Assembly (NCBI GenBank): GCA_947492995.1
Contig: CANLOU010000004.1
Location: forward strand, 1 to 64,000
Direction: 5' to 3'
From: an uncultured Litoreibacter sp.
Lineage (GTDB): Bacteria; Pseudomonadota; Alphaproteobacteria; Rhodobacterales; Rhodobacteraceae
Length of the DNA stretch: 64,000 nucleotides
Within the stretch, counting starts at the first letter, position 1. Every line of letters starts with the position of its first letter. This document shows positions 1-64,000 of the stretch, piece after piece. The translations under genes were made by a program, and so were the position numbers. The notes under the pieces were generated by a model. It worked only from the letters and a program-made list of their open reading frames with translations. It was not told the DNA's origin and did no database searches.

Positions 1-797
<797 letters not shown>

Positions 798-822
798 TAG
801 GGCTCCCTCACTTGATGTCGGA

Positions 823-1125
823 TCAGGACTTGTTGCCGTCTGCGACGCGGTCTTTCATCAGATGGGACGGGCGGAACGTCAAAACGCGGCGCGGGTGAAT
901 TGGAACCTCCTCGCCGGTTTTGGGGTTGCGGCCGACGCGGGCCGATTTCTCGCGCACGCTGAACGTGCCGAAAGACGAGATTTTCACCTGCTCGCCTTTG
1001 ACCAAAGCATCGGACATGTGTTGCAGCACGCTTTCCACAAGATCCGCTGATTCATTACGAGACAGGCCCACTTCGCGAAACACCGCTTCGCTTAGATCCA
1101 TCCGTGTCAGTGTCTTTGCACTCAT
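823..1125 (-). CDS. ihfA: Integration host factor subunit alpha
   Basis: This encodes a 100-residue HU/IHF-type DNA-bending protein that should act as a heterodimer with IHF-beta in recombination, replication and sigma-54-type transcription. The family features are visible: the dimerisation helices at the N-terminus, the [12 protein letters not shown] core, the [14 protein letters not shown] beta arm carrying the intercalating proline, and the RRVLTFRPS end. An upstream in-frame ATG at 1149 exists, but the start at 1125 ([10 protein letters not shown]) is preceded by GGGGGAC and gives the normal family length. It follows fabH by 110 bp and precedes the MerR gene. Confidence 0.96.
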
Positions 1126-1235
1126 TATGTCCCCCGACGTTGAAATCATTTAATTTTCAGCCACGATAGGGGACGGGCAAATTCAGAGTCAATATCAAGG
1201 GCTTGGAACAATGCGTTTCAGCGCGAAAACGACGC

Positions 1236-2207
1236 TTAGAGCCGCAAAACTACCGCGCCCCAGGCCAATCCGCCTCCGATTGCCTCCATAACCAGAAGCT
1301 GGCCTTGGGTAAATTTGCCTTCGGATTTCGCGACGGACAGGGCCAATGGAATCGATGCGGCGGATGTATTGCCATGGTCCTGCACGGTCATAACGACTCG
1401 GTCCATGGCGACCCCCATCTTTTGCGCCGTGCGGGTGATGATGCGCGAATTGGCCTGATGGGGCACGATCCAGTCAACGTCATCGGGGGTCAGGTCGGCC
1501 TTTTCCAAGGCAGTTTCTGCCGTTTTGGCCAGCTTTTCGACAGCGTGGCGGAACACCTCTTTGCCCTGCATCACCAGAACGCCGGTGGTCTGGGTGGAGG
1601 ACACGCCCCCGTTGACGTAAAGCAGATCGCCGAAATTGCCGTCGGAATTGAGGTCCGTGGACAAGATACCCGCATCCGCACTGGTGCCTGCGCCATCGGT
1701 GCCCTCAAGCACCACCGCGCCGGCCCCATCGCCAAACAGCACGCAAGTGGTGCGGTCGTCCCAATTCATGATCCGCGAGAAGGTTTCCGCCCCGATCACC
1801 AGCACCCGTTGGGCCTGCCCGGAGGTGATGAACGCGTTGGCCGTAGACATGGCGTAGACAAAGCCCGCGCAAACGGCCTGCACGTCGAACGCAAAACCGG
1901 CGGTGCCGAGCTTGCCCTGCACGACCGTGGCCACGGAGGGGAAGGTCTGGTCGGGCGTTGACGTGGCGACAATCAGCGCGTCAATGTCGCTGGCATCCAG
2001 GCCTGCGTCTTTCAATGCGGCGGTGGCGGCGTGAACGGCAAGGTCCGAGGTCAGCTCGCCCTCGGCTGCAAAATGGCGGCGTTCAATGCCGGAGCGGGTC
2101 TTGATCCACTCGTCGGTGGTATCGACCATTGTCTCAATTTCGGAATTTTCGACAACACGGGCGGGGAGGTAGTGCCCGACCCCGCGCAAGGTGGCTCTGC
2201 GTGTCAT
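1236..2207 (-). CDS. fabH: 3-oxoacyl-ACP synthase III (KAS III)
   Basis: This 323-residue enzyme condenses acetyl-CoA with malonyl-ACP to start type II fatty acid synthesis. The KAS III triad is intact: the nucleophile Cys113 in DVQAVCAGF, His250 in VPHQANSR and Asn280 in HGNTSAAS. The C-terminal glycine-rich GGGLAWG motif is also present. Its ATG overlaps the plsX stop by 4 bp (ATGA), so the two are translationally coupled. The rpmF-plsX-fabH order links phospholipid and fatty acid initiation to ribosome synthesis, as in many proteobacteria. Confidence 0.97.
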   Translation of the reverse strand: MTRRATLRGVGHYLPARVVENSEIETMVDTTDEWIKTRSGIERRHFAAEGELTSDLAVHAATAALKDAGLDASDIDALIVATSTPDQTFPSVATVVQGKLGTAGFAFDVQAVCAGFVYAMSTANAFITSGQAQRVLVIGAETFSRIMNWDDRTTCVLFGDGAGAVVLEGTDGAGTSADAGILSTDLNSDGNFGDLLYVNGGVSSTQTTGVLVMQGKEVFRHAVEKLAKTAETALEKADLTPDDVDWIVPHQANSRIITRTAQKMGVAMDRVVMTVQDHGNTSAASIPLALSVAKSEGKFTQGQLLVMEAIGGGLAWGAVVLRL

Positions 2208-3295
2208 GTATTGCCTGCGTTTTTGTTGTCGTCACCGGCCTCTTCAGGGCGCTCGTCACCTTGTACCGAGCTTGCCACGGATGCAACCCGCGCGGCCAGC
2301 TTCTCCGAGAAACCGGACTGCGCCAGCGTAAAGCCCAGCTTGATTGCGGCGGACACGCCCGTGGCATCGGCTGACCCGTGGGATTTGACGACCGTGCCGT
2401 TCAAACCAAGGAAGACGCCGCCATTGACCTGACGCGGGTCGATGCGCTTGGACAGGCGTTTGAGCGACGGGTAGGCCAAGAGCGACGCAATGCGCGACAG
2501 GGGGGTGTATTTGAACGCCGCGCGCAGCAGTTCAGAGATCAGCGACGCGGTGCCCTCGGCGGTTTTCAGGGCGACATTGCCGGTGAAGCCGTCGGTGACG
2601 ATCACGTCGACCCGGTCGGAGGGTATGTCGCCGCCCTCCACAAAGCCTACATAGTCGAACTCGTTGTTTTCGGCAGATGCCGCGATCATGTCGCTGGCCA
2701 CTTTCAATTCGGCCCGGCCTTTATGTTCCTCGGTGCCAACATTGAGCAGGCCGACACGGGGGCGTTTCAACCCAAAGCCGTTGCGCGCGTAGGACATGCC
2801 CATCAGGGCGTATTGCAGCAAGTCGTCCTGATCGGCGCGGATGTCCGCGCCCACATCAAGCATGATGTTGAACCCTGACGGGTTGCGCGACGGCCAGAGG
2901 CAGGCGATGGCGGGGCGGTTCACGCCCTCGACCTTGCGCAGCCGGATCATCGACACCGCCATCAGCGCGCCCGTGTTGCCGCACGAGATGCAGACATCGG
3001 CGTCGCCCGCACGTACTGACTCGATGGCGGACCACATCGACGTCTTCTTGCCGTGGCGCATCACATGCGACGGCTTTTCATCCATGCGCACCACCTCGGC
3101 GGCGTCACGGATCTCGCAGATATTGGCAATTTTGCGTTTGGTGATGAGGGGCTTCAGCTCGGCCGACGGCCCGTGCACGATGAAGCGAATGTCCGGGTTT
3201 TTGGCCGCAGACTTAGCAATACCGGCGACAACTGCCGCCGGTCCGCGATCCCCGCCCATGGCGTCGATCGAAATGACTGTCTTTGAATTGCCCAA
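2204..3295 (-). CDS. plsX: Phosphate acyltransferase PlsX
   Basis: This 363-residue protein makes acyl-phosphate from acyl-ACP, the first step of the PlsX/PlsY route to lysophosphatidic acid. The N-terminal VISIDAMGGDRGP motif is diagnostic. Further conserved blocks include SCGNTGALMA, LDVGAD, LLNVGTEEHKG and VTDGFTGNVALKTAEG. It is a peripheral membrane enzyme in characterised species. It starts 46 bp after rpmF and overlaps fabH by 4 bp. The C-terminal ~20 residues are acidic and not conserved. Confidence 0.97.
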   Translation of the reverse strand: MGNSKTVISIDAMGGDRGPAAVVAGIAKSAAKNPDIRFIVHGPSAELKPLITKRKIANICEIRDAAEVVRMDEKPSHVMRHGKKTSMWSAIESVRAGDADVCISCGNTGALMAVSMIRLRKVEGVNRPAIACLWPSRNPSGFNIMLDVGADIRADQDDLLQYALMGMSYARNGFGLKRPRVGLLNVGTEEHKGRAELKVASDMIAASAENNEFDYVGFVEGGDIPSDRVDVIVTDGFTGNVALKTAEGTASLISELLRAAFKYTPLSRIASLLAYPSLKRLSKRIDPRQVNGGVFLGLNGTVVKSHGSADATGVSAAIKLGFTLAQSGFSEKLAARVASVASSVQGDERPEEAGDDNKNAGNT

Positions 3296-3341
3296 CGGCG
3301 TGCCTGCCCGATCCCAGTACCTGGTTCGGCCAGACTATAGC

Positions 3342-3548
3342 TTATGCCGCGTCTTCGTCCAGATCGACTTCGTCAACCATCGCAACAACTTCTTTGTCGT
3401 CGTAGTGGCCGCACGATGCGCAAACGTGGTGCGGGCGCTTCAGCTCGCCACAGTTGGAGCATTCGTTGCGCGAGTCGGCGCTCAGCGCGTCATGTGCGCG
3501 GCGGTTGTTGCGGCGCGACTTGGAAACTTTATTCTGCTGGACAGCCAT
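3342..3548 (-). CDS. rpmF: 50S ribosomal protein L32
   Basis: This 68-residue protein begins [20 protein letters not shown], the L32 signature, and has a four-cysteine zinc ribbon (CSNC, then CASC nine residues later). The longer upstream reading frame has no family similarity, so the start at 3548 is firm. It is the first gene of the rpmF-plsX-fabH unit. Unlike in many relatives, the DUF177/YceD gene is not directly upstream: about 1.25 kb with a small membrane protein and a palindrome array lies between them. Confidence 0.97.
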
Positions 3549-3681
3549 TGGATCGTCCTCGGGGTCTGGGGGAGGGGTCGTCCCCTCGCGTGTCATATCT
3601 GGGTGGCCGTTTTGGGCCGCTTCGGGGTGCTCTAACGACTCCCATTGGATGCGTCCAGAGCGTTTTGCGAAGGAAGCGTGG

Positions 3682-3709
3682 GATATACGGGGATTCTGTG
3701 GCTTTGCAA
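3682..3709 (-). promoter_or_regulatory. Possible sigma-70-like promoter for rpmF-plsX-fabH
   Basis: Reading the minus strand, TTGCAA (3709-3704) is followed after 16 bases by TATATC (3687-3682), about 130 bp before the rpmF start. Each hexamer matches consensus at only four of six bases, so this is a weak assignment. Confidence 0.3.
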
Positions 3710-4104
3710 GGGAAAATGGGTGCGCGAGCGCCCGCTTTGGGGCTTTTGGCCCCGCGCAGGTGTGCTTGGCGTCTCGGGGTTTTGTTCGGATGGGGTTTGG
3801 CCATCCCGTCACATCGCTTTGGTAAAGAAGAAAGGTGGCGCCACCCTGATCCATATCAGGAGCGCGGTTCCCGCCTGCGGTATGAGCGCAGACCGGCCTT
3901 GCCTTGTCACCGGTGATCGCAAGGCAGCCTTAAACGCACAGCCGCAATCATTGATATGTATGTGGCGTTTGAAAGACTCCAGGTCGGGTTCCCGTGCGGG
4001 GGTATAGCTGGGCGGATTTAGCGAGTGGTTAATGGTGCGTTCGGTGGGTGGGGGCGGTTAGCAACTTCTGCTCTGCGGACGAAGCGGTCGTTCGGATCTG
4101 GAAA

Positions 4105-4199
4105 AATCCGCTTCGAAGCGGATTGGGGCAAACGTCTTCGAAGACGTTTTTGAGCACGAATTGCAATTCGTGCGCACAAGGCCGTTCGAACGGCCTTGT
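4105..4199. repeat. Array of four consecutive perfect palindromes
   Basis: Four perfect inverted repeats follow each other: 4105-4124 (20 bp, arm AATCCGCTTC), 4130-4149 (20 bp, arm AAACGTCTTC), 4154-4173 (20 bp, arm GCACGAATTG) and 4176-4199 (24 bp, arm ACAAGGCCGTTC). The spacers are 5, 4 and 2 bases. Three have TTCGAA at the centre and one has TTGCAA. The arms are unrelated in sequence, so base pairing, not sequence, is what is kept. There is no T-run as expected of a simple terminator. Confidence 0.9.
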
Positions 4200-4258
4200 C
4201 CCGCCACGCACTCTAAGCCGACATTTGTTCAAATCTCGATCTGGCTTGACCTGGGGCG

Positions 4259-4729
4259 CTAAGTGCCGGTGCGCACCTTTCTCGCCATCTCCCGGGTTGA
4301 CTTCAAAATGCCAACTCGTATGTCGGGGGCGTCTTTCATGGTCATGACGACAAAATCAAATGTCAGCATGGTCAGCGGCTCCTCGGCCTCAATCTTGTCG
4401 AAGGGCAGAAACAGCTCTGGGCTGAACGGGCGGGCGACGATGGAGGGTTTGATGATGATGCCATGTTTGGCCGCGCCGACGCCCAGACGGCCCCGGGCCC
4501 CTGCGAAAGGCAGCTTGGCGCGGTAGATGCCGCCGCCGCCTCGGTGTTTCCACGCAAGGGCTTCCTCGCCGTTATACGGGTAGAGCTTGCCCAGCTGACG
4601 CCAGCCCGTGACATAGGACAACAGCAGATGGATTGCCGACCAGATAAGCGCGAAGAGCAGCGGGAAGGCGATTGCGAAGAAAAGCCAGAAATAGGGGCTG
4701 TCTTCAAATTCTTGTAAGGTGGTGGACAT
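4259..4729 (-). CDS. Conserved hypothetical membrane protein, 156 aa
   Basis: I do not recognise a named family. One clear hydrophobic segment spans about residues 12-40 (SPYFWLFFAIAFPLLFALIW and on), long enough for one or two passes. A soluble C-terminal domain follows with a basic, glycine-rich stretch (KHRGGGGIYRAKLPF) and ends with a short Lys/Arg-rich tail. It lies 72 bp after the DUF177 gene on the same strand and before the palindrome array. A role at the membrane surface is plausible; nothing more can be said. Confidence 0.7.
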   Translation of the reverse strand: MSTTLQEFEDSPYFWLFFAIAFPLLFALIWSAIHLLLSYVTGWRQLGKLYPYNGEEALAWKHRGGGGIYRAKLPFAGARGRLGVGAAKHGIIIKPSIVARPFSPELFLPFDKIEAEEPLTMLTFDFVVMTMKDAPDIRVGILKSTREMARKVRTGT

Positions 4730-4801
4730 GGTAGCAGCTTACCCCTTTGCGCATTGTCCCGTTAAGGGGAATTCGGGATGGCGGGCGCCAGTTGCGGCGG
4801 A

Positions 4802-5344
4802 TCAGCCCTTGTCTTCCAACTTCTTTTTAAGGTCTGCGAGGCTTGCAAAGGGCTTTACGGTCTCTTCATTCAATGGCTCGATGCCGGGTTCGGCATGGAT
4901 CATTGCGCCCAGTTCAGCACCGTCGGCGCGGGGGTAAGCGGGGATGGCCAGCGACAGGGCCTCGGTGATGGTGGCCATGACGTCGATCTCGGGGCCTAGG
5001 GGCTCGGTCGTGTCATCCTCGGGCATCTCGACCTCTGGGTCCTCGGGGTCCTGCCAGTCAGAGATGTATTGACGGGTGACGTCTTCCTCGATCCGCGTTG
5101 TCACGGGGTCCAGCGTCACCACGCAAGGTTGGACCACGGTCGCCCCCAGATGGCCGGTCAGACTCCAGTCGGTTTTGCCGGCGGCCCGAAGTTGGCCTTT
5201 GAAGGTCAGTTTCTTGATCTGCGCGACGCCCAAATCAGCCGCCAGCGCCTTGCGCAGCGGCGCGTCGGCGGTCAGCTCAAGGGGCGTGACCTTCTTTTGC
5301 GGCAGGTCAGCGGTGCGGAACACCAGAAATTTCATGTCAGACAT
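4802..5344 (-). CDS. DUF177 / YceD-family protein
   Basis: This 180-residue protein has the DUF177 pattern: an N-terminal strand region, the TGHLGATVVQPCVVTLDPV core and an acidic C-terminus with PFASLADLKKKLEDK. The single cysteine follows the VVQP segment, as usual in the family. YceD proteins are linked to 23S rRNA processing and are typically co-transcribed with rpmF. Here the gene is on the same strand but about 1.25 kb away. The start at 5344 is chosen for GGGAGC ten bases upstream. It is divergent from bamE. Confidence 0.85.
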   Translation of the reverse strand: MSDMKFLVFRTADLPQKKVTPLELTADAPLRKALAADLGVAQIKKLTFKGQLRAAGKTDWSLTGHLGATVVQPCVVTLDPVTTRIEEDVTRQYISDWQDPEDPEVEMPEDDTTEPLGPEIDVMATITEALSLAIPAYPRADGAELGAMIHAEPGIEPLNEETVKPFASLADLKKKLEDKG

Positions 5345-5434
5345 TTGAACGGTGCTCCCGCATCTTTCTTGAACAGCTTGGGTTCCTTCTGTAAGCCTAA
5401 GCCAAGCAAAAGAGCAAGACGTGAGGGTGCGGGC

Positions 5435-5905
5435 ATGGCACGGGCATTGAACCGGAAAACGGCGGGGGCAGTTCCGCTGCTCCTTTGCGCGGCACTGATG
5501 GTGCTCAGCGCCTGTCAGGAAATCATCCGCAACCATGGGTATATCCCTCCGCAGGAAGAGCTCGACGCGATCATCGTGGGGGTTGATACGCGTGACAGCG
5601 TGGAGGCAGTGATCGGCAAGCCGTCCGCCTCGGGCGTGTTGCAGCAAGGCGGGTATTTCTACGTAGGCTCCAAGGTGCGCCATTACGGGGCGAAGAAGCC
5701 CGAAGAGATCGACCGGCAGGTTGTGGCCATTCGGTTTGATGGCAACGACACAGTCGCCAATGTAGAACGGTTTGGACTTGAACGCGGACAGGTTGTGACA
5801 CTGTCACGTCGCGTGACCGAGACGACGGTGCGCGACGTGACATTTATTCGTCAGATTATCCGCAACTTCGGCCAGATTGATCTGGGCAGTGCATTGGGCG
5901 GCTAG
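5435..5905 (+). CDS. bamE: Outer membrane assembly lipoprotein BamE (SmpA/OmlA)
   Basis: This 156-residue lipoprotein of the BAM beta-barrel assembly complex has a signal peptide with lipobox LSAC (Cys27). It then has the SmpA/OmlA domain: HGYIPPQEELDAI, the VDTRDSVEAVIGKPSASG helix-turn and the GGYFYVGSKVRHYG strand. GAGGGTG precedes the ATG. It is divergent from DUF177, with 90 bp between the starts. Downstream lies a pair of hairpins before the convergent msrB. Confidence 0.92.
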   Translation: MARALNRKTAGAVPLLLCAALMVLSACQEIIRNHGYIPPQEELDAIIVGVDTRDSVEAVIGKPSASGVLQQGGYFYVGSKVRHYGAKKPEEIDRQVVAIRFDGNDTVANVERFGLERGQVVTLSRRVTETTVRDVTFIRQIIRNFGQIDLGSALGG

Positions 5906-5910
5906 GGGCT

Positions 5911-5961
5911 AAAATCCTTCTGCGAAGGATTTTGAGCAATTTTCTTCGAGCGAAGAAAATT
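5911..5961. repeat. Adjacent hairpin pair between bamE and msrB
   Basis: Hairpin one is 5911-5933 (arm AAAATCCTTC, loop TGC, 10-bp perfect stem). Hairpin two is 5938-5961 (arm AATTTTCTTCG, loop AG, 11-bp perfect stem). The spacer reads GAGC, and the string TTTTGAGCA (5930-5938) also occurs in the array at 4148-4156. Its place between convergent genes fits a bidirectional terminator, but it shares architecture with sites inside operons. Confidence 0.9.
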
Positions 5962-5966
5962 ACCCC

Positions 5967-6365
5967 TCAGCTATCCTCAGGCTCATAGTCCAATGAGGCC
6001 CCGTTTATGCAGTAGCGCAGCCCCGTGGGCTGCGGGCCATCGGGAAAGACATGGCCCAGATGCCCATCGCATGCGTTGCAATGCACCTCGGTGCGCTTCA
6101 TGAACCAGCTGTTGTCTTGGCTCTCGCCCACGTTTTCTTCTGAAATCGGTGCATAGAAACTTGGCCAGCCAGTGCCGCTGTCAAACTTGGTGTCGCCCTC
6201 AAACAGCGGCGTGCCGCAGCCCTTGCAAAAATAGGTGCCGCCGCTTTTGGGGAAGCTGTCATTGCTGAAGGCACGTTCGGTGCCGTGCTTGCGCAGGACC
6301 TTGTATTCCATGTCGCTGAGTTGTGCGCGCCATTCCTCGTCGGATTTGATGACTTTGTCGACCAT
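5967..6365 (-). CDS. msrB: Peptide-methionine (R)-S-oxide reductase
   Basis: This 132-residue enzyme repairs R-methionine sulfoxide in proteins. The two zinc-binding CxxC pairs are present (CKGCGTPL and CNACDGHLGHVF), as is the SGTGWPSFY motif. The residue before the conserved YCING is Arg and the region reads TGLRYCINGASL, containing the catalytic Cys. There is no signal peptide, so it is cytoplasmic. It is convergent with bamE, separated by the hairpin pair. Confidence 0.96.
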   Translation of the reverse strand: MVDKVIKSDEEWRAQLSDMEYKVLRKHGTERAFSNDSFPKSGGTYFCKGCGTPLFEGDTKFDSGTGWPSFYAPISEENVGESQDNSWFMKRTEVHCNACDGHLGHVFPDGPQPTGLRYCINGASLDYEPEDS

Positions 6366-6507
6366 GGGGTGGCCCTCCTGATGTGCCCGCGCCAGCCCCC
6401 GTTCCGGGCTGGGCTTGGACTTTGCGTTGCGCCATAGTTAATCTTGCACGGCGCGCTGTCCAATAGCGGCTCGCGGCTGTGTGACTGATTGAAGGAAAGT
6501 GCTGCCG

Positions 6508-7254
6508 ATGCTGCAAACCCCGATCCATCTGTCGCGAGGCCGTTACACGGCTCGTTTGGCACGTGGGGCGAAGGATATGGAGGCCGCGCAGCGCTTGCGG
6601 CACCGGGTGTTTCGGGGCGGCGAGGGGCTTGACGCGGACAGGTTTGATGCGGCCTGCGATCATGTGCTAGTGGAAGAGGCCGAGACGGGCGCATTGGTGG
6701 GCTGCTTTCGGATGATGACGCTGGCCTCTGGCGCGGACATCTCGCACAGCTACGCCGCGCAATTCTATGATTTAGAAGGGTTAGCCCGCTTTGAGGGTGG
6801 CATGGTCGAGATCGGGCGTTTTTGCGTGGCGCCTGGGGCAATAGACCCCGACATATTGCGCGTCGCCTGGGGGGCTGTGACTGCGCATGTGGACGCGCAT
6901 GGGGTGGGCATGTTGTTTGGCTGCTCCTCGTTTGAGGGGACGTCTGCGGCACCGCATATCGACGCGTTGTCGCTGTTGAAAGACCGCCATTTGGGCCCGG
7001 ATTGCTGGCGGCCGGGCGTGAAAGCGGATGAGGTTTACGCATTTGCGGCCGTCTTGCGGGATCATGCGCCTGACCCCCGCACGGCGGTCAAGGGGCTGCC
7101 GCCATTGCTGCGCAGCTACCTTGCGATGGGCGGATGGGTCAGCGACCATGCGGTTGTGGATCGCGATCTGGGAACCTTGCATGTGTTTACCGGGGTGGAG
7201 ATTGCCGCAATCCCTCCGGCTCGGGCGCGGGCTCTGCGGGCGGTGGCCGGGTGA
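6508..7254 (+). CDS. olsB: L-ornithine N-alpha-acyltransferase (OlsB-type GNAT)
   Basis: This 248-residue acyltransferase should transfer a 3-hydroxyacyl group from ACP to ornithine, the first step of ornithine-lipid synthesis. Family features include LRHRVFRGGEG near the N-terminus, the DHVLVEEAETGALVGCFRM strand pair, MVEIGRFCV and the FGCSSFEGT segment. An in-frame GTG at 6499 lies too close to the GGAA ribosome site, so the ATG at 6508 is preferred. No olsA gene is adjacent: the next gene is an ABC-F ATPase. Ornithine lipids are common in marine Rhodobacterales and help under phosphate limitation. Confidence 0.85.
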   Translation: MLQTPIHLSRGRYTARLARGAKDMEAAQRLRHRVFRGGEGLDADRFDAACDHVLVEEAETGALVGCFRMMTLASGADISHSYAAQFYDLEGLARFEGGMVEIGRFCVAPGAIDPDILRVAWGAVTAHVDAHGVGMLFGCSSFEGTSAAPHIDALSLLKDRHLGPDCWRPGVKADEVYAFAAVLRDHAPDPRTAVKGLPPLLRSYLAMGGWVSDHAVVDRDLGTLHVFTGVEIAAIPPARARALRAVAG

Positions 7255-7257
7255 TTT

Positions 7258-7280
7258 AGGTATTTTTGCCAAGATGAAAC
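7258..7280 (+). repeat. 23-bp dispersed motif, exact copy 1
   Basis: It begins AGGTATTTTTGCCAAG and starts four bases after the olsB stop. The same 23 bases recur in inverse orientation at 38656-38678. Diverged versions lie at 10574, 33829 and 50525-50546. Confidence 0.85.
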
Positions 7281-7324
7281 GGCATGGTTGACGCGCTGGG
7301 ACGGAGCGATTAGCGCCTGTCGGC

Positions 7325-9145
7325 ATGGCTAGAGCACCTTTATTACAACTGACCGACATCTCGCTGACCTTTGGCGGGGACCCCGTATTTTCTGATCTTG
7401 GACTGGTGGTTCAGCAGGGCGACCGCGTCGCTTTGGTGGGACGCAACGGGTCCGGGAAATCCACGCTGATGAAGGTGATGGGCGGGCTTGTGGAGCCTGA
7501 TGCAGGGGCGCGGTTTTTGGCGCCGGGTGTGACCACGGGATATATGCAGCAGGAGCCTGACCTGTCCGGCTTTGCCACTTTGGGCGATTTCGCCTTGAGC
7601 GAAATGGACCCGAGCGAAGAATACAAATTATTGAGCGCGGCCGAAGGGTTAAAGCTGAACCTTGAAGCGTCGGTTGAAGCGGCTTCGGGCGGGGAGCGGC
7701 GTCGTGCGGCCTTGGCCAAGCTGCTGGCTGAAGCGCCGGAACTGATGCTGCTGGACGAGCCGACCAACCATCTCGACATCGAAGCGATTGCGTGGTTGGA
7801 GGATCATCTGTCCAACACGCGGGCGGCCTATATTCTGATCTCTCACGACCGCGCCTTCTTACGCGCGTTGACGCGGGCCACGCTGTGGATTGATCGCGGC
7901 AAAGTCAGCCGACAGGAGCAAGGGTTTGACCGGTTCGAGGAATGGCGCGACAAGGCGTGGGAAGAGGAAGACGCGCAGCGCCACAAGTTGAACCGCAAGA
8001 TCAAGGCGGAGGCGCGATGGGCGGTCGAGGGCATCTCGGCCCGGCGCAAGCGCAATCAGGGGCGCGTCAGGGCCCTGCAGGAGCTGCGGGCGGAACGCGC
8101 CAGCCAAATCAAGCGGCAGGGCACGGCGGCGATGGAGCTGGACGCAGGGCGCAAATCTGGCAAGCAGGTCTTTGTGCTGGACGGCGTCGGCAAGGCCTTT
8201 GAGGACAAGGTGATCGTCAAGGACTTCTCGCTGAAGGTGAACCGAGGCGACCGGATTGCGTTGGTAGGCCCGAACGGGGCGGGCAAGACCACCTTGCTGA
8301 AGCTGATGACGGGGGAAGTGGCGCCTGACAGCGGCACCGTGAAGATGGGGACCAATCTGGATGTGGCGGTGTTTGACCAAAACCGCGCGGCGCTGAACCC
8401 CGAGGACACGTTGTGGGGCGCGTTGACGGAGGACCCCGCCACGCGGGTGCGCGGGATGGGCGACCATATTTCTGTACGCGGGACGCCGAAACATGTCGTG
8501 GGCTATCTCAAGGATTTTCTGTTCGACGAGGCGCAGTCGCGGGCGCAGATCAAATCGCTTTCGGGCGGGGAGAAGGCGCGGCTGCTGCTGGCGCGGATCA
8601 TGGCGCGGGAAAGCAACTTGCTGATTTTGGACGAGCCGACCAACGATCTGGACATTGAGACGCTAGATTTGCTGCAGGAGCTGATTGGCGATTATGACGG
8701 CACGGTGATTTTGGTCAGCCACGACCGGGATTTTCTGGACCGTGTGGCTTCGACCACCATTGCGTTGAAGGACGGTCGCGCGACGATTTATGCAGGCGGC
8801 TGGTCGGATTATCAGGCGCAGGCCCGTGAGGGTGGCGGCGATGTGGTGCTGTCGGATACGCCAGCCAAGTCGCGCCGTGCCAAAGGGCGGGAGGCGGCGG
8901 AGACCAAGAAATTCGAGGATGGTTTGTCGTTTACAGAGAAGCACCGGTTGGAGGCTTTGCCCGCCGAGATGGCGCGGCTGGAGGCGGAGATTGCCAAGCT
9001 GACAGAAGTCATGTCGGACCCCGATCTGTTTACGGCGGATCCGGCCAAGTTCGCCAAGGTCTCTGACGCTTTGGTAGAGCGCAACACCGCGTTGCAGGAT
9101 GCGGAAGAGGAATGGCTGATGTTGGAGGACCGCGCGAATGCCTGA
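7325..9145 (+). CDS. uup: ABC-F family ATPase, Uup-like
   Basis: This 606-residue soluble protein has two ABC cassettes and no membrane segments. Walker A motifs are GRNGSGKS (~residue 40) and GPNGAGKT (~320). Signature motifs are SGGERRRAALAK and SGGEKARLLLAR, each followed by a Walker B ending in LDEPTNHLDIE or LDEPTNDLDIE. The C-terminal ~80 residues (LSFTEKHRLEALPAEMARLEAE and on) form the charged coiled-coil typical of Uup. Members act on ribosomes or branched DNA, not transport. It overlaps the next gene by 8 bp. Confidence 0.92.
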   Translation: MARAPLLQLTDISLTFGGDPVFSDLGLVVQQGDRVALVGRNGSGKSTLMKVMGGLVEPDAGARFLAPGVTTGYMQQEPDLSGFATLGDFALSEMDPSEEYKLLSAAEGLKLNLEASVEAASGGERRRAALAKLLAEAPELMLLDEPTNHLDIEAIAWLEDHLSNTRAAYILISHDRAFLRALTRATLWIDRGKVSRQEQGFDRFEEWRDKAWEEEDAQRHKLNRKIKAEARWAVEGISARRKRNQGRVRALQELRAERASQIKRQGTAAMELDAGRKSGKQVFVLDGVGKAFEDKVIVKDFSLKVNRGDRIALVGPNGAGKTTLLKLMTGEVAPDSGTVKMGTNLDVAVFDQNRAALNPEDTLWGALTEDPATRVRGMGDHISVRGTPKHVVGYLKDFLFDEAQSRAQIKSLSGGEKARLLLARIMARESNLLILDEPTNDLDIETLDLLQELIGDYDGTVILVSHDRDFLDRVASTTIALKDGRATIYAGGWSDYQAQAREGGGDVVLSDTPAKSRRAKGREAAETKKFEDGLSFTEKHRLEALPAEMARLEAEIAKLTEVMSDPDLFTADPAKFAKVSDALVERNTALQDAEEEWLMLEDRANA

Positions 9146-10115
9146 GGTGACGCTGGATCAGATTGAGGATGTGTCTTTTGTCGCGTTGCGCGCGCATGGG
9201 GCCGAGGAGTGGATTGCACGCGAGGTGGCCCGCGCTGTGCGGCGGGCGGAGCAAACCGGCAATGTGATTTGCGGGCTTTATTATCTGGAGAGTTACTGCA
9301 CGCAGCTGGCCTCTGGCCGGGTGTCGGGCTCGGTTGAACCCGAAGTTCGCCGCGTCCGGCCCGGGGCTGTGATGGCGGATGCGAAATTTGGCTTTGCCCA
9401 AGCCGCGTTTTCGCGTGGTTTTTCTGAGGCTTGTGACGCAGCACGAGAGTGCGGGACAGCGTCTTTTGCGGTGGCGCATGCGCATACCTGCACCTCGCTG
9501 GGCTTCTTTACGGAGCAGTTTGCGCGCGAAGGGCTGGTGGCGATCGGCATGACCAATGCCTCGCCCGTGGTGGCCCCGCCGGGCGGGAATGCCAAGACCA
9601 TCGGCACCAACCCGATTGCGATGTCGGTGCCCGCCAAAGGTGGCGGCGTGGGGATGCATTTCGACTTTTCGACCTCGGCCGTGGCCTTGGGCAAGATCAC
9701 CATGGCGAAGGCTGCAGGGGAGAGCATCCCATTGGGCTGGGCGGTGGACGCATCCGGGGCGCCAACGACGGACCCTGAGGCCGCTTTGGGCGGAGCGCTG
9801 GTGTCAGCGGGCGGCTACAAGGGCTGGGGCTTTGGGCTGATGGTTGAGCTGCTGGCGGCCGGTATGACGGGGTCGGTGAACTCCCTTGATGTGGGCGGGT
9901 TGAAGCTGCCGGACGGGCCGCCGCATGGGCTGGGACAATTCTACATTGTGATGGACCCATGCACCTATACGGACGCGTTTTTTGACCGCTTTGCGCGGGT
10001 GGCTGACGCCGTGGAGGCGCAGGAGGGCGCACGTGTGCCGGGAGCCGCGCGACGCGAGATGGATGTGGTGGACGTGCCGGACGCGTTATGGGCGAGCGTG
10101 TCTGCGTTGTCCTAA
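9138..10115 (+). CDS. Malate/L-lactate dehydrogenase-family oxidoreductase (Ldh_2)
   Basis: This 325-residue protein belongs to the NAD(P)-dependent Ldh_2 family, which includes malate, ureidoglycolate, sulfolactate and Delta1-piperideine-2-carboxylate reductases. The conserved GMTNASPVVAPPGG, TIGTNPIAMSVP and STSAVALGKI blocks are present, as is the GGYKGWGFGLMVELLA segment. The start overlaps uup by 8 bp and has GGAGG nine bases before. The substrate cannot be read from sequence. The neighbours give no pathway, and the coupling to uup may be incidental. Confidence 0.85.
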   Translation: MPEVTLDQIEDVSFVALRAHGAEEWIAREVARAVRRAEQTGNVICGLYYLESYCTQLASGRVSGSVEPEVRRVRPGAVMADAKFGFAQAAFSRGFSEACDAARECGTASFAVAHAHTCTSLGFFTEQFAREGLVAIGMTNASPVVAPPGGNAKTIGTNPIAMSVPAKGGGVGMHFDFSTSAVALGKITMAKAAGESIPLGWAVDASGAPTTDPEAALGGALVSAGGYKGWGFGLMVELLAAGMTGSVNSLDVGGLKLPDGPPHGLGQFYIVMDPCTYTDAFFDRFARVADAVEAQEGARVPGAARREMDVVDVPDALWASVSALS

Positions 10116-10558
10116 CGCGCGGCGATCTGGGTGATGAAGACGCCCGCGGCCATGACGGCGATGCCTGAGGCGCGGATCCATGTGAGCGGCGTTTGTGTGG
10201 CCCCGAACAGCGCGAAATGGTCGATGGCGGCGGCTGAGATCAGCTGGCCCAACAGCACGAAGAACACCGCGTTGCCGACCCCAAAATGCGGGGCGATATA
10301 GGTGATGGACAGCACGTAGAATGCGATAAGCGAGCCTGCGAGGAGCAGATGCTTGGGGGCTGTGGCGACTTTGGCGATGGCCTGCGGGCCGGTGAAGATC
10401 ACCACGGCCAGCGATGTCAGGAAGGCCACCACGAAAAGAACCACGGAGGCGGCTGCAGGGGCGGAGATGGCGCGGCCCAAAGCGGCGTTCAGCGCGGCGA
10501 GCACCGGAATGCCAATGCCGGCCACCAGCATAATCAGGGCGTAGGACGTGTTGGACAT
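10112..10558 (-). CDS. DMT-superfamily membrane protein (DUF606/YdcZ type)
   Basis: This 148-residue protein has about five hydrophobic helices and little else. The pattern MLVAGIGIPVLAALNAALG followed by LTSLAVVIFTG and IGVGNAVFFVLLGQLISAAAIDHFALFG-like segments matches half-size DUF606 permeases, which work as dimers. The start at 10558 follows GGGAGG; the longer frame has a poor leader. It is convergent with the dehydrogenase (4-bp overlap of stops) and divergent from the PNPOx-like gene. The substrate is unknown. Confidence 0.8.
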   Translation of the reverse strand: MSNTSYALIMLVAGIGIPVLAALNAALGRAISAPAAASVVLFVVAFLTSLAVVIFTGPQAIAKVATAPKHLLLAGSLIAFYVLSITYIAPHFGVGNAVFFVLLGQLISAAAIDHFALFGATQTPLTWIRASGIAVMAAGVFITQIAAR

Positions 10559-10703
10559 GGGGCCTCCCGGGGTGATATTTTTGAACATGGGAAGAGTGGG
10601 GTGTTGCGACCCAAAAGGAAAGGGCGTGCAGGGGATCTGTGCGGCCACGGCGTGGTTCTATTGCGGGAGGCGCGCTAACCTTAATGAAACATGGAGATGT
10701 GTT

Positions 10704-11306
10704 ATGCCCAATGTCTACCACGAGATCGCCTTTACCCCCGCCGTGAAAGCCTTGCAGGAAGCCGAAGGCAGCCGCGAAGTTTATGCCAAATATGAGGCGT
10801 CCGAGACGCGGATGAAAACCGAGCTGACCGAACAGGAGACGGGATATATTGCGGGGCGGGACTCGTTTTACATGTCATCCGTGTCCGAGACCGGCTGGCC
10901 CTATATGCAACATCGCGGCGGGCCTGTGGGGTTCATCAAGCCGTTGAACGCCCGCGAATTTGGTTGGGCTGAGTATGTTGGGAACCGGCAATATATCTCT
11001 ACGGGAAACATTGCGGGTGACCCCCGCGTATCGCTGTTTTTCATTGATTACGCGTCCAAGACGCGGCTGAAGATGTATGGCCACGCACGGGTTGTGGGGC
11101 TGGACGACCCGGTGATGGAGACGCTCACCGAGGGCAGCGACGGGCTGCGCGTCGAACGCGGCATGGTCGTAGAGGTAGCGAGTTACGAGTGGAACTGCCC
11201 GAAATATATCACTGAGCGGTACACCAAGGGCGAGGTCAGCCAAGCGCTGGCCCAGATGGGCGCGCGGATTGCGGAGTTGGAAGCGCAGCTGGCAGCGAAG
11301 GGTTAG
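10704..11306 (+). CDS. Pyridoxamine 5'-phosphate oxidase-family (FMN-binding split barrel) protein
   Basis: This 200-residue protein has the split-barrel pattern: FYMSSVSETGWPYMQHRGGPVGF, then ISTGNIAGDPRVSLFFIDY and RLKMYGHARVVG. The C-terminal 25 residues form a short amphipathic helix (ALAQMGARIAELEAQLAA). Relatives are flavin- or F420/heme-linked oxidoreductases of mostly unknown substrate. The start follows GGAG. It is convergent with a small membrane-protein gene, and the stop codons overlap. Confidence 0.85.
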   Translation: MPNVYHEIAFTPAVKALQEAEGSREVYAKYEASETRMKTELTEQETGYIAGRDSFYMSSVSETGWPYMQHRGGPVGFIKPLNAREFGWAEYVGNRQYISTGNIAGDPRVSLFFIDYASKTRLKMYGHARVVGLDDPVMETLTEGSDGLRVERGMVVEVASYEWNCPKYITERYTKGEVSQALAQMGARIAELEAQLAAKG

Positions 11307-11656
11307 GAGCAGTTTTCGGGCGGGACCAAGCTGGACTTGTCAATACCCGAGAACCGACCAAATGCTTGCTTTAAGCACCCAAATTTCGTCTGGGGATGGA
11401 TGGCGTAGAACAAGCTGGGCAGACGTCGTGTTTGGCCGTCCGGCAGCTCAACTAGAATTTGCGGCTCTCCTTTTGCTGCAGTTTGGTCGCTGGTTGCGGA
11501 GTTGCCCCGTTCCAGAATGCGAACGCTTGCGAAGGTAGGGTCTGTTTCGGGCTCGAACTGGGAAAGGAAGATGACCGAAATCATCACAACGATAATGACC
11601 CAGACAAAGGTATATCCAGCAATTTTTAGGGATTTTTGTGCTGGTGAACGGCTCAA
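11303..11656 (-). CDS. Hypothetical protein with one N-terminal membrane helix, 117 aa
   Basis: No family is recognised. Residues 12-32 (IAGYTFVWVIIVVMISVIFL) form one membrane helix. An ~80-residue extracytoplasmic domain with two cysteines follows. The start is an unusual TTG at 11656 sharing bases with the SDR stop (TTGA), and no nearby ATG keeps the helix. The gene is therefore most likely coupled to the SDR. Confidence 0.6.
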   Translation of the reverse strand: MSRSPAQKSLKIAGYTFVWVIIVVMISVIFLSQFEPETDPTFASVRILERGNSATSDQTAAKGEPQILVELPDGQTRRLPSLFYAIHPQTKFGCLKQAFGRFSGIDKSSLVPPENCS

Positions 11657-12372
11657 TAGGTCGCCCTACCGCCGGACAGGTCAAACACGGCTCCGGTTGT
11701 GAATGAGTTCTCCGCAGACACGATCCACGCGATCATGTTGGCGGCTTCCTCGACCTCCAGAAACCGTTCACGTGGGATTTTGGAGAGCATGTAGCCGATA
11801 TGCTCCTCGCTCATCTGGTCAAAAATTGGGGTGCGGGCGGCGGCAGGTGTCACGCAGTTGACCGCGATGTCCTTGTCGGCGTTTTCCTTGCCGGCGGATT
11901 TGGTGAACCCGATCACCCCCGCCTTGGAGGCGGAGTAGGCACATGCGTTGGGGTTGCCCTCTTTGCCTGCGATGGAGGCGATGTTGAGGATGCGGCCATA
12001 GTTGCGCATCCGCATGCCCGGCAGCACCGCCTTGTTGGTGTTGTAGGTGCCGGTCAAATTGACCGCCACGATCTGCGCCCATGCGTCGTCGGGGTAGTCC
12101 TGGATCGGCATGTTGGGGCCTGCGATGCCAGCCGAGTTGACGAGGATGTCGACGGGCGCAAGCGCGGCCTCGGTCGCGTCCAGGGCTGTCTGAACGGAGG
12201 CCATGTCGGCGATGTCGCAGGTGGTGTTGAAATCACCCGCCTCGGTTGGCGTCATGTCCCAGACCGCCACATTTGCGCCGGAGGCTTGAAGGCGCTGTGC
12301 TACCGCAAGGCCAATGCCTTGCGCGCCGCCGGTCACGATGGCGGTTTTTCCGGTGAGGTCGTAGCTGTTCAT
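11653..12372 (-). CDS. Short-chain dehydrogenase/reductase
   Basis: This 239-residue classical SDR has the TGGAQGIG cofactor motif (~residue 14), NSAG (~83-86), the catalytic Ser in NIASIAG and the YSASK catalytic Tyr/Lys pair. It ends TGAVFDLSGGRATY. Length and motifs resemble 3-oxoacyl-ACP reductase-like or sugar-acid dehydrogenases, but the substrate cannot be fixed. Its AGGAGCG ribosome site overlaps the stop region of the HExxH lipoprotein gene, so the three minus-strand genes 13071-11303 look like one operon. Confidence 0.88.
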   Translation of the reverse strand: MNSYDLTGKTAIVTGGAQGIGLAVAQRLQASGANVAVWDMTPTEAGDFNTTCDIADMASVQTALDATEAALAPVDILVNSAGIAGPNMPIQDYPDDAWAQIVAVNLTGTYNTNKAVLPGMRMRNYGRILNIASIAGKEGNPNACAYSASKAGVIGFTKSAGKENADKDIAVNCVTPAAARTPIFDQMSEEHIGYMLSKIPRERFLEVEEAANMIAWIVSAENSFTTGAVFDLSGGRATY

Positions 12373-12381
12373 GGGGCGCTC

Positions 12382-13071
12382 CTAGTCGCAGATGTCGTCG
12401 AACCTGGCCCCTTTCCAAGGGAGGAGCACGGGGATGTTGGGCAGCATCTTGTTGAGGTTTTGGATTGGGAATTCCTGCTCCAGCAGTGCCTTTAGGCGCT
12501 GGGTGCGGGGGGCGTTGGGTGCGAGCTTGGCGCAGCACACATATTCGGCGGCGATGGCGCCCTGCTGCTCGTAGCCGAAGTCGAGGAATTTGGCCTGATT
12601 GTCGAGGTCGAACAGGTACGGGTCCTCGGAATACTGATGCTCGCGGGCGGCCTTGAGCGGGTGGTAGCCTGTGCGGTCGCGGTGCTGCCATTGCCAGGTG
12701 TGGACCAGCTCGTGGGCGAGGAACATTGTGGCCCTGAGATGGGCGGCGCGGGGCCAGGCGGCCATGTAGTCGCGCGCGGCGTTGTCGGGGTTCACCGTGA
12801 TCTTGTTGAACAGCACGGTGGCGGCGGGGGAGCCGGTGAAATGGGTCTCGCCTGTCTTGGGTGGGGGCAGGATCTTTTCGGCGCAGGTGGTGCGGGGCGG
12901 GTAGGGGACGGTGGATTTGTAGAGCTTGATGGCAGGGTTCTGGACGATGCGGACCTTTGAGGTGTCCAGCCCGTCGCCGTGGAAGGCGCGGGCGAAGGCT
13001 TCCTCGCCATCCGACAGCGGCCTGCCGCAGGCGGCGGTGAGGGCAAGAAGGAGGAGGGCGGCGCGTTTCAT
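12382..13071 (-). CDS. Lipoprotein with HELVH metallopeptidase-like motif
   Basis: This 229-residue protein starts MKRAALLLLALTAACG, a lipoprotein signal with Cys15. A central FLAHELVHTWQWQ (His120, Glu121, His124) matches the zincin HExxH pattern within a helix. A further acidic ligand could lie in the following 40 residues, for example in EHQYSED. I do not recognise a named peptidase family. A zinc-binding periplasmic or outer-membrane-tethered protein is inferred. It is first in the operon with the SDR and the small membrane protein. Confidence 0.75.
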   Translation of the reverse strand: MKRAALLLLALTAACGRPLSDGEEAFARAFHGDGLDTSKVRIVQNPAIKLYKSTVPYPPRTTCAEKILPPPKTGETHFTGSPAATVLFNKITVNPDNAARDYMAAWPRAAHLRATMFLAHELVHTWQWQHRDRTGYHPLKAAREHQYSEDPYLFDLDNQAKFLDFGYEQQGAIAAEYVCCAKLAPNAPRTQRLKALLEQEFPIQNLNKMLPNIPVLLPWKGARFDDICD

Positions 13072-13286
13072 CGCGGACAGAGTGGCGGAGCAGGGTTTTG
13101 AGGGCAAGACCTGATTGCGACGCATGCGTCGTTTCTGGCAAGTCTTTGATTTTGATATGTTTTGGAGTTTCTCTTAACCACTTATTTACCTGCCCCGACG
13201 GTGGCGCAGCAGGAGGGCGGGCTTGCATATTTTCGGCAGAAAGAAGCTGGGGCGGGCCGCTGGTGGGGCGGCGCGCCCTAGGTGGG

Positions 13287-13526
13287 TCAGGCTCTCTTGA
13301 TGTCTTCGAATGCGGTGGCGAGGCGGTCAAACTCGTGCTCGTCGAGGCGGATATAGAAGATTTTGCCCCAACAGCTGAAGCGCAGCATGTATTCGGGTCT
13401 GGTTTTGGTGCCGCGTTTTTGCACGCGCAAATTGGTGTGGTTCAGGTGTGGCCTGATCTCGGCACGTGGCGAGGTGAGGGATGAAAAGAAGTCGCCAAAT
13501 GAGCTGTACATAAAGTCAAATTGCAT
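13287..13526 (-). CDS. Hypothetical protein, 79 aa
   Basis: The ATG at 13526 (MQFDFMYSSFGDFFSSL) is preceded by AAAGGA, and an upstream frame extension lacks a site. The protein has an aromatic-rich N-terminus and a basic middle (HTNLRVQKRGTKTRPEY), then FSCWGKIFYIRLDEHEFDRLATAFEDI. No known family is recognised. It sits alone beside the restriction-modification genes, so it may be part of the accessory block or older neighbour sequence. Confidence 0.55.
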   Translation of the reverse strand: MQFDFMYSSFGDFFSSLTSPRAEIRPHLNHTNLRVQKRGTKTRPEYMLRFSCWGKIFYIRLDEHEFDRLATAFEDIKRA

Positions 13527-13643
13527 AGGGTCCTTTCTGTTGGGGGTTATGTCACAGGTGGGGGCGGGGATGCTGGATTTCATGGGGAAATGGCGGCGCG
13601 CATTCCCGATCGTCCCAGCTGACTTCTTTAGAGGGCCACTGTC

Positions 13644-14369
13644 CTAAGTGTCAGAAACACATTCTGGCTTTATGCCGATCGCCAGCACAGGACATCCGCC
13701 GTTACGCCCCGCATCTAGGCGATAGAGCAATTTCCCCATCCATGTCGTAGATGCACCAAATTTCCTGTAGACGTCATCAGAACCCTCGGTGCCATCTTTT
13801 TTCAGCACCTTTCCGAGACTGCGAAAGAAAGTATTGTCCAGTGAAGAACCGCGGGTAAGGATGACCCCTACATCTATTGCGCCAGCTTCGTAGAATGCTG
13901 AAAATGCGTAAAGGTCTCTGTCGTAGGTTTGGTCTTTGCTGTTCCATTCGAGGTCTAACGCCACTTTGCCTTTTACAAAGTCAATGCGGTGGCCATCCAG
14001 ATAACCATCCCTCGTATATTCAGACAAAACTCTATTTTTTTGTTTCGCATGGATCAGTTTGACGTGAAGGTCGGCAGATATGCGTGTTTCTTGCCATTCA
14101 TCTGAAAAGAGGGTGTCGACGTAAGATGCAATAGGGCCTTTGCTCCCCCCGGGAGTTCGGATCATTGTCTTTGAAATTTCAAACTTCTCGAGGACTTGCA
14201 CCAGTTCGAAGAACTGATCTTCGAAGCTGCCCTTTAGGATAGCCGCAGCATTGCGGTAGCTATAGATTTCAAATTTGGAATTGACTGATTGTGGGAACAG
14301 TTTGGCAGTCGAGTTTTCTGCATCTGCTACCTTACCGGTAGAAACGAAATCGTCAGCGTCTTCTTCCAC
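13644..14369 (-). CDS. Type II restriction endonuclease, BglII/BstYI-like
   Basis: This 241-residue protein resembles the BglII/BstYI restriction-enzyme family. The active-site region reads GHRIDFVKGKVALDLEWNSKD, giving Asp130, Asp139, Glu141, Asn143 and Lys145, followed by the family-like RDLYAFSAFYEAGAIDVGVILTRG. The start appears to be a GTG at 14369, five bases after the methylase stop. The ribosome site is weak, which would keep nuclease translation low. The block is AT-richer than its neighbours, as expected for a transferred R-M system. The cut site is unknown; BglII relatives favour GATC-centred sites. Confidence 0.78.
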   Translation of the reverse strand: MEEDADDFVSTGKVADAENSTAKLFPQSVNSKFEIYSYRNAAAILKGSFEDQFFELVQVLEKFEISKTMIRTPGGSKGPIASYVDTLFSDEWQETRISADLHVKLIHAKQKNRVLSEYTRDGYLDGHRIDFVKGKVALDLEWNSKDQTYDRDLYAFSAFYEAGAIDVGVILTRGSSLDNTFFRSLGKVLKKDGTEGSDDVYRKFGASTTWMGKLLYRLDAGRNGGCPVLAIGIKPECVSDT

Positions 14370-14373
14370 GATG

Positions 14374-15006
14374 CTACTCAGCAGCTACTGAAGAATTGTA
14401 CTTATACGTGTCCCAAGTCGGCTTGTAATCATCGTCCGCTTGATTGCCCCAAACGGTCCAATTGTCGCGCTTTCCGCGTCCGAACAATTCGAGATAAGGA
14501 CCCCAGCTACAGGACTCAATGATATCGTACTGCTCATCTGGTTTACGGGAATGCTCCCGTTTTCGGGTGCCAAACAGGTTTACCTGAGTTCGACCCGGTT
14601 GGAGTGTCCGGGCATTTTTGCCCTTAACTCCGAAGAGCAAGATTTCAGTCACGTTTCTGAAGTAAAACCCCACTCCACGTCCGTCAGAGCCACCGTCCTT
14701 ACGAATTTTGTGCCAAATGATGTTGGATTTGTATTGAAACCCCCATGAAGACAATACATTCAAGCCGTCTGGTAGCAGTGCGTTAGGGACCCAAAGATAG
14801 CAGTGGGCTGTGTCTTCTAGGCAATCAGCGACCGGAAGATCACAAATGTCTTGGAGGTCCATGGTTGGATATCTCGCGAGCCGTTTGTGCTCGGGGGCAA
14901 CTTTTCCCGTACGGTTGGTGAAGCGCCACGGTGGATCTGCCATGATCGTAGCAAATTTCTGCCCGTCCAAGAAGTTCTGTAAGTCTGTTGAAGCTTCGTG
15001 GGGCAT
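14374..15006 (-). CDS. MT-A70-family adenine-N6 DNA methyltransferase
   Basis: This 210-residue protein carries the catalytic DPPW motif (residues 24-27) and the MT-A70 pattern YPTMDLQDICDLPV, then CYLWVPNALLPDGLNVLSSWGF and NIIWHKIRKDG. C-terminal elements include ILLFGVKGKNAR, REHSRKPDEQYDIIE and LELFGRGKRDNWTVWGNQ. Such enzymes methylate adenine N6. Placed directly upstream of a BglII-like nuclease, it is inferred to be the protecting methylase. There is no separate specificity subunit or controller protein. Confidence 0.88.
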   Translation of the reverse strand: MPHEASTDLQNFLDGQKFATIMADPPWRFTNRTGKVAPEHKRLARYPTMDLQDICDLPVADCLEDTAHCYLWVPNALLPDGLNVLSSWGFQYKSNIIWHKIRKDGGSDGRGVGFYFRNVTEILLFGVKGKNARTLQPGRTQVNLFGTRKREHSRKPDEQYDIIESCSWGPYLELFGRGKRDNWTVWGNQADDDYKPTWDTYKYNSSVAAE

Positions 15007-15079
15007 TTTCTAACCTATGAGTCGGAATACATATATGTAGAACAAATTTAGAACTAAACCTCAAGATTTAGTTAACGGG

Positions 15080-17032
15080 CTAAACATCCACATCCTCAAC
15101 GAACCTTGCGTTCTCCTGAATATACTCGAAGCGCAGCTCGGGCTTTTTGCCCATCAGACGCTCGACCAAATCGCCGGTTTCGCCGGGGACCTCCTCGCCT
15201 AAACTCACCCGGATGAGCTGGCGGGTTTTGGGGTTCATGGTGGTCTCTTTGAGGTCTTTGGCGTCCATCTCGCCCAAGCCTTTGAAGCGCTGCACGTCGA
15301 TTTTGCCTTTGCCGCCGAGGCCTTTCTCCATCATCTTGTCCTTTTCTTCATCATTGGGGACGTAGATGCGGTGCGCGCCTTGGGTGAGGCGGTAAAGGGG
15401 CGGGCAGGCGAGGTAGAGGTGGCCCTGATCGATCAGCGGGCGCATCTGCACGAAGAAGAAGGTCATCAACAGCGCCGCGATATGGGCGCCGTCGACATCG
15501 GCGTCGGTCATGATGATGATCTTCTCGTAGCGCAGGTCGTCGGCGTTGAATTTCGCGCCCATGCCGCAGCCCAAGGCCTCGCAGAGGTCGGAAATCTCGG
15601 CATTGGTGGTCAGCTTGCCCGAGGCCGCGCCGAGCACGTTGAGGATCTTGCCTTTCAGCGGCAGCAGCGCCTGCGTTTCGCGGTTGCGTGCGCCCTTGGC
15701 GGAGCCGCCCGCCGAGTCGCCCTCCACGATGAACAGCTCGGTGCCCTCGCGGGATTTGGCGGTGCAGTCGGTGAGCTTGCCCGGCAGGCGCAGCTTCTTG
15801 GTGGCGGATTTGCGGGCGGTTTCCTTTTCCTGACGGCGGCGGAGGCGTTCCTCGGCGCGCAGCACGAGGAAGTCGAGGATGGCGCCCGCGGATTTGGTGT
15901 CGGCGGCCAGCCAGTTGTCGAAATGGTCGCGGACCGCGTTTTCGACCATGCGCTGGGCGTCGACGGTGGCCAGCCGGTCCTTGGTCTGGCCCACAAATTC
16001 GGGGTCGCGGATGAAGCACGACACCAGCGCGCCCGCGCCAGTTATCAGGTCCTCGCGGGTGATGGTGGAGGCCTTTTTGTTGTTGGTGAGTTCCCCGTAG
16101 GCCTTGATGCCCTTGAGGATGGCGGCCCAGAAGCCCGCCTCATGCGTGCCGCCCTCAGGCGTGGGGACGGTGTTACAGAAGGACTGGATGAAGCCGTCGC
16201 GTGACGGGGTCCAGTTGATGGCCCATTCCACCTTGCCCGGCGCGTTGAATTTCTCAAACGACACGGAGCCTGCGAAGGGCTGGTCGGCATAGGTGGTGGA
16301 CTGGCCCAGCGTTTGGGTGAGGTAGTCGGACAGCCCGCCGGGGAATTTGAAAGTGGCGGTGGCGGGGGTTGCGCCGTCATTGATGCCGGTTTTCCAGCGG
16401 ATTTCGACGCCGGAGAACAGGTAGGCCTTGGATTCGGCCATCTTGTAGAGACGCGCGGGCTTGAGCTTCAAAGGCCCGAAGATGTCGGCGTCGGGGTGGA
16501 AGGTCACCGCCGTGCCGCGCCGGTTGGGGGCCGCGCCGATTTTGGCCAAGGGCGCTTGCGGGACGCCGCGGGAAAATTCCATGGCGAAAAGCTCTTTGTT
16601 GCGGGCGACTTCTACGCGGAGGTGGTCCGACAGCGCATTGACCACCGACGAGCCGACGCCGTGCAGACCGCCGGAGGTTTGGTAGCTGTCGCCGGAGAAT
16701 TTGCCGCCAGCGTTCAGGGTGCAGAAAATGATCTCCAACGCGGATTTGGACGGATCCTTGGGGTGCGGACCGGTGGGGATGCCGCGGCCGTTGTCACGGA
16801 CACTTACATGGCCGTTTTCATGGAGTTCCACCTCGATCCATGTGGCGTGGCCCGCGACGGCCTCGTCCATCGAGTTGTCGATGATCTCGGCCACCATGTG
16901 GTGCAATGCGCGGTCGTCCTTGCCGCCGATATACATGCCGGGGCGCAGGCGGACGTGTTCCATATCCTCCAGCACCTCGATGGAGGAGGCATCATATTGA
17001 TCGGCGGATTCGGTCTTCAGAAGGTCGGACAT
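15080..17032 (-). CDS. parE: DNA topoisomerase IV subunit B
   Basis: This 650-residue GHKL ATPase subunit partners with ParC to decatenate chromosomes. It has the MYIGGKDDRALHHMVAEIIDNSMDEA ATP-site helix, the GRGIPTG and GGLHGVGSSVVNALS loops, and the TOPRIM motifs EGDSAGGSA and IMTDADVDGAHI. The end (RLMGKKPELRFEYIQENA) is the usual GyrB/ParE tail. The length and the absence of the GyrB C-terminal insertion favour ParE. Its 3' end abuts the accessory R-M genes with only ~70 bp between. Confidence 0.94.
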   Translation of the reverse strand: MSDLLKTESADQYDASSIEVLEDMEHVRLRPGMYIGGKDDRALHHMVAEIIDNSMDEAVAGHATWIEVELHENGHVSVRDNGRGIPTGPHPKDPSKSALEIIFCTLNAGGKFSGDSYQTSGGLHGVGSSVVNALSDHLRVEVARNKELFAMEFSRGVPQAPLAKIGAAPNRRGTAVTFHPDADIFGPLKLKPARLYKMAESKAYLFSGVEIRWKTGINDGATPATATFKFPGGLSDYLTQTLGQSTTYADQPFAGSVSFEKFNAPGKVEWAINWTPSRDGFIQSFCNTVPTPEGGTHEAGFWAAILKGIKAYGELTNNKKASTITREDLITGAGALVSCFIRDPEFVGQTKDRLATVDAQRMVENAVRDHFDNWLAADTKSAGAILDFLVLRAEERLRRRQEKETARKSATKKLRLPGKLTDCTAKSREGTELFIVEGDSAGGSAKGARNRETQALLPLKGKILNVLGAASGKLTTNAEISDLCEALGCGMGAKFNADDLRYEKIIIMTDADVDGAHIAALLMTFFFVQMRPLIDQGHLYLACPPLYRLTQGAHRIYVPNDEEKDKMMEKGLGGKGKIDVQRFKGLGEMDAKDLKETTMNPKTRQLIRVSLGEEVPGETGDLVERLMGKKPELRFEYIQENARFVEDVDV

Positions 17033-17108
17033 TGTGGCTGCTCTGCTCTTTTAATTAAGGCCATTATGGCAGAGCGGAGAGGACGGGGGAAGGGCAGTTC
17101 GCGCAGCG

Positions 17109-17963
17109 CTACATGCCCGCGATGCGGTGCTGGCCAAGATATTGCGCGAAATCGGTGGCGTCGGGTTTGGCGCGGCGCAGCGCGCTGGTGTCGAAGGCAA
17201 AATTGACGGTGTTGTGCCATGCCAGCTGTTCGGCAAATTCTGGCACGATGCGTTTGAACATGGCGGCAGGGATACGCCAGCGTTTGGGGCGCGTGCCCAT
17301 CACATCGCGGTAGATGCGCTTCATGTCGGGGACCGTCAGCACGTCACCGGCGAGGTTTATCTTGCGGCTGGCCCACGCGTCGGGGTTGGACAGGGCCTCA
17401 GCGGCAACCCAACCGAGGTCCTTGATGGCCAACATGTGGAAGGGCGTGCCTGCATCGAGCGACCCGGCGAGAACAGGAAACATCAGATGCGGCTTCATCG
17501 CGGGGTTTTTCAGATTGTCCATGAACCACACTGTTCCAAGGATGGTCCAACCTATCCCGCTGCGTTTCAGGTCGCGTTCCAGTAGCGCCTTGGACAGAAA
17601 ATGCTGCGGGCCGCCGGTGGCGTTTCCGTCGCCCATGCCCGACTGCACGATATGGCCCACCCCCGCCGCCTGCGCGGCCGCGATGACCGCGCGCCCCTGT
17701 TCCAACTCGCCGATCAGCCCAGCGTTTGGGGCGTAGAAATCCTGCACCGAAAACACGGTGTCTATGCTCTCGAAAGCGGGAGGGAGCGTGCGTGGTCGGG
17801 TCAGGTCGCCTTGCACCACTTCGGCTCCTTGCGCGGCAAGCGCGCGCGCCTTCGGCGATGCGGCGGAGCGGGTGAGGACCCGGATCGCGGCCCCACGGTG
17901 CAGCATTTCCTGCGCCACTGCGCCGCCTTGCAGGCCGGTGGCCCCGAGGATGAGCGCTGTCAT
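17109..17963 (-). CDS. NmrA-like NAD(P)-binding protein
   Basis: This 284-residue atypical SDR has the N-terminal GATGLQGG dinucleotide motif. NmrA-type blocks follow: GAEVVQGDLTRP, DTVFSVQDFY, VGHIVQSGMG and WTILGTVWFMDN. Relatives include redox sensors and quinone or aldehyde reductases (QOR2-like). The ATG at 17963 overlaps the hydrolase stop by 4 bp, so it is the second gene of an operon read away from the TetR gene. The longer frame extends into the hydrolase and is rejected. Confidence 0.85.
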   Translation of the reverse strand: MTALILGATGLQGGAVAQEMLHRGAAIRVLTRSAASPKARALAAQGAEVVQGDLTRPRTLPPAFESIDTVFSVQDFYAPNAGLIGELEQGRAVIAAAQAAGVGHIVQSGMGDGNATGGPQHFLSKALLERDLKRSGIGWTILGTVWFMDNLKNPAMKPHLMFPVLAGSLDAGTPFHMLAIKDLGWVAAEALSNPDAWASRKINLAGDVLTVPDMKRIYRDVMGTRPKRWRIPAAMFKRIVPEFAEQLAWHNTVNFAFDTSALRRAKPDATDFAQYLGQHRIAGM

Positions 17964-18805
17964 GGCGCGGCCCCCGATGTGAGAAATGAACCGATGAGCG
18001 GTGCCACTGTTTCGGGGCATTCGACGACCGAGATATGTTTGCCCGGGACAGGCGCAAACCGCCCGTTTGGCGCAGATAGCGCGGCCTCAGCCTGCGCCTC
18101 GATGGGATACATTGCGTCCTCTTTGCCGCCGATGACGAGGACAGGCATGCCCAGATTGGCAAGCCGGCCTTCGAGGGGCGTGCCGCCCAGCAGAACCGAC
18201 CGGATGGCGGCGGCCAGTTGTTTGGGCTGTGCTTGCGTCAGCATGTCATGGAAGGCGCGCGCGTATGCTGGGTTAGCGTCCAGCACCTGTGGCGAAAAGA
18301 AGCTTTTTGCAACGCCGTTTTGGAAGGTTGCAGATTTGGGCATCCAGCGCGCGCCCAGCGCTATCATGCGCGACGAGAGCGGCGGAGGTGCCGCCCCAAT
18401 ATGCATCGGGGTATTCATCAGCAGAAGCGCCTTGGCGCGTTGTGGCTGGCTGAGCGCCAGCTCTGCCGCGACCATCCCACCCCAGGAGGTGCCGCCGATC
18501 ACCGCGTCGCTGAGGTCGAAATGGTCCATCACCTCAGCCATCGCGGCAGCGCATTGTGCCATTGAGAAATCCGTTATTGGCCCCGCGCTTTGGCCATGCC
18601 CGGGGCCGTCAATCAAGATGAAGCGGCAGGTTGCGCCAAGCTGCGCCACCAGCGCGTCATAGATGTGATGATCGGTGAAAATCGAGGGCCAAAGCACCAG
18701 CGTTTCCGGGCCGGTGCCGTTCGTCACCACATGCAAAGCGCCCAGCGTGGTCGGGACCATCTGCGAGACGGGGGCGGGCTGAAACGAGGTCGGCTGGGCA
18801 GTCAT
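17960..18805 (-). CDS. Alpha/beta-hydrolase
   Basis: This 281-residue hydrolase has the nucleophile elbow GTSWGG (Ser107). The acid is probably the Asp of GGKEDAMYP and the His that of GKHISVVE. The oxyanion region is LWPSIFTDHHIY and the strand before it FILIDGPGHGQS. It resembles 3-oxoadipate enol-lactonase-type or aryl esterase hydrolases, but the substrate is not evident. It is the first gene of a two-gene unit under the divergent TetR regulator, and a 17-bp operator lies in the shared promoter region. Confidence 0.87.
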   Translation of the reverse strand: MTAQPTSFQPAPVSQMVPTTLGALHVVTNGTGPETLVLWPSIFTDHHIYDALVAQLGATCRFILIDGPGHGQSAGPITDFSMAQCAAAMAEVMDHFDLSDAVIGGTSWGGMVAAELALSQPQRAKALLLMNTPMHIGAAPPPLSSRMIALGARWMPKSATFQNGVAKSFFSPQVLDANPAYARAFHDMLTQAQPKQLAAAIRSVLLGGTPLEGRLANLGMPVLVIGGKEDAMYPIEAQAEAALSAPNGRFAPVPGKHISVVECPETVAPLIGSFLTSGAAP

Positions 18806-18825
18806 CTAGGCGGCTCCTGCAGAAA

Positions 18826-18840
18826 GTAAACATTGATTAC
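18826..18840. promoter_or_regulatory. TetR-type operator, imperfect copy
   Basis: GTAAACA-T-TGATTAC is the same dyad as the perfect site at 18861, with one mismatch in the arms. It lies 21 bp from the hydrolase start, so a bound regulator would block that promoter. Confidence 0.65.
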
Positions 18841-18860
18841 ATACGCGAGCTTGCCTGATA

Positions 18861-18877
18861 TGTAAACAGTGTTTACA
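18861..18877. promoter_or_regulatory. TetR-type operator, perfect 17-bp palindrome
   Basis: TGTAAACAGTGTTTACA is a perfect inverted repeat around base 18869, ten bases before the TetR start codon. Its centre is 36 bp from that of the second copy. Autoregulation is inferred. Confidence 0.75.
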
Positions 18878-18886
18878 ACCGTTGTT

Positions 18887-19498
18887 ATGACTGATGCCAA
18901 ACCCCGCGCCTCCCACCATCACGGCAACCTCAAAGAAGCGCTTATCGCCTACGCGATGACAGCAGCCTCCAGCGGTACGCTGGAGCAGCTTTCCCTGCGC
19001 AAGGCCTCGCGCGACCTGGGTGTGTCGCCCGGCGCCGCCTACCGCCATTTTGCGGACCGCGACGCGTTGATGCGCTGCGTTGCGCAGCACGGCTTTGACG
19101 CGCTGGCCGCTGCGTTTGAGGCGGTGCTGCCTTATGACAGCGCGGCGCGCTCAGATGCAGACGCCAAGGCACGGTTCTTGGCGCTGGCGGGCGCCTATGT
19201 GCGCTTTGCGCGAGAAAATTACGGGCTGTGGCGGCTGATGTTTGGGCCCTATGGCCTGGCTCCGCGCGCAGGTAGCGCGCGGCCCTCAACCTATGAATGG
19301 CTGGCCAAATCCTTGTCGGAGCTGGCAGATCACGGGGTGATCGCGGCCAGCGGCCCGGACGCTCAGTTTTTTGCGTGGTCGGCGATACATGGACTGTCGG
19401 ACCTGCAGGCCTCGCCCGCGATTGCGCAGTCCAAGGAGCGCAGCCCCACCGACGCGCAGTGCCGCTTCATTCTGGCCGCGTTGCGCCAAGCGGCGTAG
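18887..19498 (+). CDS. TetR/AcrR-family transcriptional regulator
   Basis: This 203-residue protein has an N-terminal HTH: HHHGNLKEALIAYAM, then LSLRKASRDLGVSPGAAYRHFADRDALM, the recognition helix ending in the usual YxHF. The C-terminal ligand domain contains YVRFARENYGLWRLMFGPYG, a TetR_C pattern seen in WHG-type members. The start at 18887 is preferred because the upstream ATG would lie inside the operator. It is divergent from the hydrolase-NmrA pair and is the likely controller of both units. Confidence 0.9.
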   Translation: MTDAKPRASHHHGNLKEALIAYAMTAASSGTLEQLSLRKASRDLGVSPGAAYRHFADRDALMRCVAQHGFDALAAAFEAVLPYDSAARSDADAKARFLALAGAYVRFARENYGLWRLMFGPYGLAPRAGSARPSTYEWLAKSLSELADHGVIAASGPDAQFFAWSAIHGLSDLQASPAIAQSKERSPTDAQCRFILAALRQAA

Positions 19499-19621
19499 GC
19501 CATCCTCCATCATCGCCCCGCGGCCTGCGTTGAACGCCCGTTGAGGGTTGCTGTCTCACCATTTTGGCCGATGCGCAGACGTTTTCACGCGATTGAGGCG
19601 CAATGATATGGCCACAATGGC

Positions 19622-20944
19622 TTAATGCAGGTCCGGTGCGGGGCCCTTGATCTCGATGACGCGGCGGGGGTAGGGCATTTCGATGCCTTCGGCCTTGAGC
19701 GCGTTCCAGATCAAAAACAGGATGTCGGAGGTGTATTTGTGTTCCCCGTCATCAAGCCCGTTGACCCAGAACTCGCAGGCGAAATCGACGCCGCTTTCGC
19801 CAAAGCCGCGCAGCTCGCAATCAGGCGGGAAGGGCTCGGACAGCACGTCCTTGTGGGTGGCCACGGCCTTTTCGACGATGTCGGGCACGCGGTTGATGTC
19901 GGTCTCGTAGGTGACGGAGAAGGGGGCTTCAAAGCGGTTGGCGGAGCCGGAGTCCGAGTAGTTGACCACGCGGGTGGTGATGAAATCCTCGTTCGGGACC
20001 ACGATCCAGCGGCCATCGAAGGTCTCCAGAATGGCGGCGCGGGCCATCATTTTGACGATCTTGCCCTGCTCGCCGCCGTCCAGTTCCACGTAGTCGCCGA
20101 CGGTGGCCTGCCCTTCGAGCAGCAAGATCACCCCGGAGATGAAGTTGGAGGCAATTTTCTGGAGCCCGAAGCCCAGGCCCACGCCGATGGCCCCACCCAA
20201 GACCGCCAAGGCCGACAGGTTGATGCCCATGATGTTCATCAGCAGCAGGAAGGCCACGCCGAATATGACGAATTCCACCGCCTTGATGAGCAGGGTTTTC
20301 AACGACGGGCGCATTTCCTGCTGAGCCAGATAGTCGGAGGATTGCTGGTTGGACCAGCCGCCGAGCCAGAACAGGATTGAGCCCGCAATGACCCCGCGCA
20401 CGATGGCCATGACCGAGAAGCCGATATTGCCAATCTGGACGCGGGTTTCCTCAAGCAACACCGTGACCGTGTCGAGCATGCCGACCACGTACAGGGCGGC
20501 GATGGGGATCAGGATGTATTTGCCCAGCAGTTTCAGGAACGGGACCTGAAGGATGTCGCGCACAAAGATGCGGGCGGCAATGAAGATGAAGACGCGTTTG
20601 CCAAAGGCGATGACCTCGCCCGAGCCGAAGATCGAGCGGGTGGCCTGCTCGCCCACGCCCGTCAGCGCGAAGGCGATGAGCGGCAGCAGCAGCGGCAGGA
20701 ATTGCAGCACGAAGCGGCGCGCGGTTGAGAAGACCGAGTAGCTGTCTTTGGGCGGCGTCAGCAGCTTTGCAATGCGGGGCACCACCATGCGGCTGAGCAC
20801 CACCGCCAGCGCATAGGCCGCGATCAGGATCGCAAATTGCGACCACGCGGCGGGCGACAGCAGCCAGCCCTGGGCCAGTTCAAGGCCCTGATCGACGTAG
20901 TCGAGCGCTTGGCCAACGAAGGGCGGCAGGTTGTCCATATCCAT
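19622..20944 (-). CDS. Mechanosensitive ion channel, MscS family
   Basis: The protein is about 440 residues. Several N-terminal helices precede the MscS core: the pore-lining TM3 region NLSALAVLGGAIGVGLGFGLQKIASNFISG and the beta domain ILLLEGQATVGDYVELDGGEQGKIV. The cytoplasmic part contains VVPNEDFITTRVVNYS and ends in the PYPRRVIEIKG tail. It should release solutes on hypo-osmotic shock. The start is uncertain: ATGs at 20944 and 20980 are both in frame, and the shorter is chosen because it opens with MDMDNLPPF and no leader. It is a longer paralogue of the small MscS type. Confidence 0.88.
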   Translation of the reverse strand: MDMDNLPPFVGQALDYVDQGLELAQGWLLSPAAWSQFAILIAAYALAVVLSRMVVPRIAKLLTPPKDSYSVFSTARRFVLQFLPLLLPLIAFALTGVGEQATRSIFGSGEVIAFGKRVFIFIAARIFVRDILQVPFLKLLGKYILIPIAALYVVGMLDTVTVLLEETRVQIGNIGFSVMAIVRGVIAGSILFWLGGWSNQQSSDYLAQQEMRPSLKTLLIKAVEFVIFGVAFLLLMNIMGINLSALAVLGGAIGVGLGFGLQKIASNFISGVILLLEGQATVGDYVELDGGEQGKIVKMMARAAILETFDGRWIVVPNEDFITTRVVNYSDSGSANRFEAPFSVTYETDINRVPDIVEKAVATHKDVLSEPFPPDCELRGFGESGVDFACEFWVNGLDDGEHKYTSDILFLIWNALKAEGIEMPYPRRVIEIKGPAPDLH

Positions 20945-21182
20945 GATGCGGGCCTTTGGCTTGCTGTTGCCTCCCTTCATAGCGGGCGGGGGGCGGAGGG
21001 CAAGCGGCGGTTCCAAAAGGTATGCCTGCGGCATCCTCCTTCATTTGGCCCGTTCGCCCGCCTTGCGGGCTATGACGGGCGGCGCATCGCGGCGGGGGGC
21101 GTGCTTTGGTACGACATGTCGTTTGAGTATTTAAGACCAAATGGAGACTTGTCGGGGCGCATTTGTCTGATAGGGCTGAGAG

Positions 21183-22544
21183 ATGACCTACCCGCAGCAT
21201 ATTCGCGCCATTTTGGTTTTGGGCCTGCCATTGATTGGCAGCCATCTGGCGCAGTTTGCCGTGCATGTGGTCGATACGATCATGCTGGGCTGGTACGATC
21301 TGACGGCGCTGGCGGCCAGCGTGCTGGCCACGTCCTTCTTCTTTGTGGTGTTCATCATGGGGTCGGGCTTTGCCTTTGCCGTCATGCCGATGGTGGCCGA
21401 GGCCGCCGAGAAGGACGACGCCGTGCGTATCCGGCGGGTGACCCGGATGGGGATGTGGCTGTCGGTGATATTTGCCACCCTGATGCTGCCCGCGATGATC
21501 TGGTCGGGGCCGCTGCTGATGCTGGCGGGGCAGACCGAAGAGCTGTCGATGCTTTCGCAAGACTATCTGCGCATCGCGGGGTTCGGGTTGTTCCCCGCAT
21601 TGCTGGTGATGGTGCTGAAAAGCTACCTTGCCTCGATGGAACGCACGCAGGTGGTGTTGTGGGTCACCGTGGCCGCCATCGGCGCCAATGGCGGGCTGAA
21701 CTGGCTTTTGATTTTTGGCAATGTAGGATTTCCCGAATTGGGTTTGCGGGGGGCGGCGGTGGCCTCGGTCATCACGCAAGTGCTCACCTTGCTGGCGCTG
21801 GGCCTTTACGCCACGCGTGTGACGGGGCTGCGGGAGCACGCGCTGTTTCAGCGGATCTGGCGGCCCGACCCCGATGCTATGTTGGACGTCTTCCGGCTGG
21901 GCTGGCCGATCGGGCTGACCAATCTGGCGGAGTCGGGGATGTTCAGCGCCTCGGCGCTGATTATCGGGCTGATCGGCAAGCTGCCTTTGGCGGCGCATGG
22001 CATTGCGCTGCAAATCGTCAGCGCGACATTCATGGTCCATATTGGGCTGAGCCAGGCAGTCACCGTGCGGGCGGGCCGCGCCAAGGGGCGGGGCGACGTG
22101 GCTGGTTTGGGACGTGGCGGGCTGGCGGGCGTGGCGCTGTCGCTGGCGGTGGTGGGCGTGACGATGGTTGCTTTCCTTGCCGTGCCAGAGCTGCTGGTGG
22201 CCGGGTTCATCGCCCCGGACGAGCCGGAACGCGACGCGATCCTTGCGATTGGGGCCGCGCTGTTGGCGGTGGCGGCGCTGTTCCAGCTGGTCGATGCGGG
22301 GCAGGTCATGGCCCTTGGCGTGTTGCGCGGCATCCAGGACACCAGAGTGCCGATGATTATGGCCGCGTTCAGCTATTGGGTCATGGGCATCCCGGCCAGC
22401 TACATTTTGGGCATCACCCTTGGCTATGGCGGCGTCGGCGTGTGGCTGGGCCTGGTCATTGGCCTGCTATTTGCCACCATATTGCTGTGGTGGCGCTTCT
22501 TGCGCCTGTACCGCGCGATGTCTGCGCCTCGGGTGCCCGCCTAG
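21183..22544 (+). CDS. MATE-family efflux transporter
   Basis: This 453-residue protein has twelve predicted hydrophobic helices in two halves. The MATE pattern is visible: IRAILVLGLPLIGSHLAQF, VDTIMLGWYD, and in the second half RLGWPIGLTNLAESGMFSAS and GIALQIVSATFMVHIGLSQAVTVR. It probably exports drugs or cationic metabolites using Na+ or H+. It overlaps the convergent RTX gene by 4 bp at the stops. No regulator is adjacent. Confidence 0.93.
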   Translation: MTYPQHIRAILVLGLPLIGSHLAQFAVHVVDTIMLGWYDLTALAASVLATSFFFVVFIMGSGFAFAVMPMVAEAAEKDDAVRIRRVTRMGMWLSVIFATLMLPAMIWSGPLLMLAGQTEELSMLSQDYLRIAGFGLFPALLVMVLKSYLASMERTQVVLWVTVAAIGANGGLNWLLIFGNVGFPELGLRGAAVASVITQVLTLLALGLYATRVTGLREHALFQRIWRPDPDAMLDVFRLGWPIGLTNLAESGMFSASALIIGLIGKLPLAAHGIALQIVSATFMVHIGLSQAVTVRAGRAKGRGDVAGLGRGGLAGVALSLAVVGVTMVAFLAVPELLVAGFIAPDEPERDAILAIGAALLAVAALFQLVDAGQVMALGVLRGIQDTRVPMIMAAFSYWVMGIPASYILGITLGYGGVGVWLGLVIGLLFATILLWWRFLRLYRAMSAPRVPA

Positions 22545-23671
22545 ATGAGCAGGTCGTTTTCGAGGCTGTCCAACGTCGCATCGAGGACCACCAACCGGTC
22601 GCCATCCCCAAAGTTGAAGACCACCCCATTGGCGGTCTCATGCGCGTTGCTGAGGGCGTCCTGAGTGGACGCGAAATCATAGTCCCGCAGGTTCAGCGCA
22701 TCGACGTTATCCTCGAAATCGACGATGACGTCGCTGCCGCCGCCGGGCGCGAAGACGAACATATCCTCGCCGCCCCCGCCGACAAGGCGGTCATTGCCGG
22801 AGCCGCCGTCAAGGCGGTCGTCGCCCGCGCCGCCGGTCAACCGATCATTGCCACTGCCGCCGGCAAGGCGGTCATCATCGGCCCCACCCATCAGAAAATC
22901 AGCGCCGTTTTCGCCGTAGAGCCTGTCGGCCCCGCCGCCGCCCGTCAGCCTGTCTGTATCGTCGCCGCCAAACAGCCGGTCATCGTCGTTATTGCCGGAA
23001 AGGCGATCCTCGCCAGCCCCGCCGCGCAGCAGATCATTGCCGCCGCCGCCGATGATAACGTCGTTGCCGTTCACGCCCGTGAGAGTGTCATCGCCGCCTG
23101 CGCCGCGAATTTCGTCGTCCTGCGCCGTGCCTTGCAGCACATCATTTGCGGCGCCGCCCAGAATGAGCGGGTCGTCGGCAGGTAACCCATTGTCGAGACT
23201 GACTTCTCCTTGGGTGGACGCAAAATTTTGGGTGACGATGACGGACGTGTAAACACCGCCTTCCTCGTCGCCGTTATAGTCGAACGTGCCGATCTCGATG
23301 CCGATGCCGATATAGTCGTAATCTGGGTTGAGCAGGTTGGCGCGGTGGCCGGGGCTGGCCATCAAGGCCGCATGCAGATCGGCCACATCATCGGAGATGC
23401 CCTCGGGCCCGCGAATGGATTGGATTGCGATGTTTTCGCCGGTGGACCAATAGCCGTCGAGGTCAAATTCGGCCTGCACGATGCGGTCCGTGGAGGAGCT
23501 GTTGCCGATGCCGGTATGGCTGAACGTGTTGGTGTCCAGCATCCAGAGCGAGTGCTGTTCAGCAGCGTCGTTCAGGCTGAGTTCCAACCGCAAGGGCGCG
23601 AGCCCAAGCTCTGCCCGTTCCTGGTTAATCAGCACGAGCATTTCGCGCTCCACCATGTCTGCGTATTCCAT
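22541..23671 (-). CDS. Secreted CAP-domain protein with RTX calcium-binding repeats
   Basis: This 376-residue protein joins a CAP/SCP domain (residues ~7-153; His40, His52 in FSHTG, Glu79 in GENIA, His109 in SPGHRANLL) to ~14 GGxGxDxLx nonapeptide repeats (~170-305). An aspartate-rich end follows (GSDVIVDFEDNVDALNL). There is no signal peptide. The RTX block and C-terminal region point to type I secretion and calcium-induced folding outside the cell. No T1SS genes are adjacent. The start at 23671 follows GGAGGAG; longer frames add an implausible leader. Confidence 0.9.
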   Translation of the reverse strand: MEYADMVEREMLVLINQERAELGLAPLRLELSLNDAAEQHSLWMLDTNTFSHTGIGNSSSTDRIVQAEFDLDGYWSTGENIAIQSIRGPEGISDDVADLHAALMASPGHRANLLNPDYDYIGIGIEIGTFDYNGDEEGGVYTSVIVTQNFASTQGEVSLDNGLPADDPLILGGAANDVLQGTAQDDEIRGAGGDDTLTGVNGNDVIIGGGGNDLLRGGAGEDRLSGNNDDDRLFGGDDTDRLTGGGGADRLYGENGADFLMGGADDDRLAGGSGNDRLTGGAGDDRLDGGSGNDRLVGGGGEDMFVFAPGGGSDVIVDFEDNVDALNLRDYDFASTQDALSNAHETANGVVFNFGDGDRLVVLDATLDSLENDLLI

Positions 23672-23950
23672 TGCTTTGCTCCTCCAGACAAGCGGCCACC
23701 AACTGGTGAACGCTGCGTTAATAGGTAGGAGATGGAGATGGCCTGAACGTGGCAATACGCCTATGAACAAGGCGATTTCACGTCAGATTGCGCGGGCTCG
23801 CGCTACAATGGCAGAGATTCGGCAGCACTATTTCGCGCATTGAAACAAAGGCTTAGAGACAGCGCGGAAGGCCGCCGATTCTGAACGGGGATTTGGGCTG
23901 GATTACGTGCTGCCGCAAAACGGCAGGTGGGGTTTGATCCGCAAGACCGC

Positions 23951-24358
23951 CTATTGGCGGTCCTTCAAAAGCCTGTCGGCCTTCTTGCGCACCAGCACCG
24001 AGCGCAGGTCATGCATGGCCAGCAGCAGCCCGTCTGTGACGTCCTCAAGCTGCGCGTCATCGGCGCGGGTTTGCGCCCAATGGGTGGTCAGATTGAGGTA
24101 GTCCACGGCGCGGTAGATGTCGTCGATGGCACGGGTGTCCATCACCGCGATGCGTTCGTTCATCCAGTCCTCGATGACCTCTTGCTCGTCGGTGGTGAGC
24201 TGGTGGTCGCCATGCGGTTTGATCTGGCCGTTCTTGATGTTGACGACCGCGATTTCGGACATGTCGATGCGGCGTTGGCGGTTCTCGGTGTCGACCCGAA
24301 ACACAGTGGCGCCGTTCTCGCGCACCCTAAAATAAAACTCTGGAAGCTCGCCTGCCAT
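23951..24358 (-). CDS. Conserved hypothetical protein, 135 aa
   Basis: I do not recognise a named domain. The N-terminal half is beta-rich (FYFRVRENGATVFRVDTENRQRRIDMSEIAVVNI). The second half is helical and acidic (TTDEQEVIEDWMNERIAVMD, then LLLAMHDLRSVLVRKKADRLL). There is no signal or membrane segment, so it is probably cytoplasmic. It stands alone, with ~280 bp of empty sequence between it and the RTX gene. Confidence 0.65.
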   Translation of the reverse strand: MAGELPEFYFRVRENGATVFRVDTENRQRRIDMSEIAVVNIKNGQIKPHGDHQLTTDEQEVIEDWMNERIAVMDTRAIDDIYRAVDYLNLTTHWAQTRADDAQLEDVTDGLLLAMHDLRSVLVRKKADRLLKDRQ

Positions 24359-24429
24359 GTGTTTGGGCCTGCCTTGTGACGTTTACGTTACGATTTCCTA
24401 ACACATGTCTGGGGCGGCGGGGAACATGG

Positions 24430-24481
24430 TTTTGTACAAAATGGGGCACCTTCGCGACGCCCAAAACCCAATTTGTACAAA
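24430..24481. promoter_or_regulatory. Two copies of the dyad TTTGTACAAA, 41 bp apart
   Basis: TTTTGTACAAAA (24430-24441) is a 12-bp palindrome, and TTTGTACAAA recurs at 24472-24481. The centre spacing is close to four helical turns. They lie upstream of the 135-aa gene start (24358) and downstream of the MFS gene. Binding by a dimeric repressor is an inference. Confidence 0.5.
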
Positions 24482-24581
24482 ACGCGAGCACGGAATTCAC
24501 GCACGGGAGGGGCCGGTGGAGGTAACATGTTCCGCATGCACGCACGCTTTCGGCTGCCCCTGTGGGCGTTAACCCAAACGA

Positions 24582-24607
24582 CATAGTTCGGCGCAGGCCG
24601 AACTATG
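24582..24607 (-). terminator. Hairpin after the MFS gene
   Basis: A perfect 11-bp stem (arm CATAGTTCGGC) with a four-base loop lies 22 bp beyond the MFS stop. On the minus strand only TCGTTTG follows, so the T-run is weak. It is a plausible terminator. Confidence 0.5.
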
Positions 24608-24629
24608 CGCAACGGATTGTTCGCGCAAC

Positions 24630-25913
24630 TCAGGTGTCGGGGTGCTGCACTTCGCTGAGCGTCAGGGCGGCGGCCGTGCCTGCGGCGCTCATCGCGGCGA
24701 AGACCAGCAGCACCCATGCGACCCCGACCAGATCGGCCAGCAGCCCGAACCCGCCCCCGGCCAGAAGCAGGACCCCGATCATGGTGTTTGACAGCGCCGT
24801 GTAGAGCGACTTGCGCCCGTCTGTGTCCATATCGGTGAGATGGGTTTTGCGGCCCGCGCGGACGCCTTCGTAGGAAATCTGGGCTGTGAAGACGAAGCCT
24901 GCCACCATCACCGATGGGCCAAGCCCGCCGGTGGTCAGCCCGACGAGCGCCGCCACGCCAAGCACCAGCGCCGACGCGCCCCCGGCAATAGCAAGGGTGC
25001 GCTTGCTGGAGACATCAGACAGCCGCCCCCAGACATAGGATGACACAATCGCCGCAAAGGAGGAGGCCAGCACCAACAGCCCCAGATTGCCCAATTGCTG
25101 GCCACTTTGCTGCTGCCCGCTGAGCAGCACCAGAAAGGGCGGGGCCAGCGCGGTGGAGATCAACAGCGCGCGGGCGGCGATGTAGTGGCGCAATTCCGAG
25201 TCCTCGGCCAGTGGTGCTACGATTGCGGCCAAATCTGTCAGCGAGGCGTCGTCAGTGTCGGCGTCCGGCTCCTCAAGCCCCGCAAAGACCAGCGCGGCGG
25301 CAATCCACAAAGCGCCTGCCAAAGCGATGGCTGACGCGATGGCCCATACCTCGTTCGGGATGGCACCGATGCTGAGAAGTGCGGCGAAGCCGAAAACCGC
25401 GATAGCGGCCAACGTGCCTGCGCTGCCCGAGACCGTGCCGCGCGTGCCTTTCGCCAAGGTGCGGGCCAGCACGTCCTTGTAGCTGGCCGAACAGGCGGAG
25501 CGCGCCACCGCCAAGAGCACCAGCAAGGCGATCACTGCCACCCCCGCCGCCGTGCCGGACAGCAGCATTGCCGCCGCCGCTATGCCCAGGGCGCAGAGCC
25601 CTTGGATGGCGGAGCCTCCGGCCCAGAACCATTTGCGCTGGCGGCTTGCCTCGATCCAGCGCGACAGCGCCAGCTGCGGCAGCAACGCGCCCGCCTCGCG
25701 CACCGGGACCAGCGCCCCGATCAGATAACCGGGTGCGCCCAGGGCCGTCAGCAGCCAGGACAGGATAAGTTTGGGGTCAATCAGCCCGTCTGCCAGCTTG
25801 CTGGCGGTGAGCGATGTGAGATGACGCAGGAAGCGGGGCGCTTCGTCTTGCGCCTCTTGCTGCGTCATATCCTTGGTGTTGACCAGTCGCTGGTGGAGCG
25901 TTTTGGCAATCAT
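24630..25913 (-). CDS. Major facilitator superfamily transporter
   Basis: This 427-residue protein has about twelve hydrophobic helices and a long, acidic central loop (EEPDADTDDASLTD). Recognisable elements are SWLLTALGAPGYLIGALVPVREAGALLPQ in the first helices and SSYVWGRLSDVSSKR after helix 8, the MFS loop motif. The second half carries GVRAGRKTHLTDM. There is no obvious substrate clue. It is upstream of a hairpin terminator and 61 bp from the aminotransferase gene on the same strand. Confidence 0.85.
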   Translation of the reverse strand: MIAKTLHQRLVNTKDMTQQEAQDEAPRFLRHLTSLTASKLADGLIDPKLILSWLLTALGAPGYLIGALVPVREAGALLPQLALSRWIEASRQRKWFWAGGSAIQGLCALGIAAAAMLLSGTAAGVAVIALLVLLAVARSACSASYKDVLARTLAKGTRGTVSGSAGTLAAIAVFGFAALLSIGAIPNEVWAIASAIALAGALWIAAALVFAGLEEPDADTDDASLTDLAAIVAPLAEDSELRHYIAARALLISTALAPPFLVLLSGQQQSGQQLGNLGLLVLASSFAAIVSSYVWGRLSDVSSKRTLAIAGGASALVLGVAALVGLTTGGLGPSVMVAGFVFTAQISYEGVRAGRKTHLTDMDTDGRKSLYTALSNTMIGVLLLAGGGFGLLADLVGVAWVLLVFAAMSAAGTAAALTLSEVQHPDT

Positions 25914-25974
25914 GGTGACCCCTCCTACGCGCTCAAAACTGGGTCTGAGCGCGCAAAAGGCAAGGTTTGGCCCG

Positions 25975-27240
<1,266 letters not shown>

Positions 27241-27264
27241 TCAAGCGCTGATATGGAGGCTTTG

Positions 27265-27654
27265 ATGACCGACGCAGCAGACGACTATTTTGGCAATGAC
27301 GCGGCGACCTTTGGCGACCGCGTGACCGCCGCGCGCGAGGGGCTGGGGCTGGACCAGGAACTGTTCGCCCGCAAGCTGGGCGTGAAGCTGAAAACCGTGC
27401 GCGGCTGGGAGCAGGACCTTAACGAGCCGCGCGCCAACAAGCTGCAGATGATGGCGGGCATGCTGAACGTGTCCATCATGTGGCTGCTGACGGGCGAGGG
27501 CGATGGGCCGCGCGATGCGGAAGACGACGCGTTGCCCGCCGATATGGGCGAGCTGCTGGCCGACCTGCGGCGCACCCGCGCCGACATGAAGGACCTGACT
27601 GATCGGATGGGGCGCATGGAAAAGCGGCTGCAAGCCATGGTGAAGGCGATCTGA
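27265..27654 (+). CDS. XRE-family helix-turn-helix regulator
   Basis: This 129-residue protein has an HTH at ~20-75 (FGDRVTAAREGLGLDQELFARKLGVKLKTVRGWEQDLNEP). A C-terminal heptad-like helix (LLADLRRTRADMKDLTDRMGRMEKRLQAM) suggests coiled-coil dimerisation. The ATG at 27265 is preferred because GGAGG lies five bases upstream; an earlier in-frame ATG overlaps that site. Its stop shares one base with the sdhE start, so the two are coupled. Confidence 0.9.
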   Translation: MTDAADDYFGNDAATFGDRVTAAREGLGLDQELFARKLGVKLKTVRGWEQDLNEPRANKLQMMAGMLNVSIMWLLTGEGDGPRDAEDDALPADMGELLADLRRTRADMKDLTDRMGRMEKRLQAMVKAI

Positions 27655-27938
27655 TGCGCGAACCGGTTGTTCAGGGCGAGCCGCGCGAGACCCGGGTGCG
27701 GCGGCTGAAGCTGCGGTCCATGCGGCGCGGCATCAAGGAGATGGATTTGATCCTTGGCGGCTTTGCCGCTGCGGGGCTGGCGGATTTGGACGACGCCGCG
27801 CTGGCCTTGTATGACGAGATGCTGAGCGAGAACGACCACGACATGTATGCCTGGGCCTCGGGGCAGGCGCCCGCGCCCGAGAAATTTGCGGCGCTGATGG
27901 CGCATGTGGTGGAAACGGGCGGCGCGTTGAAGCGCTGA
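27654..27938 (+). CDS. sdhE: Succinate dehydrogenase flavinylation/assembly factor SdhE
   Basis: This 94-residue protein has the SdhE/YgfY five-helix pattern and the RGIKEMD form of the RGxxE motif, essential for FAD attachment to SdhA. The MLSENDHDMYAWASG block corresponds to the conserved helix 4 region. It acts in the cytoplasm on SdhA and probably fumarate reductase flavoproteins. It is coupled to an XRE regulator (shared TGATG), which is an unusual partner. Confidence 0.9.
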   Translation: MREPVVQGEPRETRVRRLKLRSMRRGIKEMDLILGGFAAAGLADLDDAALALYDEMLSENDHDMYAWASGQAPAPEKFAALMAHVVETGGALKR

Positions 27939-28030
27939 AAGTTTTTCTCAAAAGTGTCATGCGCTTAACCGAATATTCAAATTTACGGGGCTATCACCGC
28001 TGTCAGAGCAGTTAAGCCACGGAGCATATG

Positions 28031-28528
28031 ATGAGTATTCAAGAACGGTTCAAGCCGGCGGAAGCGCGCGATTTTATGGCGAGCTATTTGGAAAGTTTGG
28101 CCTTGGTGGAACGGCTCCACCGATTGTTGTTGGATGTCATCAAGGACGAATTCGAACGTCTGGGCATGCTGGACATCAACGCGGTTCAGGCCCTTTTGCT
28201 GTTCAACATCTCCGACAACGAGGTCACCGCCGGCGAGCTGAAATCGCGCGGCTACTACCAAGGGTCGAACGTGTCCTACAACCTCAAGAAGCTGGTGGAG
28301 ATGGGGTATATGCACCATCAACGCTGCGAGATTGACCGCCGCTCGGTCCGGGTCAAGCTGACCATGAAGGGCCGCGAAGTGCGCGACCACGTGCAAGACC
28401 TGTTCTCGCGCCATGCCGACGGCATGGAGAAGAACGGCCTTTTGGGCAGCGACGGGATTGACGACATCAACGGCTCGTTGCGCCGGATGGAAAGGTACTG
28501 GGCGGATCAAATCCGCTACATTTACTGA
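28031..28528 (+). CDS. MarR-type winged-helix regulator, LdtR-like
   Basis: This 165-residue protein has the helix YLESLALVERLHRLLLDVIKDEFER. The wHTH core follows: LDINAVQALLLFNIS, VTAGELKSRGYYQGSNVSYNLKKLVEMGYM and the wing RCEIDRRSVRVKLT. It resembles the alphaproteobacterial LdtR group (L,D-transpeptidase/osmotic-stress regulator); this is a family guess. ATGs at 28028 and 28031 are both possible, and the second has better spacing from GGAG. Its 3' end overlaps the convergent ccmD by 7 bp. Confidence 0.82.
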   Translation: MSIQERFKPAEARDFMASYLESLALVERLHRLLLDVIKDEFERLGMLDINAVQALLLFNISDNEVTAGELKSRGYYQGSNVSYNLKKLVEMGYMHHQRCEIDRRSVRVKLTMKGREVRDHVQDLFSRHADGMEKNGLLGSDGIDDINGSLRRMERYWADQIRYIY

Positions 28529-28680
28529 CGCTTGTTTGTCCGGGCCTCGGTCGCGTCAAGCTGGCGCTTGACGGCACGGGCGCGCCAGATGGACAGCCCG
28601 ATGATCGCGGCAAGCAGCAGCAGCGAGATGCCATAGGCGGACAAGACCGTGTCCTGGTATTTCCCCAGATCAGGTATCAT
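28522..28680 (-). CDS. ccmD: Heme exporter protein CcmD
   Basis: This 52-residue protein has one membrane helix (TVLSAYGISLLLLAAIIGLSIW) and a basic tail (RARAVKRQLDATEAR), the CcmD pattern. It helps release holo-CcmE from the CcmABC complex. It is below the size usually called automatically. The ATG overlaps the ccmC stop (ATGA), and the 3' end overlaps the regulator gene on the other strand. No ccmG/helX follows, unlike in Rhodobacter capsulatus. Confidence 0.9.
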   Translation of the reverse strand: MIPDLGKYQDTVLSAYGISLLLLAAIIGLSIWRARAVKRQLDATEARTNKRQ

Positions 28681-29456
28681 GACGTGGGGCTCTCAGACGG
28701 AGGGGTGTTGGGTGCGACGCGGGTATCGGCGGCCCGCTCCCGCGCAAGCAGGGCGTGCAGCCTGCGCGACCTGATCTCTGTCCGGGTGCGCAGCAACACC
28801 AGCGCAACGAAAAGCAGCCCGAACCCGACCATCGAAAACACCAACGGGACGAAAAACACATCGGCAACGGAGCGTTCGCCGGTCGCGACGGGCACGGAGG
28901 TGCCCTGATGCAGGCCCTGATTCCAGAAATTTACCGCATAGCGGCTGAGCAGCGCAAAGACCGAACCAACAAGGCACAGGACGGATGTCAGGTCGGCGGC
29001 GGTGTCCTGCGTCTCGATCGCCTGCCAAAGCGCGATATAGCCGAGGTAGAACAGGAACAGGATCAGAAACGACGTCAGGCGAGGGTCCCACGCCCAATAG
29101 GTGCCCCACATGGGTTCCCCCCAGATGGCACCTGTGGCAAGCGCGATCACCGTCATGACCAACCCGACCGGGGCTGCGGCCTTGGCCGCAAGCGCCGACA
29201 CATGATGGCGGCGGATGAGCCAGATCAGGGACGCGACCAGCATCATCAGCCAGGCGTTGATCGCCATCAGTGCAGAGGGGACGTGCAGGTAGATGATCTT
29301 GACGGTGGAGCCCTGGCGGAAATCGTCGGGCGTGAAGAAAAAGCCCCAGACCAATCCCGTGGCCACACAAAGCGCCGCCAGCACGGACAGGCCCGGCAGC
29401 AGCCATGCGCTGGTGCGCATGAATTGGGTGGGGTTTGCATATTTCCAGATCGACAT
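28677..29456 (-). CDS. ccmC: Heme transporter CcmC
   Basis: This ~259-residue protein has six membrane helices. It presents heme to the chaperone CcmE in System I cytochrome c maturation. The tryptophan-rich periplasmic motif GEPMWGTYWAWDPRLTS is present with flanking histidines (LHVPSALMA, and the His in the fourth loop). The start at 29456 (MSIWKYANP) matches the family. A TTG further upstream is rejected, although no good ribosome site is seen. A 128-bp gap with a hairpin pair separates it from ccmB. Confidence 0.94.
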   Translation of the reverse strand: MSIWKYANPTQFMRTSAWLLPGLSVLAALCVATGLVWGFFFTPDDFRQGSTVKIIYLHVPSALMAINAWLMMLVASLIWLIRRHHVSALAAKAAAPVGLVMTVIALATGAIWGEPMWGTYWAWDPRLTSFLILFLFYLGYIALWQAIETQDTAADLTSVLCLVGSVFALLSRYAVNFWNQGLHQGTSVPVATGERSVADVFFVPLVFSMVGFGLLFVALVLLRTRTEIRSRRLHALLARERAADTRVAPNTPPSESPTS

Positions 29457-29528
29457 GGACGTGGTGTTACTGGAGGTGGGGATGCTCCGCAATCTCAACC
29501 CACGAGAATGTTAGATGGGGCGCGGTGG

Positions 29529-29575
29529 TAATTTCTTCGGTCGAAGAAAATTAAAACTCTTAGGATAAGAGTTTT
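29529..29575. repeat. Adjacent hairpin pair between ccmB and ccmC
   Basis: Hairpin one is ~29529-29553 (8-bp core TTTCTTCG/CGAAGAAA, two-base loop, an AT base with one bulge). Hairpin two is 29553-29575 (arm AAAACTCTTA, loop GGA, 10-bp perfect stem). They lie inside the ccm operon with no space between them and could alter the ratio of CcmAB to CcmCD. Confidence 0.85.
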
Positions 29576-29584
29576 ACAGCAGCG

Positions 29585-30241
29585 TCATCGCAGGTTCATC
29601 CGAAGTGCGGCGGCTGTGGCGAAGGGCAACAGCGCCAGCGACGCCGCGGAAATGCCCGTCATCAGCAGCAAAGGCGTGGTCGTCTCCAGCCCCTCGGCCC
29701 CGCGCCGGGCGGCGTCGGCCCCAAAAAGCAGCGTCGGCATATAGAGCGGCAACACGAGGAGCGAGATCAGCAGCCCGCCGCGTTTGAGGCCAACTGTCAG
29801 CGCCGCGCCGAAGGTGCCGATCACTGACAGCGCGGGCGTGCCCAGGGCCAGCCCCAGAACCAATGCGGGCATTGCGGCGGCGGGCAGGTTCAGCAATTGC
29901 CCCAAAGGGGCCGCGGCCAATGTCAGGGGCAGCCCCGTGGTGATCCAATGCGCAAGCGCCTTGGTGGTTGCCACGGCCTCCAGGGGGAGGGGGGCTGTGG
30001 CCAGCAGATCCAAAGTGCCGTCTTCGAAGTCCAGCTGAAAAATCCGGTCGAGCGACAAGAGGCAGGCCAGCAACGCACCGACCCACAGGATGCCCGGGGC
30101 AATTTTGGCCAGCGTGCCGCTATCGGGCCCAACGCCAAACGGCACCAGAATGCAAAGAATAAGGAAGAAGGCGAGGCCAAGGCCGAAGCCGCCCCCGGCG
30201 CGTATGGCCAGCGCAAGATCGCGGCGCAGCAGCGCGATCAT
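29585..30241 (-). CDS. ccmB: Heme exporter protein CcmB
   Basis: This 218-residue membrane subunit of the CcmABCD transporter-like complex has six hydrophobic helices. CcmB features are visible: [24 protein letters not shown] at the start, [30 protein letters not shown] (the CcmA-contact loop) and [21 protein letters not shown] at the end. Its ATG overlaps the ccmA stop by 4 bp. It ends at the hairpin pair before ccmC. Confidence 0.94.
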
Positions 30242-30861
30242 GACAGCGCCTCGTCAAGGAACGGGTCATGCGCCACGGATTGAGTGGCGCGGAACTGGCC
30301 AATATCCAGCGTGGCCGCGTCGCGGAGCCCCAGATCAATATGGGTTGCGATGATCGCCGCCCCGCCGCCCGCCAAATGCGTTCGGACCGCAGCGGCAAAT
30401 TGCGCAACCGCGCTGGTATCAAGGGACACGGTCGGCTCGTCCAGCGCCCATAGCGTGCGGCCGGTCAATATCAGCCGGGCCAGTGACAGCCGGCGTTTCT
30501 GACCGGCGGACAGCGTTTGGGTGCGGCGCTCCATCAGGCCGCGCAGATCAAACGCATCAAGTGCCGCCTCGATCCGCCGCGTGCCAAAGACCTGCGCCCA
30601 GAAGCGCAGCGTCTCGGCCACCGTGAGCTGCGCCTTCAACCCGTCGGCATGGGCGGCATAGGCGACATCGTCCGGGGAAAAGGACAGGCTGCCCGAGACC
30701 GCGGGCGTCAGCCCCGCCAGACAGCGCAGGAGCGTGGTTTTGCCTGACCCGTTCGGCCCGCGCAATATCAGGGCCTCGCCTTGCGAGACCGCAAAGGTGA
30801 CCTCCGACAGCACGACCGCATCGCCACGCCTGCAGGCCAGATTTTGGGCAGAAAACTCCAT
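30238..30861 (-). CDS. ccmA: Heme exporter ATP-binding protein CcmA
   Basis: This 207-residue ABC ATPase drives release of heme-loaded CcmE. Walker A is [17 protein letters not shown] (~34-50), the signature is [13 protein letters not shown] and the Walker B end is LDEPTVSLD. It is the first gene of ccmABCD and divergent from acnA, with 180 bp between the starts. The arrangement is shared by many Rhodobacterales. Confidence 0.94.
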
Positions 30862-31042
30862 GAACTGGGGCTTAGCCGATTGCGCCCTGACAGGGAAGGG
30901 AGGCGCAAACTATGCCGTCCGTCCCAAATTGTATGCAATAGTATACGAAAAAGCGGGATTTTACTTGATCCCCTTGCTTGCTTGGCGGTAGAGCAGGGCT
31001 AAATTCATCGTCATCGCCATATCCCCAAAAGGAGCACAGCCC

Positions 31043-33730
<2,688 letters not shown>

Positions 33731-33754
33731 CGCCTGACCTTTCTGTAGACATGG

Positions 33755-33788
33755 CCCGCCCCGACTGCGTCGGAGCGGGTCTTTTTTG
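33755..33788 (+). terminator. Rho-independent terminator of acnA
   Basis: An 11-bp stem (arm CCCGCCCCGAC, one mismatch) with loop TGC is followed by TCTTTTTTG, 25 bp after the acnA stop. Confidence 0.9.
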
Positions 33789-33828
33789 TTTTGGGGGGCT
33801 CTGCCCCCGTCGCTTACGCTCCTCCCCC

Positions 33829-33851
33829 GGAATATTTTTGGAACAATGATG
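33829..33851 (+). repeat. Dispersed TATTTTTG motif, variant copy
   Basis: GGAATATTTTTGGAACAATG matches the start of the 23-bp motif at 7258 but is diverged in its second half. It follows the acnA terminator and a GGGGGCTCTGCCCCC dyad. Confidence 0.55.
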
Positions 33852-33889
33852 GGGTTGGCGGCGCGTGCTTTGGCGGGCATGGTGGCGGC

Positions 33890-34336
33890 ATGAAAGGCTT
33901 TCCTGATCTTCCCCCGCTATGGCTTGTGCTGTTTTTGGTCCTCAACTGGGCCATCGCGGCCTATGTGCCGGGCTTCCCGGTGGGCAGCTTCACCAACGCC
34001 CTGAGCTGGGGACTGATTTTGATCGGGCTTGCCCTGATCGGCTGGGCCGCGTTCTGGTTCTGGCGGCGCAAGACCACCATCGAGCCGCATCACGCGCCCG
34101 GCACGTTGATTGTTGAAGGGCCGTTCCGGCTGTCGCGCAACCCGATCTATCTGGCGATGGTCATTATCCTGCTGGGCGCCGTCTTCGGGCGCGGGCAGCC
34201 CATTTGCCTGTTCTTGATGCCGATCTTCGTGACGGTGTTGAAGATGCGGTTTGTGATCCCCGAGGAGGAGGCGCTTGTGGCGCGTTTTGGCGCCGAGGCC
34301 GAAGCCTACATCAAAGCCACACGTCGCTGGCTATGA
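33890..34336 (+). CDS. Isoprenylcysteine carboxyl methyltransferase-family membrane protein
   Basis: This 148-residue protein has four hydrophobic helices. The ICMT/PEMT-type signature runs from about residue 70 (PGTLIVEGPFRLSRNPIYLAMVIILLG). The family end is MRFVIPEEEALVARFGAEAEAYIKATRRWL, which forms the SAM-binding region. Bacterial members methylate unknown small molecules or lipids. The start at 33890 is preferred because the upstream frame is low-complexity. Confidence 0.85.
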   Translation: MKGFPDLPPLWLVLFLVLNWAIAAYVPGFPVGSFTNALSWGLILIGLALIGWAAFWFWRRKTTIEPHHAPGTLIVEGPFRLSRNPIYLAMVIILLGAVFGRGQPICLFLMPIFVTVLKMRFVIPEEEALVARFGAEAEAYIKATRRWL

Positions 34337-34416
34337 CATTTGCTCGCAAAGGCTTGATTGGTCAGTGGCGTCTGGCGGGGTTAGGTGTGTCCCTGCACTC
34401 ACAAGGGATACGTCAC

Positions 34417-35106
34417 ATGCGTAAGGTTTTGGCAGCCGCAACGGCCATGGTTTTGGGCTTCGCCCCCGTTCAATCCGCACAGGCTGATGTGGTGGTGGAG
34501 TTGTTCACCTCGCAGGGCTGCTCGTCCTGCCCGCCCGCCGATGCCCTGCTGGGCAAGCTGACCAAACGCGACGGCGTGATCGCCCTGTCCCTGCATGTCG
34601 ATTATTGGGACTACCTTGGCTGGAAAGACGAATTTGCCAACCCAGTCTTCACCGCGCGGCAACGCAGCTACGCCTCCTTTGCAGGATCGTCGATGATCTA
34701 CACCCCCCAGATGGTGATCGGCGGAGTAGACCACCTTGTCGGCACCAAGGGCATGGAGTTGTCGGACCTGCTGGCCAAACATGGTGCGCGCGCGGAGACC
34801 GTTGAGCTTGAAACGAAACGCAGCGGCAATGGGGTCATGGTACGCGCGCAGGCCAAGACGCCGCGCGCGATGATTGTGCAGCTGGTGCAATACACCCCCA
34901 CCGAAACCGTCGCCATCAAACGGGGCGAGAATGCGGGCCGCGACATTACCTACCACAACGTGGTGAAGTCCTGGGCGAAAGTGGCGGATTGGGACGGGAA
35001 AACCCCGCTGAGCTTTGACGCCAAGGCCGAAGCCGACAAACCCGCAGTCATCATCATCCAGGACGGCGTGGGCGGGCCAATTCTGGCCGCCGCGAAGGTC
35101 GACTAG
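34417..35106 (+). CDS. DUF1223 secreted protein with CxxC motif
   Basis: This 229-residue protein has a cleavable signal (KVLAAATAMVLGFAPVQSAQA). The DUF1223 opening follows: VVVELFTSQGCSSCPPADALLGKL, a thioredoxin-like fold with CSSC. YTPQMVIGG then provides the cis-proline. A periplasmic redox role is likely but unproven. It follows the methyltransferase gene by 80 bp on the same strand. Its stop overlaps that of the convergent acyltransferase. Confidence 0.88.
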   Translation: MRKVLAAATAMVLGFAPVQSAQADVVVELFTSQGCSSCPPADALLGKLTKRDGVIALSLHVDYWDYLGWKDEFANPVFTARQRSYASFAGSSMIYTPQMVIGGVDHLVGTKGMELSDLLAKHGARAETVELETKRSGNGVMVRAQAKTPRAMIVQLVQYTPTETVAIKRGENAGRDITYHNVVKSWAKVADWDGKTPLSFDAKAEADKPAVIIIQDGVGGPILAAAKVD

Positions 35107-36029
35107 CCGACCGATTTGCCAGAGCGGCGGCGCAGCTCCGCCTGCTCGGGCTTCCAGCGCCGATGGATCCAGAACCACTGGTCCATGTGCTGCCTTGCCA
35201 ATGCCTCCAGCGAGTCGTTGAGCGCCTGCGTCATGGCCTGCGGCGTGCCGTGTTCAATCGGCGCCTCGCAGATGACCTCGAAATCCAGCCCGTTTGGCTG
35301 CCGGATGCCGTAGGTCGGCACTACCAGCGCATCGTATTTCAACGCCAGCTCGGCCGCCGACAGCGCCGTGGGGGCCACCTTGCCAAAAAACGTCAGGTCG
35401 GCCCCGTCGAACATGTATTGGTCGATCAGGAAGCCGCCCATATTGCCCGCCCGCAAGAACTTAATCAGCCCCGACAGCCCACGCCTGCCGCGCGGGAAGA
35501 CCGGCGTGCCCACCTGGCTGATCGCGGCCACGTAATGGTCGTTGAAATAGCCATTGTTCATCTCGCGGTACAGCGCCCCGACATTGAACCCTTTTGCAAT
35601 CAGCGCCGCGCGGGGGGCATCGTAATTGCCGAAATGGCCGGTGACCAACACCACGGGGCGCTTTTCGGCATGGGCCTTTTCCAGCGCGGTGACGCCTGCG
35701 CCGGTTAAAGGCGCATGGGAGAAGCGGCTGGTAAAGTCCTGACCTGAATAGATTTCTATCAAGGTGCGGCCCGCGTTGTCGGGCACCGCGCGCATCAGGC
35801 GCTTGACCTCGGCGGGCGGCAAATCGGGGCGCACATAGGCCAGATTGTCCTTCACCCGTTTGGAATAGCCCGCCAGCGGGGCCACCACCCGGGACACGAT
35901 CCAGCCGGCCATGGGCACCCTGTAGCGGTAGGGCACCAGCATCGCCGCCCCGATCATCGCGTGGATCACGAGGTTGGACGCAAATTCGACCGGTCCTTTG
36001 CGCCCTTGAGCTGTCTCGCCTAGTGCCAT
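35103..36029 (-). CDS. Lipid A/lysophospholipid acyltransferase, LpxL/HtrB-like
   Basis: This 308-residue protein begins with a hydrophobic helix (FASNLVIHAMIGAAMLVPYRYRV). It has the acyltransferase HxxxxD-type motif in VTGHFGNYDAPRAAL (His-Phe-Gly-Asn-Tyr-Asp), plus FPRGRRGLSGLIKFLRAGNMGGFLIDQ. It ends MDQWFWIHRRWKP, characteristic of LpxL/LpxM. The ATG at 36029 is preferred over an upstream TTG. It lies 75 bp after the hydratase operon on the same strand. A role in lipid A acylation is inferred. Confidence 0.85.
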   Translation of the reverse strand: MALGETAQGRKGPVEFASNLVIHAMIGAAMLVPYRYRVPMAGWIVSRVVAPLAGYSKRVKDNLAYVRPDLPPAEVKRLMRAVPDNAGRTLIEIYSGQDFTSRFSHAPLTGAGVTALEKAHAEKRPVVLVTGHFGNYDAPRAALIAKGFNVGALYREMNNGYFNDHYVAAISQVGTPVFPRGRRGLSGLIKFLRAGNMGGFLIDQYMFDGADLTFFGKVAPTALSAAELALKYDALVVPTYGIRQPNGLDFEVICEAPIEHGTPQAMTQALNDSLEALARQHMDQWFWIHRRWKPEQAELRRRSGKSVG

Positions 36030-36104
36030 CTGGTCAGTGTGCCTTCGTGTCAATTCGCTTGGGCTTCACATAGTCGTGGCGGGGGGCGACCACAAGCGCG
36101 GCGC

Positions 36105-36743
36105 TTAGCCGGGGTCTTTGGCAAGCCCCGTGCCGATCATGGCGTCGCGTGTGACCAATTCGGCCAGCTGCTGCTGGCTCCAGCCCTCGGTGCCCTTGGG
36201 CCGCGCCGGCAGTACGATGTAGCGCATGTCGGCGGTGCTGTCATGCACGCGGCAGGTGGTGGTTTCCGGAAGCTCCACCCCGAATTCGGCCAGCACCTTG
36301 CGCGGCTCCCTGACCGTGCGGGACCGGTATTCGCGCGTTTTGTACCAATCGGGCGGCAGCCCCAGCAGGTTGCGCGGGTAGCAGCTGCACAGGGTGCAGA
36401 CGATGACGTTGTGGATGTCTTCGGTGTTCTCGACGGCCACCAGATTCATCGGGCCAATGTCGAAGCCCATCTCCCTCGTGGCTTTGGAGCCGTCGGCCAG
36501 CAAGGCCGCCTTGAAGTCGGGCTCGTCCCAAGCGCGGGCCACTACCTTTGCCCCGTTGGTGGGGGAGCGGGCATCCATCGCCTCGATCTGCGCATTGACC
36601 TCGGCGGCGGTGAACTCGCCTTTCTCGATCATAATCTCGCGGATCGCGATTTCCATGGTTTGCCAGTAGCTGAGCGGCGCGTCATTGTCCTCGCGGTAGG
36701 GATGGCCCGACGGCGACAGGTGGTCGTGATGGTCATGCGGCAT
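36105..36743 (-). CDS. Cobalt-type nitrile hydratase alpha / thiocyanate hydrolase gamma-like catalytic subunit
   Basis: This 212-residue protein has a His-rich start (MPHDHHDHLSPSGH). The metal site is VCTLCSC (Cys116, Cys119, Cys121), the cobalt form of the claw-setting motif. It continues CYPRNLLGLPPDWYK and ends with AFGVELPE-like, DMRYIVLPARPKGTEGWS and LVTRDAMIG blocks. Arg124, directly after CYP, is usually Trp in nitrile hydratases and, as I recall, Arg (gamma-Arg136) in Thiobacillus thiocyanate hydrolase. It overlaps the upstream subunit gene by 11 bp. Nitrile hydration remains the alternative. Confidence 0.85.
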   Translation of the reverse strand: MPHDHHDHLSPSGHPYREDNDAPLSYWQTMEIAIREIMIEKGEFTAAEVNAQIEAMDARSPTNGAKVVARAWDEPDFKAALLADGSKATREMGFDIGPMNLVAVENTEDIHNVIVCTLCSCYPRNLLGLPPDWYKTREYRSRTVREPRKVLAEFGVELPETTTCRVHDSTADMRYIVLPARPKGTEGWSQQQLAELVTRDAMIGTGLAKDPG

Positions 36744-37011
36744 CGGTGTCAATCCAGTGCTCGTAGATTTCAGCGTCAAGCGTGTCTTCGCCCGTCTCGG
36801 CCGCGTCGCCCCACAGCTCGGCCATGGAAAAGCGCACGCGGTACAGCTGCTTTTCGGGGGCGGGCAGGCAATAGGCGCGTTGCTCGGGGTTTTCGTATGG
36901 CCCTAGGGCGCGCTCGATCACGCCGGTTTTGCCGCGCAGGTATTTGGGGGTCCGGATATGGCCCGGGGGCGACAGGTCGCGAATGCGGACGGCTTGACCG
37001 GGCTCAAGCAT
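36733..37011 (-). CDS. Nitrile hydratase beta C-terminal half / thiocyanate hydrolase alpha-like subunit
   Basis: This 92-residue SH3-like protein corresponds to the C-terminal barrel of NHase beta: FEPGQAVRIRD-type start, then PPGHIRTPKYLRGKTGVIERALG and QLYRVRFSMAELWG. In ordinary NHases this is fused to the N-terminal half; here it is separate. The start at 37011 overlaps the N-half gene by 8 bp, and the stop overlaps the alpha gene by 11 bp, so the three subunits should be made in step. The frame allows an upstream ATG at 37026. Confidence 0.85.
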   Translation of the reverse strand: MLEPGQAVRIRDLSPPGHIRTPKYLRGKTGVIERALGPYENPEQRAYCLPAPEKQLYRVRFSMAELWGDAAETGEDTLDAEIYEHWIDTDAA

Positions 37012-37342
37012 CTTGCGCGGCCCCATAGGTGTCGCCGCGCGCCTTGACCTCCGCCATCTTCGCGCCCAGCTCCTCAAGCGTGTAGACGCCCGCCTCGACG
37101 AAATTCTGGTTCACCGAGGCGACCCAGCGCTCGTAATAGGTCATGTCCTCAAACGCCTGTTCGCCCATATCCTCAAGGCAGCGGCGCAGCCCGTCGACGG
37201 TGAAATGGCCGCGGGCCGATCCAAGGATCATCAACGCATCGACGCGTTTCTCCCACAGGGCGAAGTCATGTTGGTCATTTGGCACGGGGCCTGCGGCGTC
37301 GCCGCCCATGTCGTGCCATCTATGGTCAGGTGATTTGCTCAT
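37004..37342 (-). CDS. Nitrile hydratase beta N-terminal half / thiocyanate hydrolase beta-like subunit
   Basis: This 112-residue protein matches the NHase beta N-terminal half: HDMGGDAAGPVPNDQHDFALWEKRVDALM, then FTVDGLRRCLEDM and YYERWVASVNQNFVEAGVYTLEELGAK. Its ATG lies 10 bp after the stop of the DUF442 gene, placing it in the same transcription unit as the sulfide genes. An NHase activator (P14K-like) is the alternative, but the MGG-AGPVP opening favours a true beta half. Confidence 0.83.
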   Translation of the reverse strand: MSKSPDHRWHDMGGDAAGPVPNDQHDFALWEKRVDALMILGSARGHFTVDGLRRCLEDMGEQAFEDMTYYERWVASVNQNFVEAGVYTLEELGAKMAEVKARGDTYGAAQDA

Positions 37343-37352
37343 GACAGGTAGG

Positions 37353-37775
37353 CTAGGGCGAGCCCATGCTCTGCGCAAGACTGTCGAGCTGCTGGCGCAT
37401 CTGCTCCATCGGGTAGCCAGCGGCCGCCAAGGCGGTCAGGATGTCGTCGGTCGGCATCTGGCCCGCCTGCGACAACGCCCAAAGCATCGCCGAGCGCGTC
37501 CCGGACGCGCAATAGGCCAGCACCTTGCCCTCAACCCTTTGCGCCAGCACCATCTGCATGTCCAGTTGCATGGCGGCCATCGGGTTGTCTGACCACCCAA
37601 GCCCGGCCTTTTCGACCGCATGCCTGATAATGTCGGGCTGCTGGTCGGGGGCACTTTCAAAGGCGGGACGGTTGCAGATCACATGGGTGAAGCCCTGCCC
37701 GGCAATGGCGGGGATGTCGGCGCTGTCAATTTGGGGCGCGACTGCGAAACTGGCGGAGAGCGTGCGAATGTCCAT
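37353..37775 (-). CDS. DUF442 / TIGR01244-type sulfurtransferase-phosphatase-like protein
   Basis: This 140-residue protein has the DUF442 pattern: SFAVAPQIDSADIPAIAGQGFTHVICNRP and the catalytic-loop motif AYCASGTRSAMLW, in which Cys is the likely nucleophile. The domain occurs as the N-terminus of some Blh proteins and as a separate gene in BigR-type operons, where it is linked to sulfide/persulfide handling. It lies 4 bp after the YedE-like gene and 10 bp before the hydratase genes. Confidence 0.87.
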   Translation of the reverse strand: MDIRTLSASFAVAPQIDSADIPAIAGQGFTHVICNRPAFESAPDQQPDIIRHAVEKAGLGWSDNPMAAMQLDMQMVLAQRVEGKVLAYCASGTRSAMLWALSQAGQMPTDDILTALAAAGYPMEQMRQQLDSLAQSMGSP

Positions 37776-37779
37776 GCGC

Positions 37780-38205
37780 TCACTTAGCCTGCATAAAGGC
37801 CGCTGTCACCCTTGGCTGGGCGATCATCGCGGCGCACATGGCGACAAAAAACACCAGCCCCTGCCATCCCCCAAACCCGAGGGACGCCATTGCCGGGCCG
37901 GGGCAAAGGCCCGACAGCCCCCAGCCAATGCCAAACAGGCCTGACCCTATTGCCAGCCTCGGGGTGATTTCGGCCTCTGCCCTGGCGGGCAGCGCGCCTC
38001 CAAGCACCGCCATGCGCCGCCTTGCCGCAACGCGCCACGCCACGGCCATGGGCAGGATCGCCCCGCCCAGAACGAATGCCAGCGTCGGGTCCCACGCCCC
38101 AAACAGGTCCAGCCAGCCCTGAACCTTGGTCGTGTCGGTCATGCCCGACAGGACCAGCCCAAGGCCAAACAGCGCGCCCGCGGCCAGCGCCGCAACGCCG
38201 CGCAT
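37780..38205 (-). CDS. YeeE/YedE half-transporter, DUF6691 type
   Basis: This 141-residue membrane protein has four hydrophobic helices. The conserved LSGMTDTTKVQGWLDLFGAWDP and the Cys-containing GLSGLCPGPAM motif are present, as in sulfur (thiosulfate/sulfide) permeases of the TsuA/YeeE family. Its ATG shares a base with the upstream half's stop (TGATG). The two halves probably form one transporter. Confidence 0.88.
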   Translation of the reverse strand: MRGVAALAAGALFGLGLVLSGMTDTTKVQGWLDLFGAWDPTLAFVLGGAILPMAVAWRVAARRRMAVLGGALPARAEAEITPRLAIGSGLFGIGWGLSGLCPGPAMASLGFGGWQGLVFFVAMCAAMIAQPRVTAAFMQAK

Positions 38206-38633
38206 CAGACCAGCCCCAATACGTGGCGAAAGATCACGACCGTGATCGCGCCCGCCGCCAGATACAGCAGCGTCGCCACAATCCCGCGCACCGACAGCCG
38301 TGACATGCCGCAAACGCCGTGACCCGAAGTGCAGCCATTGGCCAGCCGCGTGCCGAACCCCACACAAAGACCAGCCGCAATCAGCACCGCGATGTTGGAG
38401 GTCAGGTTGGTCTGCGCCGCGCCGCGCAACAAGTGCCAAACCAGCGGGGCGCCGACTAACCCTGACACAAACAAAACCGCCTCGCTCCGCGCGGCGCCTT
38501 TGCGCGATCCGTCGAGGATCCCCCCCAGCAGCCCCGACGCGCCCATGATCCGCCCGTTCAGCAGCAAAAAGGCCGCAGCCGCAGTGCCAATCATCAGCCC
38601 ACCCACAAGGCCCCATAGCCAGTCCAAAGGCAT
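38205..38633 (-). CDS. YeeE/YedE half-transporter, N-terminal partner
   Basis: This 142-residue membrane protein has helices at 8-26, 55-75, 80-98 and 115-140. It carries the sulfur-transport signature FGTRLANGCTSGHGVCGMSRLS, with two Cys likely to guide thiosulfate or sulfide. The ATG at 38633 has GGAG six bases before; an upstream TTG is rejected. It is coupled to the second half and lies 60 bp after the persulfide dioxygenase. Confidence 0.88.
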   Translation of the reverse strand: MPLDWLWGLVGGLMIGTAAAAFLLLNGRIMGASGLLGGILDGSRKGAARSEAVLFVSGLVGAPLVWHLLRGAAQTNLTSNIAVLIAAGLCVGFGTRLANGCTSGHGVCGMSRLSVRGIVATLLYLAAGAITVVIFRHVLGLV

Positions 38634-38655
38634 CACAGTCTCCAAAGTGTCTTAT

Positions 38656-38678
38656 GTTTCATCTTGGCAAAAATACCT
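38656..38678 (-). repeat. 23-bp dispersed motif, exact copy 2 (inverse)
   Basis: On the minus strand it reads AGGTATTTTTGCCAAG and on, identical over 23 bases to 7258-7280. It starts 15 bp after the persulfide dioxygenase stop and before the YeeE start. Confidence 0.85.
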
Positions 38679-38693
38679 GCCCCGCAGGGCCGC

Positions 38694-39563
38694 CTACAAG
38701 CCGTCGACCGGCACTTTCAGGTAGACCTTGCCGTTGTCATCGGGCTCCGGCATGTTGCCGGCCCGCATGTTGACCTGCAGGGAGGGGATAATCAGCTTGG
38801 GCATGCCCAATGTCGCGTCGCGGCCCTCGCGCAGCGCCACAAAATCTGCGCGGCTGACGCCGCCGCCGACATGCACGTTGCTGGCCTTTTCGGCCGCCAC
38901 TGAGGTTTCCCACGCAAATTCGTCGCGCCCCGGCGCTTTGTAGTCATGGCACACAAAAATGCGGGTCTCGTCGGGCAGCGACAGAATTTTCTGAATGGAA
39001 TCGTACAGATCGCCCGCCGACCCGCCGGGAAAGTCGCAGCGCGCCGTGCCGAAATCGGGCATAAACAGCGTGTCGCCGACAAAAGCGGCGTCCCCGATCA
39101 CATATGTCATGCAGGCGGGCGTGTGGCCCGGCGTGTGCAGCACGTCGCCGCGCAACTGGCCGATATGGAAGCTGTCGCCGTCTTGGAACAGCTGGTCAAA
39201 CTGGGAGCCGTCGCGCTGAAACGCCGTGCCCTCGTTGAAGACTTTGCCAAATTCTTCCTGCACCGTGGTGATCGCGGACCCGATCCCGATCTTGCCCCCC
39301 AAGGCGTCTTGCAGGTAGGGGGCCGCCGACAGGTGGTCGGCATGGACATGGGTTTCAATCAGCCACTCGGCTGACCAGCCCTTGTCTTTAACAAAGCCGA
39401 TGATGGCGTCGGCCGACGCCGTGTCGGTGCGCCCGGAGGCGTAGTCAAAGTCCAAAACGCTGTCGATGATCGCGCAGGCCGACCCGTGCGGGTCGCGCAC
39501 CACATAGGATGCGGTGTTGGTGGCTTCATCGAAAAAGGCGTGAACCTCGGGCTGCATGTCCAT
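38694..39563 (-). CDS. blh: Persulfide dioxygenase / Blh-type metallo-beta-lactamase fold protein
   Basis: This 289-residue MBL-fold protein has the metal motif THVHADHLSA (His72, His74, Asp76, His77). It also has HTPGHTP (~143-149), the GDTLFMPDFGTARCDFPGG segment and CHDY (His206). This is the ETHE1/Blh type that uses one iron to oxidise glutathione persulfide to sulfite. GGAGGA precedes the ATG. Operons with YeeE/YedE and DUF442 are controlled by BigR in relatives, but no ArsR-type regulator is seen here. A hairpin pair lies just upstream of the ribosome site. Confidence 0.92.
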   Translation of the reverse strand: MDMQPEVHAFFDEATNTASYVVRDPHGSACAIIDSVLDFDYASGRTDTASADAIIGFVKDKGWSAEWLIETHVHADHLSAAPYLQDALGGKIGIGSAITTVQEEFGKVFNEGTAFQRDGSQFDQLFQDGDSFHIGQLRGDVLHTPGHTPACMTYVIGDAAFVGDTLFMPDFGTARCDFPGGSAGDLYDSIQKILSLPDETRIFVCHDYKAPGRDEFAWETSVAAEKASNVHVGGGVSRADFVALREGRDATLGMPKLIIPSLQVNMRAGNMPEPDDNGKVYLKVPVDGL

Positions 39564-39581
39564 GGTGCTGTCCTCCTGCGC

Positions 39582-39621
39582 CGAATTTTCGCAGAAAATT
39601 CGTCCAATTCCAATGAGGAAT
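39582..39621. repeat. Hairpin pair upstream of the persulfide dioxygenase gene
   Basis: Hairpin one, 39582-39602, has a 9-bp perfect stem (arm CGAATTTTC, loop GCA). Hairpin two, 39607-39621, is weak (arm ATTCC, five-base loop). The site sits 18 bp from the start codon and just before the Shine-Dalgarno sequence. Confidence 0.7.
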
Positions 39622-39622
39622 G

Positions 39623-40858
39623 CTAGATTTTTTCCTGCGTATATCGCCGCAGTTCGGCCCGGGCGACCTGCCTGCGATGCACGGCATCGGGCCCGTCGGC
39701 CAGCCGCAAGGTGCGCAGATGCGCCCATTGGCGGGCGAGGGGGGTGTCCTGGCTGATACCTTGCGCGCCAAACATTTGCACGGCCTGGTCGGTGATCTCT
39801 AATGCGATGCGCGGTGCCTCCACCTTGATTTGCGAAATCCACGGGGCGGCGGCACGGGCGTCGCCTTGGTCCATCATCCACGCGGCTTTCAGGCAGAGCA
39901 GCCGCGCCTGCTCGATCTGCATCCTTGCGTTGGCGATATAGTCGAAATTGCCGCCCAGCTGCGCCAGCGGCTTGCCGAACGCCTCGCGCGCCAATGCGCG
40001 TTTGCACATCAATTCCAGCGCCCGTTCGGCCATGCCGATGGCGCGCATGCAGTGATGGATGCGGCCCGGCCCAAGCCGGCCCTGGGCGATCTCGAAGCCG
40101 CGGCCTTCGCCCAGCAGCATCGCAGAGGCCGGCACCCGCACATCGGTGAAACGGATATGCATATGCCCATGCGGGGCCTCGTCGTCGCCGTAGACCTGCA
40201 TGGCGCGCAGCTTTTCGATGCCGGGCGTGCCGGACGGCACCACGATCATTGAATGTTGCTGATGCCTCGGACCCTCGGTCGCTGTGCGCACCATCACAAT
40301 ATAGACCGCGCAGCGCGGGTCACCCGCGCCGGTGGCCCACCATTTTTCGCCGTTCAGGACATAGTCATCCCCGTCCCGCACGCAGCTGAGCGAGATATTC
40401 GTGGCGTCAGAGGACGCCACGTCCGGCTCCGTCATCAAATAGGCCGACCTGATCCGGCCGTCCAGCAATGGCTCCAGCCATTCGGCCTTCATGGCGTCCG
40501 AGCCGTATTTCTCGAACACCTCCATATTGCCGGTATCGGGCGCGTTGCAGTTGAAGGTTTCAGGGCCCAAATGCGCCTTGCCCATTTCCTCGGCCAGATA
40601 GGCGTATTCAACCGTGCTGAGCCGGTGCCCGGTTTCCGCCGACCAAAGGTTCCACAGCCCCGCCGCCTTGGCCTTGGATTTCAGCCCCTCCAAGATGGCC
40701 GTTTGGCGAGCCGTCAGTTCCCACCGGTCGCCCACCTCGACATCGGCAAAATATTCGGCCTCCAGCGGTGCGACCTCGTCTGTGACCATGGCCATGACGG
40801 CCTCGCGAATGGGGATCAGGCGGTCGGAGGGGCCGAGGGCCATGGGACCAGAGTTCAT
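39623..40858 (-). CDS. Acyl-CoA dehydrogenase, ACAD10/11-like
   Basis: This 411-residue flavoprotein has the ACAD pattern: MTEPDVASSDATNI, GEKWWATGAGDPRCAVYIVM, the RALAREAFGKPLAQLG helix and DQAVQMFGAQGISQDTPLARQ. The catalytic base region is DGPDAVHRRQVARAEL. This subgroup matches the dehydrogenase half of human ACAD10/11 and the bacterial levulinate enzymes, which act with a 4-hydroxyacyl kinase. A divergent APH-type kinase gene 88 bp away supports that link. The ATG at 40858 follows AAAGGACTG. Confidence 0.88.
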   Translation of the reverse strand: MNSGPMALGPSDRLIPIREAVMAMVTDEVAPLEAEYFADVEVGDRWELTARQTAILEGLKSKAKAAGLWNLWSAETGHRLSTVEYAYLAEEMGKAHLGPETFNCNAPDTGNMEVFEKYGSDAMKAEWLEPLLDGRIRSAYLMTEPDVASSDATNISLSCVRDGDDYVLNGEKWWATGAGDPRCAVYIVMVRTATEGPRHQQHSMIVVPSGTPGIEKLRAMQVYGDDEAPHGHMHIRFTDVRVPASAMLLGEGRGFEIAQGRLGPGRIHHCMRAIGMAERALELMCKRALAREAFGKPLAQLGGNFDYIANARMQIEQARLLCLKAAWMMDQGDARAAAPWISQIKVEAPRIALEITDQAVQMFGAQGISQDTPLARQWAHLRTLRLADGPDAVHRRQVARAELRRYTQEKI

Positions 40859-40946
40859 GGGGGCAGTCCTTTGAGATAACGGGCAACCCGCAGCCTATGG
40901 TCACCACACCGCTTGTCAATCGGCACGGCACGCGTAAAGTCAGGCC

Positions 40947-41984
40947 ATGGGGCGCGCCGAAGACATAACACTTGACCAGTTGAGGCCGTATCTGGGCACC
41001 CACGCGCCGAAGCTTGGCGCTTTGCGGGGTCTTGAAAAATTCGCCACGGGCCAATCCAACCCGACCTACAAGCTGCTCACCGAGGCCGGCGCCTATGTGC
41101 TTCGGGCCAAGCCCGCTGGCACATTGCTGAAATCGGCCCATCAGGTCGACCGCGAGTACCGCGTTATGGCGGCGCTGCGTGCCAGCCGCGTCCCGGTGCC
41201 TGACATGATCCATCTTGCCACGGACACGGCCTCGCCGATTGGCCGCGCCTTCTTCATCATGGACTTCAAAGAGGGCCGCATCTTTTGGGATCCCGCCGTG
41301 CCCGAGGTCGATACGACCACGCGCCACGCGATTTACGACGGTATGAACGAGGCGCTGGCCGCGTTGCATGACGTGGACGTCGCAGGGGCAGGGCTGTCGG
41401 ATTTCGGCAAGCCCGGCAATTACTTCGCCCGCCAGACCGACCGCTGGTCGCGGCAATATGTGGCCTCCAAGGTCACCGACAACGCCGACATGGACAGGCT
41501 GATGGGCTGGCTGGCGGATCATATGCCCGACGATGACGGGCAGGTGTCTTTGGTCCATGGCGATTATCGGTTGGACAACATGATCTTTGCAAGCGATGCA
41601 CCGCAGGTCATCGCGGTGCTGGACTGGGAGCTGTCGACGCTTGGTCACCCGTTCGCCGATCTGGCCTATCAATGCATGCAATGGAGGCTGCCCCATCAGG
41701 GCGGGATGCGCGGCCTTGGCGGGCTGGACCGCACCGCATTGGGCATCCCCTCAGAGCGCGCATATGTGGCTGCATATTGTGACAGGCGCGGCATCCAAGC
41801 CCCTGACAACTGGGCATTTTATCTGGCCTTCAGTTTCTTCCGTCTTGCCGCCATTCTGGAAGGCGTCGTGCGCCGCGCGCATGACGGCAACGCCTCCAAC
41901 CCCGAGACGGCCAAAAGCTACGCCGCCGCGATCCCGCTTCTGGCGGCGGCGGCGGGCGACATCATTTCTGGAAAGACCTTATGA
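40947..41984 (+). CDS. Aminoglycoside-phosphotransferase-fold kinase, ACAD10/LvaA-like
   Basis: This 345-residue APH-family protein has GLEKFATGQSNPTYKLLTEAGAYVLRAKP, HQVDREYRVMAAL, the catalytic loop VHGDYRLDNMIF and the metal-binding VLDWELSTLGHPFADLAYQCM. Members fused to or beside ACAD10/11 phosphorylate the 4-hydroxyl of 4-hydroxyacyl-CoAs. It overlaps the FadJ-like gene by 4 bp and is divergent from the ACAD gene. The assignment is from family and context; the substrate is not visible. Confidence 0.87.
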   Translation: MGRAEDITLDQLRPYLGTHAPKLGALRGLEKFATGQSNPTYKLLTEAGAYVLRAKPAGTLLKSAHQVDREYRVMAALRASRVPVPDMIHLATDTASPIGRAFFIMDFKEGRIFWDPAVPEVDTTTRHAIYDGMNEALAALHDVDVAGAGLSDFGKPGNYFARQTDRWSRQYVASKVTDNADMDRLMGWLADHMPDDDGQVSLVHGDYRLDNMIFASDAPQVIAVLDWELSTLGHPFADLAYQCMQWRLPHQGGMRGLGGLDRTALGIPSERAYVAAYCDRRGIQAPDNWAFYLAFSFFRLAAILEGVVRRAHDGNASNPETAKSYAAAIPLLAAAAGDIISGKTL

Positions 41985-44077
41985 AACATCCCGTCCGACT
42001 TGAGCGCCAAAACGGTGTGGCGGTCATCGCCATCGAAAACCCCCCTGTCAACGCGCTGAGCACCGCCGTGCGGCGGGGCATTCTGGGGGCGCTGCATGCG
42101 GCCCTGTCCGACGACACCATCACCGCGATTGTCATCGCCGCCAACGGCAAGACCTTCCCGGCGGGCGCCGACATATCCGAATTTGGCCAGCCCGCGCAGG
42201 AGCCCAGCCTGCCGGAGCTGTGCGACCTGATCGAGGCCTCCCACAAGCCCGTCCTTGCGGCGCTGCATGGCACCGTGCTTGGGGGCGGGCTGGAGGTCGC
42301 AATGGCCGCCCATTACCGCGTCGCGCATGACCAGACGCAGCTGGGCCTGCCCGAGATTCTGCTGGGGCTCTTGCCCGGCGCGGGCGGCACGCAGCGCGCC
42401 CCGCGTCTTGTCGGCGTCGACATGGCGCTTGATATGATGCTGACCGGCAAGCCGATCACAGCCGATCAGGCGCAGCGCATCGGGCTGGTTGACGGGCTTG
42501 CGGGCGATGACCTGCGCGACGTGGTCAAGGCGCTGGCCGCCGAGACCCGAGAGGTGCGCCCGACCCGCGACCAACGCCAGCACCTGCTGGACGGCAAGCA
42601 GTTCATGGCGCGCATCGCGGCGCGGCGCGCGCAGCTGAGGCCCAAAGCGCTGGCCGAGAACAAGATCGTCGACTGCGTCGAGGCGGCATTGCTTTTGCCG
42701 TTCGACGCGGGCCGCGACATCGAGCGGGAGGCGTTCACCGACTGTCTGGCCTCGCCTGTCTCCGCCGGGCTGCGCCACAGCTTTTTTGCCGAACGCCGCG
42801 CCCCGAAATTCCCCGAGCTGACCCAGACCGGCCCGCGCCCGGTCAATTCCGGCCCCTTGCCGGTCAACGCGGTCGGCATCGTGGGGGGCGGATTGATGGG
42901 CAGCGGGATCGCGATTGCATGCCTTGACGCGGGCCTGCCGGTGACTTTGGTCGAGCAGGGCGAAGACGGGGTGACCAAGGCCCTTGACCGCATCGGGGCG
43001 CATTACCAGCGCGGGGTGGAGACGGGCCGGATCACGGAGGCGCAGGGCTCCGCCGCGCTGACCCATCTGACGTTGACGACCACGTTGGACGCGCTCAACG
43101 CGCAGGACATCATCATCGAGGCGCTGCCCGAAGACCTTGAGCTGAAGCAGGAGATGTTTCGCAAGCTGGGCGGCATCGCGAGATACGGGGCCGTCCTTGC
43201 CAGCAACACGTCCTATCAGGACGTGGCGGTGTTGCAGCAGGCCAGCGGCCGGCCCGGCGACGTGCTAGCCCTGCATTTCTTCGCGCCCGCACACCGCATG
43301 AAACTGGTGGAGATCGGGGTGCCCCGCAACGTCGATCCGCAAGCCGTGGTCACCGCCCATGCGCTGACCAAAATGCTGGGCAAGATGCCGGTGCGCAGCG
43401 CCGCCGTGCCGGGGTTCATCGGCAACCAGATGCTGGTCGCGGGCCGGCGGGCGGCGGACCGGTTGCTGCTGGACGGCGCCACGCCTGCGCAGGTCGACAA
43501 CGCGTTGCGGTCTTTTGGCTTCCCGATGGGGCCCTACCAAATTCAGGACATGTCGGGGCTCGACATTGGCTGGGCCCGCCGCCGCGCGCAGCCGGAAGAC
43601 CCCGACCCGCGGTATTTGTCGCTGGCCGATCGCATGTGCGAGGCGGGGTGGTTTGGCCAAAAGACCGGCAAAGGCTACTACGTCTACGCCGAGGGCGAAC
43701 GCCACGGCGTGCCCAACCCCGACATGCTGCACCTGCTGGCCGAGGAGCGCCGCGCCAAGGGGATCACGGCGCGCAAATTCACGGACCGCCAATTGCGCGA
43801 CCACCTGCTGCTGACATGGGTGAACGAGGGCGCGCGGCTGGTCGGAACCGGGACCGCGACGCGGCCCTCGGATGTTGATGCGGTTATGGTGCATGGCTTT
43901 GGCTACCCGCGATGGCGGGGCGGCCCGATGCTGGACGCGGATCAAACCACCCCGTTCCAGATCCTGCGGCGCATCGAAATTCTGCAAAAAGAGGACCCGT
44001 CCCTGTGGGATATCGCGCCCTTGCTGCGGGAAATGGCTGCGGAACGCGGAAAATTCGCTGACCTAAACGAGGCCTAG
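41981..44077 (+). CDS. Fatty-acid oxidation multienzyme: enoyl-CoA hydratase / 3-hydroxyacyl-CoA dehydrogenase
   Basis: This 698-residue FadJ/FadB-like protein has a crotonase domain (~1-190; GGGLEVAMAAHYRVA, LGLPEILLGLLPGAGGTQRAPRLVG). The NAD-binding HAD part starts with VGIVGGGLMGSGIAIACLDAG (~300). The substrate region has LALHFFAPAHRMKLVEIG and FIGNQMLVAGRRAADR. The C-terminus is the HACD helical domain. It would convert the enoyl-CoA from the kinase/ACAD step to 3-ketoacyl-CoA. No thiolase gene follows. Confidence 0.94.
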   Translation: MKHPVRLERQNGVAVIAIENPPVNALSTAVRRGILGALHAALSDDTITAIVIAANGKTFPAGADISEFGQPAQEPSLPELCDLIEASHKPVLAALHGTVLGGGLEVAMAAHYRVAHDQTQLGLPEILLGLLPGAGGTQRAPRLVGVDMALDMMLTGKPITADQAQRIGLVDGLAGDDLRDVVKALAAETREVRPTRDQRQHLLDGKQFMARIAARRAQLRPKALAENKIVDCVEAALLLPFDAGRDIEREAFTDCLASPVSAGLRHSFFAERRAPKFPELTQTGPRPVNSGPLPVNAVGIVGGGLMGSGIAIACLDAGLPVTLVEQGEDGVTKALDRIGAHYQRGVETGRITEAQGSAALTHLTLTTTLDALNAQDIIIEALPEDLELKQEMFRKLGGIARYGAVLASNTSYQDVAVLQQASGRPGDVLALHFFAPAHRMKLVEIGVPRNVDPQAVVTAHALTKMLGKMPVRSAAVPGFIGNQMLVAGRRAADRLLLDGATPAQVDNALRSFGFPMGPYQIQDMSGLDIGWARRRAQPEDPDPRYLSLADRMCEAGWFGQKTGKGYYVYAEGERHGVPNPDMLHLLAEERRAKGITARKFTDRQLRDHLLLTWVNEGARLVGTGTATRPSDVDAVMVHGFGYPRWRGGPMLDADQTTPFQILRRIEILQKEDPSLWDIAPLLREMAAERGKFADLNEA

Positions 44078-44232
44078 GCAAAAATCATCTTGCAAACGTG
44101 CGTAGGGATTGTAACGGTGCTGGCATCTGTCGCCAGAATACGTATTCAGACTTGTAAAAGCACCTATCCCGGCGACAATTGCTATTCTGGCCTGCGGCGG
44201 TTGTTGTGGGCCAAAACACCAGGGAGAAAAGA

Positions 44233-45474
44233 ATGAAACACCTTAAAATTGCATTGCTGGGCGGCGTGGCCGTCGCAGCACTCGCATCCACCGCCTATGC
44301 GGACGGGCATGCCTGCTCCGTCACGTCTGGGTCTGTTCGCGTGCTGGGCAACGAATTCCCCGCCATCCAAACCATTGCGGCCAAGGCGCAGGAATGCGTC
44401 TCCGGCGACGCGACATTCTCGTCCAACCTGACGAAGGATCACCGCGACATCCAGGTGGCGGCGCTGACGCCGAACCCTGCTGAATACACCTCGGCCATCG
44501 TGGCCAACGGGTCCATCGTGCCGCTGATGAATGACGGCCTGATCCGCCCGCTCGATGATCTGATCGCAAAGCATGGCGCCGACATCCCAAAAGGCCAGCT
44601 TATCACCATCAACGGTCAGGTCATGGCTGTTGCCTTCATGGCGAATGCGCAGCACCTGTTCTACCGCGAAGACATTCTGGCCGAGGCTGGCGTCGACGCA
44701 CCCACCAGCTATGAGGGCGTTCTTGAAGCCGCAAAGGCCATCAAAGACAAAGGCCTGATGGAATACCCGCTGTCGGGCACCTACAAGGCCGGCTGGAACC
44801 TGGGCGAAGAATTCGTCAACATGTATATGGGCACCGGCGCGCCAATGTTTGCCGAGGGCTCTGCCGAGGCCGCCATCAACAACGAGAACGGCATCGCCGC
44901 GCTCAACATGATGAAGGCGCTCAGCGAATATATGAACCCCGACTTCCTGACCTACGATTCCAACGCGGCTGCCGCCGAGTGGGAAGCAGGCAATGTGGCG
45001 ATCATGAACATGTGGGGCTCCCGCGCGGGGCCGATCACCGACAATGAGGGCTCCACCCCTGAGATCGTCGCCGCCACCAAATTTGCCGCCGCGCCCACGT
45101 TGGGCGAGGGCGACGAGCTGGCAACCACATTGTGGTGGGATGGTTTCACCATCTCGACCAACATCTCGGACGAGGATGCGGAAGCCACATTCATCGCGAT
45201 GATTAACGGCATCAACGATGAAACCGCCAACGCCAATGCGGACCAAGCGGTCTGGCTGTCGCCGGGCTACGAGCCAAGCCCTGCGGCTGTTGGCGTGTTC
45301 GCGTCGGCAAATGCTGCACCTTACCCGATGGTGCCATATGGCGGCCTGCTGCACACGGCTTTGGGTGCCGAGCTGACAGACTTCATGCAAGGCAACGAGT
45401 CCGCCGAGCAGGCGCTGGCCGATGTGGAAGCCGCCTATACCGCAGCTGCGAAAGAAGCAGGCTTCCTGCAATAA
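44233..45474 (+). CDS. Sugar ABC transporter substrate-binding protein (CUT1 family)
   Basis: This 413-residue protein has an N-terminal signal peptide (LKIALLGGVAVAALASTAYADG) and the extracellular solute-binding family 1 fold. Features include SGSVRVLGNEFPAIQT, the SSNLTKDHRDIQVAALTPNPAEYTSAIV segment and AAEWEAGNVAIMNMWGSRA. AGGGAGA precedes the ATG. It is followed by a 122-bp gap with only weak dyads, then the two permease genes and the ATPase. The sugar cannot be read from sequence; polyol or glucoside uptake is possible. Confidence 0.88.
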   Translation: MKHLKIALLGGVAVAALASTAYADGHACSVTSGSVRVLGNEFPAIQTIAAKAQECVSGDATFSSNLTKDHRDIQVAALTPNPAEYTSAIVANGSIVPLMNDGLIRPLDDLIAKHGADIPKGQLITINGQVMAVAFMANAQHLFYREDILAEAGVDAPTSYEGVLEAAKAIKDKGLMEYPLSGTYKAGWNLGEEFVNMYMGTGAPMFAEGSAEAAINNENGIAALNMMKALSEYMNPDFLTYDSNAAAAEWEAGNVAIMNMWGSRAGPITDNEGSTPEIVAATKFAAAPTLGEGDELATTLWWDGFTISTNISDEDAEATFIAMINGINDETANANADQAVWLSPGYEPSPAAVGVFASANAAPYPMVPYGGLLHTALGAELTDFMQGNESAEQALADVEAAYTAAAKEAGFLQ

Positions 45475-45596
45475 GCCGCTTTGGCTAACCGAACATGTGA
45501 GGGGCGGGCCGCCGCGTCTGCCCTTCACCCAACGACTGCGACGTTCAGCGGAGCTGCAGCCGCCTAATTGGGCCTCAATGGCATCGGGGGACGCCA

Positions 45597-46628
45597 ATGA
45601 AACACAAGACCTTCCTTTGGTTCATGCTGCCATCCGCGCTTGCGATGCTGCTGTTTATCGCGCTGCCCATCGGCTCCGTCTTTGTGCAGTCCCTTCATAT
45701 CGAAAACGAAAAAGTCCTGATCGAGGTCGAAAATTGCGTGCCCCTTGGTGGCTGCACCAAGGAGACCGTGGTCGACATCGAAGCCTCCGCACGGCTCAAG
45801 GCGGAGCGACCGCTGGGGGTCTATAACGGGTTTGGCACCTACACCAACCGCAACCACCTTGCCACGACCGAGATCGCGCAATTCTGGCGCAATTCAGACA
45901 GCCTTGGCGCCTTTGCCAAACAGGTCTACGGGCTGCCTTTCTACAAGGCGCTGTCCTTCACGCTGGCCTACACATTCATCGTCACGCCGCTGGTCATCAT
46001 TCTGGGCTTTTGCATCGCGGTCTGCGTCAACGCCTTGCCCCGCATTTTCAAGGGGCTGGCGATTTTCTTCTCGCTGCTGCCGATGATGGTGACGCCGCTG
46101 ATCGGGTCGCTGATCCTGTTCTGGATGATCGACAGCCGCGGGGTTCTGGGCAAATCGTTGCAGGTGTTGATGGAAAACCCCGACCTGTCGCTGAAGGCCA
46201 GCCCGGCGCTGACATGGGTGATGTTGATGGTTTACGGGGTCTGGCATTCCGCGCCCTTCGCCTTCGTGGTGTTTTATGCGGGGCTGCAAACGGTGCCCGA
46301 GGACACGTTGGAATCTGCCATCATCGACGGCGCGTCGCGGTGGCAGCGGGTGCGCTACGTGGTCATCCCCTACCTGATGCCGCTGGTGACGTTCATTGCG
46401 CTGATCCAGCTGATGGACAACTTCCGGGTGTTTGAACCCGTCGTCGGCTTCTCGGCGGAGGCATCGGCCACCTCGCTGAGCTGGATCATCTACAACGACC
46501 TCAAGGGCGAGTTCCAACTGTTCGGCTCTGCGGCGGCCACCTCGATGCTGACGATCCTGGGGGTCGCCATTTTGCTGGCACCGGTGCTGATCCGCACATG
46601 GCGAGACTTCAAGGGGGCCAAGACATGA
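45597..46628 (+). CDS. Sugar ABC transporter permease (MalF-like)
   Basis: This 343-residue permease has an N-terminal helix (FLWFMLPSALAMLLFIALPIGSVFV), a ~100-residue periplasmic region (VENCVPLGGCTKETVVDIEAS and on) and the EAA-loop region ESAIIDGASRWQRVRYVVIPYLMPLV. That order is MalF-type. It overlaps the second permease gene by 4 bp. The start ATG is at 45597; no strong ribosome site is visible before it. Confidence 0.9.
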   Translation: MKHKTFLWFMLPSALAMLLFIALPIGSVFVQSLHIENEKVLIEVENCVPLGGCTKETVVDIEASARLKAERPLGVYNGFGTYTNRNHLATTEIAQFWRNSDSLGAFAKQVYGLPFYKALSFTLAYTFIVTPLVIILGFCIAVCVNALPRIFKGLAIFFSLLPMMVTPLIGSLILFWMIDSRGVLGKSLQVLMENPDLSLKASPALTWVMLMVYGVWHSAPFAFVVFYAGLQTVPEDTLESAIIDGASRWQRVRYVVIPYLMPLVTFIALIQLMDNFRVFEPVVGFSAEASATSLSWIIYNDLKGEFQLFGSAAATSMLTILGVAILLAPVLIRTWRDFKGAKT

Positions 46629-47509
46629 GCGACGCCCTCGCAACCCGCCGCTCCGCGCCGGTCCGCATTGTCCTGCTGGGCTTTCTGGCGCTTTGGCTTA
46701 TTGCCGCCGCGTTCCCGTTCGTGTGGACCCTGTGGGGCAGCTTCAAGGTGCAGTCCGACTTCTTCTCCATTCAGGACTGGACGAACGCCATCTGGGGTGT
46801 CCGCACCGAGATCGAGACCGGCAGCACCTTCACCGACGATGGCTATCGTGGCGCATGGGTCGAGGAGAAATTTGGCCTGGCGGTGTTCAACACGCTGATT
46901 GTCACGCTTTGCGTCACCGCCATCTCGCTGACCTTTGGCACGCTGGGCGGCTACGCGCTGAGCCGGTCGAGCTACAACTACACGTTCTGGATCCTGATGA
47001 CCGCGCTGATCTTCCGCGCCATGCCGCATATCACGCTGGTGTCGGGCTACCTGCTGCCCTTCTTCGAGCTCAACATCTGGGGCTACCTGTCCACGTCGAT
47101 TGTGGTGCTGGTGGCAATCAACCAGCCGTTCACCATCTGGATGCTGCGCTCGTTCTTCATGAACATCCCCAAGGATCTGGACGAAAGCGCCATGGTCGAT
47201 GGCTGCACAAGGTTTCAGGCGTTCCGCTATGTCATCATCCCGGTCATGTGGCCCGGGGTCATCACCACGGGGCTGTTCTCGTTCCTGCTGGCCTATAACG
47301 ACTTCGCGGTCACCACGATGCTGCTGAGCAAGGAGAACCAGACGATGGTCCCCAAAATCGCCAGCTTCCTTGGCTCCACCCAGCAGGAGGGCAACGTGAT
47401 GTTCGCCGTGGCCGCCGTGGTCTCCGCCACAGCGCCGCTGTTCGTGCTGGTGCTCTTCTTCCAACGTCAAATCGTCTCCGGCCTGACCGCCGGCGCTGTG
47501 AAAGGCTGA
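46625..47509 (+). CDS. Sugar ABC transporter permease (MalG-like)
   Basis: This 294-residue permease has six hydrophobic helices, opening with ALWLIAAAFPFVWTLWGSF. The EAA motif is ESAMVDGCTRFQAFRYVIIPVMWPGVITTGLFSF. It ends in LFFQRQIVSGLTAGAVKG, the typical MalG tail that docks with the ATPase. It is followed after 5 bp by the ATPase gene. Confidence 0.92.
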   Translation: MSDALATRRSAPVRIVLLGFLALWLIAAAFPFVWTLWGSFKVQSDFFSIQDWTNAIWGVRTEIETGSTFTDDGYRGAWVEEKFGLAVFNTLIVTLCVTAISLTFGTLGGYALSRSSYNYTFWILMTALIFRAMPHITLVSGYLLPFFELNIWGYLSTSIVVLVAINQPFTIWMLRSFFMNIPKDLDESAMVDGCTRFQAFRYVIIPVMWPGVITTGLFSFLLAYNDFAVTTMLLSKENQTMVPKIASFLGSTQQEGNVMFAVAAVVSATAPLFVLVLFFQRQIVSGLTAGAVKG

Positions 47510-47514
47510 TCGTC

Positions 47515-48564
47515 ATGGCTGAAATCAAGCTCAAGAACATCAACAAGCGCTGGGGCAGCTTTGTGGGGGTGAAGGATTTCGACCTGACCATCGCCGACAA
47601 GGAATTTCTGGTGCTGCTTGGCCCCTCGGGCTGCGGCAAGACCACCACCATGCGCATGATCGCAGGGCTTGAGGACCCGACGGAGGGCGAGGTCTGGATC
47701 GGGGACCGCATGGTCAACAATGTGGACCCCAAGGACCGCGACATCTCGATGGTGTTCCAGTCCTACGGGCTGTACCCCAACATGACGGTCTACGAGAATA
47801 TCCGCTTCCCGTTGAAGGTCCGCAAGGTGCCCGAGGCCGAACATCATGACCGCGTCATGAAGGCGTCAGCCATGGTCGAACTGGACGACTTCCTTGACCG
47901 CAAGCCCGCCGCGTTGTCCGGCGGCCAACGCCAGCGCGTGGCGCTGGCCCGCGCCATCGTGCGCAAGGCGCAGGTCTTCCTGATGGACGAGCCGCTGTCC
48001 AATCTTGACGCGAAACTCCGCGTCTCCACCCGCGCGCAGATCAAGAACCTCAGCCACGAATTGCAAGCCACCACCATCTACGTCACCCACGACCAGATCG
48101 AGGCGATGACGCTGGCCGACCGCGTGGTTGTCATGGAAAAGGGCATCGTGCAGCAGGTGGGCACGCCCACCGATATCTACGACAATCCCGCCAATACGTT
48201 CGTGGCCAGCTTCATCGGCAACCCGGCCATGAACCTTATTGATGGGCAGCTGACCTCCGGCACCTTCACCGCCAAAAACATCGAGGTCAAAGGCCTCTCC
48301 GGCCCGGACGGACCGATCACGCTGGGCTTCCGTGCGGAGGACGCATCTGTTGCGCAGGGTGCCGCAGCCAGCCAGATCGCCGCGCCCGTCTATTCGATGG
48401 AGCTGCTGGGCGACGCCACCATGATTACCGTCCGGTCAGGTCAGGCGCTTATGGCGGTCAAGGCCGACAAGGAATTCCGCGCCAAAATCGGCGAGGACTT
48501 CAAGGCCGAGGTGCCGGCCTCGATCTGTCACCTGTTCGACGCCAAAACCGGCGCGCGGCTTTAG
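47515..48564 (+). CDS. Sugar ABC transporter ATP-binding protein (UgpC/MalK-like)
   Basis: This 349-residue ATPase has Walker A GPSGCGKT (~39-46), the signature [14 protein letters not shown], Walker [14 protein letters not shown] and the switch His in [10 protein letters not shown]. The C-terminal ~110 residues are the TOBE/OB domains that dock on the permeases and often carry regulation. It overlaps the stop of the convergent SDR gene by 4 bp. With the three upstream genes it forms a full uptake system. Confidence 0.93.
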
Positions 48565-49298
48565 CCGCGCCCGATAAACGGCATGTTGGTGGCCATCACG
48601 GTCATGAACTGCACGTTGGCCGAAAGCGGCAGCCCCGCCATATGCACCACGGCGTCGGCCACATGGGCCACATCCATCACCGGCTCCGGTTTGATCGACA
48701 GGTCGGCCTGCGGTACGCCCGCCACCATCTGCGCGGTCATGTCGGATGCGGCGTTGCCGATGTCGATTTGCCCGCAGGCGATGTTGTAGGGCCGCCCGTC
48801 CAAAGACGTGGTGCGGGTCAGGCCGGTAATCGCGTGTTTCGTGGCCGTATATGGCCCTGATCCCGGGCGCGGCACCGCCGCCGAGATTGACCCGTTGTTG
48901 ATGATCCGCCCGCCCTGCGGGTCTTGTTTGCGCATCAGGTTGAATGCGCCGCGCGCCGCCAGAAACGCGCCGAACAGGTTCACATCCATCACCGTCTTGA
49001 AATCCTCTGGCGGCACGTCGCCAATCGGCTGGGCTTTGACGTTGTTGCCTGCGTTGTTGAACAGCACGTCCAGACGCCCATGCTCCGCCTCGATGGCGGC
49101 AAACAGCGCGTCGACACTGTCGGGGGAGGTGATGTCACAGCTATGGGCCGATCCACCGCCCATCATCGCCACTGTTTCCTCCAATGGCTCCAAGCGGCGG
49201 CCCGTGACCACGACACTATAGCCCGCCTTGGCCAGCGCCACGGCGCATGCCCGCCCGATGCCTGAGCCACCCCCGGTTACAAGTGCAATATCGGCCAT
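48561..49298 (-). CDS. Short-chain dehydrogenase/reductase (SDR)
   Basis: This 245-residue classical SDR has TGGGSGIG (~9-16), the [10 protein letters not shown] motif, catalytic Ser in [12 protein letters not shown] and Tyr/Lys in [10 protein letters not shown]. It resembles polyol or sugar dehydrogenases. Placed convergent to a sugar ABC system, it could act on the imported compound, but the orientation argues against shared control. GGGAGAC precedes the ATG at 49298. Confidence 0.87.
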
Positions 49299-49375
49299 GT
49301 CTTTGTCTCCCAAAATCCAAGTTGCGGGCAGTATGACGTCTTGTCGGCAGGGACCGCCATACCTAATCTGCGCCA

Positions 49376-49858
49376 ATGATCTTACGCCTTGCCACAGATG
49401 CCGACGCCGATGCGATCTGGACCTTGCTGCAGCCCGTCTTCCGGTCCGGCGAAACCTATGCGGTTCCGCGCGACATCTCGAAAGCGGATGCGCTCAAAAT
49501 GTGGTGCGATGCGCCTGCGGCCACGTTTGTGGCCGAAGCGGGCGGGCAGGTGCTTGGCACCTATTATATCAAAACCAACGCGGCGGGTGGCGGGGCGCAT
49601 GTGTGCAATTGCGGCTACGTCACGGCCGAGGCCGCGCGGGGCAGGGGCGTCGCGCGCGCCATGTGCGAGGCCTCGCAAATCGAGGCGGCAAAACTTGGCT
49701 ACCGCGCGATGCAATTCAATCTTGTGCTGGCCTCAAATGCGAGCGCAGTGGCGCTTTGGCACAAGCTAGGCTTCAAGACCGTCGGCATGTTGCCCCACGC
49801 CTTCGATCACCCGCGCGACGGGCTGGTTGATGCGCATGTCATGTTCAAACCGCTCTGA
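49376..49858 (+). CDS. GNAT-family N-acetyltransferase
   Basis: This 160-residue protein has the GNAT fold. An N-terminal [21 protein letters not shown] is followed by the acetyl-CoA-binding V(T)[18 protein letters not shown] loop and the [19 protein letters not shown] motif. The substrate is unknown. It is divergent from the SDR gene, with 77 bp between the starts. Confidence 0.9.
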
Positions 49859-49891
49859 AACAGGTCCGGTCCGGAGCCATACGCAATACAT

Positions 49892-49913
49892 ATGAAATAC
49901 ACATGAAATACAC
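49892..49913. repeat. Two tandem copies of the 11-mer ATGAAATACAC
   Basis: The repeat lies between the convergent GNAT gene and a small membrane-protein gene. The unit equals one helical turn. No function is apparent. Confidence 0.7.
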
Positions 49914-49923
49914 ATTTGGGTTT

Positions 49924-50139
49924 TCAGCCCAATAAGATGCCCACCACAACCATCATCAGGCCCAGCGCAGACAGGAACAACGCCCCTAAATTCATCGGCA
50001 CCGTGGCCTCCAGGACGGCCCTGAGGACGTCCTCGTCCAACCCGGCCTTGCGCGCCTTGGCCACCCGCGCAATGCAGACCAGCAAAAGCACCAATCCCAC
50101 AATGGTCACAACGGCCCCAATGGGAATAAGATACGCCAT
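49924..50139 (-). CDS. Small membrane protein, 71 aa
   Basis: Two hydrophobic helices (IPIGAVVTIVGLVLLLVCIARV, then NLGALFLSALGLMMVVVGILL) flank a charged loop, ARKAGLDEDVLRAVLEA. The pattern fits a short two-helix inner-membrane protein. No family name is recognised. It is divergent from gapR with ~110 bp between the starts. Confidence 0.65.
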   Translation of the reverse strand: MAYLIPIGAVVTIVGLVLLLVCIARVAKARKAGLDEDVLRAVLEATVPMNLGALFLSALGLMMVVVGILLG

Positions 50140-50252
50140 AAAATCAAACCTTTAGCTGCGGTCTTGCGGGACCGGTCAATCGACGCTTGAAGCCTGCGTC
50201 CGCTGCGTTGTATCTCATGGGCTCCGACACATTTCAAGGAAGGCGCACTCTG

Positions 50253-50513
50253 ATGTCCGACACCTCCGTAGTAGATAGCACATACCGCGTCACCGCCGAC
50301 GAGCTGCGCCAATTTGTTGAGCGTTTTGAACGGCTTGAGATGGAAAAGAAGGACCTTGCCGACGCCCAGAAAGAGGTCATGGCCGAAGCCAAGGGCCGCG
50401 GCTACGACACCAAAGTTCTTCGCAAGATCATGGCCCTGCGCAAACGCGACCCGCAAGACATTTCCGAAGAAGAAGCCGTGCTTGAGCTCTACAAAGAAGC
50501 CCTTGGAATGTAG
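50253..50513 (+). CDS. gapR: Nucleoid-associated protein GapR (DUF2312)
   Basis: This 86-residue protein has the DUF2312 helix-turn pattern TADELRQFVERFERLEMEKKDLADAQKEVMAEAKGRGYDTKVLRKIMALRKRD. It ends in EEEAVLELYKEAL. GapR binds overtwisted DNA ahead of replication and transcription in Caulobacter. It is conserved across alphaproteobacteria. The start at 50253 is chosen for family length; a longer upstream frame adds an unrelated leader. Confidence 0.94.
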   Translation: MSDTSVVDSTYRVTADELRQFVERFERLEMEKKDLADAQKEVMAEAKGRGYDTKVLRKIMALRKRDPQDISEEEAVLELYKEALGM

Positions 50514-50524
50514 CCCATATCCGG

Positions 50525-50546
50525 CTTCGTTTTGGCAAAAATACTC
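50525..50546 (-). repeat. Dispersed TATTTTTG motif, variant copy
   Basis: On the minus strand it begins GAGTATTTTTGCCAAAACG, sharing TATTTTTGCCAA with the exact copies at 7258 and 38656. It starts 10 bp after the stop of the 291-aa gene. Confidence 0.7.
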
Positions 50547-50555
50547 AAAATCCCG

Positions 50556-51431
50556 TCACGGTGTCAAAAGCGTAACGCCTTCAATTGACGCGATTTTTTC
50601 AACGTCTTCGTCATAGAGCTGCGACATCTGAGTGATGTAGCTTTCCGTCCAGCCGGGCAGATCAATCTCTTCTTCAATGGCGTCATCAAGCGCAAATTTG
50701 TCCAGAAACGCCGAGACAATCCGCCGCCGCTGCAGCTCGTTTTGCGGCGGATGCGCCTGCAGATAGGACTGCATCCGCTGCAGCCCCCCGCGGCTCATCA
50801 GCTCGCCTAGAAAATCGTCTTGGCCGTCCAGAATGGTGAATTGGTCATGCCCCGACAATTCCCGCAGAATTTCGGGCCAGATCAACGGGGTATCCTCGTT
50901 GCACCACACCGTCACCGGCGCGTCGGGGATCGCCTGCCGCAAGCGGGCAATCATGTCTGACCAGCGCAGCGTCATCGGGTCGGAGCCCTCGATAAACTTA
51001 GCAAAATCAGTCTCTTGCGCCCGCTCAAACACGGCGGGAATGAAGGTGGCGGGGTCGCGCAACCCAATGAAAAGCTCGACGTCGCATTGCCCAAACAGCT
51101 TGCGCAGCCGTGGCGCCTTGAACCCGGTGGTGGTGTACAGCTCGTTGTTTTCAACGGTGCGCCCCGGCACGCCCAGAAACGCGTCATGGCTCAACACGAT
51201 CCGCGTGGCCGCATCATCATCCACCATCGCGTCCAGAAGAGTTTGCTGCATCTCGGGCGGGGCCACGTCGTCCTGCAGCACATTCATCGCCTCGCGGATC
51301 ACCGGCCTGTACCGGCTAAAGTCAGGCACCATGATGCCTTGCTCGGCCAATTTGTCGGCGTTTTTGCGCAAACAAGTCAGCAGCCGATCTTCATCCGTAC
51401 AATGGGCACCAAGGTGGAGGGCAATTTGCAT
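50556..51431 (-). CDS. Hypothetical protein, 291 aa, sulfotransferase-like layout
   Basis: No firm family is recognised. The opening MQIALHLGAHCTDEDRLLTCL resembles the HLG-xHKTGTT start of roseobacter sulfotransferase-like proteins, but the P-loop lysine/threonine run is absent, so a PAPS-dependent activity is doubtful. A central FIGLRDPATFIPAVFERAQ resembles the acceptor-side R-D motif of that family. It has no signal peptide. It is divergent from the orphan ABC permease. Confidence 0.5.
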   Translation of the reverse strand: MQIALHLGAHCTDEDRLLTCLRKNADKLAEQGIMVPDFSRYRPVIREAMNVLQDDVAPPEMQQTLLDAMVDDDAATRIVLSHDAFLGVPGRTVENNELYTTTGFKAPRLRKLFGQCDVELFIGLRDPATFIPAVFERAQETDFAKFIEGSDPMTLRWSDMIARLRQAIPDAPVTVWCNEDTPLIWPEILRELSGHDQFTILDGQDDFLGELMSRGGLQRMQSYLQAHPPQNELQRRRIVSAFLDKFALDDAIEEEIDLPGWTESYITQMSQLYDEDVEKIASIEGVTLLTP

Positions 51432-51533
51432 CAGGCCGAATACTCCGTCACACGCGCCAAGTGACGCAATATGTCGCCTTTATATACGGTTATGTGGACA
51501 GGCAAACCGCTTTCCGCTAGTCAAGCGGTCGAT

Positions 51534-53186
51534 ATGACTGACCAAATCACTCAAGTTAAGCGCGCGTCGATCAGGCTGCCGGACCGATGGTCGGTCGGTG
51601 CATTTGTGATCGCGCTGATTGTGGTCGCCCCGATCCTGTCAGTCTTTTGGATTGCCCTGACCCCGTCCGACAACATCTGGCCGCATCTTTTGTCCACCAC
51701 GCTGCCCCGTTATGTCACCAACACTGCCATGTTGATGCTCTGGACGGGGACGCTTGCCGCCGTGGCGGGGACGGTAACCGCCTGGATGGTCACGCTTTAC
51801 CGCTTTCCGCTGTCGCGGGTGTTGGAGTGGGCGTTGTTGTTGCCATTGTCTGTCCCTGCATATGTGGGCGCTTATGCGTTGGTGGATTTTCTTGAATATG
51901 CGGGGCCCCTGCAGACGCTGATGCGGGACCTGTTTGGCTGGCAAAACGCGCAGGATTACCGGTTTCCCGAAATTCGGTCGCGCGGCTTTGCGTCGGTGGT
52001 TCTGGCGGCGGCCTTGTACCCATACGTGTATTTATTGGCCCGCGCGGCCTTTCGCGAAGGCTCGGGCGACGCGCTGGACGTTGCGCGCGCCCTTGGCGCG
52101 GGCCCTGTGGCCCGGTTCATTCGGGTCGGGCTTCCGCTGGCGCGTCCCGCAATCGCGGCCGGTACCGCGATCGTCTTGATGGAAACTGTCTCGGATTTCG
52201 GCACCGTCGAGTTTTTCGCGGTGCAGACCCTCACGACAGGAATTTTTTCCGTCTGGCTGGAGGGATATAACGCGAGCGGTGCGGCACAAATTGCCTCCCT
52301 CGTGCTGGTGCTGGTCCTGATGCTGGTCGGATTTGAGAAAGCGGGCAGGGCTAAGCTGCGCTTCTTCCGGCTGTCGCGGCAAAGCCGGCCGGTGATGAAG
52401 ACACCCCTGACCGGGCCATCGCGCTGGCTGGCGACACTGCTGTGTTCCATTCCATTTTTGGTCGGGTTCGTCCTGCCTGCCGCGGTCATCAGCTCGCATG
52501 CATTTGACGACCTGTCGCTCTGGACCAATCGTGGCCTGCTGGACGCGCTTGGCAACAGCGCCATGGTGGGCGGCCTGGCAGCGTTCATAACAATGATTGC
52601 CGCCCTGTTCATGGTCTACGGGGTCAGAATGGCGTCGCGGCGCATACCTCAACTGCTGTTGCCTGTGACGACACTGGGCTACGCGGCCCCCGGCGCAGTG
52701 ATCGGCATTGGCGTCTTGTTGCCATTGTCTTACCTCGATCATGGGCTTGCCGATGCGATTGAATGGTCAACAGGCTTGGACCCGGGGCTGCTTCTGACCG
52801 GCAGCGCCTTTGCCATTGTCCTCGCCTATGTCGTGCGATTTTTCGCGATAGCGCAAGGCGCGGTGGACAGCGCGATGGGCCGCATATCACCGTCTTTGCC
52901 GCTGGCGGCGCGGTCTTTGGGGCGCGGGGCAGGCGGGGTGCTCAAGGATGTCTATGTCCCCCTCATTCGAGGCTCTGTCGGCACCGGTTTGCTTTTGGTT
53001 TTCGTTGACTGCCTGAAAGAGCTGCCCGCGACGTTGCTTCTGCGGCCCTTCAATTTCAACACGTTAGCGACACGCATCTACGACCAAGCCTCGTTGGAGA
53101 ACATCGCGGAGGCGGCCCCTCCGGCCCTGCTCGTGATGCTGGTCAGTTTGGGCGCGGTCCTGTGGCTGGCCCGCACCAACCGGTGA
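51534..53186 (+). CDS. Fused ABC transporter permease, iron(III)/thiamine type
   Basis: This ~550-residue protein consists of two tandem permease halves. Each half has an EAA loop: ALDVARALGAGPVARFIRVGLPLARPAI in the first, and LAARSLGRGAGGVLKDVYVPLIRGSVG in the second. This matches FbpB/ThiP-type permeases for Fe3+ or thiamine. No binding protein or ATPase is adjacent, so it is an orphan or the partner genes are elsewhere. The start at 51534 is uncertain; an ATG at 51492 is in frame. Confidence 0.85.
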   Translation: MTDQITQVKRASIRLPDRWSVGAFVIALIVVAPILSVFWIALTPSDNIWPHLLSTTLPRYVTNTAMLMLWTGTLAAVAGTVTAWMVTLYRFPLSRVLEWALLLPLSVPAYVGAYALVDFLEYAGPLQTLMRDLFGWQNAQDYRFPEIRSRGFASVVLAAALYPYVYLLARAAFREGSGDALDVARALGAGPVARFIRVGLPLARPAIAAGTAIVLMETVSDFGTVEFFAVQTLTTGIFSVWLEGYNASGAAQIASLVLVLVLMLVGFEKAGRAKLRFFRLSRQSRPVMKTPLTGPSRWLATLLCSIPFLVGFVLPAAVISSHAFDDLSLWTNRGLLDALGNSAMVGGLAAFITMIAALFMVYGVRMASRRIPQLLLPVTTLGYAAPGAVIGIGVLLPLSYLDHGLADAIEWSTGLDPGLLLTGSAFAIVLAYVVRFFAIAQGAVDSAMGRISPSLPLAARSLGRGAGGVLKDVYVPLIRGSVGTGLLLVFVDCLKELPATLLLRPFNFNTLATRIYDQASLENIAEAAPPALLVMLVSLGAVLWLARTNR

Positions 53187-53280
53187 CCGTTATGCTGCTA
53201 TGCTGCGGCAAAATACTTCGCACCCGAGGCCAATTTCTGACTTGCCAGACCGGCCAAATGGACTGTATAGCACCGCCATT

Positions 53281-53356
53281 GCCCCTATAGCTCAGCTGGT
53301 AGAGCAACTGATTTGTAATCAGTAGGTCCGCGGTTCGAGTCCGTGTGGGGGCACCA
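53281..53356 (+). tRNA. tRNA-Thr (UGU anticodon), CCA encoded
   Basis: A complete cloverleaf is present. The acceptor stem is GCCCCTA/TGGGGGC (one G-T pair), the D-arm has GCTCAGCTGGTAGAGC, and the anticodon stem CTGAT/ATCAG encloses TTGTAAT with anticodon TGT. The T-arm contains GGTTCGAGTCC, and discriminator A is followed by a genomic CCA. It decodes ACA/ACG threonine codons. It is the only tRNA in the window and lies beside the type VI cargo block. Confidence 0.97.
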
Positions 53357-53531
53357 TTTCCATCAGCATGCAGACTATGTGCGATAGTGGCTCAGTACCT
53401 GACTTGCCGGTAGGGCGTCGCCGCTGCGCCGACGTGACCATTTAATAGGGTTTTGCCGGACAGCGGACGCAATCCTTTCGGGAGATCGCACCCAGGAGGC
53501 GATGCCATCACGGCAGGGATTGCCAATCAGC

Positions 53532-54782
53532 TTAGCTGTGCACATCCCAGAAGCCTGCCGCGTGGTCCTGATTGTGCTGAGGGCGTTCGCGCGATTTCCA
53601 GTTTGGTAGTGGTTTGGATGGAGCTGCGCTGCCTATGGCAAGCGCCGCCACCCGTCTTTGCCGTTGGAAGCCGTTTTTGAAGGCGGCCTCATACGCCTTT
53701 GGACCTTTGGGCTGGCCCACCACATACCTTGTGCCTTGCTCAAAGCGCGTTGAATTGTCCCGCCACCAGTCTGCGACAGCATCCGCGTTTGGCATTGCCA
53801 GATCGTCGTCGGGGTCTGTGCCCACGCGTGTGTCATTTGGGTCGTCATTGGGTCCGACCTCGTCAACTGCGGCGTCAAGGTCGAGAAAGGCCAGATCGAC
53901 CCCGGTCATCATCGCAAAGCTTTCACCGGCCAGCTGGGCCAATTCAGGATCACGCATCTGATCTATAAGCCACTCAACCATATCGACCTGGCCCACTATG
54001 CCAGCGGCGCGAATTGCAAAAGCATTGGACATGGGGCCAAATGCCTTGAGCTTTGATCCGATGGTGCTTGTTTCACTCGCCAAAGCGGCAAGCTCAAAGG
54101 CCTGAACCTGATACGGCCCTTCGAGACTTGCGATTTCCCAGAGTTGAGAGAGGGCCTTGTCCCGGTCTCCTGATTTTACACAGGCCCAGGCGGCGCGGAA
54201 CGTGCAAGCCGCATCGTCTTGATTGGAAGAGAGGGTCTTATGGTCAGATGTTCCCAATAGCCCCGTAAGTTTCAGCGCCGCCTGCCTGACGATCGGGTCG
54301 TCTTTCAAATGTCGGCGAAGTTGATCGCCGGGGTCCACTCTATGCACTGAACATGCCCCAAGGCCGAGCGCCCTGATCCGTGCATCGCGGTGATCGAGCA
54401 ACGGCTGAACCAAGCCACGCAGGGACCCCGCATCAAGCCAACCTAGCGCGGAGACGGCGGCGCGCGTTGCACGCCCGTCATCATCTGTGGACAGGATGTC
54501 GAACAGCTGCCCCATCCCCGATTTGCTGGCGGCCCCGAACGCGAGAGCGGCCAAAGTAAAGACCTCGCCCGGTTCCGGGAACGCGTCATATGCAGCCCGC
54601 GCGGCGTCCCAGCCTGCTTTGCCACCAACTCTCAACCCGTCCAAATTGGCCTCAAGTCTTTCATCGAGGCGGGACAGGAACTTCCGGTTGAAATGAGGCG
54701 CGTCGACGGCGCGGTCGCGTTGAATCCAAAGGATCGCCGCGTCCTCGGCATGCATATCCAATATGATCGGGATTGAGCCCAT
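53532..54782 (-). CDS. TIGR02270-family protein (type VI secretion-associated)
   Basis: This 416-residue helical repeat protein is recognised as the TIGR02270 type from its order HAEDAAILWIQRDRAVDAPHF, GCSVHRVDPG-type HEAT-like helices (DARIRALGLGACSVHRV) and the C-terminal WWRDNSTRFEQGTRYVVGQP with PLPNW-like end. The family occurs with PAAR/VgrG effector clusters. The start shares bases with the DUF6484 stop (TGATG). It is the last gene of the cargo module. The function is unknown; an effector chaperone or adaptor is inferred. Confidence 0.78.
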   Translation of the reverse strand: MGSIPIILDMHAEDAAILWIQRDRAVDAPHFNRKFLSRLDERLEANLDGLRVGGKAGWDAARAAYDAFPEPGEVFTLAALAFGAASKSGMGQLFDILSTDDDGRATRAAVSALGWLDAGSLRGLVQPLLDHRDARIRALGLGACSVHRVDPGDQLRRHLKDDPIVRQAALKLTGLLGTSDHKTLSSNQDDAACTFRAAWACVKSGDRDKALSQLWEIASLEGPYQVQAFELAALASETSTIGSKLKAFGPMSNAFAIRAAGIVGQVDMVEWLIDQMRDPELAQLAGESFAMMTGVDLAFLDLDAAVDEVGPNDDPNDTRVGTDPDDDLAMPNADAVADWWRDNSTRFEQGTRYVVGQPKGPKAYEAAFKNGFQRQRRVAALAIGSAAPSKPLPNWKSRERPQHNQDHAAGFWDVHS

Positions 54783-55219
54783 CAGTTCAAATGCACCGAC
54801 CCGCCCTTGATGCGGTTCGCGCCCGAGGAGCGGCTGGAAATATAGGTGCCACGCAGGATGATCTTGCCCTCCTTGGTGAGGGTAATGGAGGCCTTTCCGC
54901 AACGTAGGGTGAGTTCTCTTTGATCGGTTGAGTGGATGTCAACTGTCGTGGAGGTATCTGTGCTTTGGTCAGTTTGCCCATCTTCAGATTCCCCCAATAT
55001 CTTTCCTAATATTATCGGTCTGCGCCTGTCTCCGCTCTCAAAAGAGAGTGCAACTTGTGCACCGATATCAACTGTTGAGAAATGTTGTGTAGAAAGTGCC
55101 GGAACCGAAGTGTTTGACAAGTTTCCTGGAAATACAACGAAAGGAGAGCCTCCGTCGACTTTCATCAGCACTCCAATGACGATACCATCAATTTTTGATG
55201 TTGTTAGTTTATATGCCAT
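54782..55219 (-). CDS. DUF6484 / VgrG-needle-like protein
   Basis: This 145-residue protein starts IDGIVIGVLMKVDGGSPFVVFPGN. It has a gp5/VgrG-like beta-helix segment: LRCGKASITLTKEGKIILRGTYISSRSSG, then NRIKGGSVHLN. This resembles the C-terminal needle tip of VgrG, so it may help dock the effector or form part of the spike. It is separated from the propeller gene by 50 bp and coupled to the TIGR02270 gene. Confidence 0.78.
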   Translation of the reverse strand: MAYKLTTSKIDGIVIGVLMKVDGGSPFVVFPGNLSNTSVPALSTQHFSTVDIGAQVALSFESGDRRRPIILGKILGESEDGQTDQSTDTSTTVDIHSTDQRELTLRCGKASITLTKEGKIILRGTYISSRSSGANRIKGGSVHLN

Positions 55220-55269
55220 TCATAAATTCCTGTCTCAATTAAAAATAATGTATTATTGAAGCGTTCTAT

Positions 55270-56205
55270 TTATCGCGGAGAGTTATAATGAGTTATCCAA
55301 GATTTTGAATGGATTTGACCAATCGTAGTGCCTGAGAATGCCCAGATTGAATCTTTCGCGCGGCTCATAAAGGCAAATTCTAGTTGTAACTTATTGTCAT
55401 ATCCAATCTCATGGAATTCGACTCCGTCGAATACATCTATACCGGCAATGTGTGACAAATAGATGTGCTCATTCAATTGATTGACAGCATAATAGTCGCG
55501 GGGCAGGTCGTCGTTTCTAAAGTGATGCCAAATCGTATCACGTCCTATAAACAAATTTCCTCCCGAACCCACGATGGCCAAATCGTTGTTTTCAAGAAGC
55601 GTGACGCCGGTCAATTTCAAATTTGTTGGCAATTGAAGGTCAATCCACTTTTGACCATCAAATTTTGCAGCATATCCATGTTGAGTAACTGCTACGAAAT
55701 TAGTAATGGACTTCCCGGCTATTTCTTTTATTGTAACTGGCTCATCATAAATCTCTAAGAATGTTAGAGGTTCAATTTTCTTTTCATCAACTCTATAAAC
55801 TTGGCCAAATGAGCCAACGCAAATAGCAACATTCCCAATCACTCTTATTCGTCTCATGGGGCCTATTAGAGCTGCGCCATCATTAGTGTATAGTCTTCTG
55901 CTAGACTTTAACTCTTCAGTGCTAGAGATTTCGGCCCACCTAAACTTTACTACAGTGCCGTGCTCCCCCAACACAAAAGCATCGCCATTTTCATCATGAT
56001 CGATTGATACGAAATATTCCTCTTTGGCTCTAAAACTGAGCCGGTCTTGTCCTGAAAGCAAGACAAGCTCACTGATGGGATCATCGTACTCTAGATCACC
56101 AACCGTACATGCCAACATTATCGTGTTGCGCGATGAGATGGTTCCTTCTTGAATGAATCCACCCTTGCTAAGTAGGTGTGCGCTGAAGTTTGGAAGATTT
56201 GTCAT
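55270..56205 (-). CDS. Putative beta-propeller immunity protein
   Basis: This 311-residue protein has about six ~40-residue repeats with a similar core, for example DAFVLGEHGTVVKFRW, VAICVGSFGQVYRVD, FVAVTQHGYAAKFDGQKWIDL, LAIVGSGGNLFIGRDTIWHHF, IYLSHIAGIDVFDGVEFHEI and IWAFSGTTIGQIHSKSW. The pattern is that of a beta-propeller. It is AT-richer than its neighbours. Its ATG overlaps the nuclease-effector stop by 4 bp, the position of a cognate immunity gene. No known immunity family is recognised, so the role is inference. Confidence 0.6.
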   Translation of the reverse strand: MTNLPNFSAHLLSKGGFIQEGTISSRNTIMLACTVGDLEYDDPISELVLLSGQDRLSFRAKEEYFVSIDHDENGDAFVLGEHGTVVKFRWAEISSTEELKSSRRLYTNDGAALIGPMRRIRVIGNVAICVGSFGQVYRVDEKKIEPLTFLEIYDEPVTIKEIAGKSITNFVAVTQHGYAAKFDGQKWIDLQLPTNLKLTGVTLLENNDLAIVGSGGNLFIGRDTIWHHFRNDDLPRDYYAVNQLNEHIYLSHIAGIDVFDGVEFHEIGYDNKLQLEFAFMSRAKDSIWAFSGTTIGQIHSKSWITHYNSPR

Positions 56206-57242
56206 GTATCCAGCTCCATTGGCTTTGGTGGAGGTTGTTTGCCGCGCGGCATCGGATCGGATGCCGCGGACGTTAAGTTCATTTTACTGTGACCGTCCTT
56301 GAGTTGTCGTGCGAGACAGTCTTTGTCGCACCCTTTTGATGCACCATCTGCTGTATTAACGTGTCCCACGGCGGATTCAGCGGCAACTTCACAAGCTACA
56401 TCAAGGGAAAAGACTTTTCCCTTGTTGTCTGCGTTTTTGATCCATTTCCGGCGTTCAACTGTGTAATTACAGCCGACATCACCGTGTTCGGTCCCTTTGT
56501 GGTGACTTGTTCCTTGAACGCAGAGGCAAGGTGCTTCAAAGGGTGCGTAACCTGTGGTTGGGTCTACTGCTCCCTTTTTCCTTAGTTTTCTTCGCTGTGG
56601 TTTAGCAACGAACTCTTTGCTGGGGACAAGATGGTGCGCCGACATTTTTACACCGTCAGGGCCAGCACAGCAGCTGTCGTTCGAAAAGGTATCTAATAGG
56701 CACTTACGGGCTGTACAGCACGCCGAGCTGTAATCATCTGCGCCAGTACACTTTGCCTTGATGTCTTTTCCCATTTCATTGCAAGGGTGATTGTTATCAG
56801 CTGCCATCGCCATCGAGTCAGCAAAGGGCCACGGTGGCGAGTTCATCGCCGACCCGTGATTATGCGTTGTCATGTCCAGATGGCGCACCGCGTTTTCGCC
56901 TTCGATCTTCACGTCCATCGACCACATGGTGAAATAGACCTTGCCACGGTTTTTGCTGGATACCACGCCCTTCTTGGCGGCCGCCCCGGCTTCGTCGCCC
57001 ATGGATTTCTTGAAGTAGCTCTTGTTCTTGAGCATCGCCTCTTTGTTGCTGATTTTGACGGTCTTGCTGCCGGAGGTGCAGTCGCCTGTCATGCCTGTGT
57101 TGGGGTAGGGGACAGGCACGCCGGGAGGGGTGGCGGGGTTTTCTGGTGGGGTCATGCAGACATCCGGGAAAGCCGCGATGGATTTGCCGCTGCCGGCTTT
57201 GCAAGACACCTCCCGTCCGTTGGCAAAGACATTGTTGGCCAT
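56202..57242 (-). CDS. Type VI effector: DUF4150 (PAAR-like) fused to HNH-type nuclease domain
   Basis: This 346-residue protein has a DUF4150 domain (~1-125; MANNVFANGREVSCKAGSGKSIAAFPDVCMTPP-type start, then PYPNTG and SNKEAMLKNKSYFKKSMGDEA). A Cys-rich linker follows, then a nuclease-like region with SAHHLVP (201-207) and SHHKGTEHG (246-254). The double-His motif matches HNH/SHH-type toxin nucleases. The PAAR-like tip should carry the toxin through a type VI spike. It shares bases with the KS-like gene before and the propeller gene after. No secretion core genes are in the window. Confidence 0.82.
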   Translation of the reverse strand: MANNVFANGREVSCKAGSGKSIAAFPDVCMTPPENPATPPGVPVPYPNTGMTGDCTSGSKTVKISNKEAMLKNKSYFKKSMGDEAGAAAKKGVVSSKNRGKVYFTMWSMDVKIEGENAVRHLDMTTHNHGSAMNSPPWPFADSMAMAADNNHPCNEMGKDIKAKCTGADDYSSACCTARKCLLDTFSNDSCCAGPDGVKMSAHHLVPSKEFVAKPQRRKLRKKGAVDPTTGYAPFEAPCLCVQGTSHHKGTEHGDVGCNYTVERRKWIKNADNKGKVFSLDVACEVAAESAVGHVNTADGASKGCDKDCLARQLKDGHSKMNLTSAASDPMPRGKQPPPKPMELDT

Positions 57243-58246
57243 CAGTTGACTCCTTCCAAAATCATCGCCGCACGTCGTCCGTCGTCGTGAGAGGCATGGA
57301 CCATCACCACGGGTCCGGGGGCGTAGCCTTTGCGGTGGGCCATAAGGCCGACGCCCAGACAGATCGGGATCACGGCGGCGCCGGTGTGCCCCATGCCGTC
57401 GCAGGGATGCCAGACCTCCTCGGGGTCACGTTTGCCGCGCCAGAGGCGGGCCTGCGCAAGTGCCGCCTCACGAAAGTAATACTGCTCCCCCGACAGGTCG
57501 GCGATGCGGTAGGAGAGGTCTTCATAGGTCAGCCCGGCCTCTTGCAAGGCGTCGCTCATCGCCTTGACCAAGCCGTTTGCGCGCATTGGCTTGCCGGCAG
57601 TGATGGTTGCCTCCTCGGCGCCAAACCCGATGCCGCGCAAACGCAACCCGTCGCGAGAGCCGCTTAACAAAACCGCCGCGCCTGCCTCTCCGGCGATGAA
57701 GCCATTTGAATTGCTTTCCGTCAGCAGGCGATCCTGCGCCGACAGCCCGCGCAGGGTTTCAGCGACTAAGAACGTGTCTACGCCAGCTACGATGACCTCT
57801 TTTGTCCCGCTCGCAATCAATTCACGGGCATCGCTGAGCGCCACCACGCCGCCAACCTGCCCATAGGCGTAGCTGCGCGACGACTTGTGATGCCGTTGGC
57901 CCAGAACCTTATCGACACCAGCCCAAATGCGATCCTCAAGCTGTTCAAACCTCCCGGAGCGGGCCTTTTCCGGAAGGCACACCAAAATCGGGATTGCGCC
58001 CCCATCCCCATCGGCCGCAGCGATGCATTCTTCTATTGGCCCCGCCAGCATTTGCACCATCCGTTCCGCACCGCGCCATGGTTGGGGCAGGGGAACCTCT
58101 GCCCCGAGAATCCAGTCACCGTCGCGGGAGATGAACCGTGTTTCCTGAAAGTTATCGAGACGCGCCCGCAAGGCCGCACAGCTTGACGGCGCATCCAATC
58201 CAATCGCAGAGGTCATGCCGCAGGCTTTGACGGCGAGCGTGCTCAT
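57242..58246 (-). CDS. Beta-ketoacyl synthase-like protein, probably catalytically dead (type VI module)
   Basis: This 334-residue thiolase-fold protein has GMTSAIG at the start and ASGTKEVIVAGVDTFLVAETL. The C-terminus has NGLVKAMSDALQEAGL and GHTGAAVIPICLGVG. Where KAS enzymes have TACA with the nucleophile Cys, this one reads SRSYAYGQVGG, so the catalytic Cys is absent. Such KS-like proteins recur in DUF2169/DUF4150 clusters. A binding or folding role is more likely than condensation. It overlaps DUF2169 by 4 bp and starts the effector by a shared TGATG. Confidence 0.8.
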   Translation of the reverse strand: MSTLAVKACGMTSAIGLDAPSSCAALRARLDNFQETRFISRDGDWILGAEVPLPQPWRGAERMVQMLAGPIEECIAAADGDGGAIPILVCLPEKARSGRFEQLEDRIWAGVDKVLGQRHHKSSRSYAYGQVGGVVALSDARELIASGTKEVIVAGVDTFLVAETLRGLSAQDRLLTESNSNGFIAGEAGAAVLLSGSRDGLRLRGIGFGAEEATITAGKPMRANGLVKAMSDALQEAGLTYEDLSYRIADLSGEQYYFREAALAQARLWRGKRDPEEVWHPCDGMGHTGAAVIPICLGVGLMAHRKGYAPGPVVMVHASHDDGRRAAMILEGVN

Positions 58247-59343
58247 AACGTCGGCACCTTCTTCGGCAGGGATTTGAGCGACGGATAATATGTCTTTCCC
58301 AGCGCGCGTGCGCGCCAGAACGCCCGTGTCCGATGTCCGACGATGCATTCGGTGATCTCGAAGAGGTCTCGTTCCAAGGGGAGGCTGGCGCGCCAGGTCA
58401 GATTTATGCGACGGGTGTCGGGGCAAATCACAATCGTATCCAGCGGGGCGTTCATCGAAACGTCGTCCGCCCTGCGGCGGCTGAACAGGATTGGCATCTG
58501 CGCGGCTGGCAGGCGGAAGTTTGTTTTGCCCTCGGAGGTAAGGTTAATGAGCGAGACCAGATCACCGCCCTTAGGGTGTGGAATTTGTTGATCCGTGGGG
58601 GCGGCCTGGTAGTAGCGGTTGTCGAAATCGGCTGGCAGGAAGGGGAACACATCGTCGATCCAGTTTTGATCGTAGGTTCCGCCGTATTTTAGTCGCTGAG
58701 GCCAGCCGCGCCCGATCGGCCCCAAGCTCGCAGGCGCACAATCGTCCCAAGGCTGCTGCACTGCGTGCCCCGGTAGCTCCAGGTTGTGGAGGCTTTGCCC
58801 TGTCAGGTGAGCCAGGTTGTCCAATTTGTGCCAGCCCCGCCCGATAGGGTTTTGCGGGTATGCCATCGGAAATTCTTCGTTCGGGTCAGATCGGTCCGTC
58901 CCGCCAAAAGCCAGATCATATGTTATCTGCATCTTCGAAAACGGCTTGGCATCAGAGATGCGTGGCCCCGTCGGTCCAGACAGCCAGACCCGATCCCCGA
59001 TCACATCAATTGCCTTGGCCCAGCCACCTAACCGCAGGCCTGCCCGAAGCTGCTGGGTGGGCCTTGCGTCCGGGGCGTATGCCGTGGCTTCAAGCAAAAC
59101 GTCGCAGTGCTGTTTGACATGTGCGAAGTCCATTTCCGTGCGTGGCGCGGAAAAGCCCGGCTCGCCCCAAAACGTGTCAGCCATGACCATTGGGTCATGG
59201 ACATCACAGACGGTGCAAACCCCATCGTCCTTGTCCGGAAAGTCGAAACTGCCCTTTACGACGACCACAACGTGGTCTCGTCCATCGCTATCCAACGCGG
59301 CCGTAAACGCGGCCTGATAGTCCGTGCCGTTATCAATATGCAT
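58243..59343 (-). CDS. DUF2169-family type VI effector-associated protein
   Basis: This 366-residue protein has the DUF2169 pattern: VVVVKGSFDFPDKDDG near the start, ADTFWGEPGFSAPRTEMDFAHVKQHCDVLLEATAYAP, KMQITYDLAFGGTD and NPIGRGWHK. It ends FSRRRADDVSMNAPLDTIVICPDTRRINLTWRA. DUF2169 proteins act with PAAR-like effectors, probably as chaperones. It is the first gene of the six-gene cargo unit. A 250-bp gap with no gene separates it from the betaine transporter. Confidence 0.83.
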   Translation of the reverse strand: MHIDNGTDYQAAFTAALDSDGRDHVVVVVKGSFDFPDKDDGVCTVCDVHDPMVMADTFWGEPGFSAPRTEMDFAHVKQHCDVLLEATAYAPDARPTQQLRAGLRLGGWAKAIDVIGDRVWLSGPTGPRISDAKPFSKMQITYDLAFGGTDRSDPNEEFPMAYPQNPIGRGWHKLDNLAHLTGQSLHNLELPGHAVQQPWDDCAPASLGPIGRGWPQRLKYGGTYDQNWIDDVFPFLPADFDNRYYQAAPTDQQIPHPKGGDLVSLINLTSEGKTNFRLPAAQMPILFSRRRADDVSMNAPLDTIVICPDTRRINLTWRASLPLERDLFEITECIVGHRTRAFWRARALGKTYYPSLKSLPKKVPTL

Positions 59344-59593
59344 TTCTAAAATACGCTTAACTTAAAGCATAAACAAAGCACGGCGTTGCGCGTTTGGCAA
59401 GGCCGGATGGCGAAGGCCAGTCCGTCTGAAGGTAAAGGGGACCGCCACATGAGGGCGGTTTCGAGCTGTCAGTTGCGCCCAAACGGAGGCAAAAATTCGG
59501 GCAATTCGCCCAGTCAAAGGTCGGCCGCGTCCACGCGATGACGGACCCCGCATAGCCAGAAACGCGCCGTTTTATGCGCCGAGGAGGCCCGTA

Positions 59594-60634
59594 TTATTGG
59601 GCGTCGGACGAGGACAGCCGCGGCACCAGCGCCTTCACAAGGTCGCGCATATGAAGCTCGCCCACCGGGGTCTCCCCTTCCATCACACGGTAATGCAGGG
59701 TCGTGTCGCCGCCGGAGCGCGCGATGAGCGACTCGAGGTTGTCGCCAATGTCGACATCGCCTGCGAATTCCTTGCCTTCCAACGGCTCCATGACCGACTT
59801 CACCCGCAGCACGCGCGCGCGATTGATGTCGCTGACGAAGTCTTCGATGTAGGGATCACACGGGTTCATCAAGATGCTTTGGGGCTCCCCTTGCTGGACG
59901 ACGGCGCCATCTTTGAGGATGACAAGGTGGTCCGCCAGCTTCAGAGCCTCATCGAGATCATGCGTGATGAAGACGATTGTTTTGTGCAGCTCTTCCTGGA
60001 GCTCCAAAAGAAGGTTTTGCATATCGGTTCGGATCAGCGGGTCGAGTGCGGAGAACGCCTCGTCCATCAACATGATGTCCGTGTTGGCCGTCAGCGCCCG
60101 CGCGATGCCCACACGCTGCTGCATTCCGCCCGATAGCTGCGCCGGATAGTGGTTTTCGAAGCCGCTGAGGCCCACGCGATCAAGCCATTTGATGGCCTCA
60201 GACTTTTGTTCGTCCTCCGTCGCGCCACGCACCGCCAAGGCCATTCCCGCATTCTGGATGACAGTGCGATGCGGGAGCAGGGCAAACTTTTGAAAAACCA
60301 TCGACATCTTGCTTTGCCGGATGCCGCGCAAATCTGTGTCTGACAGCTGCATGACGTCTTCACCGTCAATCAGGATTTCACCCGCTGTAGGCTCGATCAG
60401 ACGGTTGAGATGGCGGATCAGCGTGGATTTCCCCGACCCTGACAGCCCCATCACCACGGTTATTTCTCCGGCCTGCATATCAACATTGATGTCTTGCAGG
60501 CCCAGCACATGCTTGTGCTTTTCAAGCAAATCCTCTTTGCCCATGCCAGCCTTGACGTGGGGTAGGACCTCTTGGTCCTTTGGGCCGAAAATTTTGTACA
60601 GACCTCTGAGGCTGACCTTTGGTTCAAGTGACAT
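59594..60634 (-). CDS. Glycine betaine/proline/quaternary-amine ABC transporter ATPase
   Basis: This 346-residue ATPase has GLSGSGKSTLIRHLNRLIEP (Walker A), LSGGMQQRVGIARAL and LMDEAFSALDPLIR. The C-terminal CBS-like part ends GELHMRDLVKALVPRLSS. It pairs with the permease and binding protein upstream. The start at 60634 (MSLEPK) is preferred because AAGG lies seven bases upstream; the TTG at 60640 is rejected. Substrate could be glycine betaine, choline or TMAO. Confidence 0.92.
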   Translation of the reverse strand: MSLEPKVSLRGLYKIFGPKDQEVLPHVKAGMGKEDLLEKHKHVLGLQDINVDMQAGEITVVMGLSGSGKSTLIRHLNRLIEPTAGEILIDGEDVMQLSDTDLRGIRQSKMSMVFQKFALLPHRTVIQNAGMALAVRGATEDEQKSEAIKWLDRVGLSGFENHYPAQLSGGMQQRVGIARALTANTDIMLMDEAFSALDPLIRTDMQNLLLELQEELHKTIVFITHDLDEALKLADHLVILKDGAVVQQGEPQSILMNPCDPYIEDFVSDINRARVLRVKSVMEPLEGKEFAGDVDIGDNLESLIARSGGDTTLHYRVMEGETPVGELHMRDLVKALVPRLSSSDAQ

Positions 60635-60644
60635 GGTCAACCTT

Positions 60645-61673
60645 TCAGTGTTTCACACGGGTCATATCAACCCGTGACAATGCGGCTTTGGAGACGCGAT
60701 CAAGGATGACCGCAAGCAACACGATGCCAATACCTGCGACTATGCCAACCCCGAGTTCGAGGTTCCGAATGCCGCGCAGAACGTTGACGCCAAGCCCAGG
60801 CGCCGACACCAGCGAGGCAATCACAACCATGGCCAGGGACATCATGATGGTCTGGTTCACGCCCGCCATGATGTTGGGCAGCGCAAGGGGAAGTTCCACA
60901 CCCACAAGTCGTTGGCGAGAGCTCATGCCGAAGGCGTTTGCCGCCTCGATTACGTCCCGGTCAACGAGGCGTATTCCCAAATCCGTCAACCGCACCACGG
61001 GCACGATTGCATAAAGGATGATTGCGATACCGTAGAGTTTGGACTCGGTGACCGAGAACAGAAAAATCAATGGGATCAGATACACAAAGGTCGGCAAGGT
61101 CTGGAGCAGGTCCAAGACGGGCACCACTGAGCGTTGTAACCTGTCTGACTTTGACATCGCGATCCCGATGGGGACGCCAAGCAAAACGGAGATCCCCGTA
61201 CAGACAAAGATAATCGAGAGCGTTTGCATGGCGACGTCGTAGTGATCGACCAACCCCAGGGCGAGGATCGACGCTAACACAAAGATGGTGACCGCTTTCG
61301 AGCGGGACGCATACCATGAGACAAGCACCAGAATTGGCACCATGATGAACCAAGGTATCGTCGCAAATGTCCAAAGGGCCCCGTCCAGCAACCAGCTGAG
61401 CGGCTGGGTGATCGGGTCCAAAACAGATTTCAAGGCGGGTTTGGCCGCCAGAAAACCTTCTTCGATCCCTTTGGTGACATCGCGTGATTGAATGATGCCC
61501 GAACAGCTTTCGTTGAGGTTGTCCAGGGAAGGGAAGGGGAAGAACTCGCCTTTGGCTTCCTCGCCACTGCTTTGTGCAAGCAAGTCCGCCATCGACATCG
61601 GGGCGTTGGAACTGCCAGCACCGCACCAGTCAGACAGGCCAAGCGCTTTGAATACGCCATCGTAAAAGGCCAT
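60645..61673 (-). CDS. Quaternary-amine ABC transporter permease (ProW-like)
   Basis: This 342-residue permease has a ~100-residue N-terminal hydrophilic extension, then about seven helices. The EAA region is EAANAFGMSSRQRLVGVELPLALPNIMAGVNQTIMM. It has the ProW pattern PVLDLLQTLPTFVYLIPLIFLF. GGGGAG precedes the ATG. A hairpin followed by a T-run lies between this gene and the upstream binding-protein gene, so its transcription may be reduced relative to that gene. Confidence 0.92.
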   Translation of the reverse strand: MAFYDGVFKALGLSDWCGAGSSNAPMSMADLLAQSSGEEAKGEFFPFPSLDNLNESCSGIIQSRDVTKGIEEGFLAAKPALKSVLDPITQPLSWLLDGALWTFATIPWFIMVPILVLVSWYASRSKAVTIFVLASILALGLVDHYDVAMQTLSIIFVCTGISVLLGVPIGIAMSKSDRLQRSVVPVLDLLQTLPTFVYLIPLIFLFSVTESKLYGIAIILYAIVPVVRLTDLGIRLVDRDVIEAANAFGMSSRQRLVGVELPLALPNIMAGVNQTIMMSLAMVVIASLVSAPGLGVNVLRGIRNLELGVGIVAGIGIVLLAVILDRVSKAALSRVDMTRVKH

Positions 61674-61695
61674 CGTTGTTTCTCCCCTGAAACCT

Positions 61696-61729
61696 AAAAA
61701 AGCCTCCCCGCCAGCGAGGCGGAAAGGCT
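61696..61729 (-). terminator. Attenuating hairpin after the binding-protein gene
   Basis: AGCCT-CC-CCGCC pairs with GGCGG-AA-AGGCT around a five-base loop (61701-61729). On the minus strand TTTTTAGG follows. It lies 20 bp after the binding-protein stop and upstream of the permease, so it likely trims permease expression. Confidence 0.8.
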
Positions 61730-61748
61730 CAGTTCACATCAGATTGTC

Positions 61749-62717
61749 TTACTTCAAGACGGCGGCAAGTTTGCCTTTGGCCTCGTCGTTCAGCCAGCCG
61801 CCCCAGACGTCCTTGTAGGATGTCAGGAAGTAGACTGCTGCCTCGTCGTAGGACGCGTTATTGTCCAGACGCCATGCCAGAACTTCGCCCATCTGCGCGT
61901 TGGTGAAGGAGACGTTTTTCAGCAGTTCCACGACGTCTGGCTCGCGCTCAGCGAAGGTGCTGGAGACCGCAGTTGCAACTTTGGAGGCCGGATAGGCGGA
62001 GAAGACCGGAGCCGCGCAATCGACATCACCGTTACAGGTATGGCCTTCTGCGTTGTACTCTGGAACTTTGACCTGAACCATCGGGTATTTGCCCAACACG
62101 GCGGTCGGTGCCCAGTAATAGCCAAACCAAGGCTCTTTGTCGGCATAGGCCGCGGCGATGGATGTTTGCAACGTCTCACCGGAACCGTGCTGGAAGCGCT
62201 CAAGGCCACTGGCCTCAGCTTCTGCAGCGATCAGGTTATTGTTGTTGATAATATCGCAGGCCCAGCCCGATGGGCAGTCGTGGAATTTGCCGCCAACAGC
62301 GGCAGGGTTGGCCATGATGCCTTCCCATGTGGTCAGCTCCGGGTTGCTTTCGGCCAGATAGGCCGGGATCCACCAGGCCTCGACGCCGCCGTCGGACAAG
62401 ACGTCGGCCACTTCAACCAATTTGCCCTCATCAACAAGACCTTGATAGGACGGTGTCGAGTTCACCCATACCTCGGTCAGGATGTCAGGCTCGCCGGTTT
62501 CGGCCAATGACGTAAGGGCCGGGACCGTGGAGGACGGCACTTTTTGTACGTCGCATCCGTAGCCCTGCTCCATGAGGAACGTTGCAACAGCGGTAACAAC
62601 GGCTGAAGAGGCCCAGTCCATTTCTGTGATCGAAACTTCGCCGCAATCGGCATAAGCGGCGCTTGCGCCCATTGTGAAAGACACAGCAACGGCCGCGCCA
62701 GCAAATACTTTTTTCAT
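61749..62717 (-). CDS. Quaternary-amine/TMAO ABC transporter substrate-binding protein
   Basis: This 322-residue periplasmic protein has a signal peptide (KKVFAGAAVAVSFTMGASAAYA). The OpuAC fold shows ITEMDWASSAVVTAVATFLMEQG, DILTEVWVNSTPSYQGLVDEGKLVEVADVLSDGGVEAWWIPAYLA and EPWFGYYWAPTAVLGKYPMVQV. The aromatic residues (Trp, Tyr) are typical of cation-pi cages. Glycine betaine, choline or TMAO (TmoX-like) are candidates. It is the first gene of the unit and has a GGGAGAA site. Confidence 0.9.
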   Translation of the reverse strand: MKKVFAGAAVAVSFTMGASAAYADCGEVSITEMDWASSAVVTAVATFLMEQGYGCDVQKVPSSTVPALTSLAETGEPDILTEVWVNSTPSYQGLVDEGKLVEVADVLSDGGVEAWWIPAYLAESNPELTTWEGIMANPAAVGGKFHDCPSGWACDIINNNNLIAAEAEASGLERFQHGSGETLQTSIAAAYADKEPWFGYYWAPTAVLGKYPMVQVKVPEYNAEGHTCNGDVDCAAPVFSAYPASKVATAVSSTFAEREPDVVELLKNVSFTNAQMGEVLAWRLDNNASYDEAAVYFLTSYKDVWGGWLNDEAKGKLAAVLK

Positions 62718-62911
62718 TCTTTTCTCCCTGTTTTTCCCCGCGCAAGGAGCGCCTTGGGAAAGTGTGCGGGATTAGAAACATAATTCCGGAATGGGTGCGA
62801 GCAGAAATATGTGGGCTTTGCTTGGTTTCGCCAGATCACGTGAAAGGCCTGATTTTGGGCCGTTACCCATCCCTGCCGATGGGATAACAGGCTTGACCCA
62901 CGTGAAGGTTG

Positions 62912-63811
62912 TTAGGGCCGCTGTGCCCCCTGGCGGTTTAGCTTGATCGCGTAAACGCTTGTGGTTGCTGTGATAAACAGCTGCTGCTTGCCCCGCCCAC
63001 CAAAACACACATTCGACACCAATTCCGGCACCAAGATTTTGCCCATCAATGCGCCCTTGGGCGAAATGCAATGGACGCCGTCAGCCGCCGACGACCAGAT
63101 ATTGCCGTCAGTGTCCAGCCGAATCCCGTCGGACGCGCCGGGGTTGATTTCATGGAAGACATCGCCGCCAGACAAAGCGCCGTCGGCCGCTACGTCAAAG
63201 CGACGAATATGTTGCGGGTCGTCACTGAACATGCGCCCTGTGTCGGCCAAAAAGAGCGCCGTTTCATCTGGTGAGAAAGCCAGGCCGTTCGGACAGTTCC
63301 CGTCCCCGATCATGACGTCGATGTCCTGGGTATCGGGGGTCACGCGATACAGGTTGCAGGGCAGTTCCTGTTTCGCCTTGTACCCCTCGTAATTGGTCAT
63401 GATGCCGTAATGGGGATCGGTGAACCAAATCGTCCCGTCTGATTTCACCACGACATCGTTGGGGGAATTCAACGGTTTGCCGTCATACTGATCGGCGATT
63501 ACAGTAATCGTCCCGTCATGTTCAGTGCGCGTCACGCGACGCAGACCGTGTTCGCACGAAATGAGGCGACCTTGCAGGTCCCGGGTATGCCCGTTCGAAT
63601 AATTCGAGGGCGCCCGATATGTGCTGACACCTGTATCCGGGGACCAGCGCATGATGCGGTTGTTCGGGATGTCGGAAAACAGCAGGCAATTTGCGTCGCC
63701 AAACCAGACCGGGCCTTCAACCCAGTCAAACCCCGTGGCCAGCTGTTTGACCGGCGCGTTAAAGAGAACGTATTCGCCAAATTTCGGGTCAATCACTTCG
63801 TAGAACGACAT
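62912..63811 (-). CDS. SMP-30/gluconolactonase-family lactonase
   Basis: This 299-residue six-bladed propeller has FDWVEGPVWFGDANCLLFSDIPNN, the Glu and Asn/Asp ligands in SCEHGLRRV, LNSPNDVVVKSDGTIWFTDPHYG and NCPNGLAFSPDE, and FADTGRMF-type blades. The conserved Glu, Asn and Asp bind the divalent metal. It should open sugar lactones. It lies 194 bp after the betaine transporter start and is divergent from a GlcG-like gene. Confidence 0.92.
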   Translation of the reverse strand: MSFYEVIDPKFGEYVLFNAPVKQLATGFDWVEGPVWFGDANCLLFSDIPNNRIMRWSPDTGVSTYRAPSNYSNGHTRDLQGRLISCEHGLRRVTRTEHDGTITVIADQYDGKPLNSPNDVVVKSDGTIWFTDPHYGIMTNYEGYKAKQELPCNLYRVTPDTQDIDVMIGDGNCPNGLAFSPDETALFLADTGRMFSDDPQHIRRFDVAADGALSGGDVFHEINPGASDGIRLDTDGNIWSSAADGVHCISPKGALMGKILVPELVSNVCFGGRGKQQLFITATTSVYAIKLNRQGAQRP

Positions 63812-63843
63812 AGGTCTCTTTCCTCAAACGACAGTTTGCGCGA

Positions 63844-63860
63844 TGGTGTTATCGATACCA
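63844..63860. promoter_or_regulatory. Possible GntR-type operator in the divergent promoter
   Basis: TGGTGTTATCGATACCA has matching TGGT/ACCA arms around ATCGAT and lies between the SMP-30 and GlcG-like starts. The arms are short, so this is tentative. Confidence 0.35.
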
Positions 63861-63890
63861 TTTATTCGCATCAACTGGGAAGGCAATCTT

Positions 63891-64000
63891 ATGGCCTACA
63901 CTGTTTCCACGCATAATCTCACCCATTCAGGCGCTATGGCAATGCTCCAAGCGGCAATTTCGAAAGCCGAGGAGATCGGGCAACCGCAATGCATCGTCAT
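63891..64000 (+). CDS. GlcG/HbpS (DUF336)-family protein, truncated at window edge
   Basis: The first ~36 residues (MAYTVSTHNLTHSGAMAMLQ and on, with KAEEIGQPQCIVI) match the heme-binding-protein-like GlcG/HbpS opening. GGGAAGG precedes the ATG. The rest lies outside the window. Members are often near lactone or glycolate-catabolism genes, consistent with the SMP-30 neighbour. Confidence 0.75.
   Translation, partial: MAYTVSTHNLTHSGAMAMLQAAISKAEEIGQPQCIV

What the first reader, a model, noticed from the sequence alone, without database searches (positions are those of the whole stretch)
36105..39563. Three-gene cobalt hydratase, laid out like thiocyanate hydrolase, linked to a persulfide-detoxification operon
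Seen: the beta polypeptide of the nitrile hydratase family is split into separate N- and C-half genes overlapping each other and the VCTLCSC catalytic subunit (8 and 11 bp). This is the scnB-scnA-scnC layout of thiocyanate hydrolase. The residue after CYP is Arg124, whereas ordinary NHases have Trp there; from memory, thiocyanate hydrolase has Arg (gamma-Arg136). The trio starts 10 bp after a DUF442 gene in a run with two YeeE/YedE halves and an ETHE1/Blh-type dioxygenase. Inference: the enzyme makes carbonyl sulfide and ammonia from thiocyanate, and the sulfide genes handle the sulfur released. This would be a compact thiocyanate-to-sulfite module.
Basis: partly seen in the sequence, partly recalled or inferred. 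Interest (0 to 1): 0.8.

Follow-up and report, generated by a model that had tools for sequence, protein, structure and literature searches.

The report
Split cobalt hydratase beside sulfur genes
A marine bacterium carries a three-part cobalt enzyme that belongs to a little-studied branch lying on the thiocyanate-hydrolase side of the nitrile-hydratase family; next to it sits a sulfur-transfer gene whose relatives make thiocyanate from cyanide, but no activity has been tested.

Summary
In detail: betaN (37004-37342), betaC (36733-37011) and alpha (36105-36743), all minus strand, overlap by 8 and 11 bp, alpha has Arg124 after CYP, and the trio starts 10 bp after a DUF442 gene. Alpha passes NCBI's nitrile-hydratase model (260 against 249.85) and fails the thiocyanate-hydrolase model (207 against 291.45). 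Yet a tree puts it, with 100/100 support, on the side of the thiocyanate hydrolase of known structure, apart from the classical and Streptomyces three-subunit nitrile hydratases sampled; it is not inside the thiocyanate-hydrolase clade. It is a third group, an old trio of Rhodobacteraceae (45 of 295 genomes sampled) with arginines shared with thiocyanate hydrolase. The sulfur linkage is local: DUF442 abuts the trio in 7 of 68 loci of this group, the dioxygenase is near in 2. DUF442 homologues occur in 264 of 295 family genomes and seldom lie beside the trio. A published DUF442 domain turns cyanide plus thiosulfate into thiocyanate, so DUF442 may feed the hydratase rather than only clear its sulfur. 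Substrate unproven; thiocyanate is my leading guess.

The parts
36105..36743 (-). alpha-type catalytic subunit, 212 aa, Co motif VCTLCSCYPR, Arg124
36733..37011 (-). C-terminal half of the NHase beta subunit (betaC), 92 aa
37004..37342 (-). N-terminal half of the NHase beta subunit (betaN), 112 aa, Arg53/Arg54/Arg72
37353..37775 (-). DUF442 (TIGR01244) sulfurtransferase, 140 aa, loop CASGTRS; 10 bp before betaN
37780..38205 (-). YeeE/YedE-type membrane half, DUF6691
38205..38633 (-). YeeE/YedE-type membrane half, Sulf_transp
38694..39563 (-). ETHE1/Blh-type persulfide dioxygenase, 289 aa; only full-length copy found in the genome
38676..38688 (-). terminator-like hairpin with T-run just after the dioxygenase stop; may separate it from the genes downstream
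   Evidence: 7 such sites found in the region, 4.1 +- 2.3 in shuffles, so not clearly above chance

Best explanation
The trio encodes a three-subunit cobalt(III) hydratase (betaN + betaC + alpha). It belongs to a separate group on the thiocyanate-hydrolase side of the nitrile-hydratase family. The likely mechanism is that of the family: the oxidised cysteines of CTLCSC hold Co, betaN Arg53 and betaC Arg20 hold the oxidised cysteines, and a C-N triple bond is hydrated. The extra arginines (alpha Arg124, betaN Arg54 and Arg72) suggest a small anionic substrate, and thiocyanate is the most likely single one: SCN- to COS + NH3. In this lineage the trio is probably read together with DUF442, which may make thiocyanate from cyanide and thiosulfate or persulfide; the dioxygenase and YeeE genes are probably the cell's ordinary persulfide operon. 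Shown: sequences, order, spacing, tree, shared residues. Inferred: metal, oxidised cysteines, place of the arginines in the pocket, substrate, co-transcription and pathway.
For: Tree branch 100/100 with 2dd4 and apart from the NHases and Streptomyces AnhA-type subunits in the tree. Arg after CYP in 45 of 45 close relatives; of 35 other loci 13 have Arg (12 of them in the order betaN-betaC-alpha) and 22, all with alpha first, have W, F or H; 12 AnhD-linked Streptomyces loci have Leu (11) or Val (1). Arg in YYxRW of betaN: found in 68 of 72 group-A entries, Arg in all 68 (at least two entries are repeats); found in 38 of 63 other R-clade entries, Arg in all 38; found in 29 of 50 alpha-beta entries, Arg in 1; among SCNase-clade rows the pattern caught only two identical copies, both Arg, and 2dd4_B has Arg too. 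betaN Arg53 and betaC Arg20 are invariant in group A and equal in 2dd4 and the NHases compared. The DUF442 stop lies -4 to +21 bp from a betaN start codon in 7 of 7 loci, loop C[AT]SGTRS in 7 of 7. A DUF442 domain alone makes SCN- and sulfite from cyanide and thiosulfate (PMC5823870, passages).
Against: alpha fails TIGR03887 (206.9 against 291.45) and passes TIGR01323. It lacks the insert before the Co motif that P0011 and 2dd4_C have. At 17 columns that separate SCNase from NHase, group A matches SCNase at 5, NHase at 8, neither at 4. betaC has the NHase-like GH before its key Arg where 2dd4_A has FY. SCNases sit on a long stem of their own (0.70). DUF442 is beside the trio in 7 of 68 loci only; DUF442 homologues are found in 264 of 295 genomes. 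No COS hydrolase was identified: the genome has one Pro_CA gene, not examined further.
Confidence: 0.42

Rival explanations
1. A three-subunit nitrile hydratase for an organic nitrile, perhaps one with a carboxylate or other negative charge; the arginines bind that charge. The sulfur genes are neighbours by chance or share only a promoter.
For: Passes the curated NHase alpha model; same gene order as the nitrile-active AnhDEA (PMC7329996); DUF442, YeeE and dioxygenase hits absent upstream of 61 of 68 loci; NHase-like at 8 of 17 separating columns.
Against: Tree separates it from AnhA-type and the alpha-beta NHases sampled with 100/100; the Trp or Leu of nitrile-active enzymes is Arg in 45 of 45. 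No nitrile-active member of this clade was met in the passages read here, which is weak evidence.
Confidence: 0.4
2. The sulfur genes are a common Rhodobacteraceae persulfide operon that happened to settle beside an old, unrelated trio; shared transcription has no functional meaning.
For: DUF442 homologues in 264 of 295 genomes; beside the trio in 4 of the 45 trio genomes of that sample. The trio sits in an old neighbourhood: genes I read as aconitase (47 of 68), DUF1223 (49), LpxL-like (43) and adenylosuccinate lyase (36) lie within 6.5 kb.
Against: DUF442 directly abuts betaN in two separate parts of the group tree, in four loci without dioxygenase or YeeE hits upstream.
Confidence: 0.45
3. 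A full thiocyanate-to-sulfite module: COS is turned to sulfide and then to persulfide and sulfite by the adjacent genes.
For: Gene order in the window and in L188.
Against: Dioxygenase seen beside the trio in 2 of 68 loci (three, L050, L070 and L195, have too little upstream sequence to show it); no COS hydrolase or sulfide:quinone reductase among the seven genes of the run; a terminator-like hairpin follows the dioxygenase.
Confidence: 0.12

Closest known systems
Thiocyanate hydrolase of Thiobacillus thioparus (PDB 2dd4; TIGR03887)
   Same: beta split in two subunits, Co motif, Arg after CYP, Arg in YYxRW, same side of the family tree
   Different: fails its curated model, lacks its insert before the Co motif, outside its clade, no activity known
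Three-subunit nitrile hydratase AnhDEA of Streptomyces canus (PMC7329996)
   Same: gene order N-half, C-half, alpha; no separate activator gene found
   Different: other side of the tree; Leu or Val instead of Arg in the Streptomyces loci that begin like AnhD (the S. canus sequence itself was not seen)
Classical alpha-beta Co nitrile hydratases (1v29, 2dpp, 4ob1)
   Same: related alpha with the same metal motif and two key arginines of beta
   Different: beta undivided, Trp after CYP, separate clade
Blh / bigR-type persulfide enzyme (PMC5823870)
   Same: DUF442 sulfurtransferase and ETHE1-type dioxygenase
   Different: here two separate genes, with two YeeE halves and joined to the hydratase trio

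Membership tests
Thiocyanate hydrolase | curated model of the gamma subunit (TIGR03887) | tested here: not met
   206.9 against 291.45; control P0011 scores 359.2
Thiocyanate hydrolase | placement in the clade of 2dd4 | tested here: not met
   SCNase clade 100/95 excludes it; sister position of the two groups not rejected, p-AU 0.374
Thiocyanate hydrolase | beta split into N- and C-half subunits | tested here: met
   but the Roseomonas SCNase L124 has them fused
   but it is shared by a much wider clade
Thiocyanate hydrolase | separate activator gene | tested here: not met
   one NHase_beta_N gene in the genome, betaN itself; a diverged activator could escape this model
Thiocyanate hydrolase | hydrolysis of thiocyanate | not testable with these tools
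   needs an assay
Nitrile hydratase | curated alpha model (TIGR01323) | tested here: met
   260.3 against 249.85
Nitrile hydratase | placement among characterised NHases | tested here: not met
   branch 100/100; Fe-type and ToyJ sequences were not in the tree
Nitrile hydratase | single undivided beta subunit | tested here: not met
Nitrile hydratase | hydration of organic nitriles | not testable with these tools
   needs an assay
Three-subunit NHase (AnhDEA) | grouping with AnhA-type subunits | tested here: not met
DUF442 sulfurtransferase (TIGR01244) | curated model and CxxGxR loop | tested here: met
   105.6 against 85.85; CASGTRS

The most novel reading that the evidence does not exclude
A two-step cyanide-disposal operon: a free-standing DUF442 protein turns cyanide and sulfane sulfur into thiocyanate, and a branch of arginine-rich three-subunit cobalt hydratases, found in several phyla and named nitrile hydratase in the records seen, splits thiocyanate into carbonyl sulfide and ammonia. 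A good part of what is annotated as nitrile hydratase in marine Rhodobacteraceae would then be thiocyanate hydrolase and a source of COS.
Probability: 0.22. Interest if true: 0.75.

Novelty: new variant of a known kind. Interest (0 to 1): 0.5.

Why it matters
A clade with members in Pseudomonadota, Actinomycetota, Chloroflexota and a cyanobacterial plasmid carries the split layout and arginines of thiocyanate hydrolase; three plasmid records of it are annotated as nitrile hydratase. If these enzymes act on thiocyanate, thiocyanate and COS turnover in the sea may be undercounted. One purified trio and one arginine exchange would settle the substrate.

Tried and rejected
Layout as proof of thiocyanate hydrolase: rejected, AnhDEA has it too (PMC7329996). 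Arg as a simple mark of the split layout: first believed (note), then withdrawn, because AnhD-linked Streptomyces loci have Leu or Val and 20 Chloroflexota loci have R 3, T 1, G 2, A 2, S 1, W 11. A link of the wider clade to sulfurtransferases: L198 (Chloroflexota) has a thiol-dioxygenase homologue (no Pfam match at 1e-5) and a multi-domain rhodanese after the alpha gene, but none of 20 further Chloroflexota loci, several of them short, showed hits to either; I treat it as a single case. Conserved partners of other R-clade loci: of 61 nearest same-strand ORFs of 58 loci, 60 were scanned (the other); families were scattered (NicO 2, rhodanese 1); only 25 of 49 families were shown, so absence of amidase or nitrilase is not proven. 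Gene calls there were mechanical. One search was wasted on 40-residue fragments. Paper searches: I noticed no report of this Rhodobacteraceae group acting on thiocyanate, but for most hits only the listing was seen (for example PMC5770400 and PMC3230580, which mention nitrile hydratase in roseobacters, were not opened). PMC10098168 (passages and sections 8 and 18) built a thiocyanate-hydrolase tree with many Alphaproteobacteria from a loose search; its figures are not held, and it may include this group. Group A was cut at 62.5% identity; one of its 68 loci (L142) falls outside in the tree. No structure was predicted: the active site lies between subunits and single chains alone can be folded.
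Full report
The observation. On the minus strand the genes run dioxygenase (39563-38694), two YeeE-type halves (38633-38205, 38205-37780), DUF442 (37775-37353), betaN (37342-37004), betaC (37011-36733) and alpha (36743-36105). The overlaps of 8 and 11 bp, the 10-bp gap and Arg124 are right.

What the enzyme is by family models. The alpha subunit passes the curated nitrile-hydratase model (260.3, cut-off 249.85) and fails the thiocyanate-hydrolase gamma model (206.9, cut-off 291.45). A control, the scnC product of Roseomonas marmotae (P0011), scores 359.2 on the latter and its best PDB match is 2dd4_C. In a search of 398 genomes of the phylum, 58 had a match to the latter model and none passed its cut-off.

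What it is by descent. A maximum-likelihood tree of 84 alpha-type rows, with the residue after CYP masked, has one deep branch with 100/100 support. On one side are the alpha-beta nitrile hydratases sampled, the three PDB nitrile hydratases used, and the Streptomyces three-subunit type. On the other are 56 rows: the thiocyanate hydrolases (2dd4 with three rows, two of them identical, 100/95, on a long stem), the window's group, and other loci from several phyla. Fifty-five of these 56 have Arg or Lys after CYP; one (L076) has Trp. A tree with the window's group beside the thiocyanate hydrolases is not rejected (p-AU 0.374), nor is one that keeps all Arg/Lys rows apart from L076 (p-AU 0.168). 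The bootstrap had not fully settled. Rows were thinned from 206 sequences, and the named loci were chosen by similarity to a member of this clade, so the clade's share among all loci cannot be read from it.

The arginine. Arg follows CYP in 45 of 45 close relatives (63-100% identical) from 295 family genomes and in 78 of 80 named loci, the other two having Lys. Of 35 other loci, 13 have Arg and 22 have W, F or H. Twelve Streptomyces loci begin with MARINDVGG and match the published anhD forward primer of S. canus with 0-2 mismatches; they have Leu (11) or Val (1). Two of them, L235 and L242, match all four primers with at most 2 mismatches. S. canus AnhDEA hydrates acetamiprid (PMC7329996, parts 1-4 of 6 read). 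So the three-gene layout alone does not mark thiocyanate hydrolase, while the arginine goes with this clade. It is not fixed everywhere: Chloroflexota loci vary. A second arginine, in the YYxRW motif of betaN, follows the clade too. Where a simple pattern caught the motif, Arg stood in 68 of 68 group-A entries (72 looked at, at least two repeats), 38 of 38 other R-clade entries (63 looked at) and 1 of 29 alpha-beta entries (50 looked at); among SCNase rows it caught only two identical copies, and 2dd4_B has Arg as well. A third, betaN Arg54, is invariant in group A and present in 2dd4_B, but variable in the rest of the clade. At 17 alpha columns that separate thiocyanate hydrolases (3 rows) from nitrile hydratases (53 rows), group A sides with the former at 5, the latter at 8 and neither at 4. 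It is a group of its own. That these arginines line the pocket is inferred from sequence, not from a model.

Catalytic parts. betaN Arg53 and betaC Arg20 line up with residues shared by 2dd4 and the nitrile hydratases compared, and are invariant in group A; a review describes salt bridges of two beta arginines (R52, R157) to the oxidised cysteines (PMC7193024, passages), and their identity with these two is my inference. The genome has one alpha gene and one NHase_beta_N gene, so no separate activator was found, as reported for AnhDEA.

The neighbourhood. The two beta halves are in separate frames in 68 of 68 group-A loci. The trio sits in an old chromosomal setting: within 6.5 kb, genes that I read as aconitase lie in 47 of 68 loci, DUF1223 in 49, LpxL-like in 43, adenylosuccinate lyase in 36 (these names are mine from sequence, not from a model). 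DUF442 is directly upstream in 7 of 68 (window, L188, L032, L176, L059, L043, L151; L070 has too little upstream sequence), YeeE halves in 3, the dioxygenase in 2 (L050, L070 and L195 are too short to show the last). In all 7 the DUF442 stop is -4 to +21 bp from a betaN start and the loop is intact. On a quick trio tree the 7 need two changes, so one origin with loss or two origins. DUF442 homologues occur in 264 of 295 family genomes; beside the trio in 4 of the 45 trio genomes. In this genome the copy beside the trio is the only one found, and the dioxygenase is the only full-length one. Thus the sulfur genes look mainly like the cell's ordinary persulfide operon, and the firmer partner, where there is one, is DUF442.

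How it may work. An isolated DUF442 domain (Xylella Blh residues 1-141) moves sulfur from thiosulfate to cyanide, giving thiocyanate and sulfite (PMC5823870, passages); another DUF442 domain does so with a CRTGTR loop whose last Arg is needed (PMC8533005, passages). The same domains also pass sulfur to glutathione, which fits a plain persulfide role. The window's loop is CASGTRS. So DUF442 could supply the proposed substrate of the hydratase. A terminator-like hairpin after the dioxygenase may cut it off from the rest, though such sites are not clearly above chance here. No promoter-like site was found between DUF442 and betaN, for a consensus that may not fit this organism.

Verdict. Observation confirmed, interpretation partly supported. 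The trio is a new variant of a known kind. I hold thiocyanate as the most likely single substrate but below even odds.

Noticed in passing
L090:7039-7659 (minus), genome G171, same genus as the window: A second, divergent R-type hydratase with split beta (CYPRSILGQPPSWYI) in a genome that also has the window-type trio; nearest row L111. Two paralogues of this clade in one genome suggest different substrates.
   Followed up: partly
L198:4540-7965: In a Chloroflexota genome betaC and alpha are followed by a thiol-dioxygenase homologue (4qma, 2.3e-19) and a multi-domain rhodanese; no betaN was recognised upstream.
   Followed up: partly
L124:5095-8339: On a Roseomonas marmotae plasmid the two beta halves are fused in one gene next to an scnC gene that passes the SCNase model, with CbtB and CbtA genes after it and a TauE/SafE gene further on.
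   Followed up: no
L191, L175, L194: Rhodococcus and Nocardia loci with CYPRPVLGMSPDWYR; L191 joins the thiocyanate-hydrolase clade with 100/100, an actinobacterial relative perhaps worth an assay.
   Followed up: no
window 39623-40858: An acyl-CoA dehydrogenase gene (named from sequence) lies upstream on the same strand and is kept near the trio in L188, L032, L176 and L059 as well.
   Followed up: no
L076:7467-8099: A Rhodobacteraceae trio with split beta inside the R-clade that has Trp after CYP: a natural exchange useful as a comparison for the arginine's role.
   Followed up: no
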